Shown piece after piece: positions 1-64,000 of a DNA stretch of 64,000 bases. Origin of the DNA: Candidatus Sumerlaea chitinivorans (GTDB taxonomy: Bacteria > Sumerlaeota > Sumerlaeia > Sumerlaeales > Sumerlaeaceae); assembly GCA_003290465.1 (NCBI GenBank), contig CP030759.1, positions 2,988,572 through 3,052,571 on the forward strand, in the 5' to 3' direction. The position numbers were made by a program, and so were the translations under genes. The notes below the pieces were generated by a model. The model was not told where the DNA came from, made no database searches, and saw only the letters and a program-made list of their open reading frames with translations. Position 1 is the stretch's first letter; every line of letters begins with the position of its first letter.

Positions 1-337
1 ACCGCAATCCTTTCGCGCGGTGTGGCAGGAGTGCGGGGGAGGTGCCTAATTGTGAACCTTCCGGGAAGTCCAGGCGGTGTGCGCGACGGTATGGGGGTGT
101 TGGCGCCCATTCTTACGCATGCAGTTCGTCTGCTGCGAGGCGAAGTACGCGATTGCCAAGGGGAATTTCGCGCGATGCGAGAAGCGACCGATGCCTCGGG
201 CTGAGTTCGCTTCTTGCGGAGCAATTGCCCGTTCCTGAAAAGTTACGCGTCGCCGCCGGGTTGCTCTCAATTCCACGGCGGCCTTCGCTGTGGTCGGCTC
301 TCCCACATTCAGCCCCGCCAATCCCCTTCGCCTGAGA
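1..337. other. Left-edge region, no recognisable gene
   Basis: This stretch lies downstream of purF, whose stop codon is at 338. Open frames exist on both strands but are short, arginine/serine-rich in composition and resemble no protein family I know. I see no tRNA-like cloverleaf and no strong hairpin followed by a T-run. It may be the 3' flank of purF plus the end of a gene beyond the window. Confidence 0.5.
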
Positions 338-1813
338 TCACTTTGCTATGCGTTCCATGCTTTGCTTGTCAAAGGTGCCGACTGGGGCCTGACCCGCTGG
401 GTACTCTCCAGTAAAGCATGCCGTGCAGTACTGGATGGTTTTGGGCATGACGCGGAGTAGGCCCTCGAGACTAATAAACCCCAGCGAATCGCAGCCGATG
501 GCCTGCCGGATCATTTCAACATCGCTTGCCTGCGCTGCAATCAGGCGTTCGCGCTTTGGCGTATCGATCCCAAAATAGCATGGGTTCTTCCACGGGGGAG
601 CGCTAATGCGCATGTGGATTTCACGCGCGCCTGCCGCACGCAACATATTGACGATCTTGCGGCTGGTAGTACCACGCACGATGGAATCATCCACCACCAC
701 CACCCGCTGCCCTTCCAGCACGCTGCGGACCGCGTTGTACTTGATGCGCGCGCCGAAGTCGCGGATTGCCTGATCGGGCTCAATGAAGGTGCGGCCCACG
801 TAGTGGCTGCGGATGAGCCCCATTGCGTATGGGATCCCGCTGCGCTGCGCGTAGCCGATCGCGGCGGGGACCGAACTGTCTGGAACGGCAATCACCACAT
901 CGGCGTCTGCCGGATGTTCCTCAGCTAATTGCTCGCCCAGCCGAGCTCGATATTCGTAAATGGAACGGGTAGCCGCAAACGAGTCTGGGCGGGAGAAATA
1001 AATATACTCAAAGACGCAAAAAGCTTGTTCGGCGGGCGGAAAAGGCCGGCTGGAAATTGGGCCTTGAGCCCCAAAGCAGATCATTTCACCCGGCGCCAAT
1101 TCCCTCAGGTACTCCGCGTTCATGATATCAAAGGCACACGATTCGCTGGCCACAACGTAGCTGGAGCCTAAGCGGCCCAAGCAGAGTGGCCGAAATCCGC
1201 GTGGATCCTTGACCGCCATCATGCGATCCGCCTTGAGGAGAAGGAGCGAATAGGCCCCGCGCAGGCGAAGAAGCGCCATGAACAATGCTTCGTCGAAATC
1301 ATTGGTGCCAGCCTGCGCAATGAGATGAACGAGCACCTCGGTGTCCGTAGAGCCCTGAAAGATGGCGCCGCGATCTTCCAGCTCCGCGCGAATGATGGGC
1401 GCGTTGGTGATCGTGCCGTTATGCGCTACTGCTAGCCCGCCGCCCTTGTAGTTCGCCACAAGCGGCTGAATGTTCTCTTGAGTGCTCGAGCCTGCGGTTG
1501 AGTAGCGCACATGTCCGATTGCCATGTGGCCAGCCAATCGCTTCAACGCACTTTCAGTAAAAACATCGGCCACGAGGCCGGGGCCGCGGTGCGTGTAGAG
1601 CTGGCGGCCATCGCTGCTCACGATTCCCGCGCTTTCTTGGCCGCGGTGCTGCAGAGCGTACAGGCCCAGGTAGGTCAGCTTGGCGGCCTCCGGGTGACCA
1701 AACACTCCCACAATGCCACAGGCTTCGCGGGGGTGTTCATCATCGAAATTGCCTTCAAACGATTGTCCGCTTATCTCTGGGACGTCGTCGGTTTCCTCTA
1801 TGTTTCCGTTCAC
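338..1813 (-). CDS. purF: Amidophosphoribosyltransferase (glutamine PRPP amidotransferase)
   Basis: Catalyses the first committed step of de novo purine synthesis, transferring glutamine-derived ammonia to PRPP in the cytoplasm. The 491-residue protein has a 31-residue leader, then the N-terminal nucleophile Cys32 in EACGIVGVFG, so propeptide removal is expected. The glutaminase domain spans about 32-260, with HNGTITN near 131-137. The phosphoribosyltransferase domain carries the PRPP loop VVVVDDSIVRGTT at 371-383. Cys266, Cys412, Cys463 and Cys466 match the four 4Fe-4S ligands of the Bacillus-type enzyme, so this is the oxygen-sensitive FeS class. The start is a GTG with no good Shine-Dalgarno, the only in-frame choice giving a normal propeptide. 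It is transcribed divergently from the TrpB-like gene across about 290 bases in which I see no clear operator. Identification is firm. Confidence 0.97.
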   Translation of the reverse strand: MNGNIEETDDVPEISGQSFEGNFDDEHPREACGIVGVFGHPEAAKLTYLGLYALQHRGQESAGIVSSDGRQLYTHRGPGLVADVFTESALKRLAGHMAIGHVRYSTAGSSTQENIQPLVANYKGGGLAVAHNGTITNAPIIRAELEDRGAIFQGSTDTEVLVHLIAQAGTNDFDEALFMALLRLRGAYSLLLLKADRMMAVKDPRGFRPLCLGRLGSSYVVASESCAFDIMNAEYLRELAPGEMICFGAQGPISSRPFPPAEQAFCVFEYIYFSRPDSFAATRSIYEYRARLGEQLAEEHPADADVVIAVPDSSVPAAIGYAQRSGIPYAMGLIRSHYVGRTFIEPDQAIRDFGARIKYNAVRSVLEGQRVVVVDDSIVRGTTSRKIVNMLRAAGAREIHMRISAPPWKNPCYFGIDTPKRERLIAAQASDVEMIRQAIGCDSLGFISLEGLLRVMPKTIQYCTACFTGEYPAGQAPVGTFDKQSMERIAK

Positions 1814-2105
1814 GTTATGTAGGGATGAGCCGAGCCGCGGGTCGGGAGCAAGTGTCGTTTTTGTGAAAAAGAAGTGGCACGAAACTTCTCTCGTGTCGGC
1901 TCAAAAGTTTCCGATTTGTCAGAGATGTGGGAGGCTCGGGACTTAAGTACTGCTTTGGGGGCGTGCACGAGACTAATTCTTCTCTAAGGTTTCGGTAAGC
2001 GAACACGGCCACTCAGGCATCTGCAGTGGCTGCGCTAAGAAATATAGGAGATCTTGTGAAAATAGGTTGAAAACCCTACTTCGGCTCCCCAGCGTCTGTG
2101 ATCTT

Positions 2106-3422
2106 ATGAAAGAAGAACAGGTTTACTTGGGCCGTAACGAGATTCCACGGGCGTGGTACAATGTCCACGCCGATATGCCGCAAAAGCTGGATCCCCCCCT
2201 GCATCCGGGCACGAAGCAGCCGATCAGCCCACAGGATCTTGGTGCAATCTTCCCTGAGCCCTTGATCGAGCAGGAGGTTAGCCAAGAACGCTGGATCCAG
2301 ATCCCCGAAGAAGTGCTGGATGTGCTTGCTTTGTGGCGGCCGACTCCCCTCATTCGGGCGCGCCACCTTGAAGCCATGCTGCAAACCCCTGCCCAGATTT
2401 GGTTCAAGTACGAGGGGGTGAGTCCTGCGGGAAGCCATAAGCCCAACACGGCGGTCGCGCAGGCGTACTTCAATAAGATTGCCGGCACAAAGCGGTTGGC
2501 GACGGAAACCGGAGCGGGCCAATGGGGGAGCGCCTTGAGTTTCGCGTGCTGCAAGTACGGGCTCGAGTGCAAAGTCTATATGGTGAAAGTGAGTTATCAC
2601 CAGAAGCCTTACCGGCGCTCGCTCATGCATCTGTGGGGGGCCGAAGTGGTGGCGAGCCCAAGCACGGACACGGAGTTTGGTCGGAAGGTTTTGGAACAAG
2701 ACCCCGAAAGCGCTGGTAGCCTTGGCATCGCCATTAGCGAGGCCATCGAGGACACGGTGAAACATCCGGGCACGAAATACAGTCTCGGCAGCGTCCTAAA
2801 CCATGTTTGTCTCCACCAAACGGTGATTGGCCTCGAAGCCGAAGAGCAGTTTCGCCGTGCGGGAGTTGAGCCACACGTCTTGATTGGCTGTTGCGGTGGC
2901 GGCAGCAACTTCGCAGGCTTTGCCTTCCCGTTTGCGGGCAAAATGCTACGAGGCGAGGGCAGTTATCGACTCATTGGCGTAGAACCGGCAGCGTGCCCCA
3001 CCCTGACGCGCGGAGAATTCCGTTACGATTTTGGGGACACCGCCGGGATGACTCCGCTCATTCCCATGTATACGCTGGGTCACGATTTCATGCCACCCGG
3101 AATTCATGCTGGCGGATTACGCTACCACGGAATGGCGCCGCTCGTGAGCGCGCTCGTGAAGCAAGGAATTATCGAAGCGCGTGCGACCCGCCAGATCGAA
3201 ACCTTCGAGGCCGCCGTCATGTTTGCGCGGGCCGAGGGAATAGTCCCTGCCCCCGAGAGTGCTCACGCCATCCGGGTGGCAATTGATGAGGCCTTGCAGG
3301 CAAAACAGGAAAACGATCCTCGAGTCATTGCTTTCTGTCTGAGTGGGCACGGTTTCTTGGACCTTGCTTCTTACGACGCCTACTTTGCTGGCAAATTGCA
3401 GGACTACGAGTATCGACCATAG
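2106..3422 (+). CDS. trpB2: Tryptophan synthase beta-like protein, TrpB2 type
   Basis: A PLP-dependent fold-type II enzyme condensing indole, and perhaps other nucleophiles, with serine. The 438-residue product has the longer N-terminal region with [10 protein letters not shown] (11-20) that distinguishes TrpB2 from TrpB1, the PLP lysine in [10 protein letters not shown] (Lys112) and the phosphate loop CGGGSN. The ATG at 2106 puts the N terminus where TrpB2 proteins usually begin. An in-frame TTG at 2067 would add 13 residues, and neither start has a well-placed ribosome site. No trpA or other trp gene is adjacent, typical of TrpB2, which is thought to work as a stand-alone indole salvage or serine-handling enzyme. 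A GC-rich hairpin follows the stop. The family call is firm; the physiological substrate is unknown. Confidence 0.92.
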
Positions 3423-3447
3423 CCTGAAGGGTCAGGGTATTCGCTAG

Positions 3448-3473
3448 CGCGGCTGGTGCGCCGCGGCTTTTCT
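3448..3473 (+). terminator. Probable intrinsic terminator after trpB2
   Basis: Six G/C pairs (3448-3453 with 3460-3465) close a six-base loop and are followed by GCTTTTCTT. It sits 26 bases past the trpB2 stop and well before the next gene. The stem is short but all G/C. Confidence 0.5.
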
Positions 3474-3706
3474 TACGAAGAAAGCCGGTCGAGTTTTGAG
3501 GAGAGGTTACCCACGTCTGTGCGTTAGTCGGTGGTCAGGCATGCGATGGGGTTACGTCGCACTCCGCCGGCAGAACGCGTCTGCACCGCGCCTAAGCTTT
3601 GGCGTGGCGACGCCTACGCCGTCGGCTTTTACGGCTTTCGTTGACAATAGGGCTGCAGTGCACCATTTTTTCTGTTAAAGACTCCCAGAAACGCGAAAGG
3701 CCGACG

Positions 3707-5704
3707 GTGAAAACTCGACGGGTAGCGTGTGCAATTATCGCAGCCGCTCTAATTGCCTCGAGCGCGGTGGGCGATGTTGTGGTCTTGCGCAATGGCCGCC
3801 GGGTGGAGGGGGCCATTAGTCAGGAAAGCGCAACCGAAGTTGTGATCAAGACTCCGCTTGGGGTCCTACGAATCCCGCGGAACCAAGTGGTCCAGATTGA
3901 GAGGACGGCCACGTCAGCGGACGAAATCGAAGGGGATGCTGCCCGTTCAGCAGGAGATCTTCTAAAGGCCCGTCAGTGTTATCAGAAGGCTTTGCAAGCG
4001 ACAACGCCGGGCAGCGACGCTGCGACCCGCCTGCAGGAGAAGCTTTCGCAAGTTGAGAGTGCGATTTCGGCTCGCGAACGCTCAGCCCGCTCTGGGGAAG
4101 TGGAACGCGTGCGCACTTTGGTGGCAAACAAACGCTATTCAGACGCGATCCGCTTGTGCGAGCAATTGTTGGCCTCTGGACTCGACGATAACGAGACGAG
4201 TACGGTTCGCCGTCTCAAAGCTGAAGCACATTTTGGTCGCGCTCACGAAGAACTCGATCGGATGAATCTCCTCGGCGCGGATGCAGAACTGCGCAAAGCG
4301 GTGGAAGCCTATGAACCATTTTATCGCGCCCACTTACTGCTTGGTGAACGCCTTCTCCAAAGCGTCGTAAGTCAGAAAGAGGGGGTGGAGGAAATCCTCA
4401 AAGGCTTAAAATACGGGGAGGGGGAAATCAGCGAAGCAGAGCTTGTGAAATACCACTACATGGTGGCTCGTGTCCTGTACCAGCAGGGAAAGTACCAAGA
4501 GGCCGCTTCCCATTTTGTGGAGTGTGTCCGAGGTAAGGATAAATACCCGGTCTATGCCGATGCTCTCGATTATGCCGCGGATTCGTTCGTGAAAATGGGC
4601 GAACAAAATGTCGTCGGCGACGCAAAAAAGACGGTAGAGAATCTCTTGCGGGCTATCGAGCTGGATCCCCAAAAAGCCCAGGCGTGGTTCCTTTTGGGCC
4701 GCATGTATAAAGACCTCGGAGAGACCACCAAGGCAATCGAGGCTTTCACCAAAGTTGTAAAACTTCAGCCAAATTACCCATACGCATACCAAGCTTTGGC
4801 GGGAGCGCACCGCGACAAACAAAATCTCGACGAAGCACTGAATGCCATCAACGAAGAACTCAAACAACGCCCCGATAATTACGACGCTTTGGTAGAGCGA
4901 GCTGAGATTCAGATCGAGCTGAAGAACTTTGATCAGGCGGCGCAAGATCTGGACAATGCCATGCGGCGGGACCCCACTCGCTGGCAGGCTTACATGGTGC
5001 GAGCCAATCTTGCTTATGTCCAAGAAGACTATGATACCGCCCAGCAAAACATCGAGCAGGTGCTGCGGCTAAAACCCGACGCCGTGGAAGCACACCTGAT
5101 CATCGGAAAAATTCTTACCGCGAAAAAGGATACGGAAGCGGCTCGTCAGTGGTTTTCCAATGTTATCGAATACCTCGAGCAACAACCCAACCTGACCTAT
5201 AAATTCAAAACGGTGGTTGCTGAGGCCTACACTCGGATGGCCGAGATAGACCTGACGGAGGACAGCCCGCGGCAAGCGGAGACCCGGCTGCGGAGGGCTC
5301 TCGAGTTTGTTGCCGATTATGCGCCTGCATTAGCGAAAATTGGGGACGTGAAAAAACGCTTGGCGAATGACCTCGACACCGCTGCGGCTAAGAAAAGGTT
5401 TTACCGCGAGGCAGAAGAGTATTACCGCAAAGCGATCGAGGTGAATCCGCGTGATCCTGACCTCTATCTGGCTCTCGGCATTCTCTACCACAAGAACCTT
5501 AAGGATACGCGGAAGGCTGTCATTAACTATCAGAAGTATCTCGATCTCGGTGGGAAGGACCGAGCCACCGTTGGCAAGTGGATCGAGGAGTGCGGTGGGG
5601 TGGTGGAGGCGGGGATTGAGGAAACAACCGCCACCGCAACCACTCACAATCAGGCAGCTACGGAAACGAACAAGGCTGCGGCCAATTCAAAATCGAAGCC
5701 ATAG
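3707..5704 (+). CDS. Secreted or periplasmic TPR-repeat protein with N-terminal LSm/SH3-like module
   Basis: The product is 665 residues from a GTG start at 3707, chosen because a signal peptide (KTRRVACAIIAAALIASSA) begins immediately and GAAAGG lies upstream; an upstream ATG in frame gives an implausible basic extension. Residues about 22-65 form a small beta module (VVLRNGRRVEGAI, then a region ending IPRNQVVQIERT), a layout often seen at the start of planctomycete-type secreted TPR proteins. Roughly ten tetratricopeptide repeats follow, including AWFLLGRMYKDLGETTKAIE and ALNAINEELKQRPDNYDALV. The tail is Thr/Ala/Asn-rich. TPR arrays act as protein-interaction scaffolds; the partner is not evident. 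It is a single-gene unit between two hairpins. The fold is confident, the role unknown. Confidence 0.85.
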   Translation: MKTRRVACAIIAAALIASSAVGDVVVLRNGRRVEGAISQESATEVVIKTPLGVLRIPRNQVVQIERTATSADEIEGDAARSAGDLLKARQCYQKALQATTPGSDAATRLQEKLSQVESAISARERSARSGEVERVRTLVANKRYSDAIRLCEQLLASGLDDNETSTVRRLKAEAHFGRAHEELDRMNLLGADAELRKAVEAYEPFYRAHLLLGERLLQSVVSQKEGVEEILKGLKYGEGEISEAELVKYHYMVARVLYQQGKYQEAASHFVECVRGKDKYPVYADALDYAADSFVKMGEQNVVGDAKKTVENLLRAIELDPQKAQAWFLLGRMYKDLGETTKAIEAFTKVVKLQPNYPYAYQALAGAHRDKQNLDEALNAINEELKQRPDNYDALVERAEIQIELKNFDQAAQDLDNAMRRDPTRWQAYMVRANLAYVQEDYDTAQQNIEQVLRLKPDAVEAHLIIGKILTAKKDTEAARQWFSNVIEYLEQQPNLTYKFKTVVAEAYTRMAEIDLTEDSPRQAETRLRRALEFVADYAPALAKIGDVKKRLANDLDTAAAKKRFYREAEEYYRKAIEVNPRDPDLYLALGILYHKNLKDTRKAVINYQKYLDLGGKDRATVGKWIEECGGVVEAGIEETTATATTHNQAATETNKAAANSKSKP

Positions 5705-5712
5705 CAGAATAG

Positions 5713-5749
5713 CGGTTGGGGCCTCGTTGCCAAAACGACGCCTCAACCG
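5713..5749 (+). other. Long imperfect hairpin after the TPR gene
   Basis: A 16-base arm (5713-5728) pairs with 5734-5749 around a five-base loop, with one mismatch and one G-U pair. It starts nine bases after the TPR stop. There is no T-run on either side, so it may be an RNA-stabilising 3' structure or a terminator that does not need a U-tract. Confidence 0.5.
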
Positions 5750-5843
5750 AAACATGGTGAGTTGACTTTAGAGGAAAACGGGACGAAATTTGTCCAACAG
5801 CCTCTGGTAAGAAGCTGTGAAACTTAATAGGAGGGAATAAAGG

Positions 5844-6755
5844 ATGGCTTCGCCGAAGACAGAGTTCGCAAAACAGCTCCTCGACGCGTTATGGGAAGAT
5901 TATGCGCAGCGCGTTAGCTACGCGAAAGTTTACCAGAACATGCTTGCCGAGTTCGGTGCAACGTTCGTGAACGACCACATTGCGTTCCGCACTTTGGCCA
6001 CCACGGTCGGCGGCCATGATCTGGGGATCCCAATGGTCAAGCGGATCTGGGATGCCTTGGGCTATCAGGAGCGAGGGGCGTTTGAATTCCCGGACACCCA
6101 CCTTTTCGCGCGCTTTGTGATGCATCCGGAACCGGATTTCCCGAAGATCTTCATCAGCCAGCTTCTGGTCGATGAACTTCCCGAGCCAGTTGCAAACATG
6201 ATCCGCGACTCAGTGGCGAGTTTTCGGCCGGTTCTGAGCGATGCCGACGTCGAAGCGTTGGCGAACCTTGACCGAGGCGGGTTTTCCAAAGAGCTTTTTG
6301 AGCGCACTTATGCGTTTTTCAAAACCTTGCCGTGGGATCCCCCCTATGAAGAGGTCGTCCTGCGGGTCAACGAGGTCAGTCAGTACGGTGCGTGGGTGTT
6401 GCTCCACGGCTACAACGTCAACCATTTTACGGGTTACGTGAACCGTCACGGGGTGGATGCCCTTGGGGATATCGAAAAGCTTGCCGACGAGCTTAAAAAG
6501 CGCGGGGTGCCCATGAAGTCTGAGATCGAGGGTGCGCGTGGCTCAAAACTCCGCCAAACCGCCACCCACGCTGTTGTGGTGCCGGTAACGGTGCGTGGGG
6601 CTGATGGGTCGCCGAAGCAGATCCAGTGGACCTATGCCTACATGGAATTTGCCGAACGCGGCTACGTCGAGGAAAACGGGCAACAAGTTCTGTTCGAGGG
6701 ATTCCTTGGTCCCCAGGCTCGCCAGTTGTTTGAGATGACGCGTGTGCAGTCGTGA
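5844..6755 (+). CDS. DUF1338 family protein (2-oxoadipate dioxygenase/decarboxylase-like)
   Basis: The 303-residue product matches the DUF1338 family, whose characterised member HglS/YdcJ is an Fe(II) enzyme turning 2-oxoadipate into D-2-hydroxyglutarate in lysine catabolism. NDHIAFRT places His45 and Arg49 four residues apart, the same spacing as the HglS metal histidine and substrate arginine. His194 (NHFTGYV) and a glutamate in YMEFAERG (268 or 271) can complete the facial triad. FPDTHLFARF and KIFISQLL are also family-typical. It is shorter than HglS (about 450 residues) and belongs to the short group seen in many bacteria and plants. A GGAGGG site precedes the ATG. No other lysine-catabolic gene is nearby, so the true substrate is uncertain. 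Family call strong, reaction inferred. Confidence 0.85.
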   Translation: MASPKTEFAKQLLDALWEDYAQRVSYAKVYQNMLAEFGATFVNDHIAFRTLATTVGGHDLGIPMVKRIWDALGYQERGAFEFPDTHLFARFVMHPEPDFPKIFISQLLVDELPEPVANMIRDSVASFRPVLSDADVEALANLDRGGFSKELFERTYAFFKTLPWDPPYEEVVLRVNEVSQYGAWVLLHGYNVNHFTGYVNRHGVDALGDIEKLADELKKRGVPMKSEIEGARGSKLRQTATHAVVVPVTVRGADGSPKQIQWTYAYMEFAERGYVEENGQQVLFEGFLGPQARQLFEMTRVQS

Positions 6756-7000
6756 ACACAATTCTTGGTGAGTGACGCACACACCGGTTCGAAAAGTGGT
6801 GCGTCCCATTGCACGACTCCGAAGGACTGAAAAGGGGTTCCCGCACCTTTGAGGTAATTCGGCTTGATTTTCAGATCCGCGAGCCAATATAAGCGGGGCA
6901 CATTTAAATATCATCTCGGCTCGAGCGACCGTGGGGGCGTTTTCGACGGGACTCTCCGTAGCAACCGGATCGTTCAGTGCCGGTACGGAGGCTGGTTGCT

Positions 7001-8578
7001 ATGGGAGGACAATTGTGGTGGATGTCGAGACGAGAAGGGTGGAGTCAACTGCGGCTGCGCGGGAGCCTGGGCCGCATTAGTCGATCGCTTCTCGCCGCGC
7101 TCAGTTGTGTGCTTTTCCCGCTTAGTGGATCAGCGGCCATGCAGTTGTCCGCACCCCAGCTCGTTCAAGGAACGCTTACGGATTCTCTTGGTGCCCGTAT
7201 CCAGTTTACGTCGGATCAGGCCGGATATGCCGTCGTGTATATCCTCGCAGACAATGTGGCTGGCTATCGGCCCGGCGAGATTGTGCGAACGATAAGTGGC
7301 AACATTGTCGCAGGCCTGAACGAGTTCCGTTGGGATGGCACGAACGCTTTGATGCGCAACCCGAACCTCTTAGCTGGAGGCAACGGCCTTGCGAATGTTG
7401 GGGTTGGCGCAACAGCACTTCTGCCTGACGACTCAAGCATCTTCCTCAGGGTCGTGGCAATGAACCAAGCCCTTTGGAACGCGGACTGGGTGGCTGGAAA
7501 TTTCGCCAGTGCTCCCACAATTCGCATCCTTGGGCTGGATGTGGTCGGCAACACCGTCTACGCTTGTGACATCGGAAACGCCGTGGGGAATGCCCAAAAC
7601 AAGGTGATTCGCACCTTCAGCGCCGCGAATGGGAGTGGAATTGCCGTGTTGCCGTTTGGCGCGATCGTGGGGAATGGCAGCACCTTTGAACCATGGGATG
7701 TTTACGCGGAAACGGATGGGTCGTACGTTGTCAGCAGTGCGTACTCGCCTTATGGAAATGCAACGGCGGGTTGGCTCTATCAGTTCGCGCCGAATGGGGT
7801 TCTGCTAACGAATCTAGTCACGAACCTTGGCCTGCTTCGCGGAGGTGATCGAATCTCGACTGGCAACAGTTCGATTTTCTATATGGCCGTTTATGACAAC
7901 CGGCTGCTGCGTGTTCCCTGGGGTGGGGTTCCCTCACCCGTGCTCACAAACGCAACACCGTCGCCGGGCGCTTTGGCGTGGAACAACACAGTGGCGGTTG
8001 CAGCCGTGCACAACGGTGCGAACGTGGCCCCCGTGCTCTATGTGGCCTCGCAGAACAACCATGTGGGGGTGATGCGCTACGACTGGAACGGCGTCGGTTA
8101 TACGCGGAATGAGGTTTTTGCCCGCAATGTGTGGACCGACCAGAGTGGTTTTCAGTGGCGGCTCTTGAACGTGATCGGGAGCGGAGCCTCGATGAACGTG
8201 GTGGGACCAGTGGGTATGGTCGTCGCGACGAATTCGCTTGGCCCGTGGGGGCGCGGAGCCCTCGGCGTCACGCTGGCAAACAAAGGAGATTTGCAAAGCG
8301 ATCTCTTCATTCGCACCACACGGGGAGTGTGGCGGCTGAAAAGCGATGGGACGAGCGCTTGGCCGGGCTACCTCGAGCCTTGCACGAATGACTCGGGGTC
8401 GGACCTCGCCTTTGACGGCCAGAGCCTCTATTTCAGCTGCGGCAATACGGGACAGATTTATGCAGGCCGCTTTTTGGTCCGGGACGCATTTCCGGAATCG
8501 GGTGAGGCCCAGTCAGGCGTCATTATGTGGAATTCCACTTATCTGCGCGCTGGGCTGAGCCATTGGCACCTTGAGTAG
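7001..8578 (+). CDS. Secreted beta-rich protein with FlgD-like segment, function unknown
   Basis: The product is 525 residues from the ATG at 7001, which has GGAGG nine bases upstream; a GTG at 6977 and an ATG at 7022 are alternatives. An arginine-rich N terminus is followed by a hydrophobic stretch ending LSGSAA, a probable signal peptide. Residues about 60-110 contain a FlgD-Ig-like unit (GEIVRTISGNIVAGLNEFRW followed by DGTNA). The remainder has regularly spaced blocks such as LLRVPWGGVPSP and GVMRYDWNGVGY that suggest a beta-propeller of about six blades. There is no anchor or sorting signal at the C terminus. It is convergent with tadA. I do not recognise a function; export is the firmest inference. 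Confidence 0.75.
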   Translation: MGGQLWWMSRREGWSQLRLRGSLGRISRSLLAALSCVLFPLSGSAAMQLSAPQLVQGTLTDSLGARIQFTSDQAGYAVVYILADNVAGYRPGEIVRTISGNIVAGLNEFRWDGTNALMRNPNLLAGGNGLANVGVGATALLPDDSSIFLRVVAMNQALWNADWVAGNFASAPTIRILGLDVVGNTVYACDIGNAVGNAQNKVIRTFSAANGSGIAVLPFGAIVGNGSTFEPWDVYAETDGSYVVSSAYSPYGNATAGWLYQFAPNGVLLTNLVTNLGLLRGGDRISTGNSSIFYMAVYDNRLLRVPWGGVPSPVLTNATPSPGALAWNNTVAVAAVHNGANVAPVLYVASQNNHVGVMRYDWNGVGYTRNEVFARNVWTDQSGFQWRLLNVIGSGASMNVVGPVGMVVATNSLGPWGRGALGVTLANKGDLQSDLFIRTTRGVWRLKSDGTSAWPGYLEPCTNDSGSDLAFDGQSLYFSCGNTGQIYAGRFLVRDAFPESGEAQSGVIMWNSTYLRAGLSHWHLE

Positions 8579-8644
8579 GAACGCCTCGCACAGGGCGCTT
8601 TTCGATCCGGTATGAAGCCGAACGGTTCTTTTGTTGTGCCCAGA

Positions 8645-9151
8645 CTACGGTTCTTTCGCCTCGCTGCGTCGCCGTGAGAAAAAGTCCGTGAGGATCTGGC
8701 TACACTCCGCTTCGAGGATTCCCCCCACCCATTCTACGCGATGATTCCATGAGGCCACGTCGAGAATGCGCGCGTGGGTTTCCACTGCCCCAAATTTGTG
8801 ATTGCGCGCGCCAAAGACCAGCAAGGGCAGGCGGGCCAAAAGGATTGCCCCTGCGCACATCGCACACGGTTCGAGCGTGACGAACAACGCACAGTCTTCG
8901 AGCCGCCAATCCCCGAGCCGGCTTGCAGCCTCACGAATGGCCAGAATTTCAGCGTGGGCCGTGGGATCGCTGGCGGCGATTTTTTGCTCTCTTCCTCGGC
9001 CGAGGATCTCGCCGCCCCGTACGACCACTGCGCCGACCGGCACCTCGTCCGCAGCACTGGCCTCGTGAGCCAGATGCAGCGCGAGGCGCATCCAGTGCTC
9101 AAAAGTTTCAGGCGATGGGAGCGGCAGTTTTTCAATCGGCGGCGAGCACAT
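8645..9151 (-). CDS. tadA: tRNA-specific adenosine deaminase
   Basis: Deaminates adenosine-34 to inosine in tRNA-Arg(ACG), needed to read CGN codons. The 168-residue protein has the zinc-deaminase signature: His66 and catalytic Glu68 in DPTAHAEILAI and the cysteines of LEPCAMCAGAI (Cys96, Cys99). SWNHRVEWVGGIL near the C terminus is TadA-like rather than guanine- or cytosine-deaminase-like. An AAGGAG site lies eight bases before the ATG. The start is three bases after the pth stop, so the two translation genes are probably co-transcribed, pth first. Confidence 0.95.
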   Translation of the reverse strand: MCSPPIEKLPLPSPETFEHWMRLALHLAHEASAADEVPVGAVVVRGGEILGRGREQKIAASDPTAHAEILAIREAASRLGDWRLEDCALFVTLEPCAMCAGAILLARLPLLVFGARNHKFGAVETHARILDVASWNHRVEWVGGILEAECSQILTDFFSRRRSEAKEP

Positions 9152-9154
9152 GCG

Positions 9155-9763
9155 TTAAGCTCCTTCGCTCCCCGATTCACCCTGCTGAGTCGTCGATTTA
9201 CGATTGTAGCGATTCATGGCGGCTTCGAGTCCGCGCTCCAGAATCATCTCGATTGCATCTGCAGCCGTCTCTTCAGCCGTGCGTACCACCTCCCACTCTT
9301 CGGGCGGGAAGTGGCTGAGGACGAATTGAACCCAGTCGGGCTCGATCGGGCGGTTTGGTCGCACGCCGATCCGCAGCCGCGGGAAGTCGAGCGTTCCCAG
9401 CGACTGGATGATCGACAGCAGCCCCTTGTGGCCACCGTGACTTCCGGAGGGGCGGATCCGTAGCTGGCCCAACGGCAGCGCAATATCGTCGCTGATGACC
9501 AGAAGCTCGGCAGGCTCACCGCCCTCTTTGGAAAGATAGGCCTGCACCGCTCGCCCGCTGAGATTCATGTACGTCAAGGGCTTCAGTAACGTCACGCGTT
9601 TGCCGTCGAGAACAATCTCTGCGATCGCCGCCTCGAAACGCGTTCGAAGGGCCCAAGTGCCCCCGTGGCGCTTGGCCAACAGGTCCACCACGTCGAAACC
9701 CACGTTGTGGGGAGTTCGTTCGTATCGAGATCCGGGGTTTCCCAACCCGACAACCAGCTTCAT
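9155..9763 (-). CDS. pth: Peptidyl-tRNA hydrolase
   Basis: Releases tRNA from peptidyl-tRNA that has dropped off the ribosome. The protein is 202 residues, the normal size. It opens with MKLVVGLGNPGSRYERTPHN, the signature that contains the asparagine and the catalytic histidine, followed by the LKPLTYMNLSG motif and SGGHKGL-like SHGGHKGLLSI. The ATG at 9763 is chosen by homology because Pth proteins begin right at this motif; the frame continues upstream to 9910 with no family similarity, and no start has a convincing ribosome site. The C terminus is rich in Ser/Gly/Glu. It lies directly before tadA and is divergent from glnA. Confidence 0.93.
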   Translation of the reverse strand: MKLVVGLGNPGSRYERTPHNVGFDVVDLLAKRHGGTWALRTRFEAAIAEIVLDGKRVTLLKPLTYMNLSGRAVQAYLSKEGGEPAELLVISDDIALPLGQLRIRPSGSHGGHKGLLSIIQSLGTLDFPRLRIGVRPNRPIEPDWVQFVLSHFPPEEWEVVRTAEETAADAIEMILERGLEAAMNRYNRKSTTQQGESGSEGA

Positions 9764-10008
9764 GATGAGTTCATGCATGTCCTCGACGTCCGGGTAAGTG
9801 CAACCGCAAAACTGGAGGGGAATGAGCACATGTAGCCCTTCCGGAAGTTCCCCACGGCTGCTTACCCACCTTGTTGCCAGAGGTGGACGCAAACCAACTC
9901 GATTTTCCACCTGATAGGTTTGAAACGCGCAGCGATTGGTGCTTTTTGAGCACTGACGCTCTCGAGCCCATCTTGGGCCACTTTAACGTAAATAATTTAA
10001 AATAAAGG

Positions 10009-10029
10009 ACATGCAGCGCAAACGCATGT
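10009..10029. promoter_or_regulatory. Inverted repeat upstream of the glnA promoter
   Basis: ACATGC (10009-10014) and GCATGT (10024-10029) are perfect six-base arms separated by nine bases, in an A/T-rich patch 22 bases before the -24 element. It could bind an activator or repressor. The spacing does not match the classical NtrC site (TGC-N11-GCA), so the protein is unknown. Confidence 0.35.
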
Positions 10030-10050
10030 TTTACTCCTTTGCGAATCCCG

Positions 10051-10066
10051 TGGCCCGTTCCTTGCC
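10051..10066 (+). promoter_or_regulatory. Sigma-54 (RpoN) type promoter of glnA
   Basis: TGGCCCGTTCCTTGCC matches the -24/-12 consensus TGGCACGNNNNTTGCW with exact GG-GC spacing and only two deviations. A start about twelve bases downstream would give a leader of roughly 120 bases ahead of the glnA ATG. Sigma-54 control of glnA is well established in Proteobacteria and is in keeping with an adenylylatable enzyme. No sigma-54 activator gene is in the window. Confidence 0.65.
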
Positions 10067-10098
10067 TAATACGAGGTCGCGCATCCTGAACAGGCACG

Positions 10099-10125
10099 AG
10101 AGGCATCGCGCGTGATGCCTCTTTT
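10099..10125 (+). terminator. Hairpin plus T-run in the glnA leader (possible attenuator)
   Basis: Nine base pairs (10099-10107 with 10114-10122) close a six-base loop and run into TTTT. It lies between the predicted sigma-54 start and the glnA ATG, so it would form inside the leader RNA. It could attenuate glnA or end a short upstream transcript. No glutamine-riboswitch core is apparent. Confidence 0.5.
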
Positions 10126-10196
10126 CGCTTGCGGAGGGTGTGAGCAAAGGGGACACGTTCCCTATGAACAACTATCGTAGCGAGGAGCAAGAGCCA

Positions 10197-11651
10197 ATGG
10201 CGAAGTTACCCGAGGCGTCCGACCGACCAAAGACGCCAAAAGACGTTTTGAAGATGGCGGCAGAGCACAACGTGGTTGCCGTAGATTTCAAGTTTATGGA
10301 TCTGCCGGGTCAGTGGCAGCACTTTACGGTGCCGATCTCCCAACTCGAAGAGTCATCATTTGAGGACGGATTTGGGTTCGATGGCTCGTCCATCCGTGGG
10401 TGGTGCGAGATCAATGAAAGCGACATGCTGGTGTTGCCCGATCCGGAAAGTGCATTTATCGATCCATTTGCGAAATACCCGACGCTGTCGCTGGTTTGCA
10501 ATATCCTTGATCCGATCACCAAGGAGCGTTACTCCCGCGATCCACGCAGCGTGGCGTTTAAGGCCGAGAACTATCTGAAATCCACCGGCATTGGCGATAC
10601 TGCCTACTTTGGTCCGGAGCTCGAGTTCTTCGTTTTCGACAGTGTGCGGTTTGATTCTCGTGCTCATATGGCGTTCTATGAAATAGACAGCGACGAGGGC
10701 ATTTGGAACAGCGGACGCGAGAATCAGCCGGGCAATCCGAATCTCGGATGGCGCCCCCGCCACAAAGAAGGCTACTTCCCTGTGCCGCCGATTGATCAGC
10801 TTCAGGACCTTCGCACCGAGATGATGCTCACACTCATTCAGTGTGGCATTCAGGCTGAGGCCCAGCACCATGAGGTCGCCACAGCGGGCCAGTGCGAAAT
10901 TGATATGCGGTTTGGCCCACTGGTCCGAATGGGGGACCAGGCACTGCTCTTCAAGTACATTGTAAAGAATGTGGCGAAACGCCATGGCAAAACCGTGACG
11001 TTTATGCCTAAGCCGCTCTTTGGGGATAACGGCAGCGGCATGCACGTACACGTCTCTATCTGGAAAAACGGCAAGAACCTTTTTGCCGGAAATCAGTACG
11101 CTGGTCTGAGCGAGATGGCACTCTACTTCATCGGCGGGTTGCTGAAGCATGCGCCGGCCCTCTTGGCCTTCACGAGCCCGACGACGAACAGCTACAAGCG
11201 GTTGGTGCCCGGCTATGAGGCCCCTGTTAACCTTGCTTACTCACAGCGGAACCGAAGCGCTGCCGTGCGGATTCCGATGTATTCGGCAAGCGAAAAAGCG
11301 AAACGCATTGAGTTCCGCCCGCCCGACCCGAGCTGCAACTTCTACTATGCCTTCTCGGCGATCCTGATGGCGGGTCTTGATGGGATCCAGAATAAGATCC
11401 ACCCCGGCGATCCGCTGGACAAGAACATCTATGATCTGCCCCCAGAAGAAGCTAAGAAGGTCCCGCAGGTTCCGGGCTCGCTCGATGCGGCGCTCGATGC
11501 ACTTGAGCAAGACCATGCCTTCCTGCTCAAAGGAGATGTCTTCACTGAAGACGTCATTCGAGCTTACATTGATTACAAGCGCAAGAACGAGGTGGATGCA
11601 GTTCGGCTTCGGCCCCATCCGCATGAGTTCATGCTCTACTACGATATCTAA
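10197..11651 (+). CDS. glnA: Glutamine synthetase type I (GSI-beta)
   Basis: Makes glutamine from glutamate, ammonia and ATP; the active form is a cytoplasmic dodecamer. The 484-residue product has the beta-grasp signature around [10 protein letters not shown], metal-site motifs [10 protein letters not shown] and [14 protein letters not shown], and [27 protein letters not shown] near 410-424 is the adenylylation-loop sequence of GSI-beta enzymes, with Tyr412 the expected modified residue, so GlnE-type control is likely. The ATG at 10197 has GAGGAG nine bases upstream; an in-frame GTG at 10140 would add 19 residues. It is preceded by a sigma-54-like promoter and followed by a strong terminator, so it is monocistronic. 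Confidence 0.97.
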
Positions 11652-11680
11652 CCCTCCGCGACAGAGTGATCAGTGTTTGG

Positions 11681-11718
11681 CGTTGGGGCACCACCCATGG
11701 GGCCCCAACGTTTTTTTT
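11681..11718 (+). terminator. Intrinsic terminator of glnA
   Basis: CGTTGGGGC (11681-11689) pairs perfectly with GCCCCAACG (11702-11710), followed by eight T residues. It lies 30 bases past the glnA stop. Textbook intrinsic terminator. Confidence 0.92.
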
Positions 11719-12018
11719 GCCCTGAAGGGTGGGGGCAACGGGTTACCGGTGGTGGGCCTTCATCTGCTCCCGCCGCCATCCAAGCCGCCCAGCGGTGGCT
11801 GTCGCTCTACCATGCTCCCCGGCCGAAAAGGTTTGACTCAGCCACCCCATGTGGCAAGTTTTGCCACTCTGATGATGTGGCAAGCTCTCCAACGGCAGTT
11901 GGTTATTTTCGAGCGATGGTTTAGTCCCGCGTGGGTGCCCTCGGACTAAAGGGTAGTTCGAGCAAAGCTCTAAGTGTTGAAGCTTCGCCGCATTGCAAAT
12001 TACTCTAAGGAGTTTTCG
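11719..12018. other. Region upstream of yajC with clustered GTGGC elements
   Basis: No gene is apparent. GCCAC/GTGGC motifs cluster at 11841-11884: GCCAC-N5-GTGGC (11841-11855), an overlapping GTGGCAA-N3-TTGCCAC palindrome (11851-11867), and a further GTGGCAAG half-site at 11877-11884. This looks operator-like and lies about 135-180 bases before yajC. AAGGAG at 12007-12012 is the yajC ribosome site. Confidence 0.4.
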
Positions 12019-12390
12019 ATGAGCACGTCCAATTGGCTCATGTTGGCAGGGCAAGCAGGAAATGCCGCCCCCTCGGGTGGGGGCGAACTCACGCCGATGC
12101 TGCTAATGATGGCGGCCCTTTTCCTTCTTTTCTATTTTATCATATTGCGCCCTCAAAAACGCGAGCAGCAACGGCTCGAGCAAATGCGCAACGCCGTAAA
12201 AAAGGGGGATCGAGTGGTCACTATTGGAGGTATTCACGGTACCGTGGTGGCAGTGGATACGACGAATAATATCGTCACGGTTCAGGTTGATAGGAACGTT
12301 AAAATTGATTTTTCGAAGGCTGCCATCGCCACCGTGATCCCGAAGGAGGAGGCACGCGCGGAGGAAGAAGCGAAGAAAAGTAGTTCGTAG
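12019..12390 (+). CDS. yajC: Sec translocon accessory protein YajC
   Basis: Small single-pass membrane partner of SecDF at the protein-export channel. The product is 123 residues from the ATG at 12019 with AAGGAG six bases upstream. One membrane helix (about 26-44, MLLMMAALFLLFYFIILRPQ) is followed by the family motif RPQKREQQRLEQMRNAVKKG and a KOW-like beta domain with GDRVVTIGGIHGTV. The tail is acidic then serine-rich. It starts the run yajC, HD hydrolase, secDF, an ancestral arrangement apart from the inserted HD gene. Confidence 0.95.
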   Translation: MSTSNWLMLAGQAGNAAPSGGGELTPMLLMMAALFLLFYFIILRPQKREQQRLEQMRNAVKKGDRVVTIGGIHGTVVAVDTTNNIVTVQVDRNVKIDFSKAAIATVIPKEEARAEEEAKKSSS

Positions 12391-12407
12391 GAATAGGAAA
12401 ACGCCTT

Positions 12408-13121
12408 ATGTCAGTAGAGCAATTCATCACCGTTCCGAGCGCACCAACGCTTGATCCCAACCGGGTCACCGTCGAGATGGTGCGCGACAACCCCGAAGTG
12501 CGCAAACTCATTGATATGGCCGATAAGCACCTGTGCGCACTCGGCTATACCGATCACGGCTTTGGCCACGTGAACCGAGTGGCACTGCGAGCCCAACAAG
12601 TGCTTCGCGAACTTCGGATGCCGCAGCGCGAGGTCGAGCTGGCGGGTATCGCGGCGTACCTGCACGATATCGGCAATATGATTCACCGGCGCAACCATGC
12701 CCACCACAGCGCTCTGATGAGTGTGCCTCTCCTTCAGAAGATGGGAATGCCACTTGAAGAGATTGCAGTGGTGACAAGTGCAATCGCGAACCATGACGAA
12801 GGCGATGGGCAACCCGTGTCGAACGTGAGTGCGGCCCTGATTATTGCGGACAAATCGGACGTCTTACGCTCGCGCGTGCGCAATCCGAAGTTGGTGAGCT
12901 TCGATATCCACGATCGCGTCAACTATGCTGCTATGAGCAGCGAGTTGGTGGTTGAGCGAGAGAAATATCTTATTACGTTGAAGCTCAAGGTTGACACGGT
13001 GATTAGCCCGCTCATGGAGTACTTCGAGATTTTCCTGACGCGTATGAAAATGAGCCGCGAGGCCGCAAAGCTCTTGAATTGCGATTATCAGTTGGTCATC
13101 AACGGGGTTCCGCTCTCATAA
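12408..13121 (+). CDS. HD-domain phosphohydrolase
   Basis: The 237-residue cytoplasmic protein carries a metal-dependent HD domain: GHVNRVALRAQ supplies the first histidine, AYLHDIGNM the HD pair and HAHHSALM/ANHDEGDG further ligands, all in the first 130 residues. This pattern resembles small HDIG-type hydrolases acting on nucleotides or phosphate esters, but no substrate can be read from sequence. The C-terminal 80 residues are helical with no known domain. It starts 18 bases after yajC, is preceded by AGGAATAGGAA, and lies between yajC and secDF, so it is probably co-transcribed with export genes; a direct link to export is not known. Confidence 0.85.
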   Translation: MSVEQFITVPSAPTLDPNRVTVEMVRDNPEVRKLIDMADKHLCALGYTDHGFGHVNRVALRAQQVLRELRMPQREVELAGIAAYLHDIGNMIHRRNHAHHSALMSVPLLQKMGMPLEEIAVVTSAIANHDEGDGQPVSNVSAALIIADKSDVLRSRVRNPKLVSFDIHDRVNYAAMSSELVVEREKYLITLKLKVDTVISPLMEYFEIFLTRMKMSREAAKLLNCDYQLVINGVPLS

Positions 13122-13331
13122 GTGTTGAGAGCGTCCGAGCCCAAACGCTCCAGAGCTTAGGCGCGGACAAGGGAATTCGCTTGAACGTGAGTCGGGAAGC
13201 GGATTTTTTGTGTCGCCCGTGCGGGGCCCAGGTCTCGAAGCGACCTGCGCCGGCGAGACAAGTTTGTGGTACGCTGGGCAAGGCCGCCCGACGGCAACCC
13301 GGCCGATTACAAGCAGTCGAGATGGAGAAAA

Positions 13332-16022
13332 ATGAAGCCTGAAGTCAAGCTACGCTTGGGAATTGTTGTAGCAGTAACTCTCGTTGCCCTCTGGCTGATT
13401 TGGCCAACTTTCCACTATTTCCTTGCCGTCTCGGGCAAAGTTTCAGCGACCCCAGAAGAGATCGAGGCTCTTCGTAAAAAGAGCGTGCCACTTGGCTTGG
13501 ACCTTCAGGGTGGCGTGGATGTGCTCCTCGAAGTAGACGAGGCAAAACTCCGCAACCAGAAAGTTCAGCGCTATGCGGATGAGATTGCGAATGCGTTCAA
13601 GCAGGAAAGTCCCCCCATTGACGCAACGGTCGAGATTTCTTCCGGAACCGAATCCATCGTTCTGACCCTCAACAAGGTCGAACAACGGCGTGCGGCGGAT
13701 GTCATCCTCAAGCGTTTCCAGCAACAAGGCATTTTCCCGGACTACGATGAAGCGAAGCTCGAAGTGGGCAAACCTGTTGAGCTTGCCATCAACCGCGAGC
13801 TGCTTCAGCAGGATATTCTGAAGACAGTAGATAGCGCCCTCAAGGTCATCCGCGACCGCGTGGACAAGCTTGGCGTGACTCAGCCTGTTGTGGTCAAGCA
13901 GGGTGTGAACCGGATCCGTGTGCAATTGCCCGGTGAGAAGGATCCCGAGATGGTGGTGAAGACGATCATCCGGCCCGCGCAGCTTGAGTTTCGTGCGGTG
14001 CGAGCCGCAACCCAGCCCATCGTGGATTCTGACGGGCGCGAGCGGTATCCGGATGACAGTGCCTCGTACATTGACATCATGACAGGCAAGCCCTTGCCCG
14101 GCAAACAAATTCCCGCCGGCTACGAAGTCCGGCCGATGAAGATCCAGAAACGCAATCCTCAGACCGGCGAGCTCACGACAGAAGAACGGTACATCTTGGT
14201 TAAACAGAAGGTGGAGCTCACCGGCGAGTTTTTGGCGGATTCGTGGGTCAGCACCGATCCCACTAAGTTCTACCAACCAGTCGTCCATCTCGAATTCAAG
14301 CCCGAGGGCGCCAAGCGCTTTGAGCAGGTTACCCGCCAGTACGAGCATAAGCCCCTCGCAGTGCTTCTCGACGGAGTAGTGTACACTGCTCCGAACATCA
14401 ATCAGGTGATCAGCGAGGGAAGCTGCATCATCGAAGGGGCGTTCGATCTTGAAGAAGCCCACAACCTGAGCCTGATCCTCAAGGCAGGCGCGTTGCCCGC
14501 AGAGCTGGTCACGAAAGAAAAGCGCATCGTCGAGGCAACGCTTGGTGCGGACAGCATCCGTGCCAGCGTTTATGCTTTGGCGGTGGGAAGCGTAATTGTC
14601 GCAGCGTACATGATTGCCTACTATGGCGTAGCAGGGTTGATTGCCGACATTGCGCTGCTCATCAACGTCCTCCTCATCTTCGCGTTTATGAAGCTGGCGA
14701 ATGCGACTCTGACCCTGTCGGGCATCGGCGGCATCTTGCTCACGGTGGGTATGGCGGTGGATGCGAATATCTTGATCTATGAGCGCATCCGCGAAGAGTT
14801 GCGGTCCGGCAAAGCCCTGAAGATGGCCATCCATTTGGGCTTTGGGCGTGCTTTCTCGGTGATTTTCGACGCGAACCTCACAACGTTGATTTCGGGCCTG
14901 ACGTTGCTGCAATTCGGTGCGGGCAGCGTGAAAGGGTTCGCACTCTCGCTTAACATCGGTATCCTCGCCACTCTCTTCACCGGTCTCTTCTGCACCCACG
15001 CCATCGTGGACGCTTGGTTCTCGCTTCACAAGTCGTTCTCCATCGGGCGCTTTGAGTGGCTGCGTCCCGGCATTTACCTCGACTTCCTCAAGTGGAGAAA
15101 GCTGAGCTACTTATGGTCCGGGGCGTTGTTTCTCGCGAGTGCTCTATATATTCTACCCTTCAAGCCATTCCCCGGCTCCAACTGGGGCGTGGATTTTGAA
15201 GGCGGCCTCTTGACCGATATTCAGGTCTCGAAGCCTATGACCGTGCAGCAGATTCAAGGCCCCTTCAGTGACTGGCGTGTGCAGAAAGTTGCGGGCGAAA
15301 ACATGTTCCTCGTGCGCATGAAATTTGTGAGTGCTGGTCAGGACCAAATTCCGGCGACTCAGGCGGAAGTGGTGAAGCGCCTGAACCAAACGATTGGCGA
15401 AGGCAACTACCGGATTCTTGGCTCCGAGTCCGTGAGCAATGAGGTCGGGAGTGAATTTACGCGCACGGCAATTATTGCCTGCATTATTGCTTCGATCGGA
15501 ATTCTCGTTTACCTCTGGTTCCGTTTCGAACTGTTGTTTGGCGTTGCGGCAGTGGTTGCGCTCTTCCACGACCTCATCATTACTTACGGCGTGTTCAACA
15601 TGCTGGGGGATTTGGGGTGGGCAGGTGAGGTCACCCTCGACGTCGTGGCGGCTCTGCTTGTGATCTTGGGTTACTCGGTGAATGACACGATCATCATTTT
15701 CGATCGCGTGCGCGAAAATATGAAGCTTCACCCAGCGATGCCCCTCAAGGATCTGATCAACCGCAGCATCAGTGAAAGCTTGAACCGGACCGTCAATACC
15801 GTGGGTACTGTGATCGTGGTGCTCGTTGTGATGTTGTTGCTGGGTGGCAAGGGACTTCACGACTTCGCGCTGGTGCTACTGATTGGTGTGATCAAGGGTA
15901 CGTATTCGTCGAGTTTCGTTGCCAGCCCACTGCTATTCGATTTGCACAATTACATGAAGCGGCGGCAGGAGAAAGCGCGTCGCCGTGCACGCGAGCAGCG
16001 TGTCGCCTTGGTGGGGCAATAA
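13332..16022 (+). CDS. secDF: Fused protein-export membrane protein SecDF
   Basis: Proton-driven factor that pulls secreted proteins through SecYEG. The 896-residue product joins SecD (about 1-580) and SecF (about 590-890). SecD shows the first membrane helix, the GLDLQGGVDVLLEVD motif, a large periplasmic P1 region and then GGILLTVGMAVDANILIYERI. SecF shows GSNWGVDFEGG and ILGYSVNDTIIIFDRVREN. The ATG at 13332 has GGAG just upstream; the frame extends to 13266 without similarity. Fused SecDF is known from Firmicutes, Bacteroidetes and several other phyla. It probably shares a transcript with yajC, although a 210-base gap precedes it. Confidence 0.96.
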   Translation: MKPEVKLRLGIVVAVTLVALWLIWPTFHYFLAVSGKVSATPEEIEALRKKSVPLGLDLQGGVDVLLEVDEAKLRNQKVQRYADEIANAFKQESPPIDATVEISSGTESIVLTLNKVEQRRAADVILKRFQQQGIFPDYDEAKLEVGKPVELAINRELLQQDILKTVDSALKVIRDRVDKLGVTQPVVVKQGVNRIRVQLPGEKDPEMVVKTIIRPAQLEFRAVRAATQPIVDSDGRERYPDDSASYIDIMTGKPLPGKQIPAGYEVRPMKIQKRNPQTGELTTEERYILVKQKVELTGEFLADSWVSTDPTKFYQPVVHLEFKPEGAKRFEQVTRQYEHKPLAVLLDGVVYTAPNINQVISEGSCIIEGAFDLEEAHNLSLILKAGALPAELVTKEKRIVEATLGADSIRASVYALAVGSVIVAAYMIAYYGVAGLIADIALLINVLLIFAFMKLANATLTLSGIGGILLTVGMAVDANILIYERIREELRSGKALKMAIHLGFGRAFSVIFDANLTTLISGLTLLQFGAGSVKGFALSLNIGILATLFTGLFCTHAIVDAWFSLHKSFSIGRFEWLRPGIYLDFLKWRKLSYLWSGALFLASALYILPFKPFPGSNWGVDFEGGLLTDIQVSKPMTVQQIQGPFSDWRVQKVAGENMFLVRMKFVSAGQDQIPATQAEVVKRLNQTIGEGNYRILGSESVSNEVGSEFTRTAIIACIIASIGILVYLWFRFELLFGVAAVVALFHDLIITYGVFNMLGDLGWAGEVTLDVVAALLVILGYSVNDTIIIFDRVRENMKLHPAMPLKDLINRSISESLNRTVNTVGTVIVVLVVMLLLGGKGLHDFALVLLIGVIKGTYSSSFVASPLLFDLHNYMKRRQEKARRRAREQRVALVGQ

Positions 16023-16216
16023 AGCCCGCAGGGCGATTTCGCAATGGCTTGCGGGGGTCAGAAATGATTTGCAAGGTCCCCCAAGATTGGGCGGCATGCG
16101 ATGTTAGGGTGTGCGGGGGACGAGTTCGGTTTGAACCGTCCCTCCAGAGTTTGGAATAGAGGGCAGAGCGATCCCCGATCAGGGAATTCTGCCAACGGGA
16201 CGAAGGAGAATCGAGC

Positions 16217-18304
16217 GTGAAAGAGTACGCATCAAAACAGATCCGCAACATTGCTTTTGCTGGGCATTCGGGCTCCGGGAAGACTACCCTTACGGAGTCA
16301 ATCCTTTACAATCTAAAACTCATTGATCGCATGGGGCGTGTGGAGGACGGCAACACCGTGTCCGACTACGACCCCGAAGAGCAAAAGCGCCTGATGTCCA
16401 TCAATGCGTCGCTCATTCCGGTGGAGTATCGCGGCCACAAGATCAACATTCTCGATCTCCCCGGTTACAGGGATTTCGTGGGAGAGATCCGCAACGCAAT
16501 CCGTGTGTGCGATGCGGTAGTGATTGTTGTAGATGCTTCCGGCAACATCGAAGTCGGCGCCGAGCTTGCGTGGGAATACGCCGAAGAATTTGGCGTGCCG
16601 CGCGTGCTGCTCGTCAACAAGATGAACCGCGAGCGCGCGAATTTCGACGAAATCGTGAACCAAGCCAAAGAAGAATTTGGCGGCCGACCCGCCATCGTCT
16701 CGTTCCCTGTCGGTGCAGGAACAGAGTTTCAGGGTATTGTCAGCGTACTCAGCAAGAAGATGACCGTGGGCAATAGCGGGAAAGCGGAGACCCGCAATGA
16801 AGTGCCCGCAAGTGCCAAGGATCAGCTCGAGAGCCTTCGCGCCGAGCTCATCGAACTGGCGGCGGAAGGCGACGATGAGCTGACCATGAAATTCCTCGAC
16901 GGCGGAAACCTGACCGACGAAGAAGTTGTCCGCGGCCTAAAGGCGGACATTTTGGCAGGGCGGATTCTTCCGGTGCTCGCGGCTGCACCAATTTCGGGTG
17001 CTGGCGTGCCTGAGCTCTTGGATTTTATTGTGGATTGCCTGCCAGCGCCGAGCGAGCGCCCGCCGGTGATGGCCAAGTCCCCGGATGGCTCGCAGGAGAT
17101 CGAGGTCGAGTGCGACGAGAATGCCCCGACGGTGGCGTTCGTTTTCAAAACCGTGAGTGATCCCTATGCAGGCAGGCTCACCTTCTTCAAGGTGCTGCGC
17201 GGCAAGGTCGAGAACGATACGTCGCTGCTCAACGTGGGGCGAGGCGTTGAGGAGAAGGTCAGTCACCTGATGACTGTGCGCGGCAAGAAGAGCGACCCCG
17301 TGAATCGGGCGCTTGCCGGCGATATCGCGGTTTTGGCCAAACTTTCAAACACATTCACCGGCGACACCCTGTGCGATCCGAAGGTGCCGGTGAAAGTGGA
17401 GCCCACACCCATGCCGCCACACACCATCCAGATGGCGATCGTGGCCAAATCGAAGGACGATGAGGAGAAAATCGGCTTGGCGATGCACCGGCTCATCGAG
17501 CAGGATCCGACGCTGCACCTGTACCGGGACTCTGCAATCCGCCAGACCATCCTCTGTGGCATGGGCGATACGCACCTCGACGTGGCGGTCTCCCGCTTAA
17601 AGAGCCAAAACAAGGTCGAGGTCGAACTCGAAATTCCCAAAGTCCCGTACCGCGAGACCATCACCAAAGTTGCTCAGGGGCAGGGCAAGCACAAGAAGCA
17701 GTCGGGCGGTCGTGGCCAATTTGGCGAATGCTGGCTGCGGCTCGAACCTCTGCCCGAAGGCTCTGGGTTCCAGTTCGAGTGGCAGATCGTGGGCGGCGTC
17801 ATACCCTCGAAGTTTGCTCCGTCCGTTGAGAAAGGCATTATCCAAGCGATGGAGCGCGGAGTTCTGGCCGGCTGCCCGGTCGTGGACGTCAAGGCGATTT
17901 GCTACGACGGCAAGGACCACCCGGTGGACTCGAGCGATATGGCGTTCCAGATCGCGGCGTCCAAGGGATTCAAGGCAGTGGCAAAGCAGGCGAACCCCAT
18001 TCTGCTCGAGCCGATTTACAAGGTGAAGGTCATTGTGCCTGAGCAATACATGGGCGACGTCATGGGTGACCTGAATGCTAAGCGCGGGCGCATTCTTGGC
18101 ATGACCCCACACGGCAAAAAGCAAATCATCGAGGCGCTCGTCCCGCTTGCCGAGATGTTCGAATACTCCAAACAGTTGCGCTCGATGACCCAGGGCCGCG
18201 GCACGTACGAAATGGTCTTTGACCATTACGAGCGTGTGCCGGCTGAAATTCAGGCGAAGGTCGTCGCTTCGATGAAGCCCGAAGCTGAGGAAGAAGAAGA
18301 GTAG
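16217..18304 (+). CDS. Elongation factor G-like translational GTPase (FusA2 type)
   Basis: The 695-residue product has all five EF-G domains. The P-loop is GHSGSGKTTL (16-25) rather than the canonical AHIDAGKTTT, and switch II reads DLPGYRDF (80-87) so Tyr84 replaces the histidine that promotes GTP hydrolysis in EF-G and EF-Tu. NKMNRE gives the guanine specificity motif. These features mark the EF-G-like group usually found beside a canonical fusA, so I do not assign fusA. Domain IV (GKHKKQSGGRGQFGECW) is intact. The role of this group is unsettled; translation stress or recycling is a guess. GTG start with AAGGAGA upstream; the C terminus is an acidic EAEEEEE run. An intrinsic terminator follows about 100 bases after the stop. 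Confidence 0.93.
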   Translation: MKEYASKQIRNIAFAGHSGSGKTTLTESILYNLKLIDRMGRVEDGNTVSDYDPEEQKRLMSINASLIPVEYRGHKINILDLPGYRDFVGEIRNAIRVCDAVVIVVDASGNIEVGAELAWEYAEEFGVPRVLLVNKMNRERANFDEIVNQAKEEFGGRPAIVSFPVGAGTEFQGIVSVLSKKMTVGNSGKAETRNEVPASAKDQLESLRAELIELAAEGDDELTMKFLDGGNLTDEEVVRGLKADILAGRILPVLAAAPISGAGVPELLDFIVDCLPAPSERPPVMAKSPDGSQEIEVECDENAPTVAFVFKTVSDPYAGRLTFFKVLRGKVENDTSLLNVGRGVEEKVSHLMTVRGKKSDPVNRALAGDIAVLAKLSNTFTGDTLCDPKVPVKVEPTPMPPHTIQMAIVAKSKDDEEKIGLAMHRLIEQDPTLHLYRDSAIRQTILCGMGDTHLDVAVSRLKSQNKVEVELEIPKVPYRETITKVAQGQGKHKKQSGGRGQFGECWLRLEPLPEGSGFQFEWQIVGGVIPSKFAPSVEKGIIQAMERGVLAGCPVVDVKAICYDGKDHPVDSSDMAFQIAASKGFKAVAKQANPILLEPIYKVKVIVPEQYMGDVMGDLNAKRGRILGMTPHGKKQIIEALVPLAEMFEYSKQLRSMTQGRGTYEMVFDHYERVPAEIQAKVVASMKPEAEEEEE

Positions 18305-18406
18305 CAACGTGGCAATCCTTTTCCCTGCTTCCCCTTCGAGGGTAAGGGGTGGGCAAGCGGGGCTGTAGAGCTCTAACGCAAATCACGAAGGCTTTGTGCA
18401 AAAGGT

Positions 18407-18436
18407 TGGGCGGACTCCCTCCGCCCAGCTTTTTTT
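18407..18436 (+). terminator. Intrinsic terminator of the EF-G-like gene
   Basis: TGGGCGGA (18407-18414) pairs with TCCGCCCA (18420-18427) around a five-base loop, followed by GC and seven T residues. Confidence 0.9.
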
Positions 18437-18548
18437 ATTTAGTTTATGGTTGTGAGATGGCTCGCGCGAAGGAGCCATGCACGCGAAGTGATGAGCGAAA
18501 TTTTCTTACGTGAAGCGGCAACGGGCGTGAGGTGATGAGGGGATTTTT

Positions 18549-18697
18549 CTCACGCGAAGGCGCGAAGAACGCGAAGGAAAAGCAAGAAAAGCAAAGGAAG
18601 TAAGAGTGAGATTAGGTCACTTTAGACTCTGTCCACTTAGCCTCTTTTTCCTTGTTATCTGGTCTCTGTCTTCGCGTTCTTCGCGTCTTCGCGTGAG
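18549..18697. repeat. Palindromic dispersed element, 149 bp with 28-base inverted ends
   Basis: The left end (18549-18576) is the reverse complement of the right end (18670-18697) at 27 of 28 positions. Each end is built from short CGCGAAG/CTTCGCG units. The interior is A/G-rich on the left and T/C-rich on the right. Related ends recur at 20776, 21027, 21642, 21848, 22161 and 25141. No transposase is present; it resembles a non-autonomous or REP/MITE-like element. Confidence 0.8.
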
Positions 18698-18794
18698 GAT
18701 AGCTTCTGGTCGCTATGTGTGAGTAGTTTTCGGCCGTAACCGCAACGCATTGTCTGTGGAGCTAAGACTGTTTTCCCCCTATCCGCATTCTTTC

Positions 18795-18848
18795 CTTCGC
18801 GTTCTTCGCGTCTTCGCGCGAGGCATGCTTTTCGCGTCTTCGCGTGAG
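18795..18848 (-). repeat. Dispersed CTTCGCG repeat, double unit
   Basis: Positions 18795-18822 repeat the 28-base end sequence found at 18670-18697 with one difference, and 18829-18848 is a shorter second copy ending in the same GCGTGAG. The preceding 18721-18756 resembles 22092-22129, so the copy extends beyond the core. Confidence 0.75.
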
Positions 18849-19105
18849 AAACGCTTCTACCGTCCTTGCTTCCGGAACGAACGATTTGGTACACCAGCGT
18901 CCCTCTTGGCGTTCCCAGTGGTACGGTTTCGCTCTATACAATCCCAGATGGGAAGTGGCTGCCGTGCCCAAGCCGAAGGGGGGTGTTGCCGGCAATTTCT
19001 TTATTATCAATCATCTATTCGTTTTTCGCGCCCTTCCCATGCCCAGAAGATTAGCTCAAGATCGGTGCGCCCCCTCAGTGGTGCAAACATTGCTTCCTTA
19101 AGTTG

Positions 19106-19126
19106 GTGCCGGCCAATGGTCGGCAC
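19106..19126 (+). other. Stem-loop in the phosphohexomutase leader region
   Basis: GTGCCGGCC pairs with GGTCGGCAC around a three-base loop, nine pairs including one G-U. It lies 60 bases before the next terminator-like hairpin. Its role is unknown; it may be part of a leader or small RNA. Confidence 0.45.
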
Positions 19127-19185
19127 GATCAGCAACCGATGAGAGTGAATCACTTTTCTGCGTGAGAGGGAAACCGCAGGAAGTC

Positions 19186-19226
19186 GGGTGGGATTCAATG
19201 GCGCGAGGAATCCCACCCTTTCCTTT
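19186..19226 (+). terminator. Strong intrinsic terminator with no gene directly upstream
   Basis: GGGTGGGATTC (19186-19196) pairs perfectly with GAATCCCACCC (19208-19218) around an 11-base loop, followed by TTTCCTTTT. The nearest upstream gene already has a terminator about 750 bases earlier. It therefore ends an unrecognised RNA or acts in the leader of the gene at 19392. Confidence 0.8.
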
Positions 19227-19287
19227 TGTCTTTAGGTTGATTACGCGGCCCGTTCCTCCCGCTGCGCAATCAACTCGACTTTTGGAC

Positions 19288-19352
19288 AAAACCGGCGCAA
19301 CCCACTTTGTGTGGCACGGGAATAAGCTTGCTGAGGTGTCTGCCGGTTTTTT
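19288..19352 (+). terminator. Second terminator-like structure, 40 bases before the phosphohexomutase
   Basis: AAAACCGGC (19288-19296) pairs with GCCGGTTTT (19342-19350), and the T-run continues to 19352. The 45-base loop contains its own small hairpin (CCAC-TTTGT-GTGG). A long loop with an inner stem directly before a start codon suits an attenuator or RNA switch; a tandem terminator is the simpler alternative. Confidence 0.55.
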
Positions 19353-19391
19353 CGTTGATTCACCCTGTTTTTTCTCTGCTCTTTTTCGCGC

Positions 19392-20744
19392 ATGAACAAC
19401 AAACAACCGATGATCAGCGTCGCGGGGATTCGCGGCGTGGTTGGCGAATCCCTCGTTCCGGAAACCTTCCTGCGTTACGTCCTTGCGTTTGGTACTCTCA
19501 TTGAAGGGGGCAGTGTCGTGGTGGGGAGCGACACGCGACTGTCGCGACACATGATGCGCCACCTTGCCTTTGCGGCCCTTGAGTCGTGCGGTTGTAAGGT
19601 CTATCACATTGGCTTGGTGCCTACTCCCACGGTGGGCCTGATGGTTCGAGAACTCGGTGCCAGTGGCGGAATTGCAATCACCGCCAGTCACAACCCGGCG
19701 GAGTGGAACGCATATAAATTCTTCGACGAACAAGGATCGTTCCTTTCGAAAGAACAAAATTTGCGGCTTTTGGAGATTGCCCAGTCGGGGGATTTCCGTC
19801 GGGTCAACTACCGTAAGCTTGGCCGGATCGAACAGATTGAGACAGCGATCGAGCGCCATGTCACCCGCGTGGTCTCGCAGGTAAACCGCGACGCGATCGC
19901 CGCCCGCCGTTTTAAGGTCGTCGCCGACTGTGTCAACGGCGTAGGGGCCGTCATTCTCCCTGTGTTGTTCGAGGCGCTTGGCTGCGAGTATGAGCTTATG
20001 TACACAAATGTCGACGCGGAGTTTCCTCGCAACCCCGAGCCTCTGCCCGAGAATCTCACCGAGCTTGGGGAGCGGGTGCGAGCTCGTGGTGCGGACATCG
20101 GCTTCGCTGTGGATCCCGACGCTGACCGGCTCGCAATCGTGGATGAACAGGGTCGCCCGCTCGGTGAGGAACGCACGGTGACGCTGGCCTCAGCAGCCGT
20201 TCTTGAGCGCAAAAAGGGACCGCTGGTGGTCAACCTTTCCACAACCCGTGCGATGGACGATGTTGCAGCCGCTGCCGGCGTGCCGCTGTACCGGACGCCG
20301 ATCGGAGAGGCCTACGTCGTGGGAAAAATCCGCGAGGTGGGGGCGCTTATCGGTGGCGAAGGCAATGGCGGGGTGATTTATCCGGCGGTGCACTGCGGGC
20401 GCGACGCAGCGACTGGCATTGGGCTCATTCTCGAGGCTCTGGCCACAAAAGGTTTGCGCATCAGTGAGCTTAACGCGCAGATCCCGGACTACAAGATGGT
20501 GAAGACTAAGTTCTCGCGAGGCGAGCGCAATGTGGCCGAGATTTTGGAGCGAATGCGGCGCGAATTCGCGGACGCCCAGTTGGTCAGCGAGGACGGCGTG
20601 AAGGCCGTGTATCGCGATTCGTGGGTGCACCTGCGCCCCTCCGGCACCGAGCCCGTCGTGCGGGTCTTCGCGGAAGCGCCGACGCTTAGCGCCGCGCAGG
20701 CGCTTGTCGAGCGCGTCTGGCAGCGTGTGATCAACTCTGCGTAA
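19392..20744 (+). CDS. glmM: Phosphoglucosamine mutase / phosphomannomutase family protein
   Basis: An alpha-D-phosphohexomutase of 450 residues. The phosphoserine is Ser99 in ITASHNPAEW, the metal loop is DPDADR (241-246), the sugar loop is GGEGNGGVIY (321-330) and the C-terminal phosphate loop is RPSGTEPVVRVF. GEGNGG is the form found in archaeal-type GlmM and phosphomannomutases rather than the GEQSGH of E. coli GlmM, so glucosamine-6-phosphate is the likely but not certain substrate; the gene symbol is tentative. Product would feed UDP-GlcNAc synthesis. No Shine-Dalgarno precedes the ATG; the upstream bases are pyrimidine-rich. It follows two terminator-like hairpins, suggesting leader control, and is flanked on both sides by dispersed repeats. 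Confidence 0.88.
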   Translation: MNNKQPMISVAGIRGVVGESLVPETFLRYVLAFGTLIEGGSVVVGSDTRLSRHMMRHLAFAALESCGCKVYHIGLVPTPTVGLMVRELGASGGIAITASHNPAEWNAYKFFDEQGSFLSKEQNLRLLEIAQSGDFRRVNYRKLGRIEQIETAIERHVTRVVSQVNRDAIAARRFKVVADCVNGVGAVILPVLFEALGCEYELMYTNVDAEFPRNPEPLPENLTELGERVRARGADIGFAVDPDADRLAIVDEQGRPLGEERTVTLASAAVLERKKGPLVVNLSTTRAMDDVAAAAGVPLYRTPIGEAYVVGKIREVGALIGGEGNGGVIYPAVHCGRDAATGIGLILEALATKGLRISELNAQIPDYKMVKTKFSRGERNVAEILERMRREFADAQLVSEDGVKAVYRDSWVHLRPSGTEPVVRVFAEAPTLSAAQALVERVWQRVINSA

Positions 20745-20775
20745 TACGTCCGTGCCCTCACGTGAGAAAAAGGGC

Positions 20776-21054
20776 CTCACGCGAAGCCGCGAAGAACGCG
20801 AAGGGAAAGAAAAAGAAAAGACAACAAGGTATTTTACGGCCGTACGAGTGGGCAAGTCTTTCGCTCTTTTTCTTGCGCCTGAATCGTAGGTTTGCACCGG
20901 CGAAATCGCTTTTTGACCGAGGTAAGAGGCAAGAAAAGCCTCACGCGAGGTTGCGAAAAATACTGAGTTGCAAGAATCCCCACTGACCTAATTTCACTCG
21001 TATTTCCTTTGCTTCTCTTGTTTTCTCTTCGCGTTTTTCGCGGCTTCGGGTGAG
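20776..21054. repeat. Palindromic dispersed element, 279 bp
   Basis: The left end (20776-20803) matches the reverse complement of the right end (21027-21054) at 26 of 28 positions. It contains a further partial end at 20939-20959. Its segment 20962-20999 is related to 21880-21917 in another copy. A short extra CTTCGCG unit follows at 21070-21089. Confidence 0.75.
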
Positions 21055-21123
21055 GAACGTTTCTTGCGCCTTCGCGTTCTTCGCGCGAGGCTCCCTTTTT
21101 CCCATATCGCGTTGCCGCAACCA

Positions 21124-21360
21124 TCACTCATTTACGTTCCGGCGCTTTCTGGGCGCAACAATCCAGTCCAAACCTAATTCCTCGCGTTGGCGCGCTTTTC
21201 CCTCGGCAACGAGGCGCTCCACGCTCTCGCGGGTCACGCGCGTGGTGCGCGGGCTGAGTTTGAGCGAGTCCAGTCGTCCCTGCTGAATCAGTTGGTAGAC
21301 GCGCTTCTTCGACACATCGAGAAATTTGGCCACACGGGCTACCGTCCAAAGCTCTGACAT
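21124..21360 (-). CDS. Excisionase-family (MerR-like winged helix) DNA-binding protein
   Basis: The product is 78 residues from the ATG at 21360, which has GGAGA about nine bases upstream; the frame runs further to 21408 without similarity. LWTVARVAKFLDVSKKRVYQ followed by LIQQGRLDSLKLSPRT is the helix-turn-helix of the excisionase/MerR-like domain, and VTRESVERLVAEGKARQ completes the second half. Such proteins act as phage or transposon excisionases or as small stand-alone regulators. No integrase is nearby. It is the only gene between two blocks of dispersed repeats, so a link with them can be imagined but not shown. Confidence 0.8.
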   Translation of the reverse strand: MSELWTVARVAKFLDVSKKRVYQLIQQGRLDSLKLSPRTTRVTRESVERLVAEGKARQREELGLDWIVAPRKRRNVNE

Positions 21361-21606
21361 CGAACGAACTCTCCGAAGAAAATGGGCGTTGCCAAGAAGG
21401 CGTGTCATTCACTCCGAGTGGACCGAAGCACGAGTGGGGGTATCCGAACGCACGGTGTCCGTTTCGACACGTTTCCACTTCGAGCTGCCCACGCGGAGGA
21501 TGGTCGCCTTCTTTCCAAACGCACTCTCATTCTATAGGCGGAGCTGTCGCCCGCGTCTCTTGAAGCCCTCTGGATTTCGTCGCGATTTTGTCGGCGAAGT
21601 TCTTGC

Positions 21607-21671
21607 TCACGCGAAGAACGCGAATACGCGAAAAGTTGTCCTCACGCGACGCCGCGAAGGACGCGAACGGA
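21607..21671 (+). repeat. Dispersed CGCGAAG repeat, two tandem units
   Basis: Units at 21607-21636 and 21642-21671 each begin CTCACGCGA and continue with variants of the CGCGAAG core. They are more diverged than the copies at 18549 or 20776. Confidence 0.7.
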
Positions 21672-21847
21672 AAAGAAGGCGGATAAGGAGATAAGACTGG
21701 GTAGGTAACCGACAAACCGTGAGTTACGGCCTTGTAAGCTACTCACGCAAAGAGCGGAGAAATGTACTTCTTTTGCGAAAACGGGGACAACGCGAAAAGA
21801 GGACAAGCCCTGAGTGCCTGTAACGGAGTGGAAGAACCTGAAAAGCT

Positions 21848-21964
21848 GACGCGAAGCCGCGAAGAACGCGAAAAAAGAAACTGAGTGGCAAGAATCTCAA
21901 ATAACCAAATCTCAGTCTTATCCCCTTGGCTTTTCTTGCTTTTTTCTTCGCGTCTTTGCGCGAG
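21848..21964. repeat. Palindromic dispersed element, 117 bp
   Basis: A left end at 21848-21877 and an inverted right end at 21946-21964 enclose an interior whose 21880-21917 part is related to 20962-20999. It is a shorter member of the same family. Confidence 0.7.
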
Positions 21965-22160
21965 ACAAACTTTTCGCGTTATGGCGCGAGGTTTTCAGCT
22001 TCTCAGACTTTGTTCCAGGCTCTCAGGGCTTACCCTTTTGTAGTGTTTTCCCGGTTTTTCGCGTGGGAAATGCCGCTTGCGGTCTTTACGTGAGTAGCTT
22101 TTAAGCCGGTAGCGTCACGGATTGTCTGGAACCCACCCAGCCTCATCTTCCTAATTTTCT

Positions 22161-22213
22161 CTTCGCGTTCTTCGCGTCTTCGCGCGAGACAAGCTTTTCG
22201 CGTTTTCGCGTGA
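22161..22213 (-). repeat. Dispersed CTTCGCG repeat, double unit
   Basis: 22161-22188 is identical to the 18795-18822 core, and 22195-22213 is a second, shorter unit. The upstream 22092-22129 resembles 18721-18756, so the two copies share about 100 bases of context. Confidence 0.75.
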
Positions 22214-22368
22214 ACACCTCAGCTTGTCCCTCTGCGCTCCCACTGGCCCATAAGCTTCCTCCGAAAACGTCAGGACTCTTTGGGAACGGCCGGCGTGTGA
22301 TTGCCCCAAAAGACTTTCTTTCAAATCGCTTGCTTGGGAGCGGTCGGCAGCCTACACAAACATGCACC

Positions 22369-24933
22369 ATGCACGGGCGAATGCGCCACGCGAAAGCTCC
22401 AGCGGTCATTTTTTTCGCATTGGTCGTGCTTGCCCTTGCTGCGATGCTCAGGGGCTGGGGAACGCTCTACTTTGGCAGCGTGATTAGCGATTTGACTGAG
22501 CAATTCTACCTCTGGCGGACGTTTATCGGACGGTGGCTCAGCCGAGGTACTGTCCCCTACTGGAACCCCCACGTCTTCGGCGGCTACCCCGTGATCGAGA
22601 TGCAACAGGCCTTTCCCCTCCATCCCGTCGCCGTGCTGACTGCTCTGATTGCTGATGTGCGTCTTGGGGTCGTGGCGTGGATGGCCGGGCTTGTCGCGCT
22701 TGCGGCGATCTCCAGTTATGTCGCTTTTCGTTATCTTTTTGGGCTGAGCGGCTGGGCGAGTCTGGTTGGAAGCACAGCCTACGTTTTCGGGGGAGTCTTT
22801 GCGACTCGCATTGCGGCTGCGCATTTCACCGTAGTGGCCCCGCTTGCGGTGTGGCCCTTTGCCCTCGGTGCGGTGTGGAAAGCGTGTCGGGTGGGTGTTC
22901 ACGTCGTGCGCTGGCGTGCAGTCGAGGCGAGTGCACGCTCAGACACAACCGCATGGCTCATCCTCTTATGTGCTGCCGTGGTGGCGAATGCCTTCGTCGT
23001 TCTCGGCGGGGGCCAGCAATACGTCGTTTATCTGTTCTACGCTCAGCTTGTGTGCGCCCTCGTGGCAGCCTCCTGGCGAGCCTGGCGTGTATGGGGGGCG
23101 ACGCTCGGACTCAGCTGGGTCGGGGGGCTCGCACTTTCGGCGCCCCAGTGGCTACCCACGCTATTTTATCTGCCCTATTCGTCGCGAGCGGGGGCTTCGC
23201 AGATGCTTCCTCCGCCCGCCGTCGATCGCGAAAACTTCTGGATCGAGCTTCTGCTGCCGTTCCCGCTGGGCGACGATGTACTGAGCCCGCATCTCCATTT
23301 GAAAAACGTTTGGGAGACCGCCGGCTATCCCGGTGCGCTTGTGCTGGCTCTTGCCGGGGCGACGATACTGCGCGCCGTTCTTCCCGCAGGAGGGCGAGAT
23401 CGGACCCGCCACCGGGTTGCGGCTGGAGTGGTGCTGTTAGGACTTTACCTCTGCTATGGGGGATGGTTGCCCGGCTTCGCCAGTTTTCGCGAGCCGATGA
23501 AAGCCCGAGCCCTCGTGGCGTTGGGTCTGGCCCTCGCTGCGGCGCTGGGCACTCAGGACCTGCTTGCATGGGTTTGCCGTCGGGCGGGGCGCCTCCGAAT
23601 CCGTCCCAAGGGCGGCACTTCCACTTTGCGCAAGGTCACGTTCTTCGATCGCGCGGCCATTTTCATCGTTTGTTGGGTTTTGGCCGCAGTAGCATTGGTG
23701 GCGTGGATGGCGATTGCGTTTCACCGCGATGCGGTAGGCCAATGGCTCTTGCGTTTTGGACCGCCAATTGACTCCCTGCGGGCCCCGGCATGGCAACAGG
23801 CAATGGCGAACCCGCGGCTTCTTGCCGAAGGCGTCCTCGACAGCCTTATGCAAGTAACGTCCTGTTTGGTTGCAGCGGCAATCGTCCTCTCAGCTTTGGC
23901 GTGGCGCCCAAGTCGCTTGCTCTTTTACGCCGCAATTGCTTTGGCGGTGGTCGAGCCCTATGCTGTCCACTTCCGCGCCTACGTGTCACGTCATCCTTTT
24001 GCTGCAGTGGGCTTGCCGGGCGGGTTTGAGCGCGCGATTCGCGAAGAAATTGAGCGTACGCGTGCGGAGCGGCGTCCGCCTTGGCGCGTCTCCCTTCCGC
24101 CATCGCTGGCAAACCGCGGACATTTGGTAGATGGATTGTGGGAAACGGGTGGGTATGACCCGATTATGCCGTGGGGCGCCAATAACCGCGTCATGATCCT
24201 GCCCTTGACGTCAGATCCGCACGCCGGAACGACGAAGCGGCCCTCTGCGCGCGACATCGGCTACGCAGTCGGCCGACGCTATGACTTCACGCATTGGGAT
24301 CCCTATGAGGACTTGCGCCGAGGACTTGCGGACGCGCCGTTCGACCTCTCTGTTTACGAAGTTGCGCCCGACGCGAGCGTGTTCAGCGTCGAGACGCGAG
24401 TCCGGTGCGGGACACCACGGGGGTACGTGTTTGGACCGACGCTTGAGGGTGTGCACTTTGTGACGGAGAAACCACGTCTCCAATCCCAGTCAGGCGCTCC
24501 TGAAGAAACAGCAGCGTTCTGTCGCAAAGTCGAAGCGACAGGGTTGCATTTGATCAGTTCCCCAGACGAGCCGAGGCGCATTCCGACGGAAAACCGTGAA
24601 ACCACTGCTGTCATCTATCCGCTCGGGGCACGTCCCCCCCACGAGTATGCATTCGTGGTGCGCACCTCCACGCCGGCTCTGGCTCTTCTGCGCATGACGT
24701 GGCTCCCCGGCTGGCGGGCAAAGGTGGATGACCGCGAATGGGGGCGCCCATGGTGTGCAAACGGCTGGATGCTGGCAGTGCCTGTGCCGGCGGGCGTTCA
24801 CAAGGTGGAGTTCACCTATCGGCCCGTGGCATGGGATGCCTCGCGGGCGATTGCCCTCGCCACAGCGTGCGGGATTCTCGCCATCGTCGCGGTGTGCGCC
24901 CGCCGGCGCCGAGCCAGCGCGTTTGGGCAATAG
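22369..24933 (+). CDS. Large YfhO-like integral membrane protein
   Basis: The product is 854 residues from the ATG at 22369; an ATG at 22381 is equally possible, and neither has a good ribosome site. About a dozen hydrophobic segments start with VIFFALVVLALAAML. The early luminal motif YWNPHVFGGYPVIEMQQAF, with QFYLWRTF before it, is typical of YfhO/GT-C-type proteins that modify cell-envelope glycopolymers using lipid-linked sugars. The C-terminal 300 residues are mainly soluble and extracytoplasmic, with MTWLPGWRAKVDDREW near the end as in YfhO proteins, before a last helix. Substrate unknown. It stands alone between repeat blocks. Confidence 0.8.
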   Translation: MHGRMRHAKAPAVIFFALVVLALAAMLRGWGTLYFGSVISDLTEQFYLWRTFIGRWLSRGTVPYWNPHVFGGYPVIEMQQAFPLHPVAVLTALIADVRLGVVAWMAGLVALAAISSYVAFRYLFGLSGWASLVGSTAYVFGGVFATRIAAAHFTVVAPLAVWPFALGAVWKACRVGVHVVRWRAVEASARSDTTAWLILLCAAVVANAFVVLGGGQQYVVYLFYAQLVCALVAASWRAWRVWGATLGLSWVGGLALSAPQWLPTLFYLPYSSRAGASQMLPPPAVDRENFWIELLLPFPLGDDVLSPHLHLKNVWETAGYPGALVLALAGATILRAVLPAGGRDRTRHRVAAGVVLLGLYLCYGGWLPGFASFREPMKARALVALGLALAAALGTQDLLAWVCRRAGRLRIRPKGGTSTLRKVTFFDRAAIFIVCWVLAAVALVAWMAIAFHRDAVGQWLLRFGPPIDSLRAPAWQQAMANPRLLAEGVLDSLMQVTSCLVAAAIVLSALAWRPSRLLFYAAIALAVVEPYAVHFRAYVSRHPFAAVGLPGGFERAIREEIERTRAERRPPWRVSLPPSLANRGHLVDGLWETGGYDPIMPWGANNRVMILPLTSDPHAGTTKRPSARDIGYAVGRRYDFTHWDPYEDLRRGLADAPFDLSVYEVAPDASVFSVETRVRCGTPRGYVFGPTLEGVHFVTEKPRLQSQSGAPEETAAFCRKVEATGLHLISSPDEPRRIPTENRETTAVIYPLGARPPHEYAFVVRTSTPALALLRMTWLPGWRAKVDDREWGRPWCANGWMLAVPVPAGVHKVEFTYRPVAWDASRAIALATACGILAIVAVCARRRRASAFGQ

Positions 24934-25342
24934 CGCGGCAGTGGAAGGTGGGGACCAAGGGGGATGTCAACGACTGGGGGGGGCGGAACGTCTAACTTTG
25001 TGTGGACGCAATCAGTCAGTCTCGTAGAATCGCTCGGAGCGTGAGGCGGCACTCGGGTAAGAGGCGCGGCGTAGATGACGCTGTGCATGTCGGACCTGCC
25101 CCGATGAGAGGAAGTAGATTTTTCCAACGAGTTGCGTTTCCTTCGCGCCCTTCGCGGCTTCGCGTGTGGCAACTTTCTTTTCGCGCACGAAAAACGCGAA
25201 GACGCGAAGACAAGAACAGCGATGTGGCAGGGGGTGGCGGCCTATGTTTTCTGTGAGAAAGCGGTCCAAGAAGGCGGGTTGCCCTGACAAGAGCGGGCCT
25301 TCCACGACTGAATCGGCGAAAGGTGCCAAGGAAACGGTGCTG
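24934..25342. other. Intergenic region with one repeat copy
   Basis: Apart from the repeat at 25141-25214 I see no gene, terminator or promoter. AAGGAA at 25328-25333 serves the next gene. Confidence 0.45.
25141..25214. repeat. Dispersed CTTCGCG element, compact inverted copy
   Basis: 25141-25169 is a CTTCGCG unit and 25193-25214 an inverted CGCGAAG unit, separated by about 23 bases. It is the most distant copy from the 18.5-22.2 kb cluster. Confidence 0.65.
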
Positions 25343-26353
25343 ATGGCACGTGGGATGCACAGACCATCACCTCGCCTGCGGCGCGCCGCCTTCACTTGCT
25401 CTTCGCGTGGCGTCGTGGTGCTCTTTGTGGGCTTAGTTCTCTTCGCGGCCTCAGGTCATGCAGCGATTCCCATGCCCCCCATTTCGTTGGATCAGTTGAA
25501 GGTAGTCGCTGCGGTCACCTTCACTGCTCCTCCCGATTTCAAACCGATTTCGTATACCGTGACAAGCTACCACTGGGGCACCCGCGCCGAGATCTTCGAT
25601 TTCCGGCGGCAAGGCGCTCGAACGGTGGCCTATTGGGACTTCGAAAAGGAAAAGGTGCAGTATTGGCGGACGGGACTCGATCAGCGACTGTCGGCTTTAG
25701 CGACCTCAGATGAGATTTATCCCATTATGGCGCTCTTCACCCCATATGGGGTCTATGCGAGCGAGCTCGCGGCGATGCGCCGGAAACCCGATGCGTGGAA
25801 GTATGAGGTGGGAGTGGCGCCGGGGGAACAGGCGTGGCAAAGGTTTATTCTGGACCGCATTCAACTTCCCGCAGAGGCAGGGCAAGAGCCGCGTGCCATC
25901 GAGTTCCAGTCCAAACGGCGCATTGTTTTTCGAGAGGGGAAACTCGTTGAAGTTCTCGGCACGCTTTACTCCTCAGAAGCCGGATTTCGGGTCACCTACA
26001 CCGACCACGACGAGAAAAACCGCCTTCCGCGGCGGGCGGTGGCAGAGCTAAAGGGGCCGGGTGGGGGGCGATCTCCCGCTGCACGTTACGAGGTCGTGGT
26101 TCAGTCCATTGAGCTGATTCCCGACAAACGGCCCGACCAAATAATCTCTGAAATTACGAAGGGGATGACGCGCATTCGCGATGTTCGATCGTCCAAGCCC
26201 GTTTTCAGGAACCCCCGCGCACCGACGAACGTCTGGTCCAACCTGAAACTCTTTGCCGGATCGGTAGCTGTCGGCATCGTTGTCGGGGCAGTGATTGCTT
26301 TTGCGATTCGGTTTCGCCACCGCCTGCGGCGTGCGGTCCATCCTCCGCACTGA
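25343..26353 (+). CDS. Secreted protein with C-terminal membrane anchor, function unknown
   Basis: The product is 336 residues from the ATG at 25343, which has AAGGAA nine bases upstream; frames further 5' run through a repeat. The N terminus is arginine-rich followed by GVVVLFVGLVLFAASGHAA, a probable signal peptide. The middle 250 residues are beta-rich, with conserved-looking patterns such as YWDFEKEKVQYWRTG and FQSKRRIVFREGKLVEVLG. A C-terminal helix (VAVGIVVGAVIAFAIRF) is followed by basic residues, so the protein is likely tethered with its bulk outside the cytoplasm. I do not recognise the family. Confidence 0.7.
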   Translation: MARGMHRPSPRLRRAAFTCSSRGVVVLFVGLVLFAASGHAAIPMPPISLDQLKVVAAVTFTAPPDFKPISYTVTSYHWGTRAEIFDFRRQGARTVAYWDFEKEKVQYWRTGLDQRLSALATSDEIYPIMALFTPYGVYASELAAMRRKPDAWKYEVGVAPGEQAWQRFILDRIQLPAEAGQEPRAIEFQSKRRIVFREGKLVEVLGTLYSSEAGFRVTYTDHDEKNRLPRRAVAELKGPGGGRSPAARYEVVVQSIELIPDKRPDQIISEITKGMTRIRDVRSSKPVFRNPRAPTNVWSNLKLFAGSVAVGIVVGAVIAFAIRFRHRLRRAVHPPH

Positions 26354-26560
26354 CAGAAACGTCATCTTTGTTGGCTCAGTCTAAATCTCCGAAGATTGGA
26401 ACCTACATGGGTTAGCCGGCATTTGCCCCGATGGATTTTCTTTGGCTGGGCTTTTGCCGTTGGGTTCCAAGCTCATTGGTCCGAGGACAACACTTCCCGC
26501 CGATGGATTTGGTGGGGGCTCCAACCCCACCTCCGACAAAAAAATAACTCGCTGGGGTCA

Positions 26561-26577
26561 GTTTGTAGTTTACAAAC
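26561..26577. promoter_or_regulatory. Perfect palindrome upstream of the GH57 gene
   Basis: GTTTGTA (26561-26567) and TACAAAC (26571-26577) flank a three-base spacer, 74 bases before the GH57 start. Length and position suit an operator for a sugar-responsive repressor. No regulator gene is adjacent, and the flanking promoter is not evident. Confidence 0.4.
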
Positions 26578-26650
26578 GATTTAGAACGTTCCAATGCGTA
26601 CTCATAAACAATCACCAAACCCGGATTCGACAGAGCCGCGCATTCTAAAG

Positions 26651-28990
26651 ATGAGTGAAAAGCAGCCATTGTACGTCGCTTTCCTTTGGCACATGCATCA
26701 GCCGTATTACCGTGATGCTGTCACCGGACAGTACATGATGCCGTGGGTGCGTCTCCACGCCGCAAAAGACTATGTGGACATGGTGATGCTTTTGGACGAT
26801 TATCCCGGCATCCGCATGACCGTGAATTTAGTGCCCTCCCTCCTCGAGCAGGTAAACGACTACGTCGAGCATGGCGCGGTGGACTTAGTGTGGGAGCTGT
26901 CGGTGCCGGATCCGGCGACTTTGAACGAAAAGCAAAAATGCCTGATCCTCGAGAATTTCTTCCACGCCCAGTTCGACAATATGATTCGCCCATTCCCTCG
27001 GTATCGAGAACTCTACGATCGCCGCGGATGGGCCAGATCTCACGAGGAGCTCCGTCAGGTTGTTCGCTTGTACTCGAATCAGGCATTTCGTGATCTGCAG
27101 GTTTGGTACAATCTCGTGTGGATTGACCCCCTGTTTCGGCGTGCGGATCCCGAGCTGAACCGACTGGTGCAAAAAGGACGTGGATTCACCGAGAAAGAGA
27201 AGCACTACGTTCTCGAGAAGCACCGCGAACTCATGCGAGCGATGGTGCCGGCGTATCGCGAACGCATGGAGCGCGGACAAATTGAGCTGACGACCACGCC
27301 ATTCTATCATCCGATTTTGCCGCTGTTGTGCAATACGGACCTTGCCACGGTGGCGCGGCCGGAGATTGCCTTGCCACGTCGGCCTTTCCGCCATCCTGAG
27401 GATGCCACGGAGCAAGTCCACCGCGCACTGGAGTACTTTGAGAAACTTTTTGGTGTGCGCCCGCGTGGGATGTGGCCTGCCGAGGGTAGCGTGGCGCCAG
27501 ACATCATTCCCATTCTTGCTCAAGCTGGGGTCGAGTGGATCGCCAGCGACGAAGAGGTGCTGGGCAAGAGTCTCGGAACCCTGATTCGCCGCGATTTGCG
27601 CGGGAACGTCTTAAATGCAGACGTGCTTTACCGCCCCTACTGGGTGGAGCACGACGGCGCGCGGCTCAAGATGCTCTTCCGTGACCACTACTTGAGCGAT
27701 TTGATCGGTTTTCAGTATGCTGGCTGGGATCCCGAAGAAGCAGCGGAGGACTTCGTCGGCCGATTGGAAGCACTGGCGCGCTCGCCCAACCGCGGCGAGG
27801 AGCCATGGATCGTGCCAGTCATTCTTGATGGTGAGAACTGCTGGGAGCACTACGAGGAGGACGGCCTGCCATTCTTGCGTGCGCTCTACGAACGCTTGAG
27901 TGATTCGACCCTCGTGCGCACGACGTGCATTTCGGAGTATCTTGACCGTTTTGGCCCACAGCACTCTGTCCCTCGTCTCTTTGCGGGAAGCTGGATCAAC
28001 CACGACTTCCGAATCTGGATCGGGCACGAAGAGGATAATCGCTCGTGGGATTACTTACATGACGTTCGCGACCTTGTGGTCCAGCACATTGAACAGCACC
28101 GCCATGAACTCACCGAGGATCAGATACGCGAGGCATGGAAGCGTATCTACATCGCCGAAGGGAGCGACTGGAATTGGTGGTATGGCGACGACCATTCCAG
28201 TGGGATGGACGAACTGTTTGATCAGCTCTATCGCGATCACCTTGCGGCAGCATGTCTGGCTGTGGGGCTGGAGCCTCCTGCTTTTGTGCGCATCCCGATC
28301 GCGCGCGCAGCGAAGCCACGCCATGACTACGGGCCGCACGGATTCATCCATCCGACGCTGGATGGCCGTCTGACCCACTTCTACGAGTGGCAAGGAGCGG
28401 GGCATTATGATCCGGCGCTGTACTCCACGGCCATGCACCCCGGTCGCTGTCGGCTCCAGCATCTTTTCTACGGTTTCGATGAGAAACATTTCTACTTCCG
28501 GATAGATGCGGATCCGACGGTCCTGCATCCCACGGAGCCCAGTCGCGTAGAAGTCGTCGTGCACCTTTTTGCACAGAATAAGGCTTGGCGCTTCGCCATG
28601 GAGCTTGAGCGAAATGGGCATCCGCGCTCCTACACGCTCTCGGCTTCCTTTAGGCGAAAACCGGGTTATGGTGAGCCGTCGGCTGTGGGATCAAAAAAGA
28701 AATCGAAAGGGCAAGCCGTCCCAGCTTCGTCAAATATGGGCAACGGGGGCAATGGCACTCTCAGTGTGCAGAACGAAAGCAGCGAACAGGTTGTGCCGCG
28801 CGTAGCCGTTGGCGAAATCATCGAACTCGAGCTTCCATTCGCGGCGTTGGGGCTTAAGCCCGACGACGAGCTTGTGTTCTACGTGACGCTGGAGATTGAT
28901 GGGCGCGAAGTTGAACGTTTGCCCTCGCACACGCAACTGGCGATGTACGTGCCAGCAGAGCACTTCGAGTACATGCACTGGACCGTATAG
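26651..28990 (+). CDS. Glycoside hydrolase family 57 (alpha-amylase / glucanotransferase type)
   Basis: Acts on alpha-1,4-glucans; the 779-residue product lacks a signal peptide, so intracellular glycogen or maltodextrin is the likely substrate. Motif 1 is WHMHQPYY (13-20). MWPAEGS places the nucleophile at Glu278. FRDHYLSDLIGF (343-354) contains the candidate acid/base aspartate, and DGENCWEHY (393-401) is motif 5. SDWNWWYGDDHSS follows the barrel. The C-terminal 200 residues, with a Gly/Ser/Asn-rich linker, form a beta domain as in larger GH57 proteins. Start chosen at 26651 by homology over an in-frame ATG at 26594. Members hydrolyse, debranch or transfer, and the exact reaction is not decidable here. 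Confidence 0.9.
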   Translation: MSEKQPLYVAFLWHMHQPYYRDAVTGQYMMPWVRLHAAKDYVDMVMLLDDYPGIRMTVNLVPSLLEQVNDYVEHGAVDLVWELSVPDPATLNEKQKCLILENFFHAQFDNMIRPFPRYRELYDRRGWARSHEELRQVVRLYSNQAFRDLQVWYNLVWIDPLFRRADPELNRLVQKGRGFTEKEKHYVLEKHRELMRAMVPAYRERMERGQIELTTTPFYHPILPLLCNTDLATVARPEIALPRRPFRHPEDATEQVHRALEYFEKLFGVRPRGMWPAEGSVAPDIIPILAQAGVEWIASDEEVLGKSLGTLIRRDLRGNVLNADVLYRPYWVEHDGARLKMLFRDHYLSDLIGFQYAGWDPEEAAEDFVGRLEALARSPNRGEEPWIVPVILDGENCWEHYEEDGLPFLRALYERLSDSTLVRTTCISEYLDRFGPQHSVPRLFAGSWINHDFRIWIGHEEDNRSWDYLHDVRDLVVQHIEQHRHELTEDQIREAWKRIYIAEGSDWNWWYGDDHSSGMDELFDQLYRDHLAAACLAVGLEPPAFVRIPIARAAKPRHDYGPHGFIHPTLDGRLTHFYEWQGAGHYDPALYSTAMHPGRCRLQHLFYGFDEKHFYFRIDADPTVLHPTEPSRVEVVVHLFAQNKAWRFAMELERNGHPRSYTLSASFRRKPGYGEPSAVGSKKKSKGQAVPASSNMGNGGNGTLSVQNESSEQVVPRVAVGEIIELELPFAALGLKPDDELVFYVTLEIDGREVERLPSHTQLAMYVPAEHFEYMHWTV

Positions 28991-29158
28991 CGGGCAGGGG
29001 AAAACGGGCCGGTACCACTGGCAATCCAAGGCCGAGCGCAAAATACGCGAAGGAGCCTGACACGCATCGTGCCGAGCTGCCTCCTCCAGAGCTCGTCACA
29101 CTCGCGTGGGACGGATTGTGGCAGTTATCCAAGAGCCGATTGCGATGTAGCTCAGCGC

Positions 29159-30769
29159 CTACGGGAGATCGGGCTGGATGTTTGCCTTGGCCATCGCTTC
29201 AAGGAAACGCGCCTTGACGATCTCGTAACCGGCAGCGTTCAGGTGAAGACCGTCGCGCGACAGCTCTTCGCGCAGGAGGCCGTCGGTTCCCACGCAATCG
29301 CTGTATGTGTCCACATAATAAATCGCAGGGTCTTGGCCATTGGCGAGCTTAGCGACCTCGGCGTTAAATTTGGGGATAAGGGGTGAGATGTACGCGTAGG
29401 CGTCGCGTGTGGGCGTGCACGAGACGATAAAAATCTTAGCGTCTGGTACTTCCTTGCAGATGCGCGCGACCACCTCTGCGTAGGTGGCCACAATTTCAGA
29501 AATCTTCGGTGAGCCGGTCCGCGCCGTGGCGGAGAGGTCATTCGTGCCGTTCAAAATGAACACGGCGCGCGGTCGAAGTGCGAAAACAGAACATTCGAGT
29601 CGATGGAGGATGCCGCGGTCGCCAATTCCAATCCGGTCACCGGAAATGCCACGGTTCACCATCACGTAGTTTGGAAAAAGCTGACGTTCTTTGAGCCCTT
29701 CAATGCTTGAGCTGCCCAGAAGTACAATTGGCCGACTCGTCGTGCTGGCCTTACGCCATTTGGCGTTCTCGGCCTCGAATGCAAGGCAGCGCTTCGAATA
29801 ATGCCGGTGCAAATTGTCAGTGAAGACGGCGCCGACCGCAGATGGTGAGGCAGACCCAGAACGTAGTTCATTGAAGCGGTCGAGGTGGAATCGCAAATGA
29901 GCACTGATGCGCCAATCCCAATACCGCCACGTGTGGCCCCCCTCGAATTCGGCATAAGTGTGCGCGATCCCGCGATTGGCGAGGCGCTCGTGGACCAACC
30001 GGTTATCGGCGACCGCGCCCGTGGCATCGCTTGTCCCCACGTCAAAGTAGAGGGCGATGCCTGCAGTCGTGAAGCGGTCCACGAGGTCGGCGACACTGTG
30101 GGCACGCCAGCGCGCGTCGTTTTGTTCATTCAAGGGCCCGAACCGATCGTCGAGATGCCATTTGCCCGGGTGGTTGGTGAGGCAAAGTATTCCGCTCATT
30201 GCGGATGCGCTACAGAAGAGTTCTGGATGTTTCGCTGCAAGCGAGAGAGCGCCGTGGCCTCCCATGCTGAGGCCACAAATTCCGCGCGCTTCCCGCTTGG
30301 GCAACGCGGGAAAACGCGCTTCCACGTCTGCGATGAGTTCTTGCGTCAGGAAAGTCTCGTAATTGTTGTTTGGTGGACTGTCCACGTACCAACCGAACTC
30401 TCCGCCGTCAGGGCACACGATGAGCAAAGGGCGGCCAGCCGCATAATCCAGAAGCGCCGTCTTTTCTGGCCAATCGCGATAAGATCCATAGGCGCCATGC
30501 AGTAGGTAGAGCACTGGATAGCGGGTGTCGGGCTGGCGTTCCGCTGGCATGATAACCGTGTAGGTGGTCTCGCGCCCAAGCGCGCGGCTCCACATGGTCA
30601 CGGTGGTGGACACACTTTTCTTGCTCAGTGATTGCGTCGTGACCGCGGTACTTTGCGCGCTGACATCGAACGCCGTCGCACTCAGACCTAAGAGGAGCAC
30701 CAAGCTCAGAATTGCAGAAAGATTGCGGAGAGCAAATGACTTCACGGGGTCCGTCCATCCTTTTCTCAT
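29159..30769 (-). CDS. Secreted two-domain hydrolase: esterase D-like plus SGNH hydrolase
   Basis: The product is 536 residues; the ATG at 30769 has GAGAGG eight bases upstream. A signal peptide (AILSLVLLLGLSATAFDVSA) leads to an alpha/beta-hydrolase of the esterase D/feruloyl esterase group with Ser168 in GLSMGG and His279 in EGGHTWRYW. From about 345 a second, SGNH/GDSL domain begins: VLLGSSSIEG (Ser353 or 354), block III NGTND (408-411) and the DGLHLN dyad (Asp506, His509). SGNH domains of this type deacetylate or de-esterify carbohydrates, so the pair may remove acyl and acetyl or feruloyl groups from plant or microbial polysaccharide. It is convergent with the GH57 gene. Confidence 0.88.
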   Translation of the reverse strand: MRKGWTDPVKSFALRNLSAILSLVLLLGLSATAFDVSAQSTAVTTQSLSKKSVSTTVTMWSRALGRETTYTVIMPAERQPDTRYPVLYLLHGAYGSYRDWPEKTALLDYAAGRPLLIVCPDGGEFGWYVDSPPNNNYETFLTQELIADVEARFPALPKREARGICGLSMGGHGALSLAAKHPELFCSASAMSGILCLTNHPGKWHLDDRFGPLNEQNDARWRAHSVADLVDRFTTAGIALYFDVGTSDATGAVADNRLVHERLANRGIAHTYAEFEGGHTWRYWDWRISAHLRFHLDRFNELRSGSASPSAVGAVFTDNLHRHYSKRCLAFEAENAKWRKASTTSRPIVLLGSSSIEGLKERQLFPNYVMVNRGISGDRIGIGDRGILHRLECSVFALRPRAVFILNGTNDLSATARTGSPKISEIVATYAEVVARICKEVPDAKIFIVSCTPTRDAYAYISPLIPKFNAEVAKLANGQDPAIYYVDTYSDCVGTDGLLREELSRDGLHLNAAGYEIVKARFLEAMAKANIQPDLP

Positions 30770-30962
30770 GAGACTTGCCTCTCTGAGCAATGAGGCGAAG
30801 CGAAGTCCTTACGCAAGGAAGAAAGAGTCTAAGGCAAGACTATGCGAACCATTCCTTCGGGGCTGGAAAATTGCATAAGCTGCTTTGTGGGGGCAGCGAA
30901 GGCATTGTAGAAAATTCATAGCCCTTCCATCCCGAACTATGAGTCGAAGAAACACCAGAAAA

Positions 30963-30998
30963 TTCATGTTGCAGAAATATATTCGCTATAACGAATAT
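30963..30998 (+). promoter_or_regulatory. Probable ars promoter and ArsR operator
   Basis: ATATTCG (30979-30985) and CGAATAT (30992-30998) form a perfect seven-base inverted repeat with six-base spacer, and GAATATGC then recurs in tandem. A possible -35 TTCATG (30963-30968) and -10 TATAAC (30987-30992), 18 bases apart, place the -10 inside the palindrome, the usual position for ArsR repression. The palindrome is clear; the promoter hexamers are a weak match. Confidence 0.5.
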
Positions 30999-31004
30999 GC
31001 GAAT

Positions 31005-31418
31005 ATGCTTGAAGGCATGCAGAATCTCTTTGGCGCATTGAGCCATCCGACGCGCCTCCGCGTGCTGAACTTGCTGGCGCGGGGAGGACGGGAGTTCTGC
31101 GTATGCGAACTGGTCGAAATCTTGAAGGTTCCGCAAAGCACTCTATCGCGTCTACTCATGCCCTTACGCCAGAGTGGAATTGTTCAGGCTGAGCGCGCGG
31201 GTCAGTGGGTGCACTACAAGATCACGCCGCTCTATCGTTCGTATATTCGGATGCTCCTTGAGAAGTGTCCGACCGAGAAATTTCAGCTTGAATCGGATCT
31301 CGAGCGAGCAACTCGTTTGCAGGCGCGGAATCGCGCCGCTGCGTCGTACTGCACAGCGAAGCGTCGCCCGAGCAAGAAGCCCGTGCGTCAGCAGCGACAG
31401 AAGAGGTCAAACGTATGA
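31005..31418 (+). CDS. arsR: ArsR-family arsenical-responsive repressor
   Basis: Winged-helix dimer that releases the ars promoter on binding As(III). The core GALSHPTRLRVLNLLARGG is followed by EFCVCELVEIL, the CVC trivalent-arsenic site in the recognition-helix region, then VPQSTLSRLLMPLRQSGIV as the DNA-binding helix. The C terminus is a basic, disordered-looking tail. The start is uncertain: ATGs at 30966, 31005 and 31017 are in frame, but the operator overlaps the first, so I chose 31005. The stop overlaps arsC by four bases (ATGA), showing an operon with arsC and acr3. Confidence 0.9.
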   Translation: MLEGMQNLFGALSHPTRLRVLNLLARGGREFCVCELVEILKVPQSTLSRLLMPLRQSGIVQAERAGQWVHYKITPLYRSYIRMLLEKCPTEKFQLESDLERATRLQARNRAAASYCTAKRRPSKKPVRQQRQKRSNV

Positions 31419-31831
31419 TTCCCAGCCCCCAGAAACATCGAACGCGAATTCTATTCGTTTGCGTTGAAAACTCCAATCGTTCCCAGATGGCCGAGGCTTT
31501 TGCCCGCCATTATGGAGGGGATCAGGTGGAAGTCTTCAGTGCGGGGTCGCGTCCCTCCGGGCGGGTCAACCCGCGGGCGATCGAAGCGATGCGTGAGCGG
31601 GGAATTGAGCTTTCCGCGCATGTGTCCAAGTCCCTCCACGATGTTCCTCAGTGGGAATGGGACTATGTGATTACCATGGGCTGCGGCGATGAATGTCCGT
31701 GGGTAAAGGCCAAACACCGGGAGGATTGGAAGCTCCCTGACCCACGGGACCTTCCGGCTCAAGAGTTTGCGGTGGTGCGGGACGAAATCGAACGGCGGGT
31801 CCTCGAGCTCCTTCAAAGGATCAAACCCTAA
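31415..31831 (+). CDS. arsC: Arsenate reductase, thioredoxin-coupled (LMW phosphatase fold)
   Basis: Reduces arsenate to arsenite in the cytoplasm. The 138-residue protein starts with the P-loop [15 protein letters not shown], so Cys16 and Arg22 form the CX5R anion site. LPDP supplies the general acid aspartate (109). Cys90 and Cys94 (MGCGDECPW) fit the redox relay of the thioredoxin-linked class. Translation is coupled to arsR by an ATGA overlap, and acr3 follows 34 bases later. Confidence 0.93.
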
Positions 31832-31865
31832 TTTTAGTTCATCCCACTTTTCGGAGAAAAAGAAG

Positions 31866-32930
31866 ATGGCTACTTGTCGTGAAGCGAAGAAGTTATCGTT
31901 CTTGGACCGTTACCTCACGCTATGGATCTTTCTGGCGATGATTGCGGGAATCGTGTTGGGGTTGGTGGCACCGCAAGTATCTCACGCGATTACCCAGCTC
32001 AGCATCGGCACAACAAGCATTCCGATTGCGATTGGCCTGATTCTGATGATGTATCCGCCGCTCGCCAAAGTGCGCTATCACCAAATGGGCGACGTATTTC
32101 GGGATAAGAAAGTCGTTCTACTTGCCCTGTTCTTCAACTGGATTGTGGGTCCCGTGATCATGTTTGTCTTGGCGATCTTGTTCTTGCGGGATCGGCCCGA
32201 GTACATGACCGGTGTCATTCTGGTGGGGCTCGCGCGCTGTATCGCCATGGTTCTTGTATGGAACGACCTTGCTGGCGGTAACCGCGAATACATGGCGGGC
32301 CTTGTTGCGTTCAATGCTGTGTTTCAGGTCGTAACGTATTCCGTCTATGCTTGGTTCTTTCTGAGTTTCCTGTTGCCCCTCGTCGGCATGAAGGGAGTGG
32401 GGGTGGACGTCTCGATTTGGGAGATCGCCAAAAGTGTGTTAATCTACTTGGGAATTCCATTTTTCGCTGGTGTGCTCTCGCGTCTGATCCTGCCACGCCT
32501 CCAAGGCGAAGAGTGGTATGAGAAAGTTTTTATCCCGCGCATTAGCCCCATCACGCTTGTTGCGCTGCTGTTCACGATCGTCGTCATGTTCTCGCTCAAG
32601 GGCGACGTCATTGTGAGCCTGCCGCTCGATGTCCTCCGGGTAGCGATTCCGCTCGTTTGCTATTTCGTGATACTGTTTGTCTTGGCCTTCGTGATGGCGA
32701 AGCGAGCCGGGGCCGACTATTCGCGATGCGCGACGATTGCGTTTAGCTCCGCGAGCAATGACTTCGAACTTGCGATCGCCGTAGCGGTCGCCGTTTTCGG
32801 AATCACGTCTGGTCAAGCGTTCGCGACCGTGATAGGACCGCTCGTCGAAGTGCCGGTGCTCATTAGCCTTGTGAATCTTGCTCGATGGTGGCAAAAGCGC
32901 TGGTTCCCCGAAGAAGTTGCCGCAGAGTAG
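31866..32930 (+). CDS. acr3: Arsenite efflux permease, ACR3 family
   Basis: Exports As(III) produced by ArsC. The 354-residue protein has about ten membrane helices, and [19 protein letters not shown] contains Cys125, the membrane cysteine needed for transport in characterised ACR3 proteins. The ATG at 31866 has GGAG upstream; earlier in-frame codons overlap arsC. It ends a compact arsR-arsC-acr3 operon. No arsA or arsD is present, as expected for ACR3 systems. Confidence 0.95.
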
Positions 32931-33117
32931 ATCCGACCTGACATCTGTGCGGGCTCGCTAAGTTTGCGTCCGAAAAGAACCGCTCGTCGTTGAGTCGCAC
33001 CTACATATTGCTCCTTATTTTGAGTGCCCGACGTTTCTTCGTGACTCGCAGCCGCGTGATGGGAAGAATTGACGAAGATGGAGGCACCTTCGGTAGAGTA
33101 ACAACAGCGAGTACGAC

Positions 33118-35547
33118 ATGAAATCTTGCGCTTCCCATAATGCGGCGGGAGCGGCTGCCGCTCATGTTTCGACCAGTGTGGAGAGTCGTCGTCGGCGGGT
33201 CTTGCAATCGTTTTGGTGGTGGCTGCTGCGCCATTGGCCATGGCTTGCAGCCAACCCTGAGCGAGCTCGGTTTGTATACCGCCTTCATTATCGTCTGTTT
33301 CGAGAGTGGTACGAGGCCGGTAGGCCTTGCAATGTTGCGGAAGGCGCCGCCCAATCAGCGGACGTCGCTCCTGTCGCAGATGAGGCAATGCGCCAAGCGA
33401 TGCGGGCAGCCTTGCTGCAGACTTCCGATCCGCTTGATGCACGTGAGTTCAACGAGGCCATTGCCGCGGTAGAACGCGCGCGGGGTTTGGGCGCCTGTGC
33501 TGCTGTGCCCAGTGCATGGACGATTGAGGTGGGGCCGAACATGGCCCGATGGGAGTGGGCTGAACCTCTATGGCGCTTTGCCCGGCAGGTGCGAGTGGTC
33601 GCTCATGACGGTGCCAAAATTGCTCCCGCCTGTGATCTCTTGGAGGAACTCAGTCGGGCGATCACGGCAAGACTGATTTTACGCATGCCGTTGGAATGCG
33701 TAAGTGCTGAGGCATTGCGTCTTGCCGCGAAAGCCAACGTCGCAGCTCTCGAGTGTGTGATTGGAGCCGGTGCCATCGCTCAGCTCAAAGGTGCCGGCCG
33801 AGATGGCTGGCAAGAGACCTTGAAGCGGTTTCGGGCCGATGCAAAATCTGCGGTCCAGTTTGATGTGGAGTTGTCACGGAGATCTCTCGCAATTCTTAAG
33901 GAGGTCGGTGAATTTGCCAAGTCCGTAGGCGCGGAGAGAATCCATCTGCATTACGGCCGCGCAGCGCTTCCCGCGCAGGTCCCAGACTCCCTGTTTTTTG
34001 AGTCGGATTTTGGTCGCGCCGCGATTTCCCAGTTCTCGCAGCAGGCTCACACGTGGGGGATCGAGGTTGTCACACCGTTTGGGCCGCCAAGCCTCGAGCC
34101 ATACTCGGTTGTCCATCTTGACGCCGAGGGTATGGCATTCTCGTGCGGAGGATTCATCTGTTCCCATGGGGTCATCGGCTCCTTAGAAGAATTTCTTCAG
34201 TGGTGGGATTCTCCTGCTTGGTGCAAATTCCGCTATAGGGTCAGCAGAGGAGAGTTCGTACCGGAATGCCAGCTGTGTGGGGTAGTGGGAACCGCCGATA
34301 AGGAGAGCGTTCCGTATCATCTCACTGCGTACGACGGGGGCGAACCGTCGCAGGAATATCTCGACACGGTGCGGGTGGAGCTGGACCGCATTGGCGAGGA
34401 TCAATTGGCTCGAGATCGAAACGCACGCATCCGCCACTATGAGCACAGCCGCGGGTTCACGCGCCTCGCGTCGTATCCCCATCGGATGTACGTGGAAGTC
34501 ACTGACGAATGCAATCTGCGCTGCCCGATGTGCACCCAGACGATTCTTCAGGGAGAGCGTCGGCGAATCCCGCTCGAATTGGTCCGCAAGCTTACGCCTC
34601 TCATGCGCTATATGGATCTCATTCACTTCACAGGCTGTGGGGAGACGTTTTTGCATCCGCAGTTGCTCGACATGTTGCGGCTTGTGCCCCACCACCTATG
34701 CGCGGTCCGGATCATCACGAATGGCCTCTTGCTGGATGAGCACGTGTGCCGCGAGCTGATAAACTTACAACTCAAGGATTTGTGGGTCTCGCTTGATGGG
34801 ACAGACGCCGCGACGTTCGAAAAGATTCGCGGCTCGAAGCTTTTCCGCAAAGTTCTTGAGAATGTTCGAACGCTGACGCGGCTGAAGCACGAGCTCGGCA
34901 GCAACCGCCCGGAGGTCGCGCTGAATTTCGTGGCGCAACGCTCGAATATCGAGCAATTGCCTGACTTCATTCGCTTGGCAAAAGAGCTGGGGGCGGACGC
35001 CGTGAATGTGGGATTTTTGCAGGTCTACACCCGCAACCTGCTGACTGAAAGCCTCTATTTCTACCAAGATCTTGCGGACCACTTTTTGAAAGAAGCGCGC
35101 CGAGCAGCAGAAGAAGTTGGGATTCGCCTGTATTTGCCGGGGCTCTTCGCGGAGGCGCATGCGCGCAAAGCGAGCCTTACGGAATCCGGCGCCTCCGACG
35201 AGGCGAGTTCGCGCAAGTGCGTTGAACCTTATGGCTTTGTGCTCGTGCGTGCGGAAGGGCAGCTCGGGCCGTGTTGCGTCAATGACGCTCGCCTTGGCTC
35301 GCTGAGCGAGGCCAATTTTGTGGAACTCTGGAATGGGCCTGCCTACCGAGACTTCCGTCGCCGCGTCAGCACTCCCGAGCAGGATTTCGACTGTGAGCAC
35401 TGCATGCTGGAAGGCTATAAGGACATCACCGAATTTGAGCACCACGTGAAGCTCTTCGATGAACACTATCGCCCAGAACAAGTGGACTACCATCAGCTCG
35501 AGGCAGAGGTGCGGGCCAAGATTGCTGAAGGGGTTGTTGCCGGATGA
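33118..35547 (+). CDS. Tandem radical SAM/SPASM protein with a degenerate first module
   Basis: The 809-residue product contains two SPASM-type modules. Module 2 (about 450-775) is complete: CNLRCPMC gives the SAM cluster ligands Cys465, Cys469 and Cys472, and Cys701, 719, 720, 759 and 762 form the SPASM auxiliary-cluster region. Module 1 (about 135-390) has no CX3CX2C motif but ends in a SPASM-like region with Cys343, 348, 369, 384 and 387 that aligns with module 2: both show AEG, then Cys, GSL, an aromatic WDSPAW/WNGPAY and FRxRVS before a final CxxC. The first 70 residues are basic and tryptophan-rich. The stop overlaps the next start by ATGA. SPASM enzymes modify peptides or cofactors; no precursor peptide is visible here. 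The substrate is unknown. Confidence 0.85.
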   Translation: MKSCASHNAAGAAAAHVSTSVESRRRRVLQSFWWWLLRHWPWLAANPERARFVYRLHYRLFREWYEAGRPCNVAEGAAQSADVAPVADEAMRQAMRAALLQTSDPLDAREFNEAIAAVERARGLGACAAVPSAWTIEVGPNMARWEWAEPLWRFARQVRVVAHDGAKIAPACDLLEELSRAITARLILRMPLECVSAEALRLAAKANVAALECVIGAGAIAQLKGAGRDGWQETLKRFRADAKSAVQFDVELSRRSLAILKEVGEFAKSVGAERIHLHYGRAALPAQVPDSLFFESDFGRAAISQFSQQAHTWGIEVVTPFGPPSLEPYSVVHLDAEGMAFSCGGFICSHGVIGSLEEFLQWWDSPAWCKFRYRVSRGEFVPECQLCGVVGTADKESVPYHLTAYDGGEPSQEYLDTVRVELDRIGEDQLARDRNARIRHYEHSRGFTRLASYPHRMYVEVTDECNLRCPMCTQTILQGERRRIPLELVRKLTPLMRYMDLIHFTGCGETFLHPQLLDMLRLVPHHLCAVRIITNGLLLDEHVCRELINLQLKDLWVSLDGTDAATFEKIRGSKLFRKVLENVRTLTRLKHELGSNRPEVALNFVAQRSNIEQLPDFIRLAKELGADAVNVGFLQVYTRNLLTESLYFYQDLADHFLKEARRAAEEVGIRLYLPGLFAEAHARKASLTESGASDEASSRKCVEPYGFVLVRAEGQLGPCCVNDARLGSLSEANFVELWNGPAYRDFRRRVSTPEQDFDCEHCMLEGYKDITEFEHHVKLFDEHYRPEQVDYHQLEAEVRAKIAEGVVAG

Positions 35548-36521
35548 GACAACCCCGACGTCATTGGACACATAGGTTTTTTGGCCCGTTGTACGGCTAT
35601 CTTTATCAGTATCACTTATTGCCCGCCGACCAGACGCGTTGCGAAGTTCAATTTGCCAGCGCCCTTTGCGGACTCAAGCGCAAGTGTGTGTTGGATCTCG
35701 CTGCAGGGTTTGGACGCCACGCTCGGCTACTCGCGCGGTCGAATCAGGTTTGGGCGCTCGACCAAAACCGTGCCTACTTGGCGATGGCGCGCGAAAAGCT
35801 TTCTCCTCGGACTCTGAAAAATTTGCGTACCATCCAAGCAGATATGCGGGCGCTCCCTTTTCGGGATCAGGTGTTTGACGCAGTCCTTTTGCTTTTCAAC
35901 AGCTTTGGTTATTTTACCTCTGCACCTCCTCTCGAGCGGGAATTGCGTCAACGGGAGCTCTGGCGGCTTCCGGCGGTCTTTTACGAGCGGGGCCTCGTGC
36001 CAGAGGATTTTGGTGTGTGGCGCGAGGAAGGCGGTTCGACTCCGCCCCAGCAGAAGCGGGCAGAAGAGTCTGCGGGTGGGGTCGGCGCCGTCCTTCAGGG
36101 GCAAGGTGACGTAACTACGACGTCAACCACACAAGACGAGAATTTTCTCATCCTTGAAGAAGTTGCGCGCGTCTTGCGGTCAGAGGGAGACTTCCTTCTT
36201 GAGGTTCCCAACCCTCGTCCTCTATTGGCCGCGGTCGCGGAAGCACCTCGCCGGTGGTTGGTCACGAACGATTTTGAAATTGAGGAAGAATATACGTACG
36301 ACCGCACCCGCGCCTTGCTATCAAACGTCACGCGTTTCAGTGTGCCGGGGCGTACAGAGTGGGCGGACTACCACATCCGCTTATACTCCCGACGTGAGCT
36401 TGAGGTGGCCTTGCGCGGAGCTGGATTCAAAATCTGTGGGGTCTACGGCTCCTACGCCGGCGAGCGCTACGACGCTTCTCGCTCGCCGACGATCTTGCTC
36501 CACGCACGGCGCAAGCGTTGA
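35544..36521 (+). CDS. Class I SAM-dependent methyltransferase with a long insertion
   Basis: The 325-residue protein has motif I VLDLAAGFGRHARLLA (49-64), an acidic motif II in VWALDQNRAYL and FDAVLLLFNSFGYF (111-124) for motif IV. Between that strand and FLILEEVARVLRSEGDFLLE (201-220) sits an extra segment of about 70 residues rich in Glu, Arg, Thr and Gly and likely disordered. The closing half is beta-rich with YHIRLYSRRELEVALRGAGF. It is translationally coupled to the radical SAM gene (ATGA overlap), so the two probably act on the same substrate. The acceptor is not predictable. Confidence 0.87.
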   Translation: MRQPRRHWTHRFFGPLYGYLYQYHLLPADQTRCEVQFASALCGLKRKCVLDLAAGFGRHARLLARSNQVWALDQNRAYLAMAREKLSPRTLKNLRTIQADMRALPFRDQVFDAVLLLFNSFGYFTSAPPLERELRQRELWRLPAVFYERGLVPEDFGVWREEGGSTPPQQKRAEESAGGVGAVLQGQGDVTTTSTTQDENFLILEEVARVLRSEGDFLLEVPNPRPLLAAVAEAPRRWLVTNDFEIEEEYTYDRTRALLSNVTRFSVPGRTEWADYHIRLYSRRELEVALRGAGFKICGVYGSYAGERYDASRSPTILLHARRKR

Positions 36522-36572
36522 GAAATCACAATTGACGAGCATCGTTTACCCAAGCAGGAATGAGGGTTGCGT

Positions 36573-37529
36573 ATGTTGACTCTGGGAATAGATCTGGGTG
36601 GCACCGATACGAAGTACGGCCTTGTGGATTTTTCAGGGCGGATTGTGCGAGAGGCTGTACACCCCACCGAGGCACACCTTGGCTTTGAGAAGGTGATGGA
36701 GCTTGTTGCCATCCATGCCCGCGAGCTCATCGGCACGGAGAGGGTGACTGCGGTAGGCATGGGTGTGCCGGGCCCGATGAGCAGTCGCACGGGAGTGGTG
36801 TTCGAGGCTCCCAATTTGCCGGGGTGGAACCATGTGCCCGTGCGCGATGTCCTCGAGCGAGCCCTTGGTTTGCCGGTCGTCGTGCACAATGATGCGAATG
36901 CAGCTGCCTATGGGGAATTCTGGGCAGGTGCAGGCCGTGGATGCGAAAACATGATTCTTTTCTCCTTGGGAACGGGCGTGGGCGGCGGAATCATTTTGCG
37001 GGGCGAGCTCTACACCGGGCCCGACGACACCGCGGGCGAACTGGGGCACATGTGCATCAACTTTGAAGGCCCGCCCTGCAATTGTGGGAGCCGGGGTTGT
37101 TTGGAAGCCTACGCAAGCGCGACTGCGATTCGGCGCGTCGTGCGTGAAGCCATTGCGAGCGGGCGGTTGACGCGGATCCGGATCCCCGAAGGCAAGGAGA
37201 ATTCATTCGGCGCGAAAATTGTCTACGAGGCGGCACTTGAGGGAGATCCCCTCGCGATCGAGGTGCTTCAAAATGTTGGAATCGCCTTGGGGATTGCCGC
37301 TGGAAGTATCATCAACATCTTTAACCCTGAGCGAATTGTCTATAGCGGGGCGCTGACGGGGGCCGGCGAGTTTATTTTTGGTCCGCTTCGCAAATATGCG
37401 ACCTCCCACGCGTTTCGGCGACCTGCAGAGCGCGTTGAGATTTTGGTCGCTAAATTGGGTTCAAAGGCCGGCATGGTTGGTGCCGCAGGATTAGCCATGA
37501 AAACGCGACGCGAAGCGAACAATCCTTGA
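36573..37529 (+). CDS. ROK-family sugar kinase (glucokinase-like)
   Basis: The 318-residue product has the ATP motif LGIDLGGTDTKYG at its start, GVPGPMSSRTG and the ROK zinc motif CNCGSRGCLEAYAS. HNDANAAAYGEFWAGAGRG contains the catalytic aspartate. Zinc-binding ROK kinases phosphorylate glucose, fructose, N-acetylglucosamine or N-acetylmannosamine. The ATG at 36573 has GAGGG six bases upstream, and a TTG at 36567 is possible. It follows the methyltransferase by 51 bases in the same direction. No helix-turn-helix is present, so it is an enzyme rather than a ROK repressor. Confidence 0.92.
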   Translation: MLTLGIDLGGTDTKYGLVDFSGRIVREAVHPTEAHLGFEKVMELVAIHARELIGTERVTAVGMGVPGPMSSRTGVVFEAPNLPGWNHVPVRDVLERALGLPVVVHNDANAAAYGEFWAGAGRGCENMILFSLGTGVGGGIILRGELYTGPDDTAGELGHMCINFEGPPCNCGSRGCLEAYASATAIRRVVREAIASGRLTRIRIPEGKENSFGAKIVYEAALEGDPLAIEVLQNVGIALGIAAGSIINIFNPERIVYSGALTGAGEFIFGPLRKYATSHAFRRPAERVEILVAKLGSKAGMVGAAGLAMKTRREANNP

Positions 37530-37638
37530 AAATGGTCGCAAGAGTTCCCCATAAACTCCGAAAGAAAAGACCGAAAGAGGGTTTACGATCTCTCAGTCCC
37601 ACACAAAGTGACTCGGAGTGGGAGGAGAAGAAGGTCCA

Positions 37639-39279
37639 ATGAGCCATAGGCCACCACTGCGATTCAAAATTGCGACTGAGCCAGAAGAATTTGAGCAGAT
37701 TCATCGGCTCAACTATCGAACTTTTGTCGAGGAGATCCCCCAACACCGCCCGAATGAGGACGGTCGGCTCGTCGATCGTTTCCATGAGGAGAACACCTAC
37801 ATTATCTGTCTGTGCGGGACTCGAGTTGTTGGCATGCTCGCGGTGAGAGACCGCCGTCCCTTCTCATTGGACCTAAAATTGCCGAATCTCGACTCCTATC
37901 TGCCGCCGGCGAAGTCCATTTGCGAGATTCGCTTATTGGCCGTGGAACCTGAGTTCCGAAGTGGGCAGGTGTTTCGCGGGCTTGCCGTAGAATTGGCGCG
38001 CTACGCTTTGAGCAAAGGCTACGACTTAGGAATCATTTCCGGAACCACGCGCCAGCTCAAACTTTACCGCCATGTTGGCTTCATTCCGTTTGGGCCCCTT
38101 GTGGGGGAACCCGGGGCACAGTTTCAGCCGATGTACATGACGCGAAAGGAGTTTGAGCGGATTACTTTGGAAGTGTTGGGTAAGGAAGAGATTTTGAGTG
38201 CGGCACGCCACAATGGCCACGTTGCAAACTTTTTGCCGGGTCCTGTGAACATTCGGGAAGAAGTGCGCGAGGCGTTTTCTGAGCCCCCGGTCTCGCATCG
38301 GGGCGAAGCGTTCATCGAAGAGTTTCAAGAGCTTAAGGCGCAGCTTTGCCGCATCGTCAATGCCCGAAATGTCGAGATTTTTGTTGGTTCCGGAACTCTG
38401 GCGAACGACGTCATTGGTGCCCAACTGACGCTGCTGGATAAGCCGGGGCTGATCCTTGCGAACGGTGAGTTTGGATTTCGGTTAGCCGATGCCGCCAAAC
38501 GGTTTAGGCTGAATTTTAAGGTTTTTGAAGCCCCTTATGGCCAACCGTTTGATTATCGCGAACTTGAGAAAGAAGTGGAGGCGCGAGCCTCTGAGCTTGG
38601 GTGGTTGTGGGGCGTGCACTGCGAGACATCGACAGGCGTGCTCAATGATTTGGGGCGACTGAAGCGGCTCGGAGCCCACCACGGACTGAAACTTTGTATG
38701 GATTGCATTTCCTCGATCGGGGTGGTGCCTGTGGATGTGGAAGGGCTCTATCTGGCCTCGGGAGTCAGTGGCAAGGGATTGGGATCCTACCCGGGCCTAT
38801 CCATGGTCTTCTACAATCATGAAGTTCAGCCGGCCCATCAGTTGCCGCGGTATTTGGATCTCGGCTACTATGCCGCCAAGGACGGAATTCCGTTCACGCA
38901 TTCCTCAAACTTAGTGCGGGCGCTCCGTGCGGCGCTTCACCATTTTGAGAGCAATCCGCCTTATGAAAAGCGCGCGAGTTTATCCGCATGGGCGCGAGAG
39001 CGGCTTCGCCAAATGGGCTTTCAGGTTCTGGCGTCGGAAGAGTGCGCGGCGCCTGCAGTCATCACCATCGTTTTGCCTCCGGCGATTCGATCTTATGATG
39101 TCGGGAGCCAGCTTGAGCGCGCGGGGTTCCTCGTAAGCTACATGAGCGAGTACCTGCTGGCTCGTAACTGGATCCAAATTTGCATGATGGGCGAGTGCAC
39201 AAAAGAGAACCTCGAAGCGCTGCTGGACCGTATTGCACTCGAGTGCGGTGTCGCGGAGGCGCATTCACCTGTCGTGTAA
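37639..39279 (+). CDS. GNAT-like N-acyltransferase fused to a class V aminotransferase
   Basis: The 546-residue product has two enzymes. Residues 1-175 are GNAT-like; ICEIRLLAVEPEFR (94-107) and the lead-in FEQIHRLNYRTFVEEIPQH resemble the FeeM/LuxI-type N-acyl synthases more than ordinary GNATs. From about 195 a PLP-dependent class V aminotransferase follows: LPGPVNI, HCETSTG (328-334), Asp355 in CMDCISSIG and the likely PLP lysine Lys379 in SGVSGKGLGS. Its closest relatives appear to be alanine-glyoxylate or 2-aminoethylphosphonate aminotransferases. One polypeptide could transaminate and then acylate an amino product. GAAGG precedes the ATG. No acyl-carrier protein is nearby. Domains firm, product unknown. 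Confidence 0.85.
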   Translation: MSHRPPLRFKIATEPEEFEQIHRLNYRTFVEEIPQHRPNEDGRLVDRFHEENTYIICLCGTRVVGMLAVRDRRPFSLDLKLPNLDSYLPPAKSICEIRLLAVEPEFRSGQVFRGLAVELARYALSKGYDLGIISGTTRQLKLYRHVGFIPFGPLVGEPGAQFQPMYMTRKEFERITLEVLGKEEILSAARHNGHVANFLPGPVNIREEVREAFSEPPVSHRGEAFIEEFQELKAQLCRIVNARNVEIFVGSGTLANDVIGAQLTLLDKPGLILANGEFGFRLADAAKRFRLNFKVFEAPYGQPFDYRELEKEVEARASELGWLWGVHCETSTGVLNDLGRLKRLGAHHGLKLCMDCISSIGVVPVDVEGLYLASGVSGKGLGSYPGLSMVFYNHEVQPAHQLPRYLDLGYYAAKDGIPFTHSSNLVRALRAALHHFESNPPYEKRASLSAWARERLRQMGFQVLASEECAAPAVITIVLPPAIRSYDVGSQLERAGFLVSYMSEYLLARNWIQICMMGECTKENLEALLDRIALECGVAEAHSPVV

Positions 39280-39505
39280 TTCGGCCGAATACTTGCGGCG
39301 CGAACATACTCGTTGTGACGGTGGGTACCCCTCACTTTTTAAGGCTCCGACGGAGGCCCGAGGGGTGTTTTCTGCATGTCCTTGTTTATTTCATTTTGGC
39401 TGGCTGTCGGTTCCAGTTGCAAATGCTGCGTGCACCCGGTGCTCTTCCTGCCAATAAGCGAGAGGAAGCAAACCCTTCTGAATCTGCGTGAGGAGTAGGC
39501 AGAAA

Positions 39506-41347
39506 GTGGAAACACGGCTCTACAAAGACGGACTCGGACCCAATGTCCGAATTGGGATTTTGCAACACCAGCCCAAGATTCGACTCAGCTTGCGCGGCAA
39601 GTACCGCATTGTGACCAGTCGTGGTGGCGAGCTTCCGGCAGACATCGACCAAGCGACTGATTTTGTGTTTGAAGTGGCTAGCGCACAACCGGCCGAGCTC
39701 GCATGGCGGCTTGTCCTGCGTAAGTCGCCACGCCGCGAAGATGCCGAGTCGGCGCCATGCCCCAATGCCCAGCTGGAACCGCTGGAAACGCTTCAACTTG
39801 GTTACGAGTTCGCGAAGGGCGTATCGAGCGTAGAGTATTGGCGGTGTTCGCGACGTTTTGGGAGCGAACGCGAAGCCGCTGAGGTTCTTGCGCGTTTGCC
39901 TCACCCCGAACGAATTGCACTGATGACAGAGCGAGTGGCACCTCCTCAAGGAACCATCCGGGTTCAGGCGGGTGAGGCCGCCTGCGAAGTGGGCGAGTGG
40001 ATTCGCTTCGAACCACGTGAACCCGAGTCCGACCGAGCCGTAATCCATGACGTCATCGTGGGGGTAAGCTTCCACTGGAAACACTATGAGCGCCAACGAT
40101 TCCGCGGGACGGTAGAAATTCGGGTCGACAATCGGGGGCAACTGACGGCGATCAATGAGCTTCCTGCCGAAGCCTACCTCTTCTCGGTGAATTCCTCCGA
40201 GATGATGTCCGTGATGCCGGAGGAGCTTCTGAAGGCGCAGACCGTGGCAGCGCGCAATACGCTCTTCGCGACCATGGGCAAGCATCATTACGCGGACCCA
40301 TTCGACCTGTGTGCGGATGATCATTGCCAGTGCTATCGCGGTTCGTCGCGCGAGACTGCCGACTCGCGTCGCGTGACACTCGCCACACTTGGCGAAGTGC
40401 TGGTGCACGACGGGTCCGTATGCGACTGCCGATATTCGAAGATGTGCGGCGGGATTATCGAAAGTTTCGACAGCGTTTGGAATGAAGATCCGCGCGGCTA
40501 CCTTATTGCAAAAACCGACGCTGATCCCGGGTCCGACGTAGAGCAGTTCTTCCCAGCGAATACGGAAGAGCGTGCCGCGGCTCTGATCGCTGCCAAACCC
40601 GACGTCTGGTGTAATACCACGGGCGAGGACGTTCCGCCTTATCTGCGCTACTCTGCCCCTTACTTCCGCTGGGAAACCCGCCTCGAACGCCGGGAGCTCG
40701 AAGCCCATCTCTCGAAATACCTTGGCGAAGAAATAGGCGAACTGGTGGCGCTCGAGCCAATCTCGCGCGGTGCTTCTGGTCGAATTGAGTATTTGCGTGT
40801 CCGAACAAAGAAGGGCGAATGGGTGATCGGGACGGTAGCCAAACAGTACTCCATCCGCGAAGCCCTGAGCCCAGCGTTTCTCTATAGCTCAGCTTTTGTG
40901 GTCGACTATGAACGCACAGCCGATGGGGAGATTGCAGCGGTGATCCTCCGCGGTGCGGGCTGGGGACACGGCGCTGGCATGTGTCAGGTGGGCGCCACCA
41001 TGATGGCGTACAAAGGCCGCACCTATCGGCAGATTTTGGATCACTACTACCCGAACTCGCAGATTGTGCGTCTCGCGCCAGCGGGAGCCGAAGAGTCGCT
41101 GGCTCACCTTGTGCCGCGCGAAGAGTCGCGCGCAGGCGAGCGCTGTTTCGAGTTCTACAACTGCTATGCGGTCGCGACGTGTCCGGTTTACCTGCAGCAA
41201 ATCGAGCTTCAGGCGGAACCCGTTGCAGAAGGCGCGCAGTGGCGCTTCGTGCAGCCTGCCGATGTCAAACAGCAGAACCTCGCAGCTCTGAATATCACGT
41301 GTGAGTTTTTGGAATTTGACGGGACGGAAGCACGTCCAAAGGTGTAA
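39506..41347 (+). CDS. SpoIID/LytB-domain protein
   Basis: The 613-residue product carries a SpoIID amidase-enhancer domain from about 200 to 540: VNSSEMMSVMPEELLKAQ and VAARNTLFATMGKHH match the conserved start, YRQILDHYYPNSQIVRL the end, and GRGAGWGHGAGMCQVGATMM-like sequence the conserved core. In Bacillus SpoIID is a lytic transglycosylase that cuts peptidoglycan glycans during engulfment; homologues are widespread in non-sporulators. No signal peptide is evident with either GTG start (39488 or 39506), so export is unclear. I chose 39506 because GAGGAG lies ten bases upstream. Confidence 0.88.
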   Translation: METRLYKDGLGPNVRIGILQHQPKIRLSLRGKYRIVTSRGGELPADIDQATDFVFEVASAQPAELAWRLVLRKSPRREDAESAPCPNAQLEPLETLQLGYEFAKGVSSVEYWRCSRRFGSEREAAEVLARLPHPERIALMTERVAPPQGTIRVQAGEAACEVGEWIRFEPREPESDRAVIHDVIVGVSFHWKHYERQRFRGTVEIRVDNRGQLTAINELPAEAYLFSVNSSEMMSVMPEELLKAQTVAARNTLFATMGKHHYADPFDLCADDHCQCYRGSSRETADSRRVTLATLGEVLVHDGSVCDCRYSKMCGGIIESFDSVWNEDPRGYLIAKTDADPGSDVEQFFPANTEERAAALIAAKPDVWCNTTGEDVPPYLRYSAPYFRWETRLERRELEAHLSKYLGEEIGELVALEPISRGASGRIEYLRVRTKKGEWVIGTVAKQYSIREALSPAFLYSSAFVVDYERTADGEIAAVILRGAGWGHGAGMCQVGATMMAYKGRTYRQILDHYYPNSQIVRLAPAGAEESLAHLVPREESRAGERCFEFYNCYAVATCPVYLQQIELQAEPVAEGAQWRFVQPADVKQQNLAALNITCEFLEFDGTEARPKV

Positions 41348-41360
41348 GCATCAGGACATG

Positions 41361-41954
41361 ATGATTGAAATTCCCGCCGACGTCCGAGGACTGATCTTCG
41401 ATTGCGACGGCACGATTGCAGATACGATGCCTCTCCACTATCAGGCTTGGTTGGAGGTGCTGGGCGATGACGCGGATAAGTTCCCCGAAGCCCTTTTCTA
41501 TGAGCTGGCCGGCATGCCGACCGCGGACATCATTCGCGTGCTGAACGAGCGGCACGGTTGCCATCTCCCCGTCGCGGAAACACGCCAGCGGAAATCCGAA
41601 GCGTTTTATCGCCGACTTCATGAAGTTCGTCCCATTGAGCCCGTCGTTTCGCTCATTCGCGAGTGTAAGGGCAAGTACCCTCTGGCCGTGGCGACGAGCG
41701 GCACCCGGCTATCGTGTACGCGAACGCTCGAGGCGTTAGGGCTTGCGGACTGTTTTCAAGCGGTCGTGACCGTGGATGATGTGCCTCGCGGCAAGCCAGA
41801 ACCGGATCTTTTCCTTGAAGCGGCGCGGCGAATTGGCGTTCCGCCCGAGCACTGCATGGCATTTGAAGATGGTGATCTCGGGCTCGAAGCCGCTCGCCGG
41901 GCCGGGATGCGGGCCGTGGATATTCGCCCACTGCGGCAAGCGTCAGGACACTGA
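41361..41954 (+). CDS. HAD-superfamily phosphatase (beta-phosphoglucomutase-like)
   Basis: The 197-residue protein opens with IFDCDGTIADTMPLHYQAW, the DxD nucleophile pair of subfamily I with a cap domain. VATSGTRLS is motif II, GKPEPDLFLEAARR motif III and AFEDGDLGLEAARRAGM motif IV. It resembles YqaB/beta-PGM-type sugar-phosphate phosphatases. It follows the SpoIID gene by only a few bases and may be translated from the same message. ATG codons at 41358 and 41361 are both possible. Confidence 0.88.
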   Translation: MIEIPADVRGLIFDCDGTIADTMPLHYQAWLEVLGDDADKFPEALFYELAGMPTADIIRVLNERHGCHLPVAETRQRKSEAFYRRLHEVRPIEPVVSLIRECKGKYPLAVATSGTRLSCTRTLEALGLADCFQAVVTVDDVPRGKPEPDLFLEAARRIGVPPEHCMAFEDGDLGLEAARRAGMRAVDIRPLRQASGH

Positions 41955-42020
41955 CACTTCCCCATGCTTGCTGCAGCATGCTCTCACGGCCGGACAAGGG
42001 GGACAGCTGCGAACAGCCGC

Positions 42021-44834
42021 TTAGTCTTCGTCCTCTCTCTCTTCGCTCGTTGGCCACACGAAAGCTGCGCGCACGGGGGCGGGCATTACGCTATCCGGCC
42101 CATGCACCGACTTCCAAATGATCTCGTTGAACCAGACGTCGGGATTGGAGTCTTCGCGCTCGAGGTTGAGTAAGGCCGATTCTTTGCTCATCGGTGCCTT
42201 TGGCCCGTTCTTTTCGTCCAACGGATAGGTCGCGGGCTTGCACACATAGGGGCGGTAGTCCGGTGTCGCGGTGAAGCATTCGTACAGCGGGCGTGCAGCA
42301 GCGTCGAACTGACTCATCGGTTGCAGTCCCAAAATGAGTTCCATCGTCCGTAGCATGCTTGCGGTCGAGTACATATTGCGGCAATGATAGCCGCGCTTGG
42401 CGTAGGGACTCGCAATCAGCGCCACCGTTCGGTGCGCATCCACGTGGTCCGGGCCGTTTTGGGCGTCATCCTCGACCACAAAGATCGCCATCTCCTTCCA
42501 GAAGCGTGAGCGCGAAAGCGCTTCGATGATCATCCCCAACGCGAGGTCGTTCTGTGCAACGTAGGCCCGCGGAGTGAGCATTCCGGCTCTTGTGCCTGCG
42601 GTGTGATCGTTTGGCAGGCGCAGAAGGATAAGCTGTGGCATAGAGTTCGTGCGCTCAAATTCGGCCAGCTTCTTTATGAAACGTTTGGCGCGGTGATCCA
42701 CGTCGCTCAAATGCAGGTTGTAGCCTGCAAAGCATGGGTCGTAGTGCCCGCGTAAATCGGGATCTTTTGCTTTTCCATCGCATTTGGGTCCGCCGTCCAC
42801 GATCCACTCGCCGAAGCTATAGTAACTCACGCCAGCAGCTTTTGCCTGATTCCAAATATGGCCTTTATCAGGGCGCCCCACCGCCGAGTGTCCTTCGGCG
42901 GGATAACCGATCTTGCCGTGGTTTCCGTAAGAGGCTGGCCATGTTTTTTCCACGTAGTCGGTGGCGTACGCACCGGTAGTCCATTCGTGCCCGTCGGCGC
43001 TCACTTCACTCTCCACGTAAAAGTTGTCGAACAGCACAAACTCCCGCGCCAACGCGTGGTGGTTGGGGGAAACCTTTTCCGGGAACAAACACAGCGAGGG
43101 ATCGCCGTTGCCTTCCGGCATATCGCCGAGCACCTGATCGTACGTGCGATTTTCTTTGATGATATAGACCACATAGCGGATGGGACTCGGGTCGCCCACG
43201 CGCGTCGGAATCGGATTGTTGGGTTCAATAGCGCGAGGCTGAAGGTCTGGCCGAAGAGGCGAGGTAGCTAAAGCCTGCTGGCTGTAGCGGCGCAACTGCT
43301 CTTCCGTTGGCCATTCCACAAACGTCAGAGTGCCACGGAACAATTTCGCGATATACTGTGGATGCGTTGTCTCTGCGTTTTTGTGGTAAGGGTTGGGGCC
43401 TTTGGGATTGGGTTTGCTCCCCAACCCCTTCGCACTCACAATCAGGATTTCATTCTTCGGGCCAAAAGTGACCGCCGTTGGATACCATGCGGTTGGGATA
43501 AAACCACGCGGCCGCGTCTCGCCCATCTTGCTCACGTCGAAAACCGCCACGTGATTGGTGTCCGCGTTCGCTACCAACAAAGTTTTCTCATCGTCGCTCA
43601 GAGCCAATCCGTTGGGGGTCGCGCCGGGTGGCATTCCCGGATAAAGGGCACAGTCAAGGCGCTCGATCACTCGCCTTTGTTCGAGATCGATTACATCGGT
43701 GTAATTCGTGTTTGCGCATGCCACAAAGAGTCGCCGCCCGTCGCGCGTCATGACCATGTCGTTCGGATGCGAATCGGTGGGGATCAGCCGATAGGAACGC
43801 GAACGCAGGTTCACCTCGGCCACAGCGCGGGCTCCCCACAAGGACACATAAGCTACGGGTCGCTTGGGGTGAAGCAGCACTTTGTACGGGGCAGGATGAG
43901 GCTCGCGGAACCGAACGATGAGCCGAGCATTCCGTTCAGCGGCGGGGGCAAGCGCTGCGCGATCGCCTCGCCGGCGCTTTCTATCGGACTTCGCTGAGGT
44001 CGTCACCTTTTCGTCCCCAATCTGCTCGTCCGCGCCAACAGGTGAAAAGGCATAGAGAGCTCCGCGCTGTTGGCATGCCACGTAGCCGACCTTGCCGTTG
44101 GCGGTCAGAGCTATCCCGCTAGGATACCACGGATTCTCCTTAGCTTGGGTTGTGGCGTGGTCGAGCCGAAGCGTGAGGGCCATGGGCGACGACAGCTTGC
44201 CCCGGTCAAAACGATAGGCAAGCAACCGGTCATCCGTGCCGCCGCTTAGATAAAGGTGGGAGCCATCGGGGGCAAAGGCGAGCCCAAGCCACGCGTTGTC
44301 CACTTCAGCACGCGCGGTCTGTTTGCGCTTCTCGAGATCGAAGATGCGGACTTCGTGTTCCCCATAACCGCAGTGAAGTATCGCCGCATACCGCCCATCG
44401 GGGGATTTTGCGAGAGAGACTGGAAGGTCACCCAACGGAAGGTGGCTTCCTACGGGAGCAAGCTTCCACTGATTCGGAAGAAACGCCCCCGTTGTCTCGG
44501 GATCGGGTGAGCGCGTCTCCTCCGTGGCTGGTGTTGGGTCAGCGGGTTTCTGGGTAAGGGCAGGGTCCTTTTGCACGGCCTGAGTGGTTGTGATCTCGCT
44601 CTGTTTGGTTGGAGCAAGCACCCGCTGTTTGTTCGCTTTGGCCTGAGCGGGCCCTGTTTGAAGGCAAAACACGCCGGCGAGGAGCGAGCAAAGAATCACT
44701 CGTACAAAGTCGCGAGTGAAAATCTCGCGGAAGTGCAAACGTGGAGGCAGCAAAGTACCGATCGGTTGTTCATGTTCATAACCTTGCACGACTAAAGCTT
44801 GCATGGGGGGCTGCGGACGTTGGGTGGCGTTCAT
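42021..44834 (-). CDS. Secreted YVTN beta-propeller fused to a phosphoesterase/phospholipase C-like domain
   Basis: The 937-residue product has a hydrophobic segment (VRVILCSLLAGVFCLQTGPAQA, about 45-65) that could be a signal peptide, reached through an unusually long basic N terminus. Residues about 120-480 are YVTN/YncE-like propeller blades, for example SKSPDGRYAAILHCGYGEHE and LALSDDEKTLLVANADTNHV. From about 560 a phosphoesterase family domain (alkaline-phosphatase superfamily, as in phospholipase C and acid phosphatases) appears: IIKENRTYDQVLGDMPEGNG, EVSADGHEWTTGAYATDY, and EDDAQNGPDHVDAHRTV with metal ligands. The same fusion occurs widely as a predicted periplasmic phosphatase. It is convergent with the HAD gene. 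Confidence 0.9.
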   Translation of the reverse strand: MNATQRPQPPMQALVVQGYEHEQPIGTLLPPRLHFREIFTRDFVRVILCSLLAGVFCLQTGPAQAKANKQRVLAPTKQSEITTTQAVQKDPALTQKPADPTPATEETRSPDPETTGAFLPNQWKLAPVGSHLPLGDLPVSLAKSPDGRYAAILHCGYGEHEVRIFDLEKRKQTARAEVDNAWLGLAFAPDGSHLYLSGGTDDRLLAYRFDRGKLSSPMALTLRLDHATTQAKENPWYPSGIALTANGKVGYVACQQRGALYAFSPVGADEQIGDEKVTTSAKSDRKRRRGDRAALAPAAERNARLIVRFREPHPAPYKVLLHPKRPVAYVSLWGARAVAEVNLRSRSYRLIPTDSHPNDMVMTRDGRRLFVACANTNYTDVIDLEQRRVIERLDCALYPGMPPGATPNGLALSDDEKTLLVANADTNHVAVFDVSKMGETRPRGFIPTAWYPTAVTFGPKNEILIVSAKGLGSKPNPKGPNPYHKNAETTHPQYIAKLFRGTLTFVEWPTEEQLRRYSQQALATSPLRPDLQPRAIEPNNPIPTRVGDPSPIRYVVYIIKENRTYDQVLGDMPEGNGDPSLCLFPEKVSPNHHALAREFVLFDNFYVESEVSADGHEWTTGAYATDYVEKTWPASYGNHGKIGYPAEGHSAVGRPDKGHIWNQAKAAGVSYYSFGEWIVDGGPKCDGKAKDPDLRGHYDPCFAGYNLHLSDVDHRAKRFIKKLAEFERTNSMPQLILLRLPNDHTAGTRAGMLTPRAYVAQNDLALGMIIEALSRSRFWKEMAIFVVEDDAQNGPDHVDAHRTVALIASPYAKRGYHCRNMYSTASMLRTMELILGLQPMSQFDAAARPLYECFTATPDYRPYVCKPATYPLDEKNGPKAPMSKESALLNLEREDSNPDVWFNEIIWKSVHGPDSVMPAPVRAAFVWPTSEEREDED

Positions 44835-44944
44835 TGTCTTATTCTCTTAGCGTTTTTAGATGGAATGCTAAGTGACGAGTATTGGGCTCAGGCAAGGCGT
44901 GCAAGGACTTTATGGTGACAGGCCCCTCGCGCCTTGAGGTGGGG

Positions 44945-47179
44945 TTACCGACGGGGACGGATGGTGACCTCCGTTGTTTCGCGTGGTCGAATGGTCGTGC
45001 TGAGTTTTGTCGAGCCTCCATCGGGAAAGAACGCTTCAACCTCCACTGTGCCGGGGATAAGCGCTCGAGTGATCCATAGACCGCCTTCATCGGTTGTCCC
45101 TTCGCGCACGGTGTCGAGTGCCGCTGAGCCGACTGGCCGAACCACTATTCGCGTCCGTGGGAGAGGCCTGCCCGTAGTGTCCTCGGCGAATACCCGAAGG
45201 GCCCCGCGAATGCCGAGTACTGACACAATTTCCCGAATCTCCCCTTCGCGTAGGGGGATTTCTTGCTCGTCCGAGGAATAGCCTGAGGCGCTGACATGCA
45301 CGCGATAGGTGCCGGGAGCAAGGCCCTCCAAAGTAGCGACTCCCGCATCATTGCGGGTAGCAGTCCGCCCAAGGCGCCCTGCCGCGTCATAGAGCACGAG
45401 GAAGGCCTCGCGGATCGGCTGGCCGGTTTCGAAGCTAAGGGCCACCGAGCGCAGTGTCGCGGGGCGAGCAGCATGAAGTACGATTTCGGTGGGCGCGGAA
45501 TCGCCTACTTGGGGAACCGTAATCAGGTCTGAGTTTCCAAAGCCCAAGGTGGGGTGAGAAGCCCGAACCGTGTACGTGCCCGGCGGCAAAGGTCCCAGCG
45601 CAAAGGATCCATCGCTCTTGGTGCGGCTCCTGACTACGTGCGGGTCCATGAAGTCTTGGTATGGATGGTCGTACACAAGGCTGCACTCGACACTGGCCCC
45701 TGCAGCCGGCGTCGAGTCTTCTGTCAGCACGCGCCCCACAACCCGTCCTTCGGGGAGAGAAAAATCCCGTTCCCACACGGAGACGGAGGGAATGACGACA
45801 CTTTCGCGCGCATATTCACCGCGATTGCCCCGGAGCGTCACAAGCCACGCGCCAGAGTCAAGTCCTTGCAATTCGTACTGGCCGTCGGGACCAACATGCG
45901 CGACGCGAGTCACGCCCAGCCCAGCCGCTCCGCGTGAAAAGTAGAGGGTGCCAGCAGCGGGAGTCGTCCCGCGAAGCAGTCGGCCGCGCGCCGTCACTTC
46001 ACCCACCCGAAGAACCACTTCGCGCTCCTCACCGGAAGCTAACATGAGCGGGCGCACGAGCTGCGTGCGAGGCGCAAGACTCGGCATTTGTCCAGCCGAA
46101 TCGGCGGGGCCTGCTCCTTGCGCCAATTCGATGGTGTAGGGTCCATTGGAAAGATCAAAGAACGCGAATCTGCCCTGTCCGTCCGTTTCTGTTCGCCGAG
46201 ATTCTCCCTCCAGCGGGGGGTTCGGATGGAGATAAACCGTGGCGCTGGTCACCGGCTGGTTTGTCGTGCCCCGTACCACCCATCCTACCACTCGAGCCCC
46301 ATGCGCGGGAAGCTCGATCTCGCCGAGGTTATTCTCCTCTCCCGGACTTACCGAGACGTCCAAGAGATAAGGGGCTCCGGCGGGTGGAGTAAACACAAGA
46401 TGCGTGCGGCCAGAAGGGACATCCACGAGTTCGAAGTGCCCATTCGGGGCCGTCGTCGCCGTGATGACGCGGGTGCGAAAAACGCTGGCCTCACCGCGCG
46501 CTTCGACTCGCACTCCCCCTGCGGGCTTGCGACTCCCAGCATAGACCACGCGACCCACAATGTTTGGATGGCGCGCCAATAGAAATACCGCTTCATGGAG
46601 GGGGGAGGATTCCGGCAGATATAAGGGCCCAACTTCAGCTTCTTCATATCCGCGAGCCGCAAGTCGAAGAGTAACCATGCCCGGCGCGGGAACGTTCGAA
46701 ATCTGCAGATTTCCTTGCTGATCAGAAGCGAAGATCGCGCCCGCTGCCGCAAGCGAGGCGGGTGCATAGGCCACATAGGCTGGATGGGTAGTTTCCCAGC
46801 GAGATGCAGCGACGCGAACCCACGGAACAGGGGCGCCACTTCGGCGGTCAATCACCTTTGCACGTAGGACAACTCGTGTGGCTGGAAAGGTGGTTGGCTG
46901 TTGCTCTTCCACGGTATCGTCGCTTTGCGCTATCGGCCGCTCGATCTCAGTTGCTAACGCAGTGGGGTAGCGTGGCGAGCGCTCGTTGCGTTTTGGGGAA
47001 AACGACTCGCGGAATCTTTCCTCTGTCACGGGGCTCGACGTAAACTCATGGCTCGCGGTGGCTATTCGGGCCGGCTGAGCAGAGCGACGTGAGTCGCACC
47101 GTGCGAAGCGCCCACCGACGGCGATCGCAAGAAGGATGAGCGCACAGGTAATCCACAAAGTATGAAGTTTCGAGCTCAT
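44945..47179 (-). CDS. Exported multi-domain carboxypeptidase-regulatory-like protein
   Basis: The 744-residue product begins with a signal or anchor helix (LWITCALILLAIAVGG). After a 90-residue variable linker come about seven beta-sandwich units of the carboxypeptidase regulatory-like type, each with a pattern such as GVATLEGLAPGTYRVHVSAS, SFALGPLPPGTYTVRASHP or GRFAFFDLSNGPYTIEL. Such arrays occur in cell-surface and TonB-linked proteins and work as structural or ligand-binding spacers. No catalytic motif is seen. It lies immediately upstream of the phosphoesterase gene on the same strand, 110 bases apart. Confidence 0.85.
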   Translation of the reverse strand: MSSKLHTLWITCALILLAIAVGGRFARCDSRRSAQPARIATASHEFTSSPVTEERFRESFSPKRNERSPRYPTALATEIERPIAQSDDTVEEQQPTTFPATRVVLRAKVIDRRSGAPVPWVRVAASRWETTHPAYVAYAPASLAAAGAIFASDQQGNLQISNVPAPGMVTLRLAARGYEEAEVGPLYLPESSPLHEAVFLLARHPNIVGRVVYAGSRKPAGGVRVEARGEASVFRTRVITATTAPNGHFELVDVPSGRTHLVFTPPAGAPYLLDVSVSPGEENNLGEIELPAHGARVVGWVVRGTTNQPVTSATVYLHPNPPLEGESRRTETDGQGRFAFFDLSNGPYTIELAQGAGPADSAGQMPSLAPRTQLVRPLMLASGEEREVVLRVGEVTARGRLLRGTTPAAGTLYFSRGAAGLGVTRVAHVGPDGQYELQGLDSGAWLVTLRGNRGEYARESVVIPSVSVWERDFSLPEGRVVGRVLTEDSTPAAGASVECSLVYDHPYQDFMDPHVVRSRTKSDGSFALGPLPPGTYTVRASHPTLGFGNSDLITVPQVGDSAPTEIVLHAARPATLRSVALSFETGQPIREAFLVLYDAAGRLGRTATRNDAGVATLEGLAPGTYRVHVSASGYSSDEQEIPLREGEIREIVSVLGIRGALRVFAEDTTGRPLPRTRIVVRPVGSAALDTVREGTTDEGGLWITRALIPGTVEVEAFFPDGGSTKLSTTIRPRETTEVTIRPRR

Positions 47180-47456
47180 CTCTCTCGAGTACTATTCACT
47201 GCCCTGCCGGGTATGTTCACGAAATCGTCAAGTGTCCCCTGCGGGTGAGCAAGCGCGCCCGCCACAGCGAATCCCCCAACAACTGGGGGCTGAACTGTTT
47301 TGCGTGGGGATGGTGGGATAACTGTGGTTGACACCCGAGGGAGGCAGGCGAGGTTGCGACTCTGTGGCGCCTCGCACTACGTCGTTTTTTGTTTACCTTT
47401 GGGAAAAATGCCATCAGTCATGCCGAGCGAATGCCATAACTTTTTAGAAAGGGATC

Positions 47457-48413
47457 ATGATGGCCCGGAAACCGCGAGCGTTGCGCCTTGGGGATCGAAT
47501 TGGAATCGTGGCTCCAGCCAGTGCGCCTTACGACGAGAGTCGATATGAGCGAGGTCTGGACGGACTTCGTCGGCTTGGATTTCAGCCTGTCGAAGCTCCT
47601 CACGTCCGGAGTCGTCGGGGCTTCCTTGCTGGCTCGGATGAGGAGCGCGTTGCAGACCTTCACGCGATGTTTGCAGATCCAACAATTGCTGGAATCATCT
47701 GTTTGCGCGGCGGCTACGGTGCTACGCGCCTGCTCCCAATGCTTGACGCGGACTTGATCCGGAATAACCCGAAAATCCTTGTCGGGTACAGCGACATCAC
47801 CGCACTTAACCTTTTCTTGCTCAAAGAGTGCGACCTTGTCTCGTTCTATGGTCCCATGGCTGCGGTTGAGTTTGCGGTGGGCCCAACGATTTTCACGGAA
47901 GCTTGCTTTCGTCGGATGCTGACGGTTCCCGAGCCTTACGGCCCGTTAGGGCTACCGCGCGGCTGGGCCCTCCGCGAAACCCTTCAGGGGGGGGTTGCGG
48001 AAGGCGAGCTGGTTGGTGGGTGCCTGACACTGGTCGAATCGCTTATCGGTACGCCATGGCAAGTTTCGCTGAGGGACAAAATTTTCTTTTTTGAGGATAT
48101 CGACGCCGAGCCTTATCAGATGGACCGCACTCTGACTCACCTCCTACAGGCGGGAGTGTTGGACGGTGTCAAAGGGATTGCCATCGGAGAGTGTGTGGGG
48201 TGCGAGCACCAGGAGGGCCGCTCGCATTACGACAATTGCCAGACGCTTCGCGAAGTCTTGGTGGAGCGCCTAACACCTCTCGGAGTTCCCATTGTGTATG
48301 GAGTGCCGTTTGGCCATGGCACCGAAAAGGCCACGATTCCTCTTGGTGTCCGAGCTCGGCTTGACGGCAATACCGGCGAACTTTACATCATGGAGAGCGC
48401 GGTGGTGGAGTGA
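47457..48413 (+). CDS. ldcA: LD-carboxypeptidase (peptidase family S66)
   Basis: Removes the terminal D-alanine from tetrapeptides during peptidoglycan recycling. The 318-residue protein shows GIVAPASA near the N terminus, ICLRGGYGATRLLPMLD, the nucleophile Ser112 in VGYSDITALN, and a C-terminal PFGHGTEKATIPLG block with the catalytic histidine. Glu is expected in the FFEDIDAEPYQMDR region. No signal peptide, so it is cytoplasmic. AAAGGGA precedes the ATG. It is followed by spmA/spmB, also wall-associated by homology. Confidence 0.9.
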   Translation: MMARKPRALRLGDRIGIVAPASAPYDESRYERGLDGLRRLGFQPVEAPHVRSRRGFLAGSDEERVADLHAMFADPTIAGIICLRGGYGATRLLPMLDADLIRNNPKILVGYSDITALNLFLLKECDLVSFYGPMAAVEFAVGPTIFTEACFRRMLTVPEPYGPLGLPRGWALRETLQGGVAEGELVGGCLTLVESLIGTPWQVSLRDKIFFFEDIDAEPYQMDRTLTHLLQAGVLDGVKGIAIGECVGCEHQEGRSHYDNCQTLREVLVERLTPLGVPIVYGVPFGHGTEKATIPLGVRARLDGNTGELYIMESAVVE

Positions 48414-48485
48414 GCTGTTGTGCTAACTTGCAGACCGTTGGGTCCGTGAGGACGTTGATACGGAAAATTAGGGAGGACAAGACCC

Positions 48486-49592
48486 ATGGCAAAAGGTAGC
48501 GGAGCTTCGTGGTTTGGGGTCTTTATGCGGTGGCTCCTGACCATGAACACTGTCTGGGGCCTGATGATTATTACCTCGTTTGTGGTCACCGTCTATCGCC
48601 AGTATTCGCCAAAGACGGCGCTTGTCCCAGACGAAGCGTGGCTGGAAGGACCCAACCGCTTGGTGGTGAAAATCGTCGGCAAGGACGATAAACCCGTCGA
48701 AACAGTCTTTAGTGTCGTGCGGCGTGGAAACTCGATTGACGTACCCCCAGCGTCCGCGAATAGCGAGGTGACCTCGGGCACCAGCGAGCCGATGGCTACC
48801 TTGCAGCGCGTTGACTCAGTTGCCGGCGGCTTTAAGGTCGTATGGCAAAGTTACGCGGCGGGCAAGTATACCTTAGAGTTGAACAATAAGCCGGTGGCGA
48901 GTGGGACGTTGGTCAATCTGCAGGCCCTAACCGACGCTGCTTTCGATTACGCCAAGAAGGCCTTCGAGCTTGGCTTAGGCCTGGTCTCCACCATGGTGCT
49001 TTTTCTGGGACTTATGAAGGTTGGCGAGGATGCCGGCCTCGTGCAGTTTGTGGCTCGGCTCATGCGCCCGCTTATTCGGCGGCTGTTTCCAGACGTACCT
49101 CCCGAGCATCCCGCCGTGGGTGCGATCATCATGAACTTCACCACGGCTATTTTGGGGCTGGGCAACGCGGCTACACCGTTTGGGCTCAAAGCGATGACAG
49201 AACTGCAGTCCCTCAACAAGCATAAGCATGTAGCTTCGGACGCAATGGTGGTGTTGCTGGCATGGAATACGGCAGGTTTTGCCATCATCCCGACAAGCAT
49301 GCTCGCCGTGCGCAAAGCTGCTGGCTGTGCAAATGTTCTGGAAATCATTGGGCCCTGCATGGTCGCGGGGCTGGCCTCCACGATCACGGGTCTTGTGTGT
49401 GCAAAGCTTCTTGCCCGGTTGCCTATGTTCAGTGTCGAGGCCGCTCTTGCCGAGGACGGCGAACCACAACCAGCCGAACCATCTTCAACGGGCGACACTC
49501 AACAAAGCAGTGAGGGGGGCGATTCAGCAAGCGCTGCAGGCAGCACCGCGGAAGAAACTACTGATCGCAGCTCAACTCAGAAAGGAGCGTGA
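48486..49592 (+). CDS. spmA: SpmA-like nucleoside-recognition-domain membrane protein with an extra insertion
   Basis: The 368-residue product is related to spore maturation protein A. The conserved part starts about residue 160: LGLGLVSTMVLFLGLMKVGE, followed by NFTTAILGLGNAATPFGLKAM and VLLAWNTAGFAIIPTSMLAV. Bacillus SpmA is about 200 residues; here some 110 extra residues (about 38-150), beta-rich and Ser/Thr/Val-rich, lie after the first helix, and a 40-residue Ser/Glu/Thr-rich tail follows. SpmA/SpmB affect spore-core dehydration in Bacillus, yet related pairs occur in non-sporulators with unknown transport roles. It is seven bases from spmB. Confidence 0.87.
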   Translation: MAKGSGASWFGVFMRWLLTMNTVWGLMIITSFVVTVYRQYSPKTALVPDEAWLEGPNRLVVKIVGKDDKPVETVFSVVRRGNSIDVPPASANSEVTSGTSEPMATLQRVDSVAGGFKVVWQSYAAGKYTLELNNKPVASGTLVNLQALTDAAFDYAKKAFELGLGLVSTMVLFLGLMKVGEDAGLVQFVARLMRPLIRRLFPDVPPEHPAVGAIIMNFTTAILGLGNAATPFGLKAMTELQSLNKHKHVASDAMVVLLAWNTAGFAIIPTSMLAVRKAAGCANVLEIIGPCMVAGLASTITGLVCAKLLARLPMFSVEAALAEDGEPQPAEPSSTGDTQQSSEGGDSASAAGSTAEETTDRSSTQKGA

Positions 49593-49598
49593 CGGATT

Positions 49599-50144
49599 AT
49601 GGCCGACCTTTTCACCGACGTCATGCGCACCATCTCGATCTTTACTATCCCCATCCTAATCTTTGGCATCGTTGTCTTGGGGATGCTGCGTAATGTAAAG
49701 GTGTACGAAAGTTTCGTCACTGGCGGTAAAGAAGGGTTCGATATTTTTCTCCGCATCCTTCCCTACCTTGTGGCTGTGTTTGTGGCGATTGGCATGTTCC
49801 GCGCTTCCGGAGCCCTTGATGCGCTTTCCGAGCTTCTCAAACCCCTCGTTGCGAAGGTCGGTATGCCTCCCGAAGTCTTGCCGGTGGCTCTGATGCGGCC
49901 GTTGTCCGGGTCCGGCTCGATGGGCTTAGCCTCGGAGATCATCAAGGCAAAGCCGAATTCATTCGAGGCGTTTGTGGCCTCGAACGTATTTGGCAGCACG
50001 GACACCACCTTCTACGTGATCGCCGTTTACTTCGGGGCCGTTGGCATCCGCAAGATCCGTCACGCGATGGTCGCTGGACTCGTTGCGGATCTGGTAGGAA
50101 TTCTCGTCGCAGTGGCGGTCAGCCATGCCGTGTGGGGCAAATAA
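49599..50144 (+). CDS. spmB: SpmB-like nucleoside-recognition-domain membrane protein
   Basis: The 181-residue product has five or six helices and the SpmB signatures YLVAVFVAIGMFRASGALDA and ALMRPLSGSGSMGLASEIIK, ending with SNVFGSTDTTFYVIAVYFGA and VGIRKIRHAM. Normal length. It starts seven bases after the spmA stop and is surely co-transcribed with it; the two are thought to form one membrane complex. Confidence 0.92.
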   Translation: MADLFTDVMRTISIFTIPILIFGIVVLGMLRNVKVYESFVTGGKEGFDIFLRILPYLVAVFVAIGMFRASGALDALSELLKPLVAKVGMPPEVLPVALMRPLSGSGSMGLASEIIKAKPNSFEAFVASNVFGSTDTTFYVIAVYFGAVGIRKIRHAMVAGLVADLVGILVAVAVSHAVWGK

Positions 50145-50452
50145 GGCGATAACTTGGGGCAGGGGCAAGCTCGGTCAACGTCCCCCTGAGTAGGTTTTAC
50201 GAGACGTTGGCCTATGCATGCCGGGGTGAGGGGAAAAACGATCTACCTCGCTAGAAGGGCATGGATTCGAGCGAACCCTTTGTGCCCACGAATTTGGGAC
50301 TTTTTTTGGGGGGGCACGTTTACAAACTCCGTGCCACAAGACCGAAAGAGACCTGATTAGCCTCGCCCACGGGTAGGGGCCATGCCAGGGGGAATTCGTT
50401 TGTTCTTGACCAGAGCAAGGGGAGCGGTGCGCACTTTTGAAGTGATGGGGCA
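50145..50452. other. Intergenic region after spmB, nothing recognised
   Basis: This 308-base stretch has no plausible gene. It contains G/C-rich patches that can form imperfect stems (for example near 50156-50186), and a T7 and G8 run (50303-50318) that is not preceded by a good stem. GGGG just before 50453 serves the next gene. Confidence 0.4.
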
Positions 50453-52111
50453 GTGAGCTGGGCAATTGGCTGGCGTCTGCGGGCGCGGCGAAAGCGCTGG
50501 GGTGTCCTTCAACTTGCCAGCGCGGTGTGGGGGGTAGCCTTTTGTCTGTTTGCCCTCTGTGCGTCTCACTGGCATTATGGGTATGAGAGAGAGAATCTGG
50601 ACTTTGCGCGTGCCTATGTGAGTCGCACTTTGTGTCGCGACGCCGCCGGCATGCTCTACCCGCGAAGCCGCGCAGGAGTCCTGGACGTCCTGCAATACGG
50701 CCCTTCTGCACTCATAGAGTTCTGCCTACGGGGTACCGCTTGGGAACGCGACGCAAGTTCCTTCCTATTTCTGTTCGTCCATCAATTCACAGCAGCTTGG
50801 ATTGTTACGACCCTCTTTGTGGTGGCATGGCTTCTGTATCGGCGTCCCGGCCCGGCGCTTGCGACAGCACTTCTTGCCGCGGTGGGAACCGTCCTTTGGC
50901 CGTACTCGAAATTCGGTATGGAGAATCAGCAAACACTTTGGACGACCGCAGCTCTGGCTGCATTTCTTTACTATCTGAATGCCCCCAGGGCGCGTCGCGC
51001 TGCCCTGTTTGGTGCTGCTTTGGGATGCCTGATTCTCACCAAGATCACGGGTGTATTGATAGCGGCTGCCCTCGGCATTGCTGCCCTTGTCGTACTGTGG
51101 AGAGAGCGACGTTCAACTGGCTGTCGCGTTCCTTTCGCGCACGTTGCTATCACCGTGATAGTGGTCGCGAGCGCGTTCGTCCTACTCCTTTCGACGAATG
51201 TTTGGCGTTACGGGAATCCTCTTTTCCGTCGCTATTCTTGTGGTGATGCCTATGACTCCCTTCTCGCGGTTCCCTTGCGTGTCGGTGCGCTGCTTTTTAG
51301 CCCAAACAAGAGCCTTTTTCTTTACTCGCCAGTTTTGTTGCTGACGTTGCCTTTTTGGCGGGTCTTTTTCGTGCGCTTCCCGCGCCTTATTCCCCTTGCG
51401 GTGGCTTTCGGACTCCTGACGGTTTTTCAGCTCTCATTAAACACGTGGGTGGACGAGCGATGGTGGTTTTCGCGTCTCCACTTTCTCATCCCGTTTTTAG
51501 CTCTTCCGTTGGGATTGTGGTGGGAAAGCTATCACAGGGGGAGCTCCGTCTTTCGCTTCGTGTCGAACTGGGTAGTGATTGCTGCGGTGCTGATTCAGCT
51601 TCTTGGGGTGTCGGTCAACTACACCGCGCTCACATTTGTGGTCCATCCGAGCCCTCAGCTAACGCTGGAAAACCTTGTGTGGAATCCGCAGTTCAATCAT
51701 ATCCGATTCAACGTCTACGCACTGACCTCGTGGTGGGAAAAAGAACGTGGCGGGCGTTCCCTACCGTTCATCGTCTATCACCATTATCTGCCGGCAGCGC
51801 CGCCACCCGGCTCTCCGTCTCGGTTTTCGGTTTTTGACATGCGTGGGTGGGATGAGCTCGATTTTTGGCTTCTTCAAGCATGGCGACGTCCGGAAACCGA
51901 GTTTGGGCGCCCTGTCGCGCGCACGCTGATTGGGGTGCTTGGCGTAGGGCTTTTAGCAAGCGCCTTACGGTTGATGAGGCTGATGCGTTATGCTCGGTCG
52001 GTGGGGATCGACGCGGCTGCCGCGGAGCGGGGGGCGGTGGCAGAAGACTCTGCAAAACGCCCGTGGCGAAGAAAATGGAGGGTGTTACGAACCGTGCGCG
52101 GAAAGGCCTGA
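50453..52111 (+). CDS. Integral membrane protein, probable GT-C-type glycosyltransferase
   Basis: The 552-residue product starts at a GTG. It has about ten hydrophobic segments (for example WIVTTLFVVAWLL, LFGAALGCLILTKITGVLIA, VVASAFVLLLSTNVW) and a first outside loop beginning YERENLDFARAYVSR, with acidic and tyrosine residues as in GT-C enzymes. The later outside region, NTWVDERWWFSRLHFLIPFLA, is aromatic-rich. The precise substrate is unknown; lipid-linked sugar transfer at the membrane is the usual activity. Its last 124 bases overlap the convergent hydrolase gene on the other strand. Confidence 0.75.
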   Translation: MSWAIGWRLRARRKRWGVLQLASAVWGVAFCLFALCASHWHYGYERENLDFARAYVSRTLCRDAAGMLYPRSRAGVLDVLQYGPSALIEFCLRGTAWERDASSFLFLFVHQFTAAWIVTTLFVVAWLLYRRPGPALATALLAAVGTVLWPYSKFGMENQQTLWTTAALAAFLYYLNAPRARRAALFGAALGCLILTKITGVLIAAALGIAALVVLWRERRSTGCRVPFAHVAITVIVVASAFVLLLSTNVWRYGNPLFRRYSCGDAYDSLLAVPLRVGALLFSPNKSLFLYSPVLLLTLPFWRVFFVRFPRLIPLAVAFGLLTVFQLSLNTWVDERWWFSRLHFLIPFLALPLGLWWESYHRGSSVFRFVSNWVVIAAVLIQLLGVSVNYTALTFVVHPSPQLTLENLVWNPQFNHIRFNVYALTSWWEKERGGRSLPFIVYHHYLPAAPPPGSPSRFSVFDMRGWDELDFWLLQAWRRPETEFGRPVARTLIGVLGVGLLASALRLMRLMRYARSVGIDAAAAERGAVAEDSAKRPWRRKWRVLRTVRGKA

Positions 52112-52689
52112 ATGATTGGGTGAGGATAGGGCAGAAGAAGAAAGTCACACGCCCCCTCCAGCAGCGTCTCTTCCACTGTGACGGTTCCGTCGTTGTCGGA
52201 GCCAAGCAATGGGTTCATTCCCCACCGGTTTCCCAATCCCCCGGCGATTATACCAAATTCGCACTTCGGGATCCCGATGGTGGAACAGATGCCGGGCGAG
52301 CCACAGCGGAGCTCCTGTCCTGCTGGACCAAAAATTTTCCGAAAGAGCCACCACTCGCCAAAAAATTCGGCAACTTTTGAGCCTTGGTTGGGCGAGCCGA
52401 TCATAACAAGACGGCCCACGCGCGCCGGTGGCTGCTCGGCCAGATACTTGCGCAAGATAATTCCGCCCATGGAGTGGCCCACAAAATGATAAACCGGAGC
52501 GTCGTAAGATGCCACCTGTGCCGCCAACATGGATGCTAAATCGGCGATGGACGAGCGCCTTGACGGGTAGCCCCAGTTGACGACGGCAAAGCCCTCACGG
52601 GCGAGGCCGCGTGCCATTGGCCACATGTCCAGGGGCGTTCGGCCGATCCCATGCAGGAGAAACACTAATGGCCGCTCGGTTCGTCTCAT
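51988..52689 (-). CDS. Alpha/beta hydrolase, lipase-like (PGAP1/LipA-related)
   Basis: The 233-residue protein has the oxyanion motif LVFLLHGIGRTPLDMWP, the nucleophile elbow HFVGHSMGGIILRKYLA, the candidate acid in LLGSDNDGTVTVEET and the histidine in YPHPIIQAF. IGSPNQGSKVAEFF after the elbow is typical of bacterial lipases/esterases acting near membranes. There is no signal peptide, so it is probably cytoplasmic. The last 30-odd residues are Ala/Ser-rich and encoded in the part that overlaps the membrane-protein gene, so the stop may have drifted downstream. Confidence 0.85.
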   Translation of the reverse strand: MRRTERPLVFLLHGIGRTPLDMWPMARGLAREGFAVVNWGYPSRRSSIADLASMLAAQVASYDAPVYHFVGHSMGGIILRKYLAEQPPARVGRLVMIGSPNQGSKVAEFFGEWWLFRKIFGPAGQELRCGSPGICSTIGIPKCEFGIIAGGLGNRWGMNPLLGSDNDGTVTVEETLLEGACDFLLLPYPHPIIQAFPRTVRNTLHFLRHGRFAESSATAPRSAAAASIPTDRA

Positions 52690-52986
52690 GCTCTGCTGTC
52701 TCTTGCGTACAATGTTGAAAAGATGATGATGTCGCGTCAGTGGCGACCTTACGGTACGTAGCTTTTTCTGAACGCAAGTGTCTCAAACGCATTTTCAGCG
52801 TTGGCAATAGAAGAGACAGGCCAGAAGGCTTGTCCCGCACGGTCTACTAAGATGCCCACATCCCCTCGGGGGTGAGAAGAAGCTCAGTTTTGCAAAACAA
52901 ACGCTGCCCATTTCTTGCGAAGCTTCGTCGTGGGGACAAGTCCCCCTATGGAATGTTTTAGCCAACGCGCATCATTCCGATGGGGG

Positions 52987-53598
52987 TCAGCGCAACAGGC
53001 CTTTGAGGAAGATCCGCATGATGATGTCCGCATGGTCACGCATGTCATCGCGCTTCTCGGTGACCTTGCGGAATCGGACAGCCGCTCCAATCATGCCGCG
53101 AAGCAAATAAGCGGCTTCCACCGGATCGACGTCCGTAAAAAGTCCCTCGCTTTGCCCCTGTGCGACAAGGCGTCCCAAGATGGCGGTATTTTGGCGGTAG
53201 CGGTCCACGTGGCGTTTCGTGAGCTGGGCTTTGACAAACGGCTCGTTTTCGTCACCTGTTTCCACCCCTTCACTGACCACGCACGACAGGACGTAACTGT
53301 GCTGGTAGCGAGTGAGAAGCTCGCGGACCAAGCGTGTGAGCTTCACGTCGGCTTTTCCGCGGTCATTGATGGTGCGAGTAAAAAGCTCGGAGGTTTCTTC
53401 GACGTCTCGATCCAGTACTTCCTGAATCACTGCTTCCACATTTGGGAAGACCGCCTTGACCTTCTTGGCATCGAGTTTAGCCTCAGCAGCAATCTCCTCG
53501 ATCGTGGCCTGCTTTGCACCTTTGCGTTCAAAAACTTTCTGTGCCGCCTCGAGTACGGCATCGGCGATCTTTGCGTCTTTTTCTTTTTCCTTACTCAT
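52987..53598 (-). CDS. TetR-family transcriptional regulator
   Basis: The 203-residue protein begins with the TetR helix-turn-helix: AVLEAAQKVFERKGAKQATI and EEIAAEAKLDAKKVKAVFPN followed by VEAVIQEVLDRDV. The rest is the helical ligand and dimer domain; no ligand can be predicted. A lysine-rich N terminus precedes the first helix. Neighbours do not indicate a target; the lipase gene lies downstream on the same strand across a 297-base gap. Confidence 0.92.
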   Translation of the reverse strand: MSKEKEKDAKIADAVLEAAQKVFERKGAKQATIEEIAAEAKLDAKKVKAVFPNVEAVIQEVLDRDVEETSELFTRTINDRGKADVKLTRLVRELLTRYQHSYVLSCVVSEGVETGDENEPFVKAQLTKRHVDRYRQNTAILGRLVAQGQSEGLFTDVDPVEAAYLLRGMIGAAVRFRKVTEKRDDMRDHADIIMRIFLKGLLR

Positions 53599-54031
53599 AG
53601 GGACCGTTCTCCATTAGCTCCGCATCACGCTCAGCTGCACGAATTCTTCACGTGTCTGTGCGACAGTATTCAATGCGCGCGGCGCAAATTCAGTCTCATC
53701 AGATTCATTTCGTCGGCGAATCCATCCGTGCGAGCCCTATTCCATGCCTCATCTCCTCAGACCTGACAAGTGTTTTTGTGGGGAAAGGAGCGGCTGCATC
53801 TCGAAAGGGATGCGCTCGAAATTGCTTGTCCCCCAAACATCCCACCGTGAGCGTAACTGCGGCAAGGTTCGAGACAGTGAGTGAAGTCGTGACGCTTGGA
53901 GGGTCTTCTTGAGTGTCCATCTTGGCCACAAGCTGCATCCGGGGTCCGACGTTTGCTTGTTGACAAGGGCGGGCGCCAACGTTCACTCACTAAACTGATC
54001 ATTACCCCAAAATGGGTTTGAAAGAGGCAGA
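53599..54031. other. Divergent region upstream of the TetR and TPR genes, nothing firm
   Basis: No protein family is recognised in the frames here. It is the likely location of the divergent promoters and a TetR operator, but I do not see a convincing palindrome. A TTGACA at 53960-53965 has no well-spaced -10. AGAGG near 54024 serves the next gene. Confidence 0.35.
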
Positions 54032-54889
54032 GTGCGAATCATGCGCACGAGTTTGGCAGTGCTTATTGCAATGACGGTCTTTCTGGTGGGGTGGCTCCCC
54101 CGCCCAGTGAGAGCCGAGGAGTTCCTCCTGCCCGATGCTCAGGAACTGGCAACGCTACCTCCGGAAGCTCTCACGTTCTATGCGCAAGGCATCAAAGCAT
54201 TGGATCACATTAACTACGAAGCAGCTTACGAGTCGCTTTCAAAAGCCGCGGTTCTTCAGCCCAATGCTGTGCGGCTCAATCTCATTGTCGCGGCCTTGGC
54301 GCTCAAGTTTGGGCGCTCGAAAAAAGCGGACGAGGCCAAGGAGTACTACGAGACGGCAATAGCGTCGTACCAAAACATTCTTCAGGTGCGTGGGTTGGAT
54401 CCGATCCTGCGGCGGAATGTCCAAAACCGACTCAAAATTGCTATTGAGGAACGCGACAACCTTTCTCAGCGCGATGCGCAGCGCGAGGGGAAAGGTGGGC
54501 TGTTTATCCAGAAGTACAACCGGGAACTCGTGGAGGCAAAGGCTACGCCGAAGCCGACACCCGCAGCACCGGCGGTTCCGGGAGCCCCTGGTATGCCTGC
54601 GTTGCCCGGTGCCGTGCCAGTTCAGGCTCCGTATGGTCAGCCCCAACCCGGCGTGGCCCAGATCCCAGCGCTGCCGCAGGCTCCGGCTTATCCGGGAGCT
54701 GAGACTCCTGCCCCCGCGCTACAGCCCGGCGCGGCAACGGCGGTCGGAATTGATGTGCCGCCTGCAGAGCCTGGCATGCCCGCCCCGCAACCGATGCCGG
54801 GGCAGCCGGGGGGAATGCCTGGTCTTCCGCCGCTGCCGGGGGCTGGAGGGCAACCTGCTGCTCCAGCTGGCCAGCCCCCTCTCATTTAG
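54032..54889 (+). CDS. Secreted TPR-like protein with proline/glycine-rich tail
   Basis: The 285-residue product (GTG at 54032; an ATG at 54041 is also possible) has a signal peptide SLAVLIAMTVFLVGWLPRPV ending at RAEE. Residues about 40-135 contain two TPR-like helix pairs (LTFYAQGIKALDHINYEAAY and YETAIASYQNILQVRG). From about 170 on the chain is disordered and rich in Pro, Gly, Ala and Gln. Such tails occur on periplasmic or outer-membrane-associated proteins. Function unknown. Confidence 0.75.
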   Translation: MRIMRTSLAVLIAMTVFLVGWLPRPVRAEEFLLPDAQELATLPPEALTFYAQGIKALDHINYEAAYESLSKAAVLQPNAVRLNLIVAALALKFGRSKKADEAKEYYETAIASYQNILQVRGLDPILRRNVQNRLKIAIEERDNLSQRDAQREGKGGLFIQKYNRELVEAKATPKPTPAAPAVPGAPGMPALPGAVPVQAPYGQPQPGVAQIPALPQAPAYPGAETPAPALQPGAATAVGIDVPPAEPGMPAPQPMPGQPGGMPGLPPLPGAGGQPAAPAGQPPLI

Positions 54890-55025
54890 AGTTATCTGAA
54901 CTGTGGCTAAGTCTCGGCGATCGCCCCAAGGGAATAGCCATGGGGTGCTGTTGACCACGCGTTCCGGGTGAATAAGCTTCAAAAAACAGGGCTAAGAGTT
55001 CAATGCCCAACGACCATGGAAAGAC

Positions 55026-55054
55026 TTGCATAGTGTAGGACCGGAGCGTAGGAT
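55026..55054 (+). promoter_or_regulatory. Candidate sigma-70-type promoter for nusA
   Basis: TTGCAT (55026-55031) and TAGGAT (55049-55054) are 17 bases apart. It would start RNA near 55061, just before the hairpin at 55075 and about 100 bases before nusA. Confidence 0.4.
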
Positions 55055-55074
55055 AGGATAACGTTGCAGCCGAG

Positions 55075-55104
55075 AAGTGGGCGCAAACGCCCACTTTTTG
55101 TTTT
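55075..55104 (+). terminator. Intrinsic terminator upstream of nusA
   Basis: AAGTGGGCG (55075-55083) pairs perfectly with CGCCCACTT (55088-55096) around a CAAA loop, followed by TTTGTTTT. It ends the preceding TPR gene about 190 bases after its stop, or, if the promoter just upstream is real, acts within the nusA leader. Confidence 0.8.
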
Positions 55105-55157
55105 GCAGCTCTTTACGCGGACAACGGGCAAGGTGAGCTGAGCGAGGTGAGAAGACA

Positions 55158-56564
55158 ATGAATGCAAACGAACTCAAAGCATTGGTGCAGTACTATGCCA
55201 AAGAACGTGAGTTGGATTTGCAGGTGGTGGCGAAGGCCATCGAGGATTCCATTGTCGCTGCTGCCCGCAAAAGCTCTCTTTCACAGTTTAAGGAGCCGCG
55301 CGCCCAGCTTGACCCCACAACCGGCGTACTTCATCTTTGGGTGAAAAAAACAGTGGTGAGCACGGTGACCTCTGCGCGAACGCAGATTTCTCTTCGCGAC
55401 GCCAAGAAAATCAACAAAGACGTCGCAGTGGGCGACGAAATCGAGGTGGAGGTGGATCCGGCTGTTTTAGGGCATCTCGCCATTGCCAACATGAAACAAT
55501 TTTTGATTCAAAAGTTGCGCGAGGCAGAGCGAAACAAAATCTACAATGAGTGGCATGACCGTGTGGGCGAAGTTGTGACGGCAACCGTGCAGCGTTACGA
55601 GCACCGCGACCTCATTGTACAATTGGGTAGAGCCGAAGCTCTCTTGCCCGCAAAAGAGTTGCCACCGAACGCCCGCTATCGCCAAGGGGATAAGATCAAG
55701 GTCCTCGTCACCCGCGTCGAAAAACGCGATGGCCACGGCCCCATGATCACCGTGTCACGCACACATCCAGAGCTCGTCGTGAAGCTTTTCGAACAGGAAG
55801 TGCCAGAAGTTGCGGACGGAACGGTGGAAATCGTCAAGGTGGCCCGCGACCCCGGCGTTCGCACGAAATTGGCTGTGCAAAGCAAGAACCCAGACGTGGA
55901 TCCGGTAGGGGCGTGCGTAGGTGTGGGCGGATCCCGCGTTCAGATGATTGTTCGCGAGCTGGAAAACGAGCGAATCGACATCATCCCGTATTCACCAAAG
56001 ATCGAGCAATTCGTGGCAAACGCGCTTGTCCCTGCGCAAATCTCTTCGGTGAAGGTGCTCGAGAACGAACGTAAAGCGATCGTGACGGTCAAAGAGGGCC
56101 AACTGGCGCTTGCCATTGGCAAAAGCGGCCAAAACGCTCGACTTGCGGCAAAGCTCACGGGCCTTGCCCTCGATATTCACGCAGAGGGCGAAGAGAAAAA
56201 ACTGGCGAAGGCGGATCCCAAGCGTATCCAGCGCGAGTATCTCGCCGATTTCTTAAGCCAAGAGAAACTCACGGATTCACAGACCGTTGAGATGTTCCTA
56301 AACGCTGGGTACGAGAGTGTGGAAGCAATCGCCAACGCCGATGCCCATGACATTGCCAAGCTCTTGGATCGCGACGTGGATTGGGCTGAGGAGTTTGTTG
56401 ATGATGCGCGCGCGTATGTTGAGCAGCTACGCGAAATGCGCAAAACGACATTTGGAACGGACGAAACCAACGCCAATGCAGAAACAGACCGACTCCAGAC
56501 CGCGCAACCGCAAGAAGCAACTTCAGCTGACGCAAATGCCGGTGGAACGCAGAATGCAAGTTAG
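55158..56564 (+). CDS. nusA: Transcription termination/antitermination factor NusA
   Basis: Binds RNA polymerase and nascent RNA and controls pausing and termination. The 468-residue protein has the N-terminal polymerase-binding domain (1-125), an S1 domain (about 135-200), and KH1 and KH2 with ACVGVGGSRVQMIVREL and LALAIGKSGQNARLAAKLTG. A C-terminal helix-hairpin-helix region (TVEMFLNAGYESVEAIANAD, with NADAHDIAKLLD) and an Asn/Thr/Gln/Ala-rich tail follow. Unusually for nusA, neither rimP upstream nor infB downstream is found, so the common operon is broken here. Confidence 0.96.
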   Translation: MNANELKALVQYYAKERELDLQVVAKAIEDSIVAAARKSSLSQFKEPRAQLDPTTGVLHLWVKKTVVSTVTSARTQISLRDAKKINKDVAVGDEIEVEVDPAVLGHLAIANMKQFLIQKLREAERNKIYNEWHDRVGEVVTATVQRYEHRDLIVQLGRAEALLPAKELPPNARYRQGDKIKVLVTRVEKRDGHGPMITVSRTHPELVVKLFEQEVPEVADGTVEIVKVARDPGVRTKLAVQSKNPDVDPVGACVGVGGSRVQMIVRELENERIDIIPYSPKIEQFVANALVPAQISSVKVLENERKAIVTVKEGQLALAIGKSGQNARLAAKLTGLALDIHAEGEEKKLAKADPKRIQREYLADFLSQEKLTDSQTVEMFLNAGYESVEAIANADAHDIAKLLDRDVDWAEEFVDDARAYVEQLREMRKTTFGTDETNANAETDRLQTAQPQEATSADANAGGTQNAS

Positions 56565-56729
56565 CGGAACTTTGATTCGTTGGTTCTGCCGATCTTGAAA
56601 ATTTTGCAGACGTGCATTGGTAGCGCCCGCAGCCTGACTCAAAGTGACGCGCTGAAGGGCAACGGATCGGATCGGAAAGACGTTGGGAACCGGAGTTGGC
56701 ATGGCCCGTTCTGATAGAGGTGCAGTGTT

Positions 56730-57191
56730 ATGAGCGAGGTGACCAATAAGATTTCGCACGAGCCTAACCACCCACAAGCGGAAAAGCCCCTTGAGGCTTC
56801 TCCCGAGAAGACCGCTGCTCCTACTCCTACGGAAGCGAAAGTTGGGGGAGAAGTGACATCGGGCGAAGCAAAAGGGACGCAGAAGGCTTCAGAAGCAACG
56901 GATGCCGTGTCACCGGCAGAATCTGCGGCTGCTCCAAAATCTCCCTCGCCTCTTGCTCAGCCAAACAAGAAGGAAATTCCACCAGCGCCCGAGACCAAGA
57001 CGCGTCTCGGCGCAAGGCTTGACGATCCTGAACTCCAGCTAAGCCATTTCCACGTGGCCCGTGTTTTAAAACGAGTGCTCCTCGTGGGGGTGGTGACGCT
57101 TGCGCTTGTGGTGGGAGTCGAACTCTTTATTCGTTCTGTGCTCCTTCCCGCAGGAGTGATCCACCGTGCAGTGAGTCAACAGTCACGCTAA
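56730..57191 (+). CDS. Low-complexity protein with one C-terminal membrane helix
   Basis: The 153-residue product has about 100 residues of Ala/Pro/Glu/Lys/Thr-rich, probably disordered sequence, then DDPELQLSHFHVARVLKRV and a helix VLLVGVVTLALVVGVELFI with a short C terminus. I do not recognise the family. It sits between nusA and the cupredoxin-like gene, and its stop overlaps the ATG of the latter by one base (TAATG), which argues that both are translated together. Confidence 0.6.
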   Translation: MSEVTNKISHEPNHPQAEKPLEASPEKTAAPTPTEAKVGGEVTSGEAKGTQKASEATDAVSPAESAAAPKSPSPLAQPNKKEIPPAPETKTRLGARLDDPELQLSHFHVARVLKRVLLVGVVTLALVVGVELFIRSVLLPAGVIHRAVSQQSR

Positions 57192-58120
57192 TGTGCGGCT
57201 CAAAAACCATTTGGTACGATTGCAAATGTTTTTCACGGCGTGGGGGCCTCTGCGCATATCGGGGCCTGTTATACAGAGTAAGCTGTCGTGGTAGGCGCGG
57301 GTCAGTTCGCCGAATCGCGTCGGCATGGTTGCGAAAGGTTTCAGCGCCTCTGCTCTGCAGTTGGTTTTTATTTGGTGTGAATGCGTTCGTCTGTTTGCCA
57401 ACTGCACAGGGAGCGCCTTCCGTGCCTGCGGCAATCGTCGGGAAGGTTTTGTGGAAAGGTGTACTTCCGCCAGCCGACGCTTTCGAGGTGGAAGTGGATG
57501 TTTCAGCCTGCGCGCCACGTGGAGCCTTGCCCAACAATCGCGTGGAGATCGATCCGACTTCTCGTGGCGTACGAAATGCAGTTGTTTGGCTTAATCCCAA
57601 ACCCGAGCAAATGGGGAGTGAGGAACTCACAACGAAAACGGGTTCGCAATTTGAGTTTCGGCGCTGCCAAATCGAACCTTCGCTTGTTTTGGTCTCGCGC
57701 GGAGCACGGGTTGTGTTCACCAACTTAGATAGCGTCATTCACTATGTGGAGGTGAAGGCCTCGAAGGCAGCCACGCGAACGTTCACGCTTCCCGCAGTGG
57801 GTTCCAGCGAATTTCTGCGGCCTACAGAACTGGGCTTTTACGAGGTCCGGTGTAAGCGGCATCCGTGGGAGAGCGCGACAATTGTGGTGGCCGACCATCC
57901 GTATTACACGGTCACAGACTCAAGTGGGCGCTTTACCCTCGAAGGGGTTGCGCCGGGTGTCTACACGCTCCATGTTTGGCATGGTGGCATGGGCGCAACC
58001 CCGATTCGCGAAGGGGGGCTTGTGCGAGGTTACCGTTTCTCGGATCCAGTGCAAGCACGCAAGCGAGTTATCGTTCGATCGGGAGAGGCAACAGAAGTGT
58101 CCGTTGAACTGAGCGAATAG
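57191..58120 (+). CDS. Secreted cupredoxin-like protein with carboxypeptidase-regulatory domain
   Basis: The 309-residue product overlaps the preceding gene by one base. The ATG at 57191 leaves about 45 extra residues before a signal peptide (LLCSWFLFGVNAFVCLPTAQ), so a later TTG near 57329 may be the real start. Residues about 80-235 are a cupredoxin-like sandwich: His in VIHYVEV, and Cys and His in YEVRCKRHPWESATIVV, which fit the His-Cys-His copper set; the usual fourth ligand methionine is not obvious. From about 240 a carboxypeptidase-regulatory-like unit follows (SGRFTLEGVAPGVYTLHVWH). This pairing is seen in bacterial proteins of unknown role near copper or electron-transfer genes. Confidence 0.75.
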   Translation: MCGSKTIWYDCKCFSRRGGLCAYRGLLYRVSCRGRRGSVRRIASAWLRKVSAPLLCSWFLFGVNAFVCLPTAQGAPSVPAAIVGKVLWKGVLPPADAFEVEVDVSACAPRGALPNNRVEIDPTSRGVRNAVVWLNPKPEQMGSEELTTKTGSQFEFRRCQIEPSLVLVSRGARVVFTNLDSVIHYVEVKASKAATRTFTLPAVGSSEFLRPTELGFYEVRCKRHPWESATIVVADHPYYTVTDSSGRFTLEGVAPGVYTLHVWHGGMGATPIREGGLVRGYRFSDPVQARKRVIVRSGEATEVSVELSE

Positions 58121-58208
58121 AGTGTGCTGGCTCTATGGATGGAACTCGACTGTGCTGGATGCGTGCGGTGCACCCGACAACCCCCTCTACATTAGCGGTT
58201 GCGCGTTC

Positions 58209-61200
58209 TTAGACAGGCACGGCTGCGGATATTTCGTCACCCGCACTGCGAGGCTGAGCTCTTGTGAACTCGTTGAGCACCTGCTTCAGCATTGCCACAG
58301 CTTCTTCGAGCTGTGGGCGGTGAGCCCAATCGTCGTAGTGAAATTCAAGTGAGTTCGGGTTGTTCACAAACACTTTCGGGCCCTCGCTACGCAAGAGTTT
58401 ACGAATGGTTGGCCCCAGTTCGTTTACGGCATCGGGTCGGTGGATCTCGAAGCCGTGACGGGTCGCTGCGATCTTGCGAATCGAGAGTTTCCGGCCGAGA
58501 ATCCGAAGTTTTGCGATCGACATGAGGTTGACCACTGGTTGGGGAAGCGTACTTACCACAGTTCCGTCGTCGCGCGAAATTTCCACTTCGCCGTAGCGAT
58601 CTCGTAGTTCTTCCGTGATTGCATCAAGCTGTGCAAGGGTGGTTGCCTCGGCAATCCGCTTGTAAACCATGAAGCGCTGGCCTTCCACCGGAATGTAGGA
58701 AGCGGGCAGGTAGGCGTTTGTGGACCACTGGATTTCCGTTTCCAGTTCTTCCTCGCGGAGTGAACCCGTGAGAGCCTCCACGGCTTCTTCGAGCATTTTG
58801 CAGTAGAGCTCAAACCCAACGTCTGCCATCGTGCCGTGTTGCTCGCGTCCCAGCAGATTCCCAGCCCCCCGGATCTCGAGATCCCGCATCGCGATATTGA
58901 AACCGCTGCCAAGCTCCACGAACTCTTCAATGGCGGCGAGCCGTGCTACGGCCGATTCTGTAATCGGCTGGCCTTGGGGCACCACGAGGTAGGCATAGGC
59001 CTGACGATTTTCCCGGCCCACCCGACCGCGCAGTTGGTAAAGCTGGGCCAAACCAAATGCATCGGCGCGGTTGATGATGATGGTGTTCACATTCGGGATG
59101 TCGAGGCCGTTCTCGATGATCGTTGTCGAGACGAGCACGTCGTACTTGCCATCGATAAAATCCATCATCACCTGTTCAAGCTCGCCATCGGGCATTTGTC
59201 CGTGGGCGATTGCAATGCGCGCAGAGGGCACAATTTCCTGAAGGCGTCGCGCAACTTCATGGATGTTGTGCACACGATTGTGAACGAAGAACACTTGTCC
59301 GCCGCGATTGAGTTCACGCAGAATTGCTTCTTCGATCTGCTCGGCGTCGAAGTGAATGATCCGAGTCTTCACGGGGTGTCGGTCGGCGGGCGGTGTCGCA
59401 ATCAGGCTCATATCGCGCAGACCACTCAGTGCCATGTACAGCGTACGCGGAATCGGGGTTGCCGTTAGCGTCAGGAAATCGACGCTTGCTCGCAGTTCCT
59501 TGAGCCGCTCCTTCTGCTTCACCCCGAACCGCTGCTCTTCGTCCACGATTACCAATCCCAAATCGCGAAACTGAACGCTCTTTGAAAGAAGGGCGTGCGT
59601 TCCCACGACCATGTTCACGATTCCCGACTTAAGCCCCGCAAGAATCTCTTTCGTCTCCTTGGTGGTTTTGAAGCGCGAGAGCATTTCGACCCGGATCGGA
59701 TAGTCGGCAAAACGTTCCCGGAACGTGTTATAATGTTGTTGGGCAAGGATGGTGGTGGGGCAGAGAAGCGCCACTTGCTTGCCCTCTTGAATGGCTTTGA
59801 AGGCGGCGCGAATGGCGACTTCCGTCTTGCCGAAGCCGACGTCACCACAGATTAGGCGGTCCATGGGCTTCGGCTCGCACATATCCCGCTTAACTTCTTC
59901 GATGGCGCGCAACTGATCGGGGGTCTCAGTATAAAGGAATGCCGCTTCGAACTCCCGTTGTTCGGCTGTGTCTGGGCCAAAGGCATAGCCTTTTGCAGCC
60001 GCACGTCGAGCATAGAGCTGGAGTAATTCTTTAGCGAGTTTCTCAACGGCTTCCTGACTTTTGCGCCGTCGCCGTGTCCAGTTCTTCGTCCCAAGTTTGT
60101 CAAGATGGATTTCCCCCTGCTCGGGGGCAGAGTATTTGTGGACGAAGGCGATCTTTTCGACGGGGACAAGGAGCTTGTCATCGTCGGCATAGGTAAGCTC
60201 AAGGAAGTCGCAAACCTTACCGTCCACCTGCTGAGTCCGGATGCCTTCGAAGCGGCCGATGCCGTGTTCGAGATGCACGACGTAGTCACCTTTTTGAATC
60301 TGGCGCACGTCGGGAATAGGGGTGCCTTTATAGAGTTTGCGGTAGACAGGGCGGCGGCGATACCGACCGAAGATCTCTCGATCGGTCACCACATAGAGGC
60401 CTGCTTCGGGCATTACGAAGCCATTGTGGAGCAGACCCGTCGTCAGAATAACCTCAGGGAGCCGCTCAAGGGGCGATGCTTCCACCACTCGCCGAACGGT
60501 CTGACGCAACGCTGCATCTTCAATCTCCTCCGGAGCAACACAGGGGTCAGGGATGATGACGACCCCCACGTCATTTTCGACGAGAAGTTCCTTAAGTCGT
60601 TCAGCCTGTCCGAGATTGTCACAGACGACCGCCACTCGAAACTCCTCGGCGAGGCGCTTTCGAAACTCAGTCAGATATTTCTCGAACGAGGGCGGCATCG
60701 TCTCGAATGAATGGGTTTCGATCGAGATCGTGGCCGGGGTCTCAGCTAACAAAGTGTGATGAATCTGCACAAATTGCGAGGCCCGACTCATCACTTGCTG
60801 AAGATCCGCATAGAGGATCGAAGGCGCGGGCAAATGATCGCTGCGAGCGGAATACTCCCGATATTGCCGCTCTCTTACTTGGCGGAAGCGCTCATCCAAC
60901 AAGGGATAAAGTTCTGCGTTATCGAAAACCAGAAGCGCATCAGGGGGCAGCAGATCCAAAAGTTGTACCAAGGGTAGCTCGCTTGGCGTGCGCCCCCCTT
61001 GGTTATCACTTGTCCCATCTCCCGAAACGTGGTCTTCAGCCGCATTCGAGTCGTGTAAACTCAGAGGGGCTGTCGCGAGAGCGGCCTCGATGAGGACCCG
61101 TTCTCGTGCAGGTAAAATGGTAACTGACTCCAGCTCCCCCAGTTGGCGTAAGGAGCGCTGGGTGTGGACGTCAAACCAGCGAATGCTCTCGATTTCGAGA

Positions 61201-61979
61201 CCAAACAGATCAATACGTAGAGCATGTTCGGTGTGCAGCGGAAAAATATCCACAATTCCGCCCCGAATGGAGAACTCCCCACGCGCCTCCACCGTCGGTA
61301 CGCGCTCGTAACCGAGTTCAGTTGCCCACTGAGCAAACGCCTGAGTGTCAAACGGTTGACCCCATTGAATCTCAATGCGGTGTTTCCGCACCATTTCCAG
61401 AGGGGCGACCCGGGCAAACAGGGCTTCGATAGAAGTCACGCACACACTGGCAGGGTGGTCAGTGATATCAGGGCGACGCGGTTTCTCTCCCAACGATGCC
61501 AAATGATGAAAGAACTCCAGATGTTTGACTTGCTCCTCGAGATAGGGTTCATCGGGCTCATAAGGTAGAAGTTGCGACTTGGGGTAGTGAAAGACTTGGG
61601 GCAACCCAAAGAACGCAACTTCGTCCGCAAGCTCTGCGGCGCGCTCAACATTCGCCGTAACGAGGACAATGAGCGAGGGACGGTGCGTTGCGGAGTCCCT
61701 GCCAACAGCCCCACTCTCGTGGGAGGCAGTGCGACTGGCCAATTTCGAAAGGTGCCCGGCTTCCTCGGTTGTTCGAGCGCTCCGTTCAGCGTTGGCCGGA
61801 ACATTTGATCTCGAACCGACGTGCGCAAGGGCCGCCGTCAGGCCAGCCAGAGCCCCGGCTCGCAACCCTTTCATACTCACGGCGCGCCCGGGCTTTGCTC
61901 GCTCAAGCTCACGCACAAGCCGCCGATAGCTCTGAGTCTCGCGAATCGACTGCAAAAGTATGTCGTTCAGAGTGGGCAT
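58209..61979 (-). CDS. mfd: Transcription-repair coupling factor Mfd
   Basis: DNA translocase that removes stalled RNA polymerase and recruits UvrA. The 1256-residue protein has the UvrB-homology region at the N terminus, with an added Ser/Ala/Glu-rich insertion of roughly 50 residues near 60-110. The polymerase-interaction segment includes KGDYVVHLEHGIGRFEGI. The motor has Walker A in ICGDVGFGKTEVAIRAAFKA, the box VIVDEEQRFGVKQKE, TATPIPRTLYMALSG and VSTTIIENGLDIPN. The C-terminal TRCF domain is intact. Length is within the normal range. It is transcribed toward the cupredoxin gene with 88 bases between the stops. Confidence 0.97.
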   Translation of the reverse strand: MPTLNDILLQSIRETQSYRRLVRELERAKPGRAVSMKGLRAGALAGLTAALAHVGSRSNVPANAERSARTTEEAGHLSKLASRTASHESGAVGRDSATHRPSLIVLVTANVERAAELADEVAFFGLPQVFHYPKSQLLPYEPDEPYLEEQVKHLEFFHHLASLGEKPRRPDITDHPASVCVTSIEALFARVAPLEMVRKHRIEIQWGQPFDTQAFAQWATELGYERVPTVEARGEFSIRGGIVDIFPLHTEHALRIDLFGLEIESIRWFDVHTQRSLRQLGELESVTILPARERVLIEAALATAPLSLHDSNAAEDHVSGDGTSDNQGGRTPSELPLVQLLDLLPPDALLVFDNAELYPLLDERFRQVRERQYREYSARSDHLPAPSILYADLQQVMSRASQFVQIHHTLLAETPATISIETHSFETMPPSFEKYLTEFRKRLAEEFRVAVVCDNLGQAERLKELLVENDVGVVIIPDPCVAPEEIEDAALRQTVRRVVEASPLERLPEVILTTGLLHNGFVMPEAGLYVVTDREIFGRYRRRPVYRKLYKGTPIPDVRQIQKGDYVVHLEHGIGRFEGIRTQQVDGKVCDFLELTYADDDKLLVPVEKIAFVHKYSAPEQGEIHLDKLGTKNWTRRRRKSQEAVEKLAKELLQLYARRAAAKGYAFGPDTAEQREFEAAFLYTETPDQLRAIEEVKRDMCEPKPMDRLICGDVGFGKTEVAIRAAFKAIQEGKQVALLCPTTILAQQHYNTFRERFADYPIRVEMLSRFKTTKETKEILAGLKSGIVNMVVGTHALLSKSVQFRDLGLVIVDEEQRFGVKQKERLKELRASVDFLTLTATPIPRTLYMALSGLRDMSLIATPPADRHPVKTRIIHFDAEQIEEAILRELNRGGQVFFVHNRVHNIHEVARRLQEIVPSARIAIAHGQMPDGELEQVMMDFIDGKYDVLVSTTIIENGLDIPNVNTIIINRADAFGLAQLYQLRGRVGRENRQAYAYLVVPQGQPITESAVARLAAIEEFVELGSGFNIAMRDLEIRGAGNLLGREQHGTMADVGFELYCKMLEEAVEALTGSLREEELETEIQWSTNAYLPASYIPVEGQRFMVYKRIAEATTLAQLDAITEELRDRYGEVEISRDDGTVVSTLPQPVVNLMSIAKLRILGRKLSIRKIAATRHGFEIHRPDAVNELGPTIRKLLRSEGPKVFVNNPNSLEFHYDDWAHRPQLEEAVAMLKQVLNEFTRAQPRSAGDEISAAVPV

Positions 61980-62817
61980 GGGGTCAGTCCGAAATCGTGA
62001 TCGCGTTTTTCGTGCTGTAGCTCCAACACTCGCAGACTATGCACAGTACATCGAGGCCATATGCAACCCAAGGGCGCAGCACAACACCAGACGTTCAGGG
62101 ACGGCCGCCCTCCTTGGCGACGCCCAAATTCCGGTTACGTTCCGCGCCCGCTCCTATTCAGCTCCTTTTAGTCCGCAGACTCCGGGGGTTCGCGAACAAT
62201 TCAGAAAAAAACGAATCAGTGTTGACAGAGTACCGATTTGGTACCATATACTGTGGGCGTTGCGGGTAATGATCGCAGAGAACGCGGCGTACCCATACCT
62301 TTTGCGTGGGAGAGTTGGGTCGTGGTATGAGACAGAAATGTGAAATTAGATTTGTAGGCAGATTCGGTTTGACTTTTGCCAACGAAGGCCCCTTTTACGT
62401 AAAACCGAAAGGGGTAAAGTTAATAGGGTAAGGACGCACAACGCGTCGCTGATAAAATAAAGCAGCAACCGGGAGATGTGGCAGGTACGCTGGGTGATAC
62501 CATCTCGCAACTCGATCATTCCCGCATAGGATGATTACTGCAGACGATACGGCGCGAGGTCGTCGCACTTTTTTGAGCGAGTACCTCGTGCCGGATCGGA
62601 CCGAAAGGCCGACGGCATGAGAGAGTGAGGATGGTTTTGGGTATGGTGAGTGGGTCAAGCAGGCGGAAACACCGCGCTGGAGTGAATAAGAACCGTTTTC
62701 AAACCGAGGGGTCTCCCCATCTCTGGCCATCGCCGTTCAGAGAATTCCCATCTTTTTCTCCATCCATGTCCTCTCACACACTGACGCAAGACGAAATCCA
62801 TTCAGGGAGCGGAGCAA
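61980..62817. other. 838-base divergent region between mfd and the right-edge gene
   Basis: No protein-coding frame of note. It holds a candidate promoter with a palindrome (62222-62252) and hairpins at 62389-62414 (CCCCTTT with AAAGGGG) and 62423-62437 (GACGC with GCGTC). AGGGAG at 62805-62810 is the ribosome site of the next gene. If the promoter drives that gene its leader would be about 560 bases, long enough to hide a structured RNA. I match no known riboswitch. Confidence 0.45.
62222..62252 (+). promoter_or_regulatory. Candidate promoter with embedded inverted repeat
   Basis: TTGACA (62222-62227) is followed by TATACT (62247-62252) with a 19-base spacer, slightly long. GTACC (62230-62234) and GGTAC (62240-62244) form an inverted repeat lying inside the spacer, a repressor position. 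Confidence 0.35.
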
Positions 62818-64000
62818 TGATCGCGAAAGGACATTCCAAGGATATGAAGGGGCAAATCGGACGCAGAGGTTCGTGGCGTACGCTTTGGGCGACACTTGCA
62901 GTGTTTGCGGGTTTAGCGGCGCCGTGGCCCCTCCAGGCGGCCCAACCGGGTAAGGATGGCGATGCTGTAATTACGTCTGCGAACACAATTGTGAATGCCG
63001 TCTCTGCCCTAAGTCAGAGCGCCTCGGCCGGCGACACGTTTCTTCGCGTTACGAATCTTCCCGCTCTGCTCCCTCTTTCGCCCGGAGATCTTTTGCTTGT
63101 CTCCCAAGCACAGGGCGCTAACATAGATACGAGCGATTCTCCCTCTTACGGCGCGATCACAGCGATCAATGGGGCCGGGCAATATGAGTTTGTGACGGTG
63201 GTTTCCACCCAAAATCCTAACCGGGTCTATATTGTGACTTCGTGTGGTGGTCTGCGCAACAGTTACGTCGCGAGCGCTGGTAGCCAAGTGGTGAAGGTTC
63301 CGCAGTACCGGAATCTGACCGTCCAGTCTGGTGCCAGCATTACCGCACCACCGTGGAATGGGTCCGAAGGCGGTATCGTCGCCCTTTCGGTTCGTGACAC
63401 ACTTGAGCTGAACGGTACTATTGATGTGAGCGCGAAGGGGTTCCGTGGCGGCGCGATTCACAACTCGAGTTCCACCCCAACCAACAATTACCTTGGCTAT
63501 AGAACGGGAAACGCTGCGCAAGGCGCGGCAAAGGGAGAAAGCATTGCTGATCCCTCAACAGTTTCCGGAAATGGCCAATATGGACGTGGTGCTCCGGCCA
63601 ACGGCGGCGGCGGAGGCAACTCCTTTAATGCCGGCGGTGGTGGTGGCGCCAACGGCGATAACGGGGGAAGTTGGTTTGTTGCCGATGGTATCCGCGGTGG
63701 TCAGGGTGTGATGGAAACCGACGTGACCTCGTGGCTGCAAGCTTGGCAATTGGATCCCGCTTATACTGCGAATGGCAATCAACTCACGAACTGTGCCGGT
63801 GGCGGACGCGGTGGTTATTCATTTTCGGCGAACGATCAAAATGCACTGACCGTGGAGCCCGGGAACGCGTCTTGGGGCGGAAATCTCCGGCGTGAAAAAG
63901 GTGGTTGGGGAGGTCGGCCGCTTCCCAACAATCCTGCCACGCGGGTCTTTTTTGGTGGCGGCGGTGGCGCTGGCGACGGAAACGACTCAGTTGCCGGTCG
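62818..64000 (+). CDS. Glycine-rich secreted protein, truncated by the window edge
   Basis: An open frame of at least 394 codons begins at the ATG at 62818, with AGGGAG seven bases upstream, and runs uninterrupted off the right end. The N terminus is basic and then hydrophobic (LWATLAVFAGLAAPWPLQAA), a signal peptide. The segment 45-180 alternates beta-like stretches; from about 185 the sequence is rich in Gly, Asn and Ser with runs such as GGGGGNSFNAGGGGGANGDN. Similar glycine-rich exported proteins occur as surface or adhesin-like products in myxobacteria and other phyla. The C-terminal end is unseen, so anchoring and total length are unknown. Confidence 0.75.

Follow-up and report, generated by a model that had tools for sequence, protein, structure and literature searches.

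Why does a single protein carry two radical SAM-like modules when only one of them possesses a SAM-cluster motif, and what might the other one do? The question is raised by a locus of Candidatus Sumerlaea chitinivorans, the genome of which is a single contig of 3.29 Mb; the window, meaning the whole stretch of DNA that was analyzed, comprises 64,000 nucleotides of this contig, from 2,988,572 to 3,052,571. A sequence-only reading had described two open reading frames here, and both are present, at 33118-35547 (809 residues) and 35544-36521 (325 residues), overlapping by ATGA. It took the first for a duplicated enzyme with a non-catalytic copy and the second for a coupled methyltransferase. The sections below address the origin of the non-catalytic copy, its spread and constraint, its surroundings, and its likely role.

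Architecture of the tandem protein

The features of the first open reading frame are as follows:

33118..35547, + strand: tandem protein, 809 aa, in which an intact radical SAM/twitch module comes after a pseudo-radical-SAM/twitch module
33370..34317, + strand: module 1, residues ~85-400, a degenerate radical SAM barrel and degenerate twitch without CX3CX2C (from hhalign, shuffle control, AlphaFold and Foldseek)
34090..34284, + strand: twitch region of module 1
34090-34092, + strand: S325, at the position of the first twitch ligand of module 1
34144-34146, 34267-34269 and 34276-34278, + strand: C343, C384 and C387, retained predicted ligands of module 1
34330..34464, + strand: helical lead-in to module 2 (residues 405-449), which recurs where module 1 begins (EFNEAIAAVERARGL / DRNARIRHYEHSRGF)
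34483..35142, + strand: radical SAM core of module 2, residues 456-675 (PF04055, E 3.6e-11)
34510..34533, + strand: SAM-cluster motif CX3CX2C of module 2, C465-C469-C472
35218..35406, + strand: twitch/SPASM-like region of module 2, residues 701-763, with C701, C719, C720, C759 and C762

Pfam matches fall in the second half of the protein only (Radical_SAM at 459-589, SPASM at 701-762). The PF04055 match scores 43.9 bits against a gathering score of 29.5, which places module 2 in the radical SAM superfamily; at E 0.01, neither Pfam nor NCBIfam has a model that matches residues 1-451. The CX3CX2C motif occurs once, at residues 465-472, and its cysteines C465, C469 and C472 lie in the second unit as had been read. 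No copy lies upstream of this site in the window protein, nor in either of the two full-length homologues, from Candidatus Sumerlaeaceae bacterium SKW119 (genome G007) and Candidatus Sumerlaeota bacterium QZM1.54 (G001), both of the same family as the window's genome; in all three proteins the corresponding loop of the first unit is deleted.

Both units had been described as SPASM-type. The two modules stand, and their cluster domains are of the one-cluster twitch type rather than full SPASM. Module 2 matches PF13186 (SPASM) at 44.6 bits against a cut-off of 21.5; despite this match, the seven-cysteine SPASM motif, CX9-15GX4C...CX2CX5CX3C...C (PMC6231123), is absent, the last cysteine of the protein being C762. 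Instead, module 2 shows C701-x12-G714-x4-C719 and C759-x2-C762 with no later cysteine, corresponding to the four cysteines of a twitch, that is, one before the hairpin, one after the hairpin, and a pair after the second helix. The window protein has nine cysteines in its module 1, of which only C343, C384 and C387, three of the four predicted ligand positions, are invariant. Its ligand register reads S325, C343, C384 and C387 in the window, four cysteines in G007, and Tyr, Cys, Cys, Cys in G001. The statement that the first unit keeps its SPASM cysteines is therefore accurate for three of the four twitch ligands, the first position being Cys in G007 only. SkfB and MoaA have twitch clusters held by three cysteines with one site left open (PMC6231123), which makes it conceivable that module 1 binds a cluster; if an iron site is still assembled there, it may be a single site-differentiated auxiliary cluster.

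Module 1 as a degenerate copy of module 2

Profile comparison of module 1 (residues 85-405, built from the window, G007 and G001 sequences) with module 2 (residues 406-790, four sequences) gave an hhalign probability of 99.1 (P 7.6e-19) over 314 aligned columns, collinear along the full length of the modules and including the helical lead-in, the latter half of the barrel with its SLFF/SLYF motif, and the twitch region. The score of 134.9 compares with at most 24.8 among 150 column-shuffled versions, and the CX3CX2C loop is exactly where module 1 shows a gap of 21 residues. When module 1 sequences were left out of a radical SAM model and those of module 2 kept in, the model recovered module 1 of the window in three collinear pieces that omit the SAM-cluster half of the barrel. 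Ordinary radical SAM/SPASM proteins of distant genomes are also among the hits of the module 1 profile.

The motifs quoted earlier for the first unit (AEG, GSL, WDSPAW and FRYRVS) are present in the window and mostly specific to it: both homologues keep only the W-D, the second W and the R, besides the three cysteines. Across the three proteins, the W-D...W...R set, SLFF and the three ligand cysteines are invariant.

Structure prediction of the first half had been proposed as a check, and the predicted fold is not unrelated to a radical SAM barrel. In the AlphaFold model of the full protein, residues 131-330 form alternating strands and helices in the same order as module 2 with a pLDDT of ~80; the input comprised three sequences, and both twitch regions are poorly resolved at low model confidence. 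When module 1 is modeled alone, its best PDB match by Foldseek is the radical SAM enzyme viperin (E 3.9e-5, TM ~0.45), with further radical SAM enzymes and additional TIM barrels ranking next. The model supports a barrel, and its specific assignment to radical SAM rests on the sequence profile.

A tree built from the modules, their single-module relatives and further radical SAM proteins of Sumerlaeota groups module 1 with module 2 and the homologue from G004 (support 96/87). The AU test weakly rejects positions of module 1 among the other radical SAM proteins or among the other single-module relatives (p-AU 0.044 and 0.046, respectively), and does not reject a duplication that postdates the split from G004 (p-AU 0.315); because the branches of module 1 are long, these placements call for caution. 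The tree thus favors an in-family duplication. By homology and predicted fold, module 1 belongs to the radical SAM superfamily by descent, and in none of the three homologues does it carry the CX3CX2C of an active member. The profile alignment, shuffle control and tree support the earlier proposal that a duplication took place and that the first copy then lost its SAM-cluster site, and the two homologues likewise lack the cluster cysteines there. On sequence evidence, then, the 809-residue protein is a tandem duplicate whose module 1 has lost the motif.

Distribution and constraint

To establish how far the same two-module order extends, 386 genomes were searched with the module 1 profile. The tandem form was found in three of 40 Sumerlaeota genomes (two genera), namely the window's genome and those of the two full-length homologues, and in none of the 346 other genomes. 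Seven further Sumerlaeota have relatives of module 2 only (G004, G012, G015, G016, G020, G022 and G039). Those of G004, G016 and G022 comprise a single module each by HMM scan, the one in G004 being 55% identical to module 2, and the reading frames of G015, G020 and G039 measure 425-452 residues. An HMM scan of long radical SAM frames in twelve further loci of relatives detected at most one module per frame.

The two modules diverge at very different rates. Between species, barrel identity is 25-31% for module 1 vs 68-77% for module 2, with barrel pN of 0.51-0.56 vs 0.16-0.23; module 1 evolves two to three times faster. The pN/pS values are 0.6-0.72 for module 1 and 0.17-0.31 for module 2, and as synonymous differences are near saturation, the true ratio is lower than computed. 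Constraint on module 1 is therefore much weaker than on module 2, though probably not absent; the frame remains open in all three species despite the low barrel identity.

Gene neighborhood and substrate

The genes following the tandem protein, and one feature within them, are:

35544..36521, + strand: class I SAM-dependent methyltransferase, 325 aa, the start of which overlaps the previous stop by ATGA (PF13649, E 4e-15)
35919..36134, + strand: methyltransferase insert, residues ~126-197, with a conserved W[KR]LPxVFYER core
36567..37529, + strand: ROK-family sugar kinase, the next gene, conserved throughout the family (PF00480, E 4.8e-70)
37618..39279, + strand: FeeM-like GNAT acyltransferase fused to a class V aminotransferase (PhnW/AepZ-like)

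The 70-residue insertion noted in the methyltransferase is real and not particular to this gene: it is common to six of the seven family orthologues, being absent in G004, with the core R-x-[VL]-W-[KR]-L-P-x-V-F-Y-E-R. In all three tandem genomes, the radical SAM and methyltransferase genes overlap or closely adjoin. The proposed coupling of the methyltransferase to the radical SAM protein is weakened by the conservation of the methyltransferase in nearly the whole family, including four genomes without a tandem protein (G002, G003, G004 and G005), where it lies beside other genes. The methyltransferase therefore probably serves a function of its own, apart from the tandem protein, and its coupling to that protein is specific to the lineage. 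In G005 and G002, the methyltransferase is preceded by a proline/alanine-rich protein of 182-187 residues (L060:8587-9135, - strand, and L062:7155-7718, + strand, respectively) with a signal-like start, probably exported, which has a conserved C-terminal VIILNSRKxKxExSLxERQ and no Pfam match.

Downstream, the window and G001 share the order ROK kinase, GNAT-aminotransferase, SpoIID-like and HAD-like genes. The GNAT-aminotransferase fusion is full length in five of 40 Sumerlaeota (G000, G001, G007, G016 and G022), within the family only in the three tandem genomes. All five also possess the radical SAM family, in G016 and G022 as single-module relatives, and this co-occurrence is a weak hint of association. 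The G007 homologue (L105, G007:C256:1137-2765) contains one in-frame TGA, reflecting either a sequencing error or a pseudogene. Just upstream of the tandem gene lies an arsenic-resistance-like set (30885-32930, + strand) comprising an ArsR-type regulator, a low-molecular-weight phosphatase/arsenate reductase-like protein and an SBF-family transporter, the first gene pair of which overlaps. The window also encodes a putative esterase fused to a GDSL lipase/acylhydrolase domain (29159-30790, - strand). Promoter and terminator scans remained at chance level.

As the sequence-only reading had noted, no precursor peptide is visible. The flanking DNA of the three tandem genomes holds no conserved precursor peptide or small open reading frame, the only significant matches lying inside the arsenate reductase-like gene; the conserved neighboring precursor gene by which a RiPP maturase would be recognized is thus lacking from these neighborhoods. 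The single-module relatives lie beside or near glycosyltransferases (G039 and G022), a capsule-synthesis protein (G016) and a UbiA prenyltransferase (G020), and G012 has two relatives, one of them near a polysaccharide flippase. These polysaccharide-type neighbors, together with the lack of a conserved small frame, favor a sugar or surface glycan, a lipid or another small molecule over a peptide as the likely substrate.

Role of the N-terminal module

We favor, at a rough probability of 55%, a reading in which catalysis belongs to module 2, with module 1 as its fused pseudo-enzyme partner. Module 2 would be a working twitch-type radical SAM enzyme that performs the radical chemistry. Module 1, an old in-family duplicate that has lost its SAM-binding loop, would now serve as a non-catalytic partner, most likely helping, through a presumed contact, to place substrate or a partner protein next to the active site of module 2, and its three invariant cysteines may hold the auxiliary cluster considered above. 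Sequence comparison shows the duplication, the motif loss, the three retained cysteines, a frame kept in three species and restriction to one lineage. Counted against a partner role are the fast divergence of module 1, which would also fit a loosely constrained remnant, and the first twitch ligand, which is not kept in two of the three species. A narrower version, in which module 1 is a dedicated in-cis partner whose three-cysteine cluster binds substrate or relays electrons, and the protein an undescribed single-chain pair of pseudo-enzyme and enzyme, we regard as unlikely.

The main rival to the partner role is that module 1 is a functionless, loosely constrained remnant, kept since it is hard to lose without harming module 2. 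The weak constraint (pN/pS 0.6-0.72 vs 0.17-0.31) agrees with this, and the close single-module homologue in G004 indicates that module 1 is dispensable in the wider family. A remnant would, however, hardly be expected to keep its frame open in three species at ~28% identity, to leave the three ligand cysteines, the W-D...W...R set and SLFF invariant, or to retain its order of secondary structure in the AlphaFold model, and with synonymous differences near saturation its true pN/pS lies below the computed value; we judge this explanation somewhat unlikely. That module 1 acts mainly as an electron relay, in which a putative three-cysteine cluster would donate electrons to, or accept them from, the auxiliary or SAM cluster of module 2, would account for the invariance of C343, C384 and C387, and has a parallel in PapB, where intermolecular electron transfer is reported to be obligatory, with an auxiliary cluster as its likely route (PMC10470005). 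Two of the species, however, retain three ligands only, and we judge a primary relay function quite unlikely. Least probable is that the tandem protein is a peptide (RiPP) maturase with a precursor encoded elsewhere or missed. Many characterized SPASM/twitch enzymes do act on peptides (PMC6231123), and the methyltransferase shows a weak similarity (51 bits vs a cut-off of 175) to a RiPP methyltransferase of the daptide type, but the three tandem neighborhoods share no small frame and the single-module relatives are surrounded by polysaccharide genes. A fused, non-catalytic partner that assists module 2 therefore remains our preferred reading.

Comparison with known systems

Module 2 resembles the twitch enzymes BtrN, SkfB and MoaA in its CX3CX2C and its one-cluster C-x12-G-x4-C...CX2C twitch. 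Those enzymes, unlike the tandem protein, have one radical SAM module, and we know of none of this type with an N-terminal degenerate copy. The best NCBIfam matches of module 2 are the radical SAM/SPASM maturases TIGR04311 and TIGR04317, at 153 and 146 bits, far below their cut-offs of 400 and 380 bits. NF033640 (N_Twi_rSAM) likewise has a twitch N-terminal to a radical SAM core, and there is a weak match (E 0.027) between positions 8-70 of its profile and module 1 residues 328-388. It is, however, a 398-position model with no barrel before the twitch, and was rejected for the N-terminal part at 84.2 bits against a cut-off of 170, residues 1-451 being unmatched at 0.01.

Pseudo-rSAM proteins are separate proteins proposed to act beside an active radical SAM enzyme, with function not assigned experimentally (PMC10352776). 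Module 1 is similar to TIGR04150 / IPR026418 of the GG-Bacteroidales system in being radical SAM-like without a working SAM-cluster motif (PMC10352776). TIGR04150 is encoded by a separate gene beside a precursor peptide, whereas here the module is part of a tandem fusion for which no precursor was found, and neither module 1 nor any other protein of the window's genome matches the TIGR04150 model. Elsewhere in this genome, a protein matching TIGR04347 'pseudo_SAM_Halo' (408.8 bits, cut-off 525) is not a pseudo-rSAM, as its CX3CX2C is present. FO synthase (CofG-CofH / FbiC) also has two radical SAM domains (PMC11917521), but both are active, generating two separate 5'-deoxyadenosyl radicals, with no loss of a SAM cluster.

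Known systems thus comprise separate pseudo-rSAM partners and two-domain enzymes with both domains active. The fusion of a dead and an active module would be new: we found no published precedent for a fused pseudo-rSAM/rSAM in the open-licence literature on tandem, inactive or pseudo radical SAM proteins. The tandem protein illustrates one way in which an auxiliary-cluster domain may come to precede a radical SAM core. Overall, the fused dead twin offers a simple system for asking what pseudo-rSAM helpers do, and the natural single-module homologue in G004 allows direct comparison with and without the dead module.

Follow-up and report, generated by a model that had tools for sequence, protein, structure and literature searches.

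The N-acyl serinol synthase of Cohen et al. 2017 reportedly has two domains, an N-acyl synthase and an aminotransferase. Such synthases are reported from Firmicutes including a Bacillus, and their product is the amide of a three-carbon amine that carries no carboxylate. N-palmitoyl serinol is made by E. coli with the hm-NAS genes of Desulfitobacterium hafniense and Bacillus sp. 2_A_57_CT2 (PMC9605164, accessible text), and a review also names Gemella (PMC11271093). N-acyl serinols act on mammalian GPR119, according to the portions available of two papers (PMC12594153, PMC11271093).

A second described system is RtxA, a bifunctional enzyme of rhizobitoxine synthesis whose aminotransferase domain converts dihydroxyacetone phosphate (DHAP) to serinol phosphate (PMC3222319, available text). 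Going by this description, the N-terminal domain of RtxA is a DHAP aminotransferase within a bifunctional enzyme, as we propose below for the protein studied here, but its partner domain is sulfhydrylase-like. Class V aminotransferases with an N-terminal enzyme domain are also found in the PntC-AEPT fusion (PDB 6pd1) and in the Mycoplasma penetrans MetRS (PDB 9os7); these N-terminal domains are nucleotidyltransferase-like (for 9os7, PMC13215547, text available), while the protein studied here has a GNAT domain. In the literature that we searched, which took in few subscription papers and many others only in part, we found no N-acyl serinol or FeeM-type synthase tied to PlsY, and no description of the fusion reported here.

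An acyltransferase-aminotransferase fusion

The window, by which we mean the whole stretch of 64,000 nucleotides that was analysed, comes from the Candidatus Sumerlaea chitinivorans genome, all 3.29 Mb of which lie on one contig. It contains the following fusion gene, with its domains and two residues of interest:

37639-39279, + strand: FeeM-type N-acyltransferase and class V PLP aminotransferase fusion gene, 546 aa (translation, Pfam, family alignment, predicted model)
37639-38187, + strand: N-terminal FeeM-type GNAT domain, residues 1-183 (PF21926, fold matches, invariant columns)
38230-39243, + strand: class V aminotransferase domain, residues about 198-535 (PF00266, TIGR03301, fold)
38773-38775, + strand: Lys379, predicted PLP-binding lysine (K in 50/50 fusions and 33/33 unfused homologues)
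39175-39177, + strand: Gln513, replacing the Arg of ordinary class V aminotransferases (Q in 50/50 fusions, R in 33/33 unfused homologues)

The frame is free of stops over its 546 residues, and the ATG at 37639 is preceded by a purine-rich sequence resembling a ribosome site and is the start position shared by the fusions of close relatives. In the predicted structure of the full fusion (mean pLDDT 93.1) there are two folded domains, and the single poorly modelled stretch, residues 184-193, is the linker between them. A sequencing join can be ruled out as the origin of the fusion because full-length relatives are present in many genomes and the two-domain model is confident. An earlier note, made from the letters of the window, had read the gene as one polypeptide combining a GNAT with a class V aminotransferase, with an HCETSTG motif and a likely PLP lysine at position 379. 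This reading is borne out, since both Pfam domains score above their cut-offs in the one open frame, the motif lies at residues 327-333, and Lys379 falls in the catalytic lysine column of the family alignment. To it we add the change from Arg to Gln at position 513 and a PlsY partner in relatives.

The best Pfam model for the N-terminal domain of the window's protein is FeeM (PF21926, residues 20-161, 39.5 bits against a cut-off of 27). It is thus FeeM, and not an unrelated GNAT family, that scores best over the region of residues 1-175 which the earlier note had called FeeM/LuxI-like. Acetyltransf_5 (PF13444) reaches 30.5 bits (cut-off 22.4), and this FeeM-type model is presumably the one that defines the hm-NAS acyltransferase set, so that the above-threshold match counts the domain as NAS-type. 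Residues E96, R98, R107, D46 and R70 are invariant in all 50 fusions of the family alignment. At E up to 1, the FeeM model and the general model Acetyltransf_1 each match 12/12 sequences in the GNAT alignment, and in a distant Bacilli-type relative (L145) FeeM is above its cut-off at 31.0 bits, yet general GNAT models score higher. The LuxI half of the description survives as a likeness of fold only, for the LuxI family model PF00765 has no match to the window's domain at E up to 1; in 4 of 12 relatives it gives weak matches (best E 0.0042).

Modelled alone, the GNAT domain has a pLDDT of 90.1. Its model matches the acyl-homoserine-lactone (AHL) synthase BjaI with Z 18.8 over 176 residues (rmsd 2.8), FeeM (PDB 2g0b) with Z 17.7 over 166 residues (rmsd 2.9) and LasI with Z 17.6 over 173 residues (rmsd 3.0). 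The ordinary GNAT SACOL1063 reaches Z 18.1 over only 142 residues, and we counted matches at most one Z unit apart as ties, so that FeeM is tied with AHL synthases and with this GNAT. The predicted model therefore appears closest over its full length to AHL synthases and FeeM, with SACOL1063 tying in Z. By sequence, the best PDB relative is again the autoinducer synthase BjaI (5w8c/5w8a, E 0.0004). AHL synthases (BjaI, LasI, TofI) thus share the fold but differ in the PF00765 match that the window's domain lacks at E up to 1. FeeM, an N-acyl tyrosine synthase that acylates tyrosine, shares both fold and best Pfam family; it is a single domain, whereas the fusion brings its own aminotransferase.

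The C-terminal domain matches Aminotran_5 (PF00266) at residues 218-496 with 26.6 bits (cut-off 21.5). Among NCBIfam models the best is TIGR03301 (PhnW-AepZ) at 145.8 bits, which is under its equivalog cut-off of 360.8, and the domain misses every other NCBIfam equivalog cut-off as well. Class V structures of the AGT/PhnW type match it at Z of about 38-44 (VIA-align); serine-pyruvate and alanine-glyoxylate aminotransferases belong to the nearest solved folds, and PhnW also ranks with the top matches. The 9os7 entry was considered as a solved relative of the entire fusion and rejected, as its sequence match is limited to the aminotransferase and its N-terminal domain is of another kind.

We compared the residues of 50 fusions with those of 33 class V homologues lacking a GNAT, both gathered by searches. 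Lys379, Asp355, Glu329, Thr330 and Ser331 are identical in all 50 fusions, and Asp355, like Lys379, is also present in all 33 unfused homologues. Fold and PLP residues are thus common to the fusion domain and to the PhnW/AepZ and AGT/SPT aminotransferases, but these carry an invariant Arg where the fusion has Gln513. The Arg is found in five alignments to solved class V enzymes too, including PhnW (1m32). We take this residue to be the Arg by which alanine-glyoxylate aminotransferase binds the carboxylate of its substrate, with a counterpart Arg in PhnW. Because it is Gln in every fusion, the fusion aminotransferase appears to be no ordinary keto-acid transaminase. The lost Arg would normally also hold the carboxylate of the amino donor, and donor binding without it is a difficulty common to every version of the chemistry proposed below. 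Further fusion-specific positions, counted against 32 of the 33 homologues (the weakest, L003, was omitted), are N256, W322, G378, P403 and S503, and G378 adjoins the PLP lysine.

Distribution of the fusion

The fusion is a real and widespread bifunctional enzyme whose range extends far outside Sumerlaeota. Besides that phylum, full-length relatives occur in Verrucomicrobiota, Planctomycetota, Bacillota and one betaproteobacterial bin. Of the relatives with names, those nearest to the window's protein come from Candidatus Sumerlaeota bins and are 73-75% identical to it. Loci with names come from Sumerlaeota, Verrucomicrobia, Pontiellaceae, Planctomycetota, the betaproteobacterial bin and Cytobacillus spongiae (Bacillaceae). 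A first search of relatives found the full-length fusion in 5/61 genomes, all in the window's class, and a wider one in 7/386, the same five together with G234 and G339. In the phylum to which the verrucomicrobial genome G065 belongs, 19/387 genomes have it, with three extra GNAT-only matches. Searching with a lipoteichoic-acid synthase led us to a Bacilli-type class in which 50 genomes matched and 48/398 carry the full-length fusion, the other two matches being partial. We infer that this class is Bacilli from four LtaS-like genes in genome G096.

Alongside the fusions there are five GNAT-only and three aminotransferase-only loci. Among relatives the fusion holds together, as the reading in the earlier note requires, apart from the five GNAT-only loci, which are scattered in the GNAT tree. 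We dropped repeated loss of the fusion as a claim, since the number of label changes in that tree is no lower than with shuffled labels and many branches are weak.

The presence of the fusion in Cytobacillus is compatible with Bacillus as a source of N-acyl serinol synthases. To judge from the published descriptions, the fusion and these synthases are probably the same kind of enzyme. The available text on the published enzymes mentions neither a PlsY partner nor a range that takes in Sumerlaeota, Verrucomicrobiota and Planctomycetota.

Genes around the fusion in the window

The fusion is flanked in the window by five genes on the same strand, each of which we regard as a neighbour at the family level:

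33118-35547, + strand: radical SAM/SPASM protein (PF04055, PF13186; also in L041)
35544-36521, + strand: class I methyltransferase (PF13649; also in L041)
36567-37529, + strand: ROK family sugar kinase (PF00480; adjoins the fusion in L004 and L041 too)
39488-41347, + strand: SpoIID/LytB-domain protein (TIGR02669, 156.6 bits, cut-off 83.3; also in L004 and L041)
41301-41954, + strand: HAD phosphatase (PF13419; also in L041)

A genome of the same family, G001, has the radical SAM, methyltransferase, ROK, SpoIID and HAD genes in the same order, at 46, 50, 74, 75 and 72% identity respectively. Neither G016 nor G022, which belong to the same class, has the block next to its fusion, and in other phyla we did not find these genes together as a set near the fusion. 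The run of radical SAM, methyltransferase and ROK genes had been suggested as a biosynthetic locus. That suggestion finds no support beyond the family, and we set these neighbours aside as candidates for the pathway; they form a block kept at the family level and not a conserved partner set. The HAD phosphatase could have a dephosphorylating role.

Some features of these genes are worth recording in their own right. The SpoIID/LytB-domain gene lies directly 3' of the fusion and is kept there in two relatives; we know of no spore formation in Sumerlaeota. In the 809-residue radical SAM protein (33118-35547), Radical_SAM and SPASM match the second half only, and the first half, whose tail is Cys-rich and SPASM-like, may be a degenerate second copy. 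Further upstream, at 30885-32930, an ArsR-type regulator, a low-molecular-weight phosphatase/ArsC-type protein and an ACR3 arsenite transporter stand in a row as an arsenic resistance operon.

A PlsY paralogue beside the fusion

PlsY moves an acyl group from acyl-phosphate onto glycerol 3-phosphate. Of the 78 fusion loci that we found, we studied the gene neighbourhood of 50 (21/48 Bacilli-type, 16/17 of the further loci from the verrucomicrobial phylum, and all others). In 33 of the 50, the gene immediately upstream, on the same strand, is of the PlsY type. PlsY is missing from this position in all five GNAT-only and all three aminotransferase-only loci. The distance between PlsY and fusion varies from -345 to +74 bases, and over-long ORF starts are the source of the strongly negative figures; with starts trimmed by homology, the two genes abut, slightly overlap or sit within tens of bases of each other. 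The PlsY of L007 was detected by profile search, and the flanks of L007, L008 and L042 (an E1-type dehydrogenase, a sulfatase, DUF4401, a peptidase and an aldolase-family epimerase) have no shared theme.

The 17 loci without an adjacent PlsY are five from Sumerlaeota including the window, the betaproteobacterial bin, L151 (at a contig end), those of G339, G609, G601 and G898, and six Bacilli-type loci. Most genomes that carry the PlsY-fusion pair have two or three PlsY genes. A single PlsY was found in G000, G001, G016, G022, G339, G064, G609, G771, G420 and G601, and in G420 this sole copy is the one in the operon; the incomplete genome G007 had none detected. No second PlsY was found in the window's genome or in three of its four fusion-bearing class-mates, and the lone PlsY of each of these scores like a housekeeping copy. 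The PlsY argument therefore derives from phyla other than Sumerlaeota. A partner PlsY is also missing for G898, G339, G609, G601 and the betaproteobacterial bin.

As a housekeeping set we took the best-scoring 30 PlsY loci returned from the same set of genomes. A single branch separates the 33 operon PlsYs from these 30 (support 99/95, and present in 99% of 200 bootstrap trees). In a tree with 20 extra PlsY copies, seven unlinked PlsYs fall inside the operon clade with support of 98/92 for that part; the larger operon group joins more weakly (92/91), and three f280 rows and L201 stand apart on weak branches. The L201 sequence, the second PlsY of G898, is a fragment of 57 residues, and its position in the tree is meaningless.

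The seven unlinked copies account for all seven tested Bacilli-type genomes without adjacency (G1137, G1084, G1066, G889, G986, G922 and G878), each of which has an operon-clade PlsY elsewhere. In these genomes adjacency has been lost and the PlsY partner kept. A DegV-family gene (Pfam DegV) adjoins the unlinked PlsY in all seven, compared with 1 of the 30 housekeeping loci, for which only short flanks were covered. DegV proteins act as FakB subunits, which bind fatty acids and take part in making acyl-phosphate, the donor used by PlsY. At L217-L222, DegV/FakB, DUF2804 and an M20 peptidase form a conserved block with the unlinked operon-clade PlsY.

Four operon-type PlsYs, including the unlinked L217, score 118.8-138.8 bits with PF02660 (cut-off 24.1), and all three operon PlsYs that were run against the NCBIfam PlsY equivalog TIGR00023 fall below its cut-off (122.0, 101.1 and 95.5 against 137.2 bits). 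The G-S-G, D-x-x-K and G-H motifs are mostly kept. A Thr of the first motif, present in 30/30 housekeeping PlsYs, is Arg or Lys in 26/33 operon PlsYs, and an invariant Gly is Phe in 32/33. These replacements and the sub-threshold TIGR00023 scores fit a changed acceptor, which the operon PlsYs may thus have. Bacilli-type genomes also contain a third PlsY-like clade, which has GASN in place of the GATN motif and no link to the fusion (L198, L200, L202, L205, L207, L209, L211-L215).

Proposed chemistry and alternatives

The conserved PlsY partner ties the fusion to glycerolipid assembly. A second PlsY linked to an aminotransferase and an N-acyltransferase suggests a nitrogen analogue of glycerol phosphate, namely serinol phosphate made from DHAP, a reaction for which the aminotransferase domain of RtxA offers a precedent. 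We consider it somewhat better than an even bet that the fusion works as a bifunctional synthase of N-acyl amines, of the N-acyl serinol (phosphate) type, with substrates, product and order of steps as follows. The class V PLP domain would aminate a small carbonyl other than a keto acid, in all likelihood DHAP (or dihydroxyacetone). The resulting serinol phosphate (or serinol) is glycerol 3-phosphate's 2-amino analogue. The FeeM-type GNAT, as expected from its family, would then put a long acyl chain, probably from acyl-ACP, on the amine. In most relatives outside Sumerlaeota, the dedicated PlsY paralogue would O-acylate this product with acyl-phosphate, yielding an amide analogue of phosphatidic acid. 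Because no second PlsY was found in the window's genome, the end product there is probably N-acyl serinol (phosphate), or the housekeeping PlsY may complete it. The direct route of transamination and acylation that the earlier note thought conceivable stands in outline, given the FeeM-type GNAT and intact PLP residues, but its substrates and product are our proposals.

The FeeM match could be taken at face value, with the fusion as an N-acyl amino acid synthase that makes its own amino acid: hydroxypyruvate or pyruvate would give serine or alanine, and the GNAT would acylate it as FeeM does tyrosine. Serine-pyruvate and alanine-glyoxylate aminotransferases are indeed among the nearest folds, but the Arg with which such enzymes hold their substrate is Gln in 50/50 fusions and the dedicated PlsY paralogue is left unexplained, so we regard this as unlikely. 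The same substitution weighs against an N-acyl aminophosphonate synthase, in which phosphonoacetaldehyde would give 2-aminoethylphosphonate and the GNAT would acylate it to a phosphonolipid, since the PhnW Arg too aligns with Gln513. Such an enzyme would suit the best NCBIfam model and the PhnW fold matches; the TIGR03301 score is, however, far under the cut-off, and PEP mutase, which forms the C-P bond, is above its cut-off in just 1/52 fusion genomes, the one in which a phosphonate amine might still be made. We therefore hold the aminophosphonate route to be very improbable.

An amine without a carboxylate, on the other hand, suits the change to Gln, and glycolaldehyde phosphate or a similar two-carbon aldehyde might be aminated to phosphoethanolamine and then N-acylated, which also agrees with the lipid context given by PlsY. 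Phosphoethanolamine has no free hydroxyl, though, and PlsY acylates a hydroxyl of the three-carbon glycerol phosphate, which leaves a product of the N-acyl ethanolamine type with a slim chance. We give about as little credence to an amine of another kind, or a PLP reaction that is no transamination, both domains working on one intermediate. The fusion-specific N256, W322, G378, P403 and S503 allow for chemistry different from that of known class V enzymes, but every PLP-handling residue that we checked is ordinary.

Returning to the N-acyl serinol type of synthase, a larger and more tentative proposal, which we think may well be wrong, is a so far unrecognised membrane-lipid pathway in many Bacilli and Verrucomicrobiota, with the fusion and its dedicated PlsY as the committed steps. 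DHAP would be converted to serinol phosphate, N-acylation by the GNAT would replace PlsC, and O-acylation by the PlsY paralogue would replace the housekeeping PlsY. The end product, 1-O-acyl-2-N-acyl-serinol phosphate, would resemble ceramide and be an amide counterpart of phosphatidic acid. Given the PlsY partner, the prediction is of phospholipids with one ester oxygen replaced by NH, that is with a mass shift of about -0.984 Da and one extra nitrogen, from a two-gene operon that many Bacilli-type genomes possess and that also occurs in little-studied phyla. This would, if true, add a lipid class and explain an orphan PlsY paralogue, and the N-acyl serinols that commensals are reported to make would be intermediates that have lost their phosphate, or else products of breakdown.

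Other genes near fusions

A gene of the LTA-synthase type lies directly downstream of the fusion in five Bacilli-type loci, L045 (16605-18458), L128, L129, L131 and L133, and perhaps its product uses the lipid; those of L045 and L128 are under the NF053595 cut-off. The loci L129, L140 and L141 have a common gene cluster 5' of the fusion, one member of which in L141 is an FAD-dependent oxidoreductase resembling glycine oxidase (ThiO). In seven loci a FAD_binding_4 protein is encoded upstream of the PlsY-fusion pair, for example at L147:8972-11128 on the - strand (718 residues).
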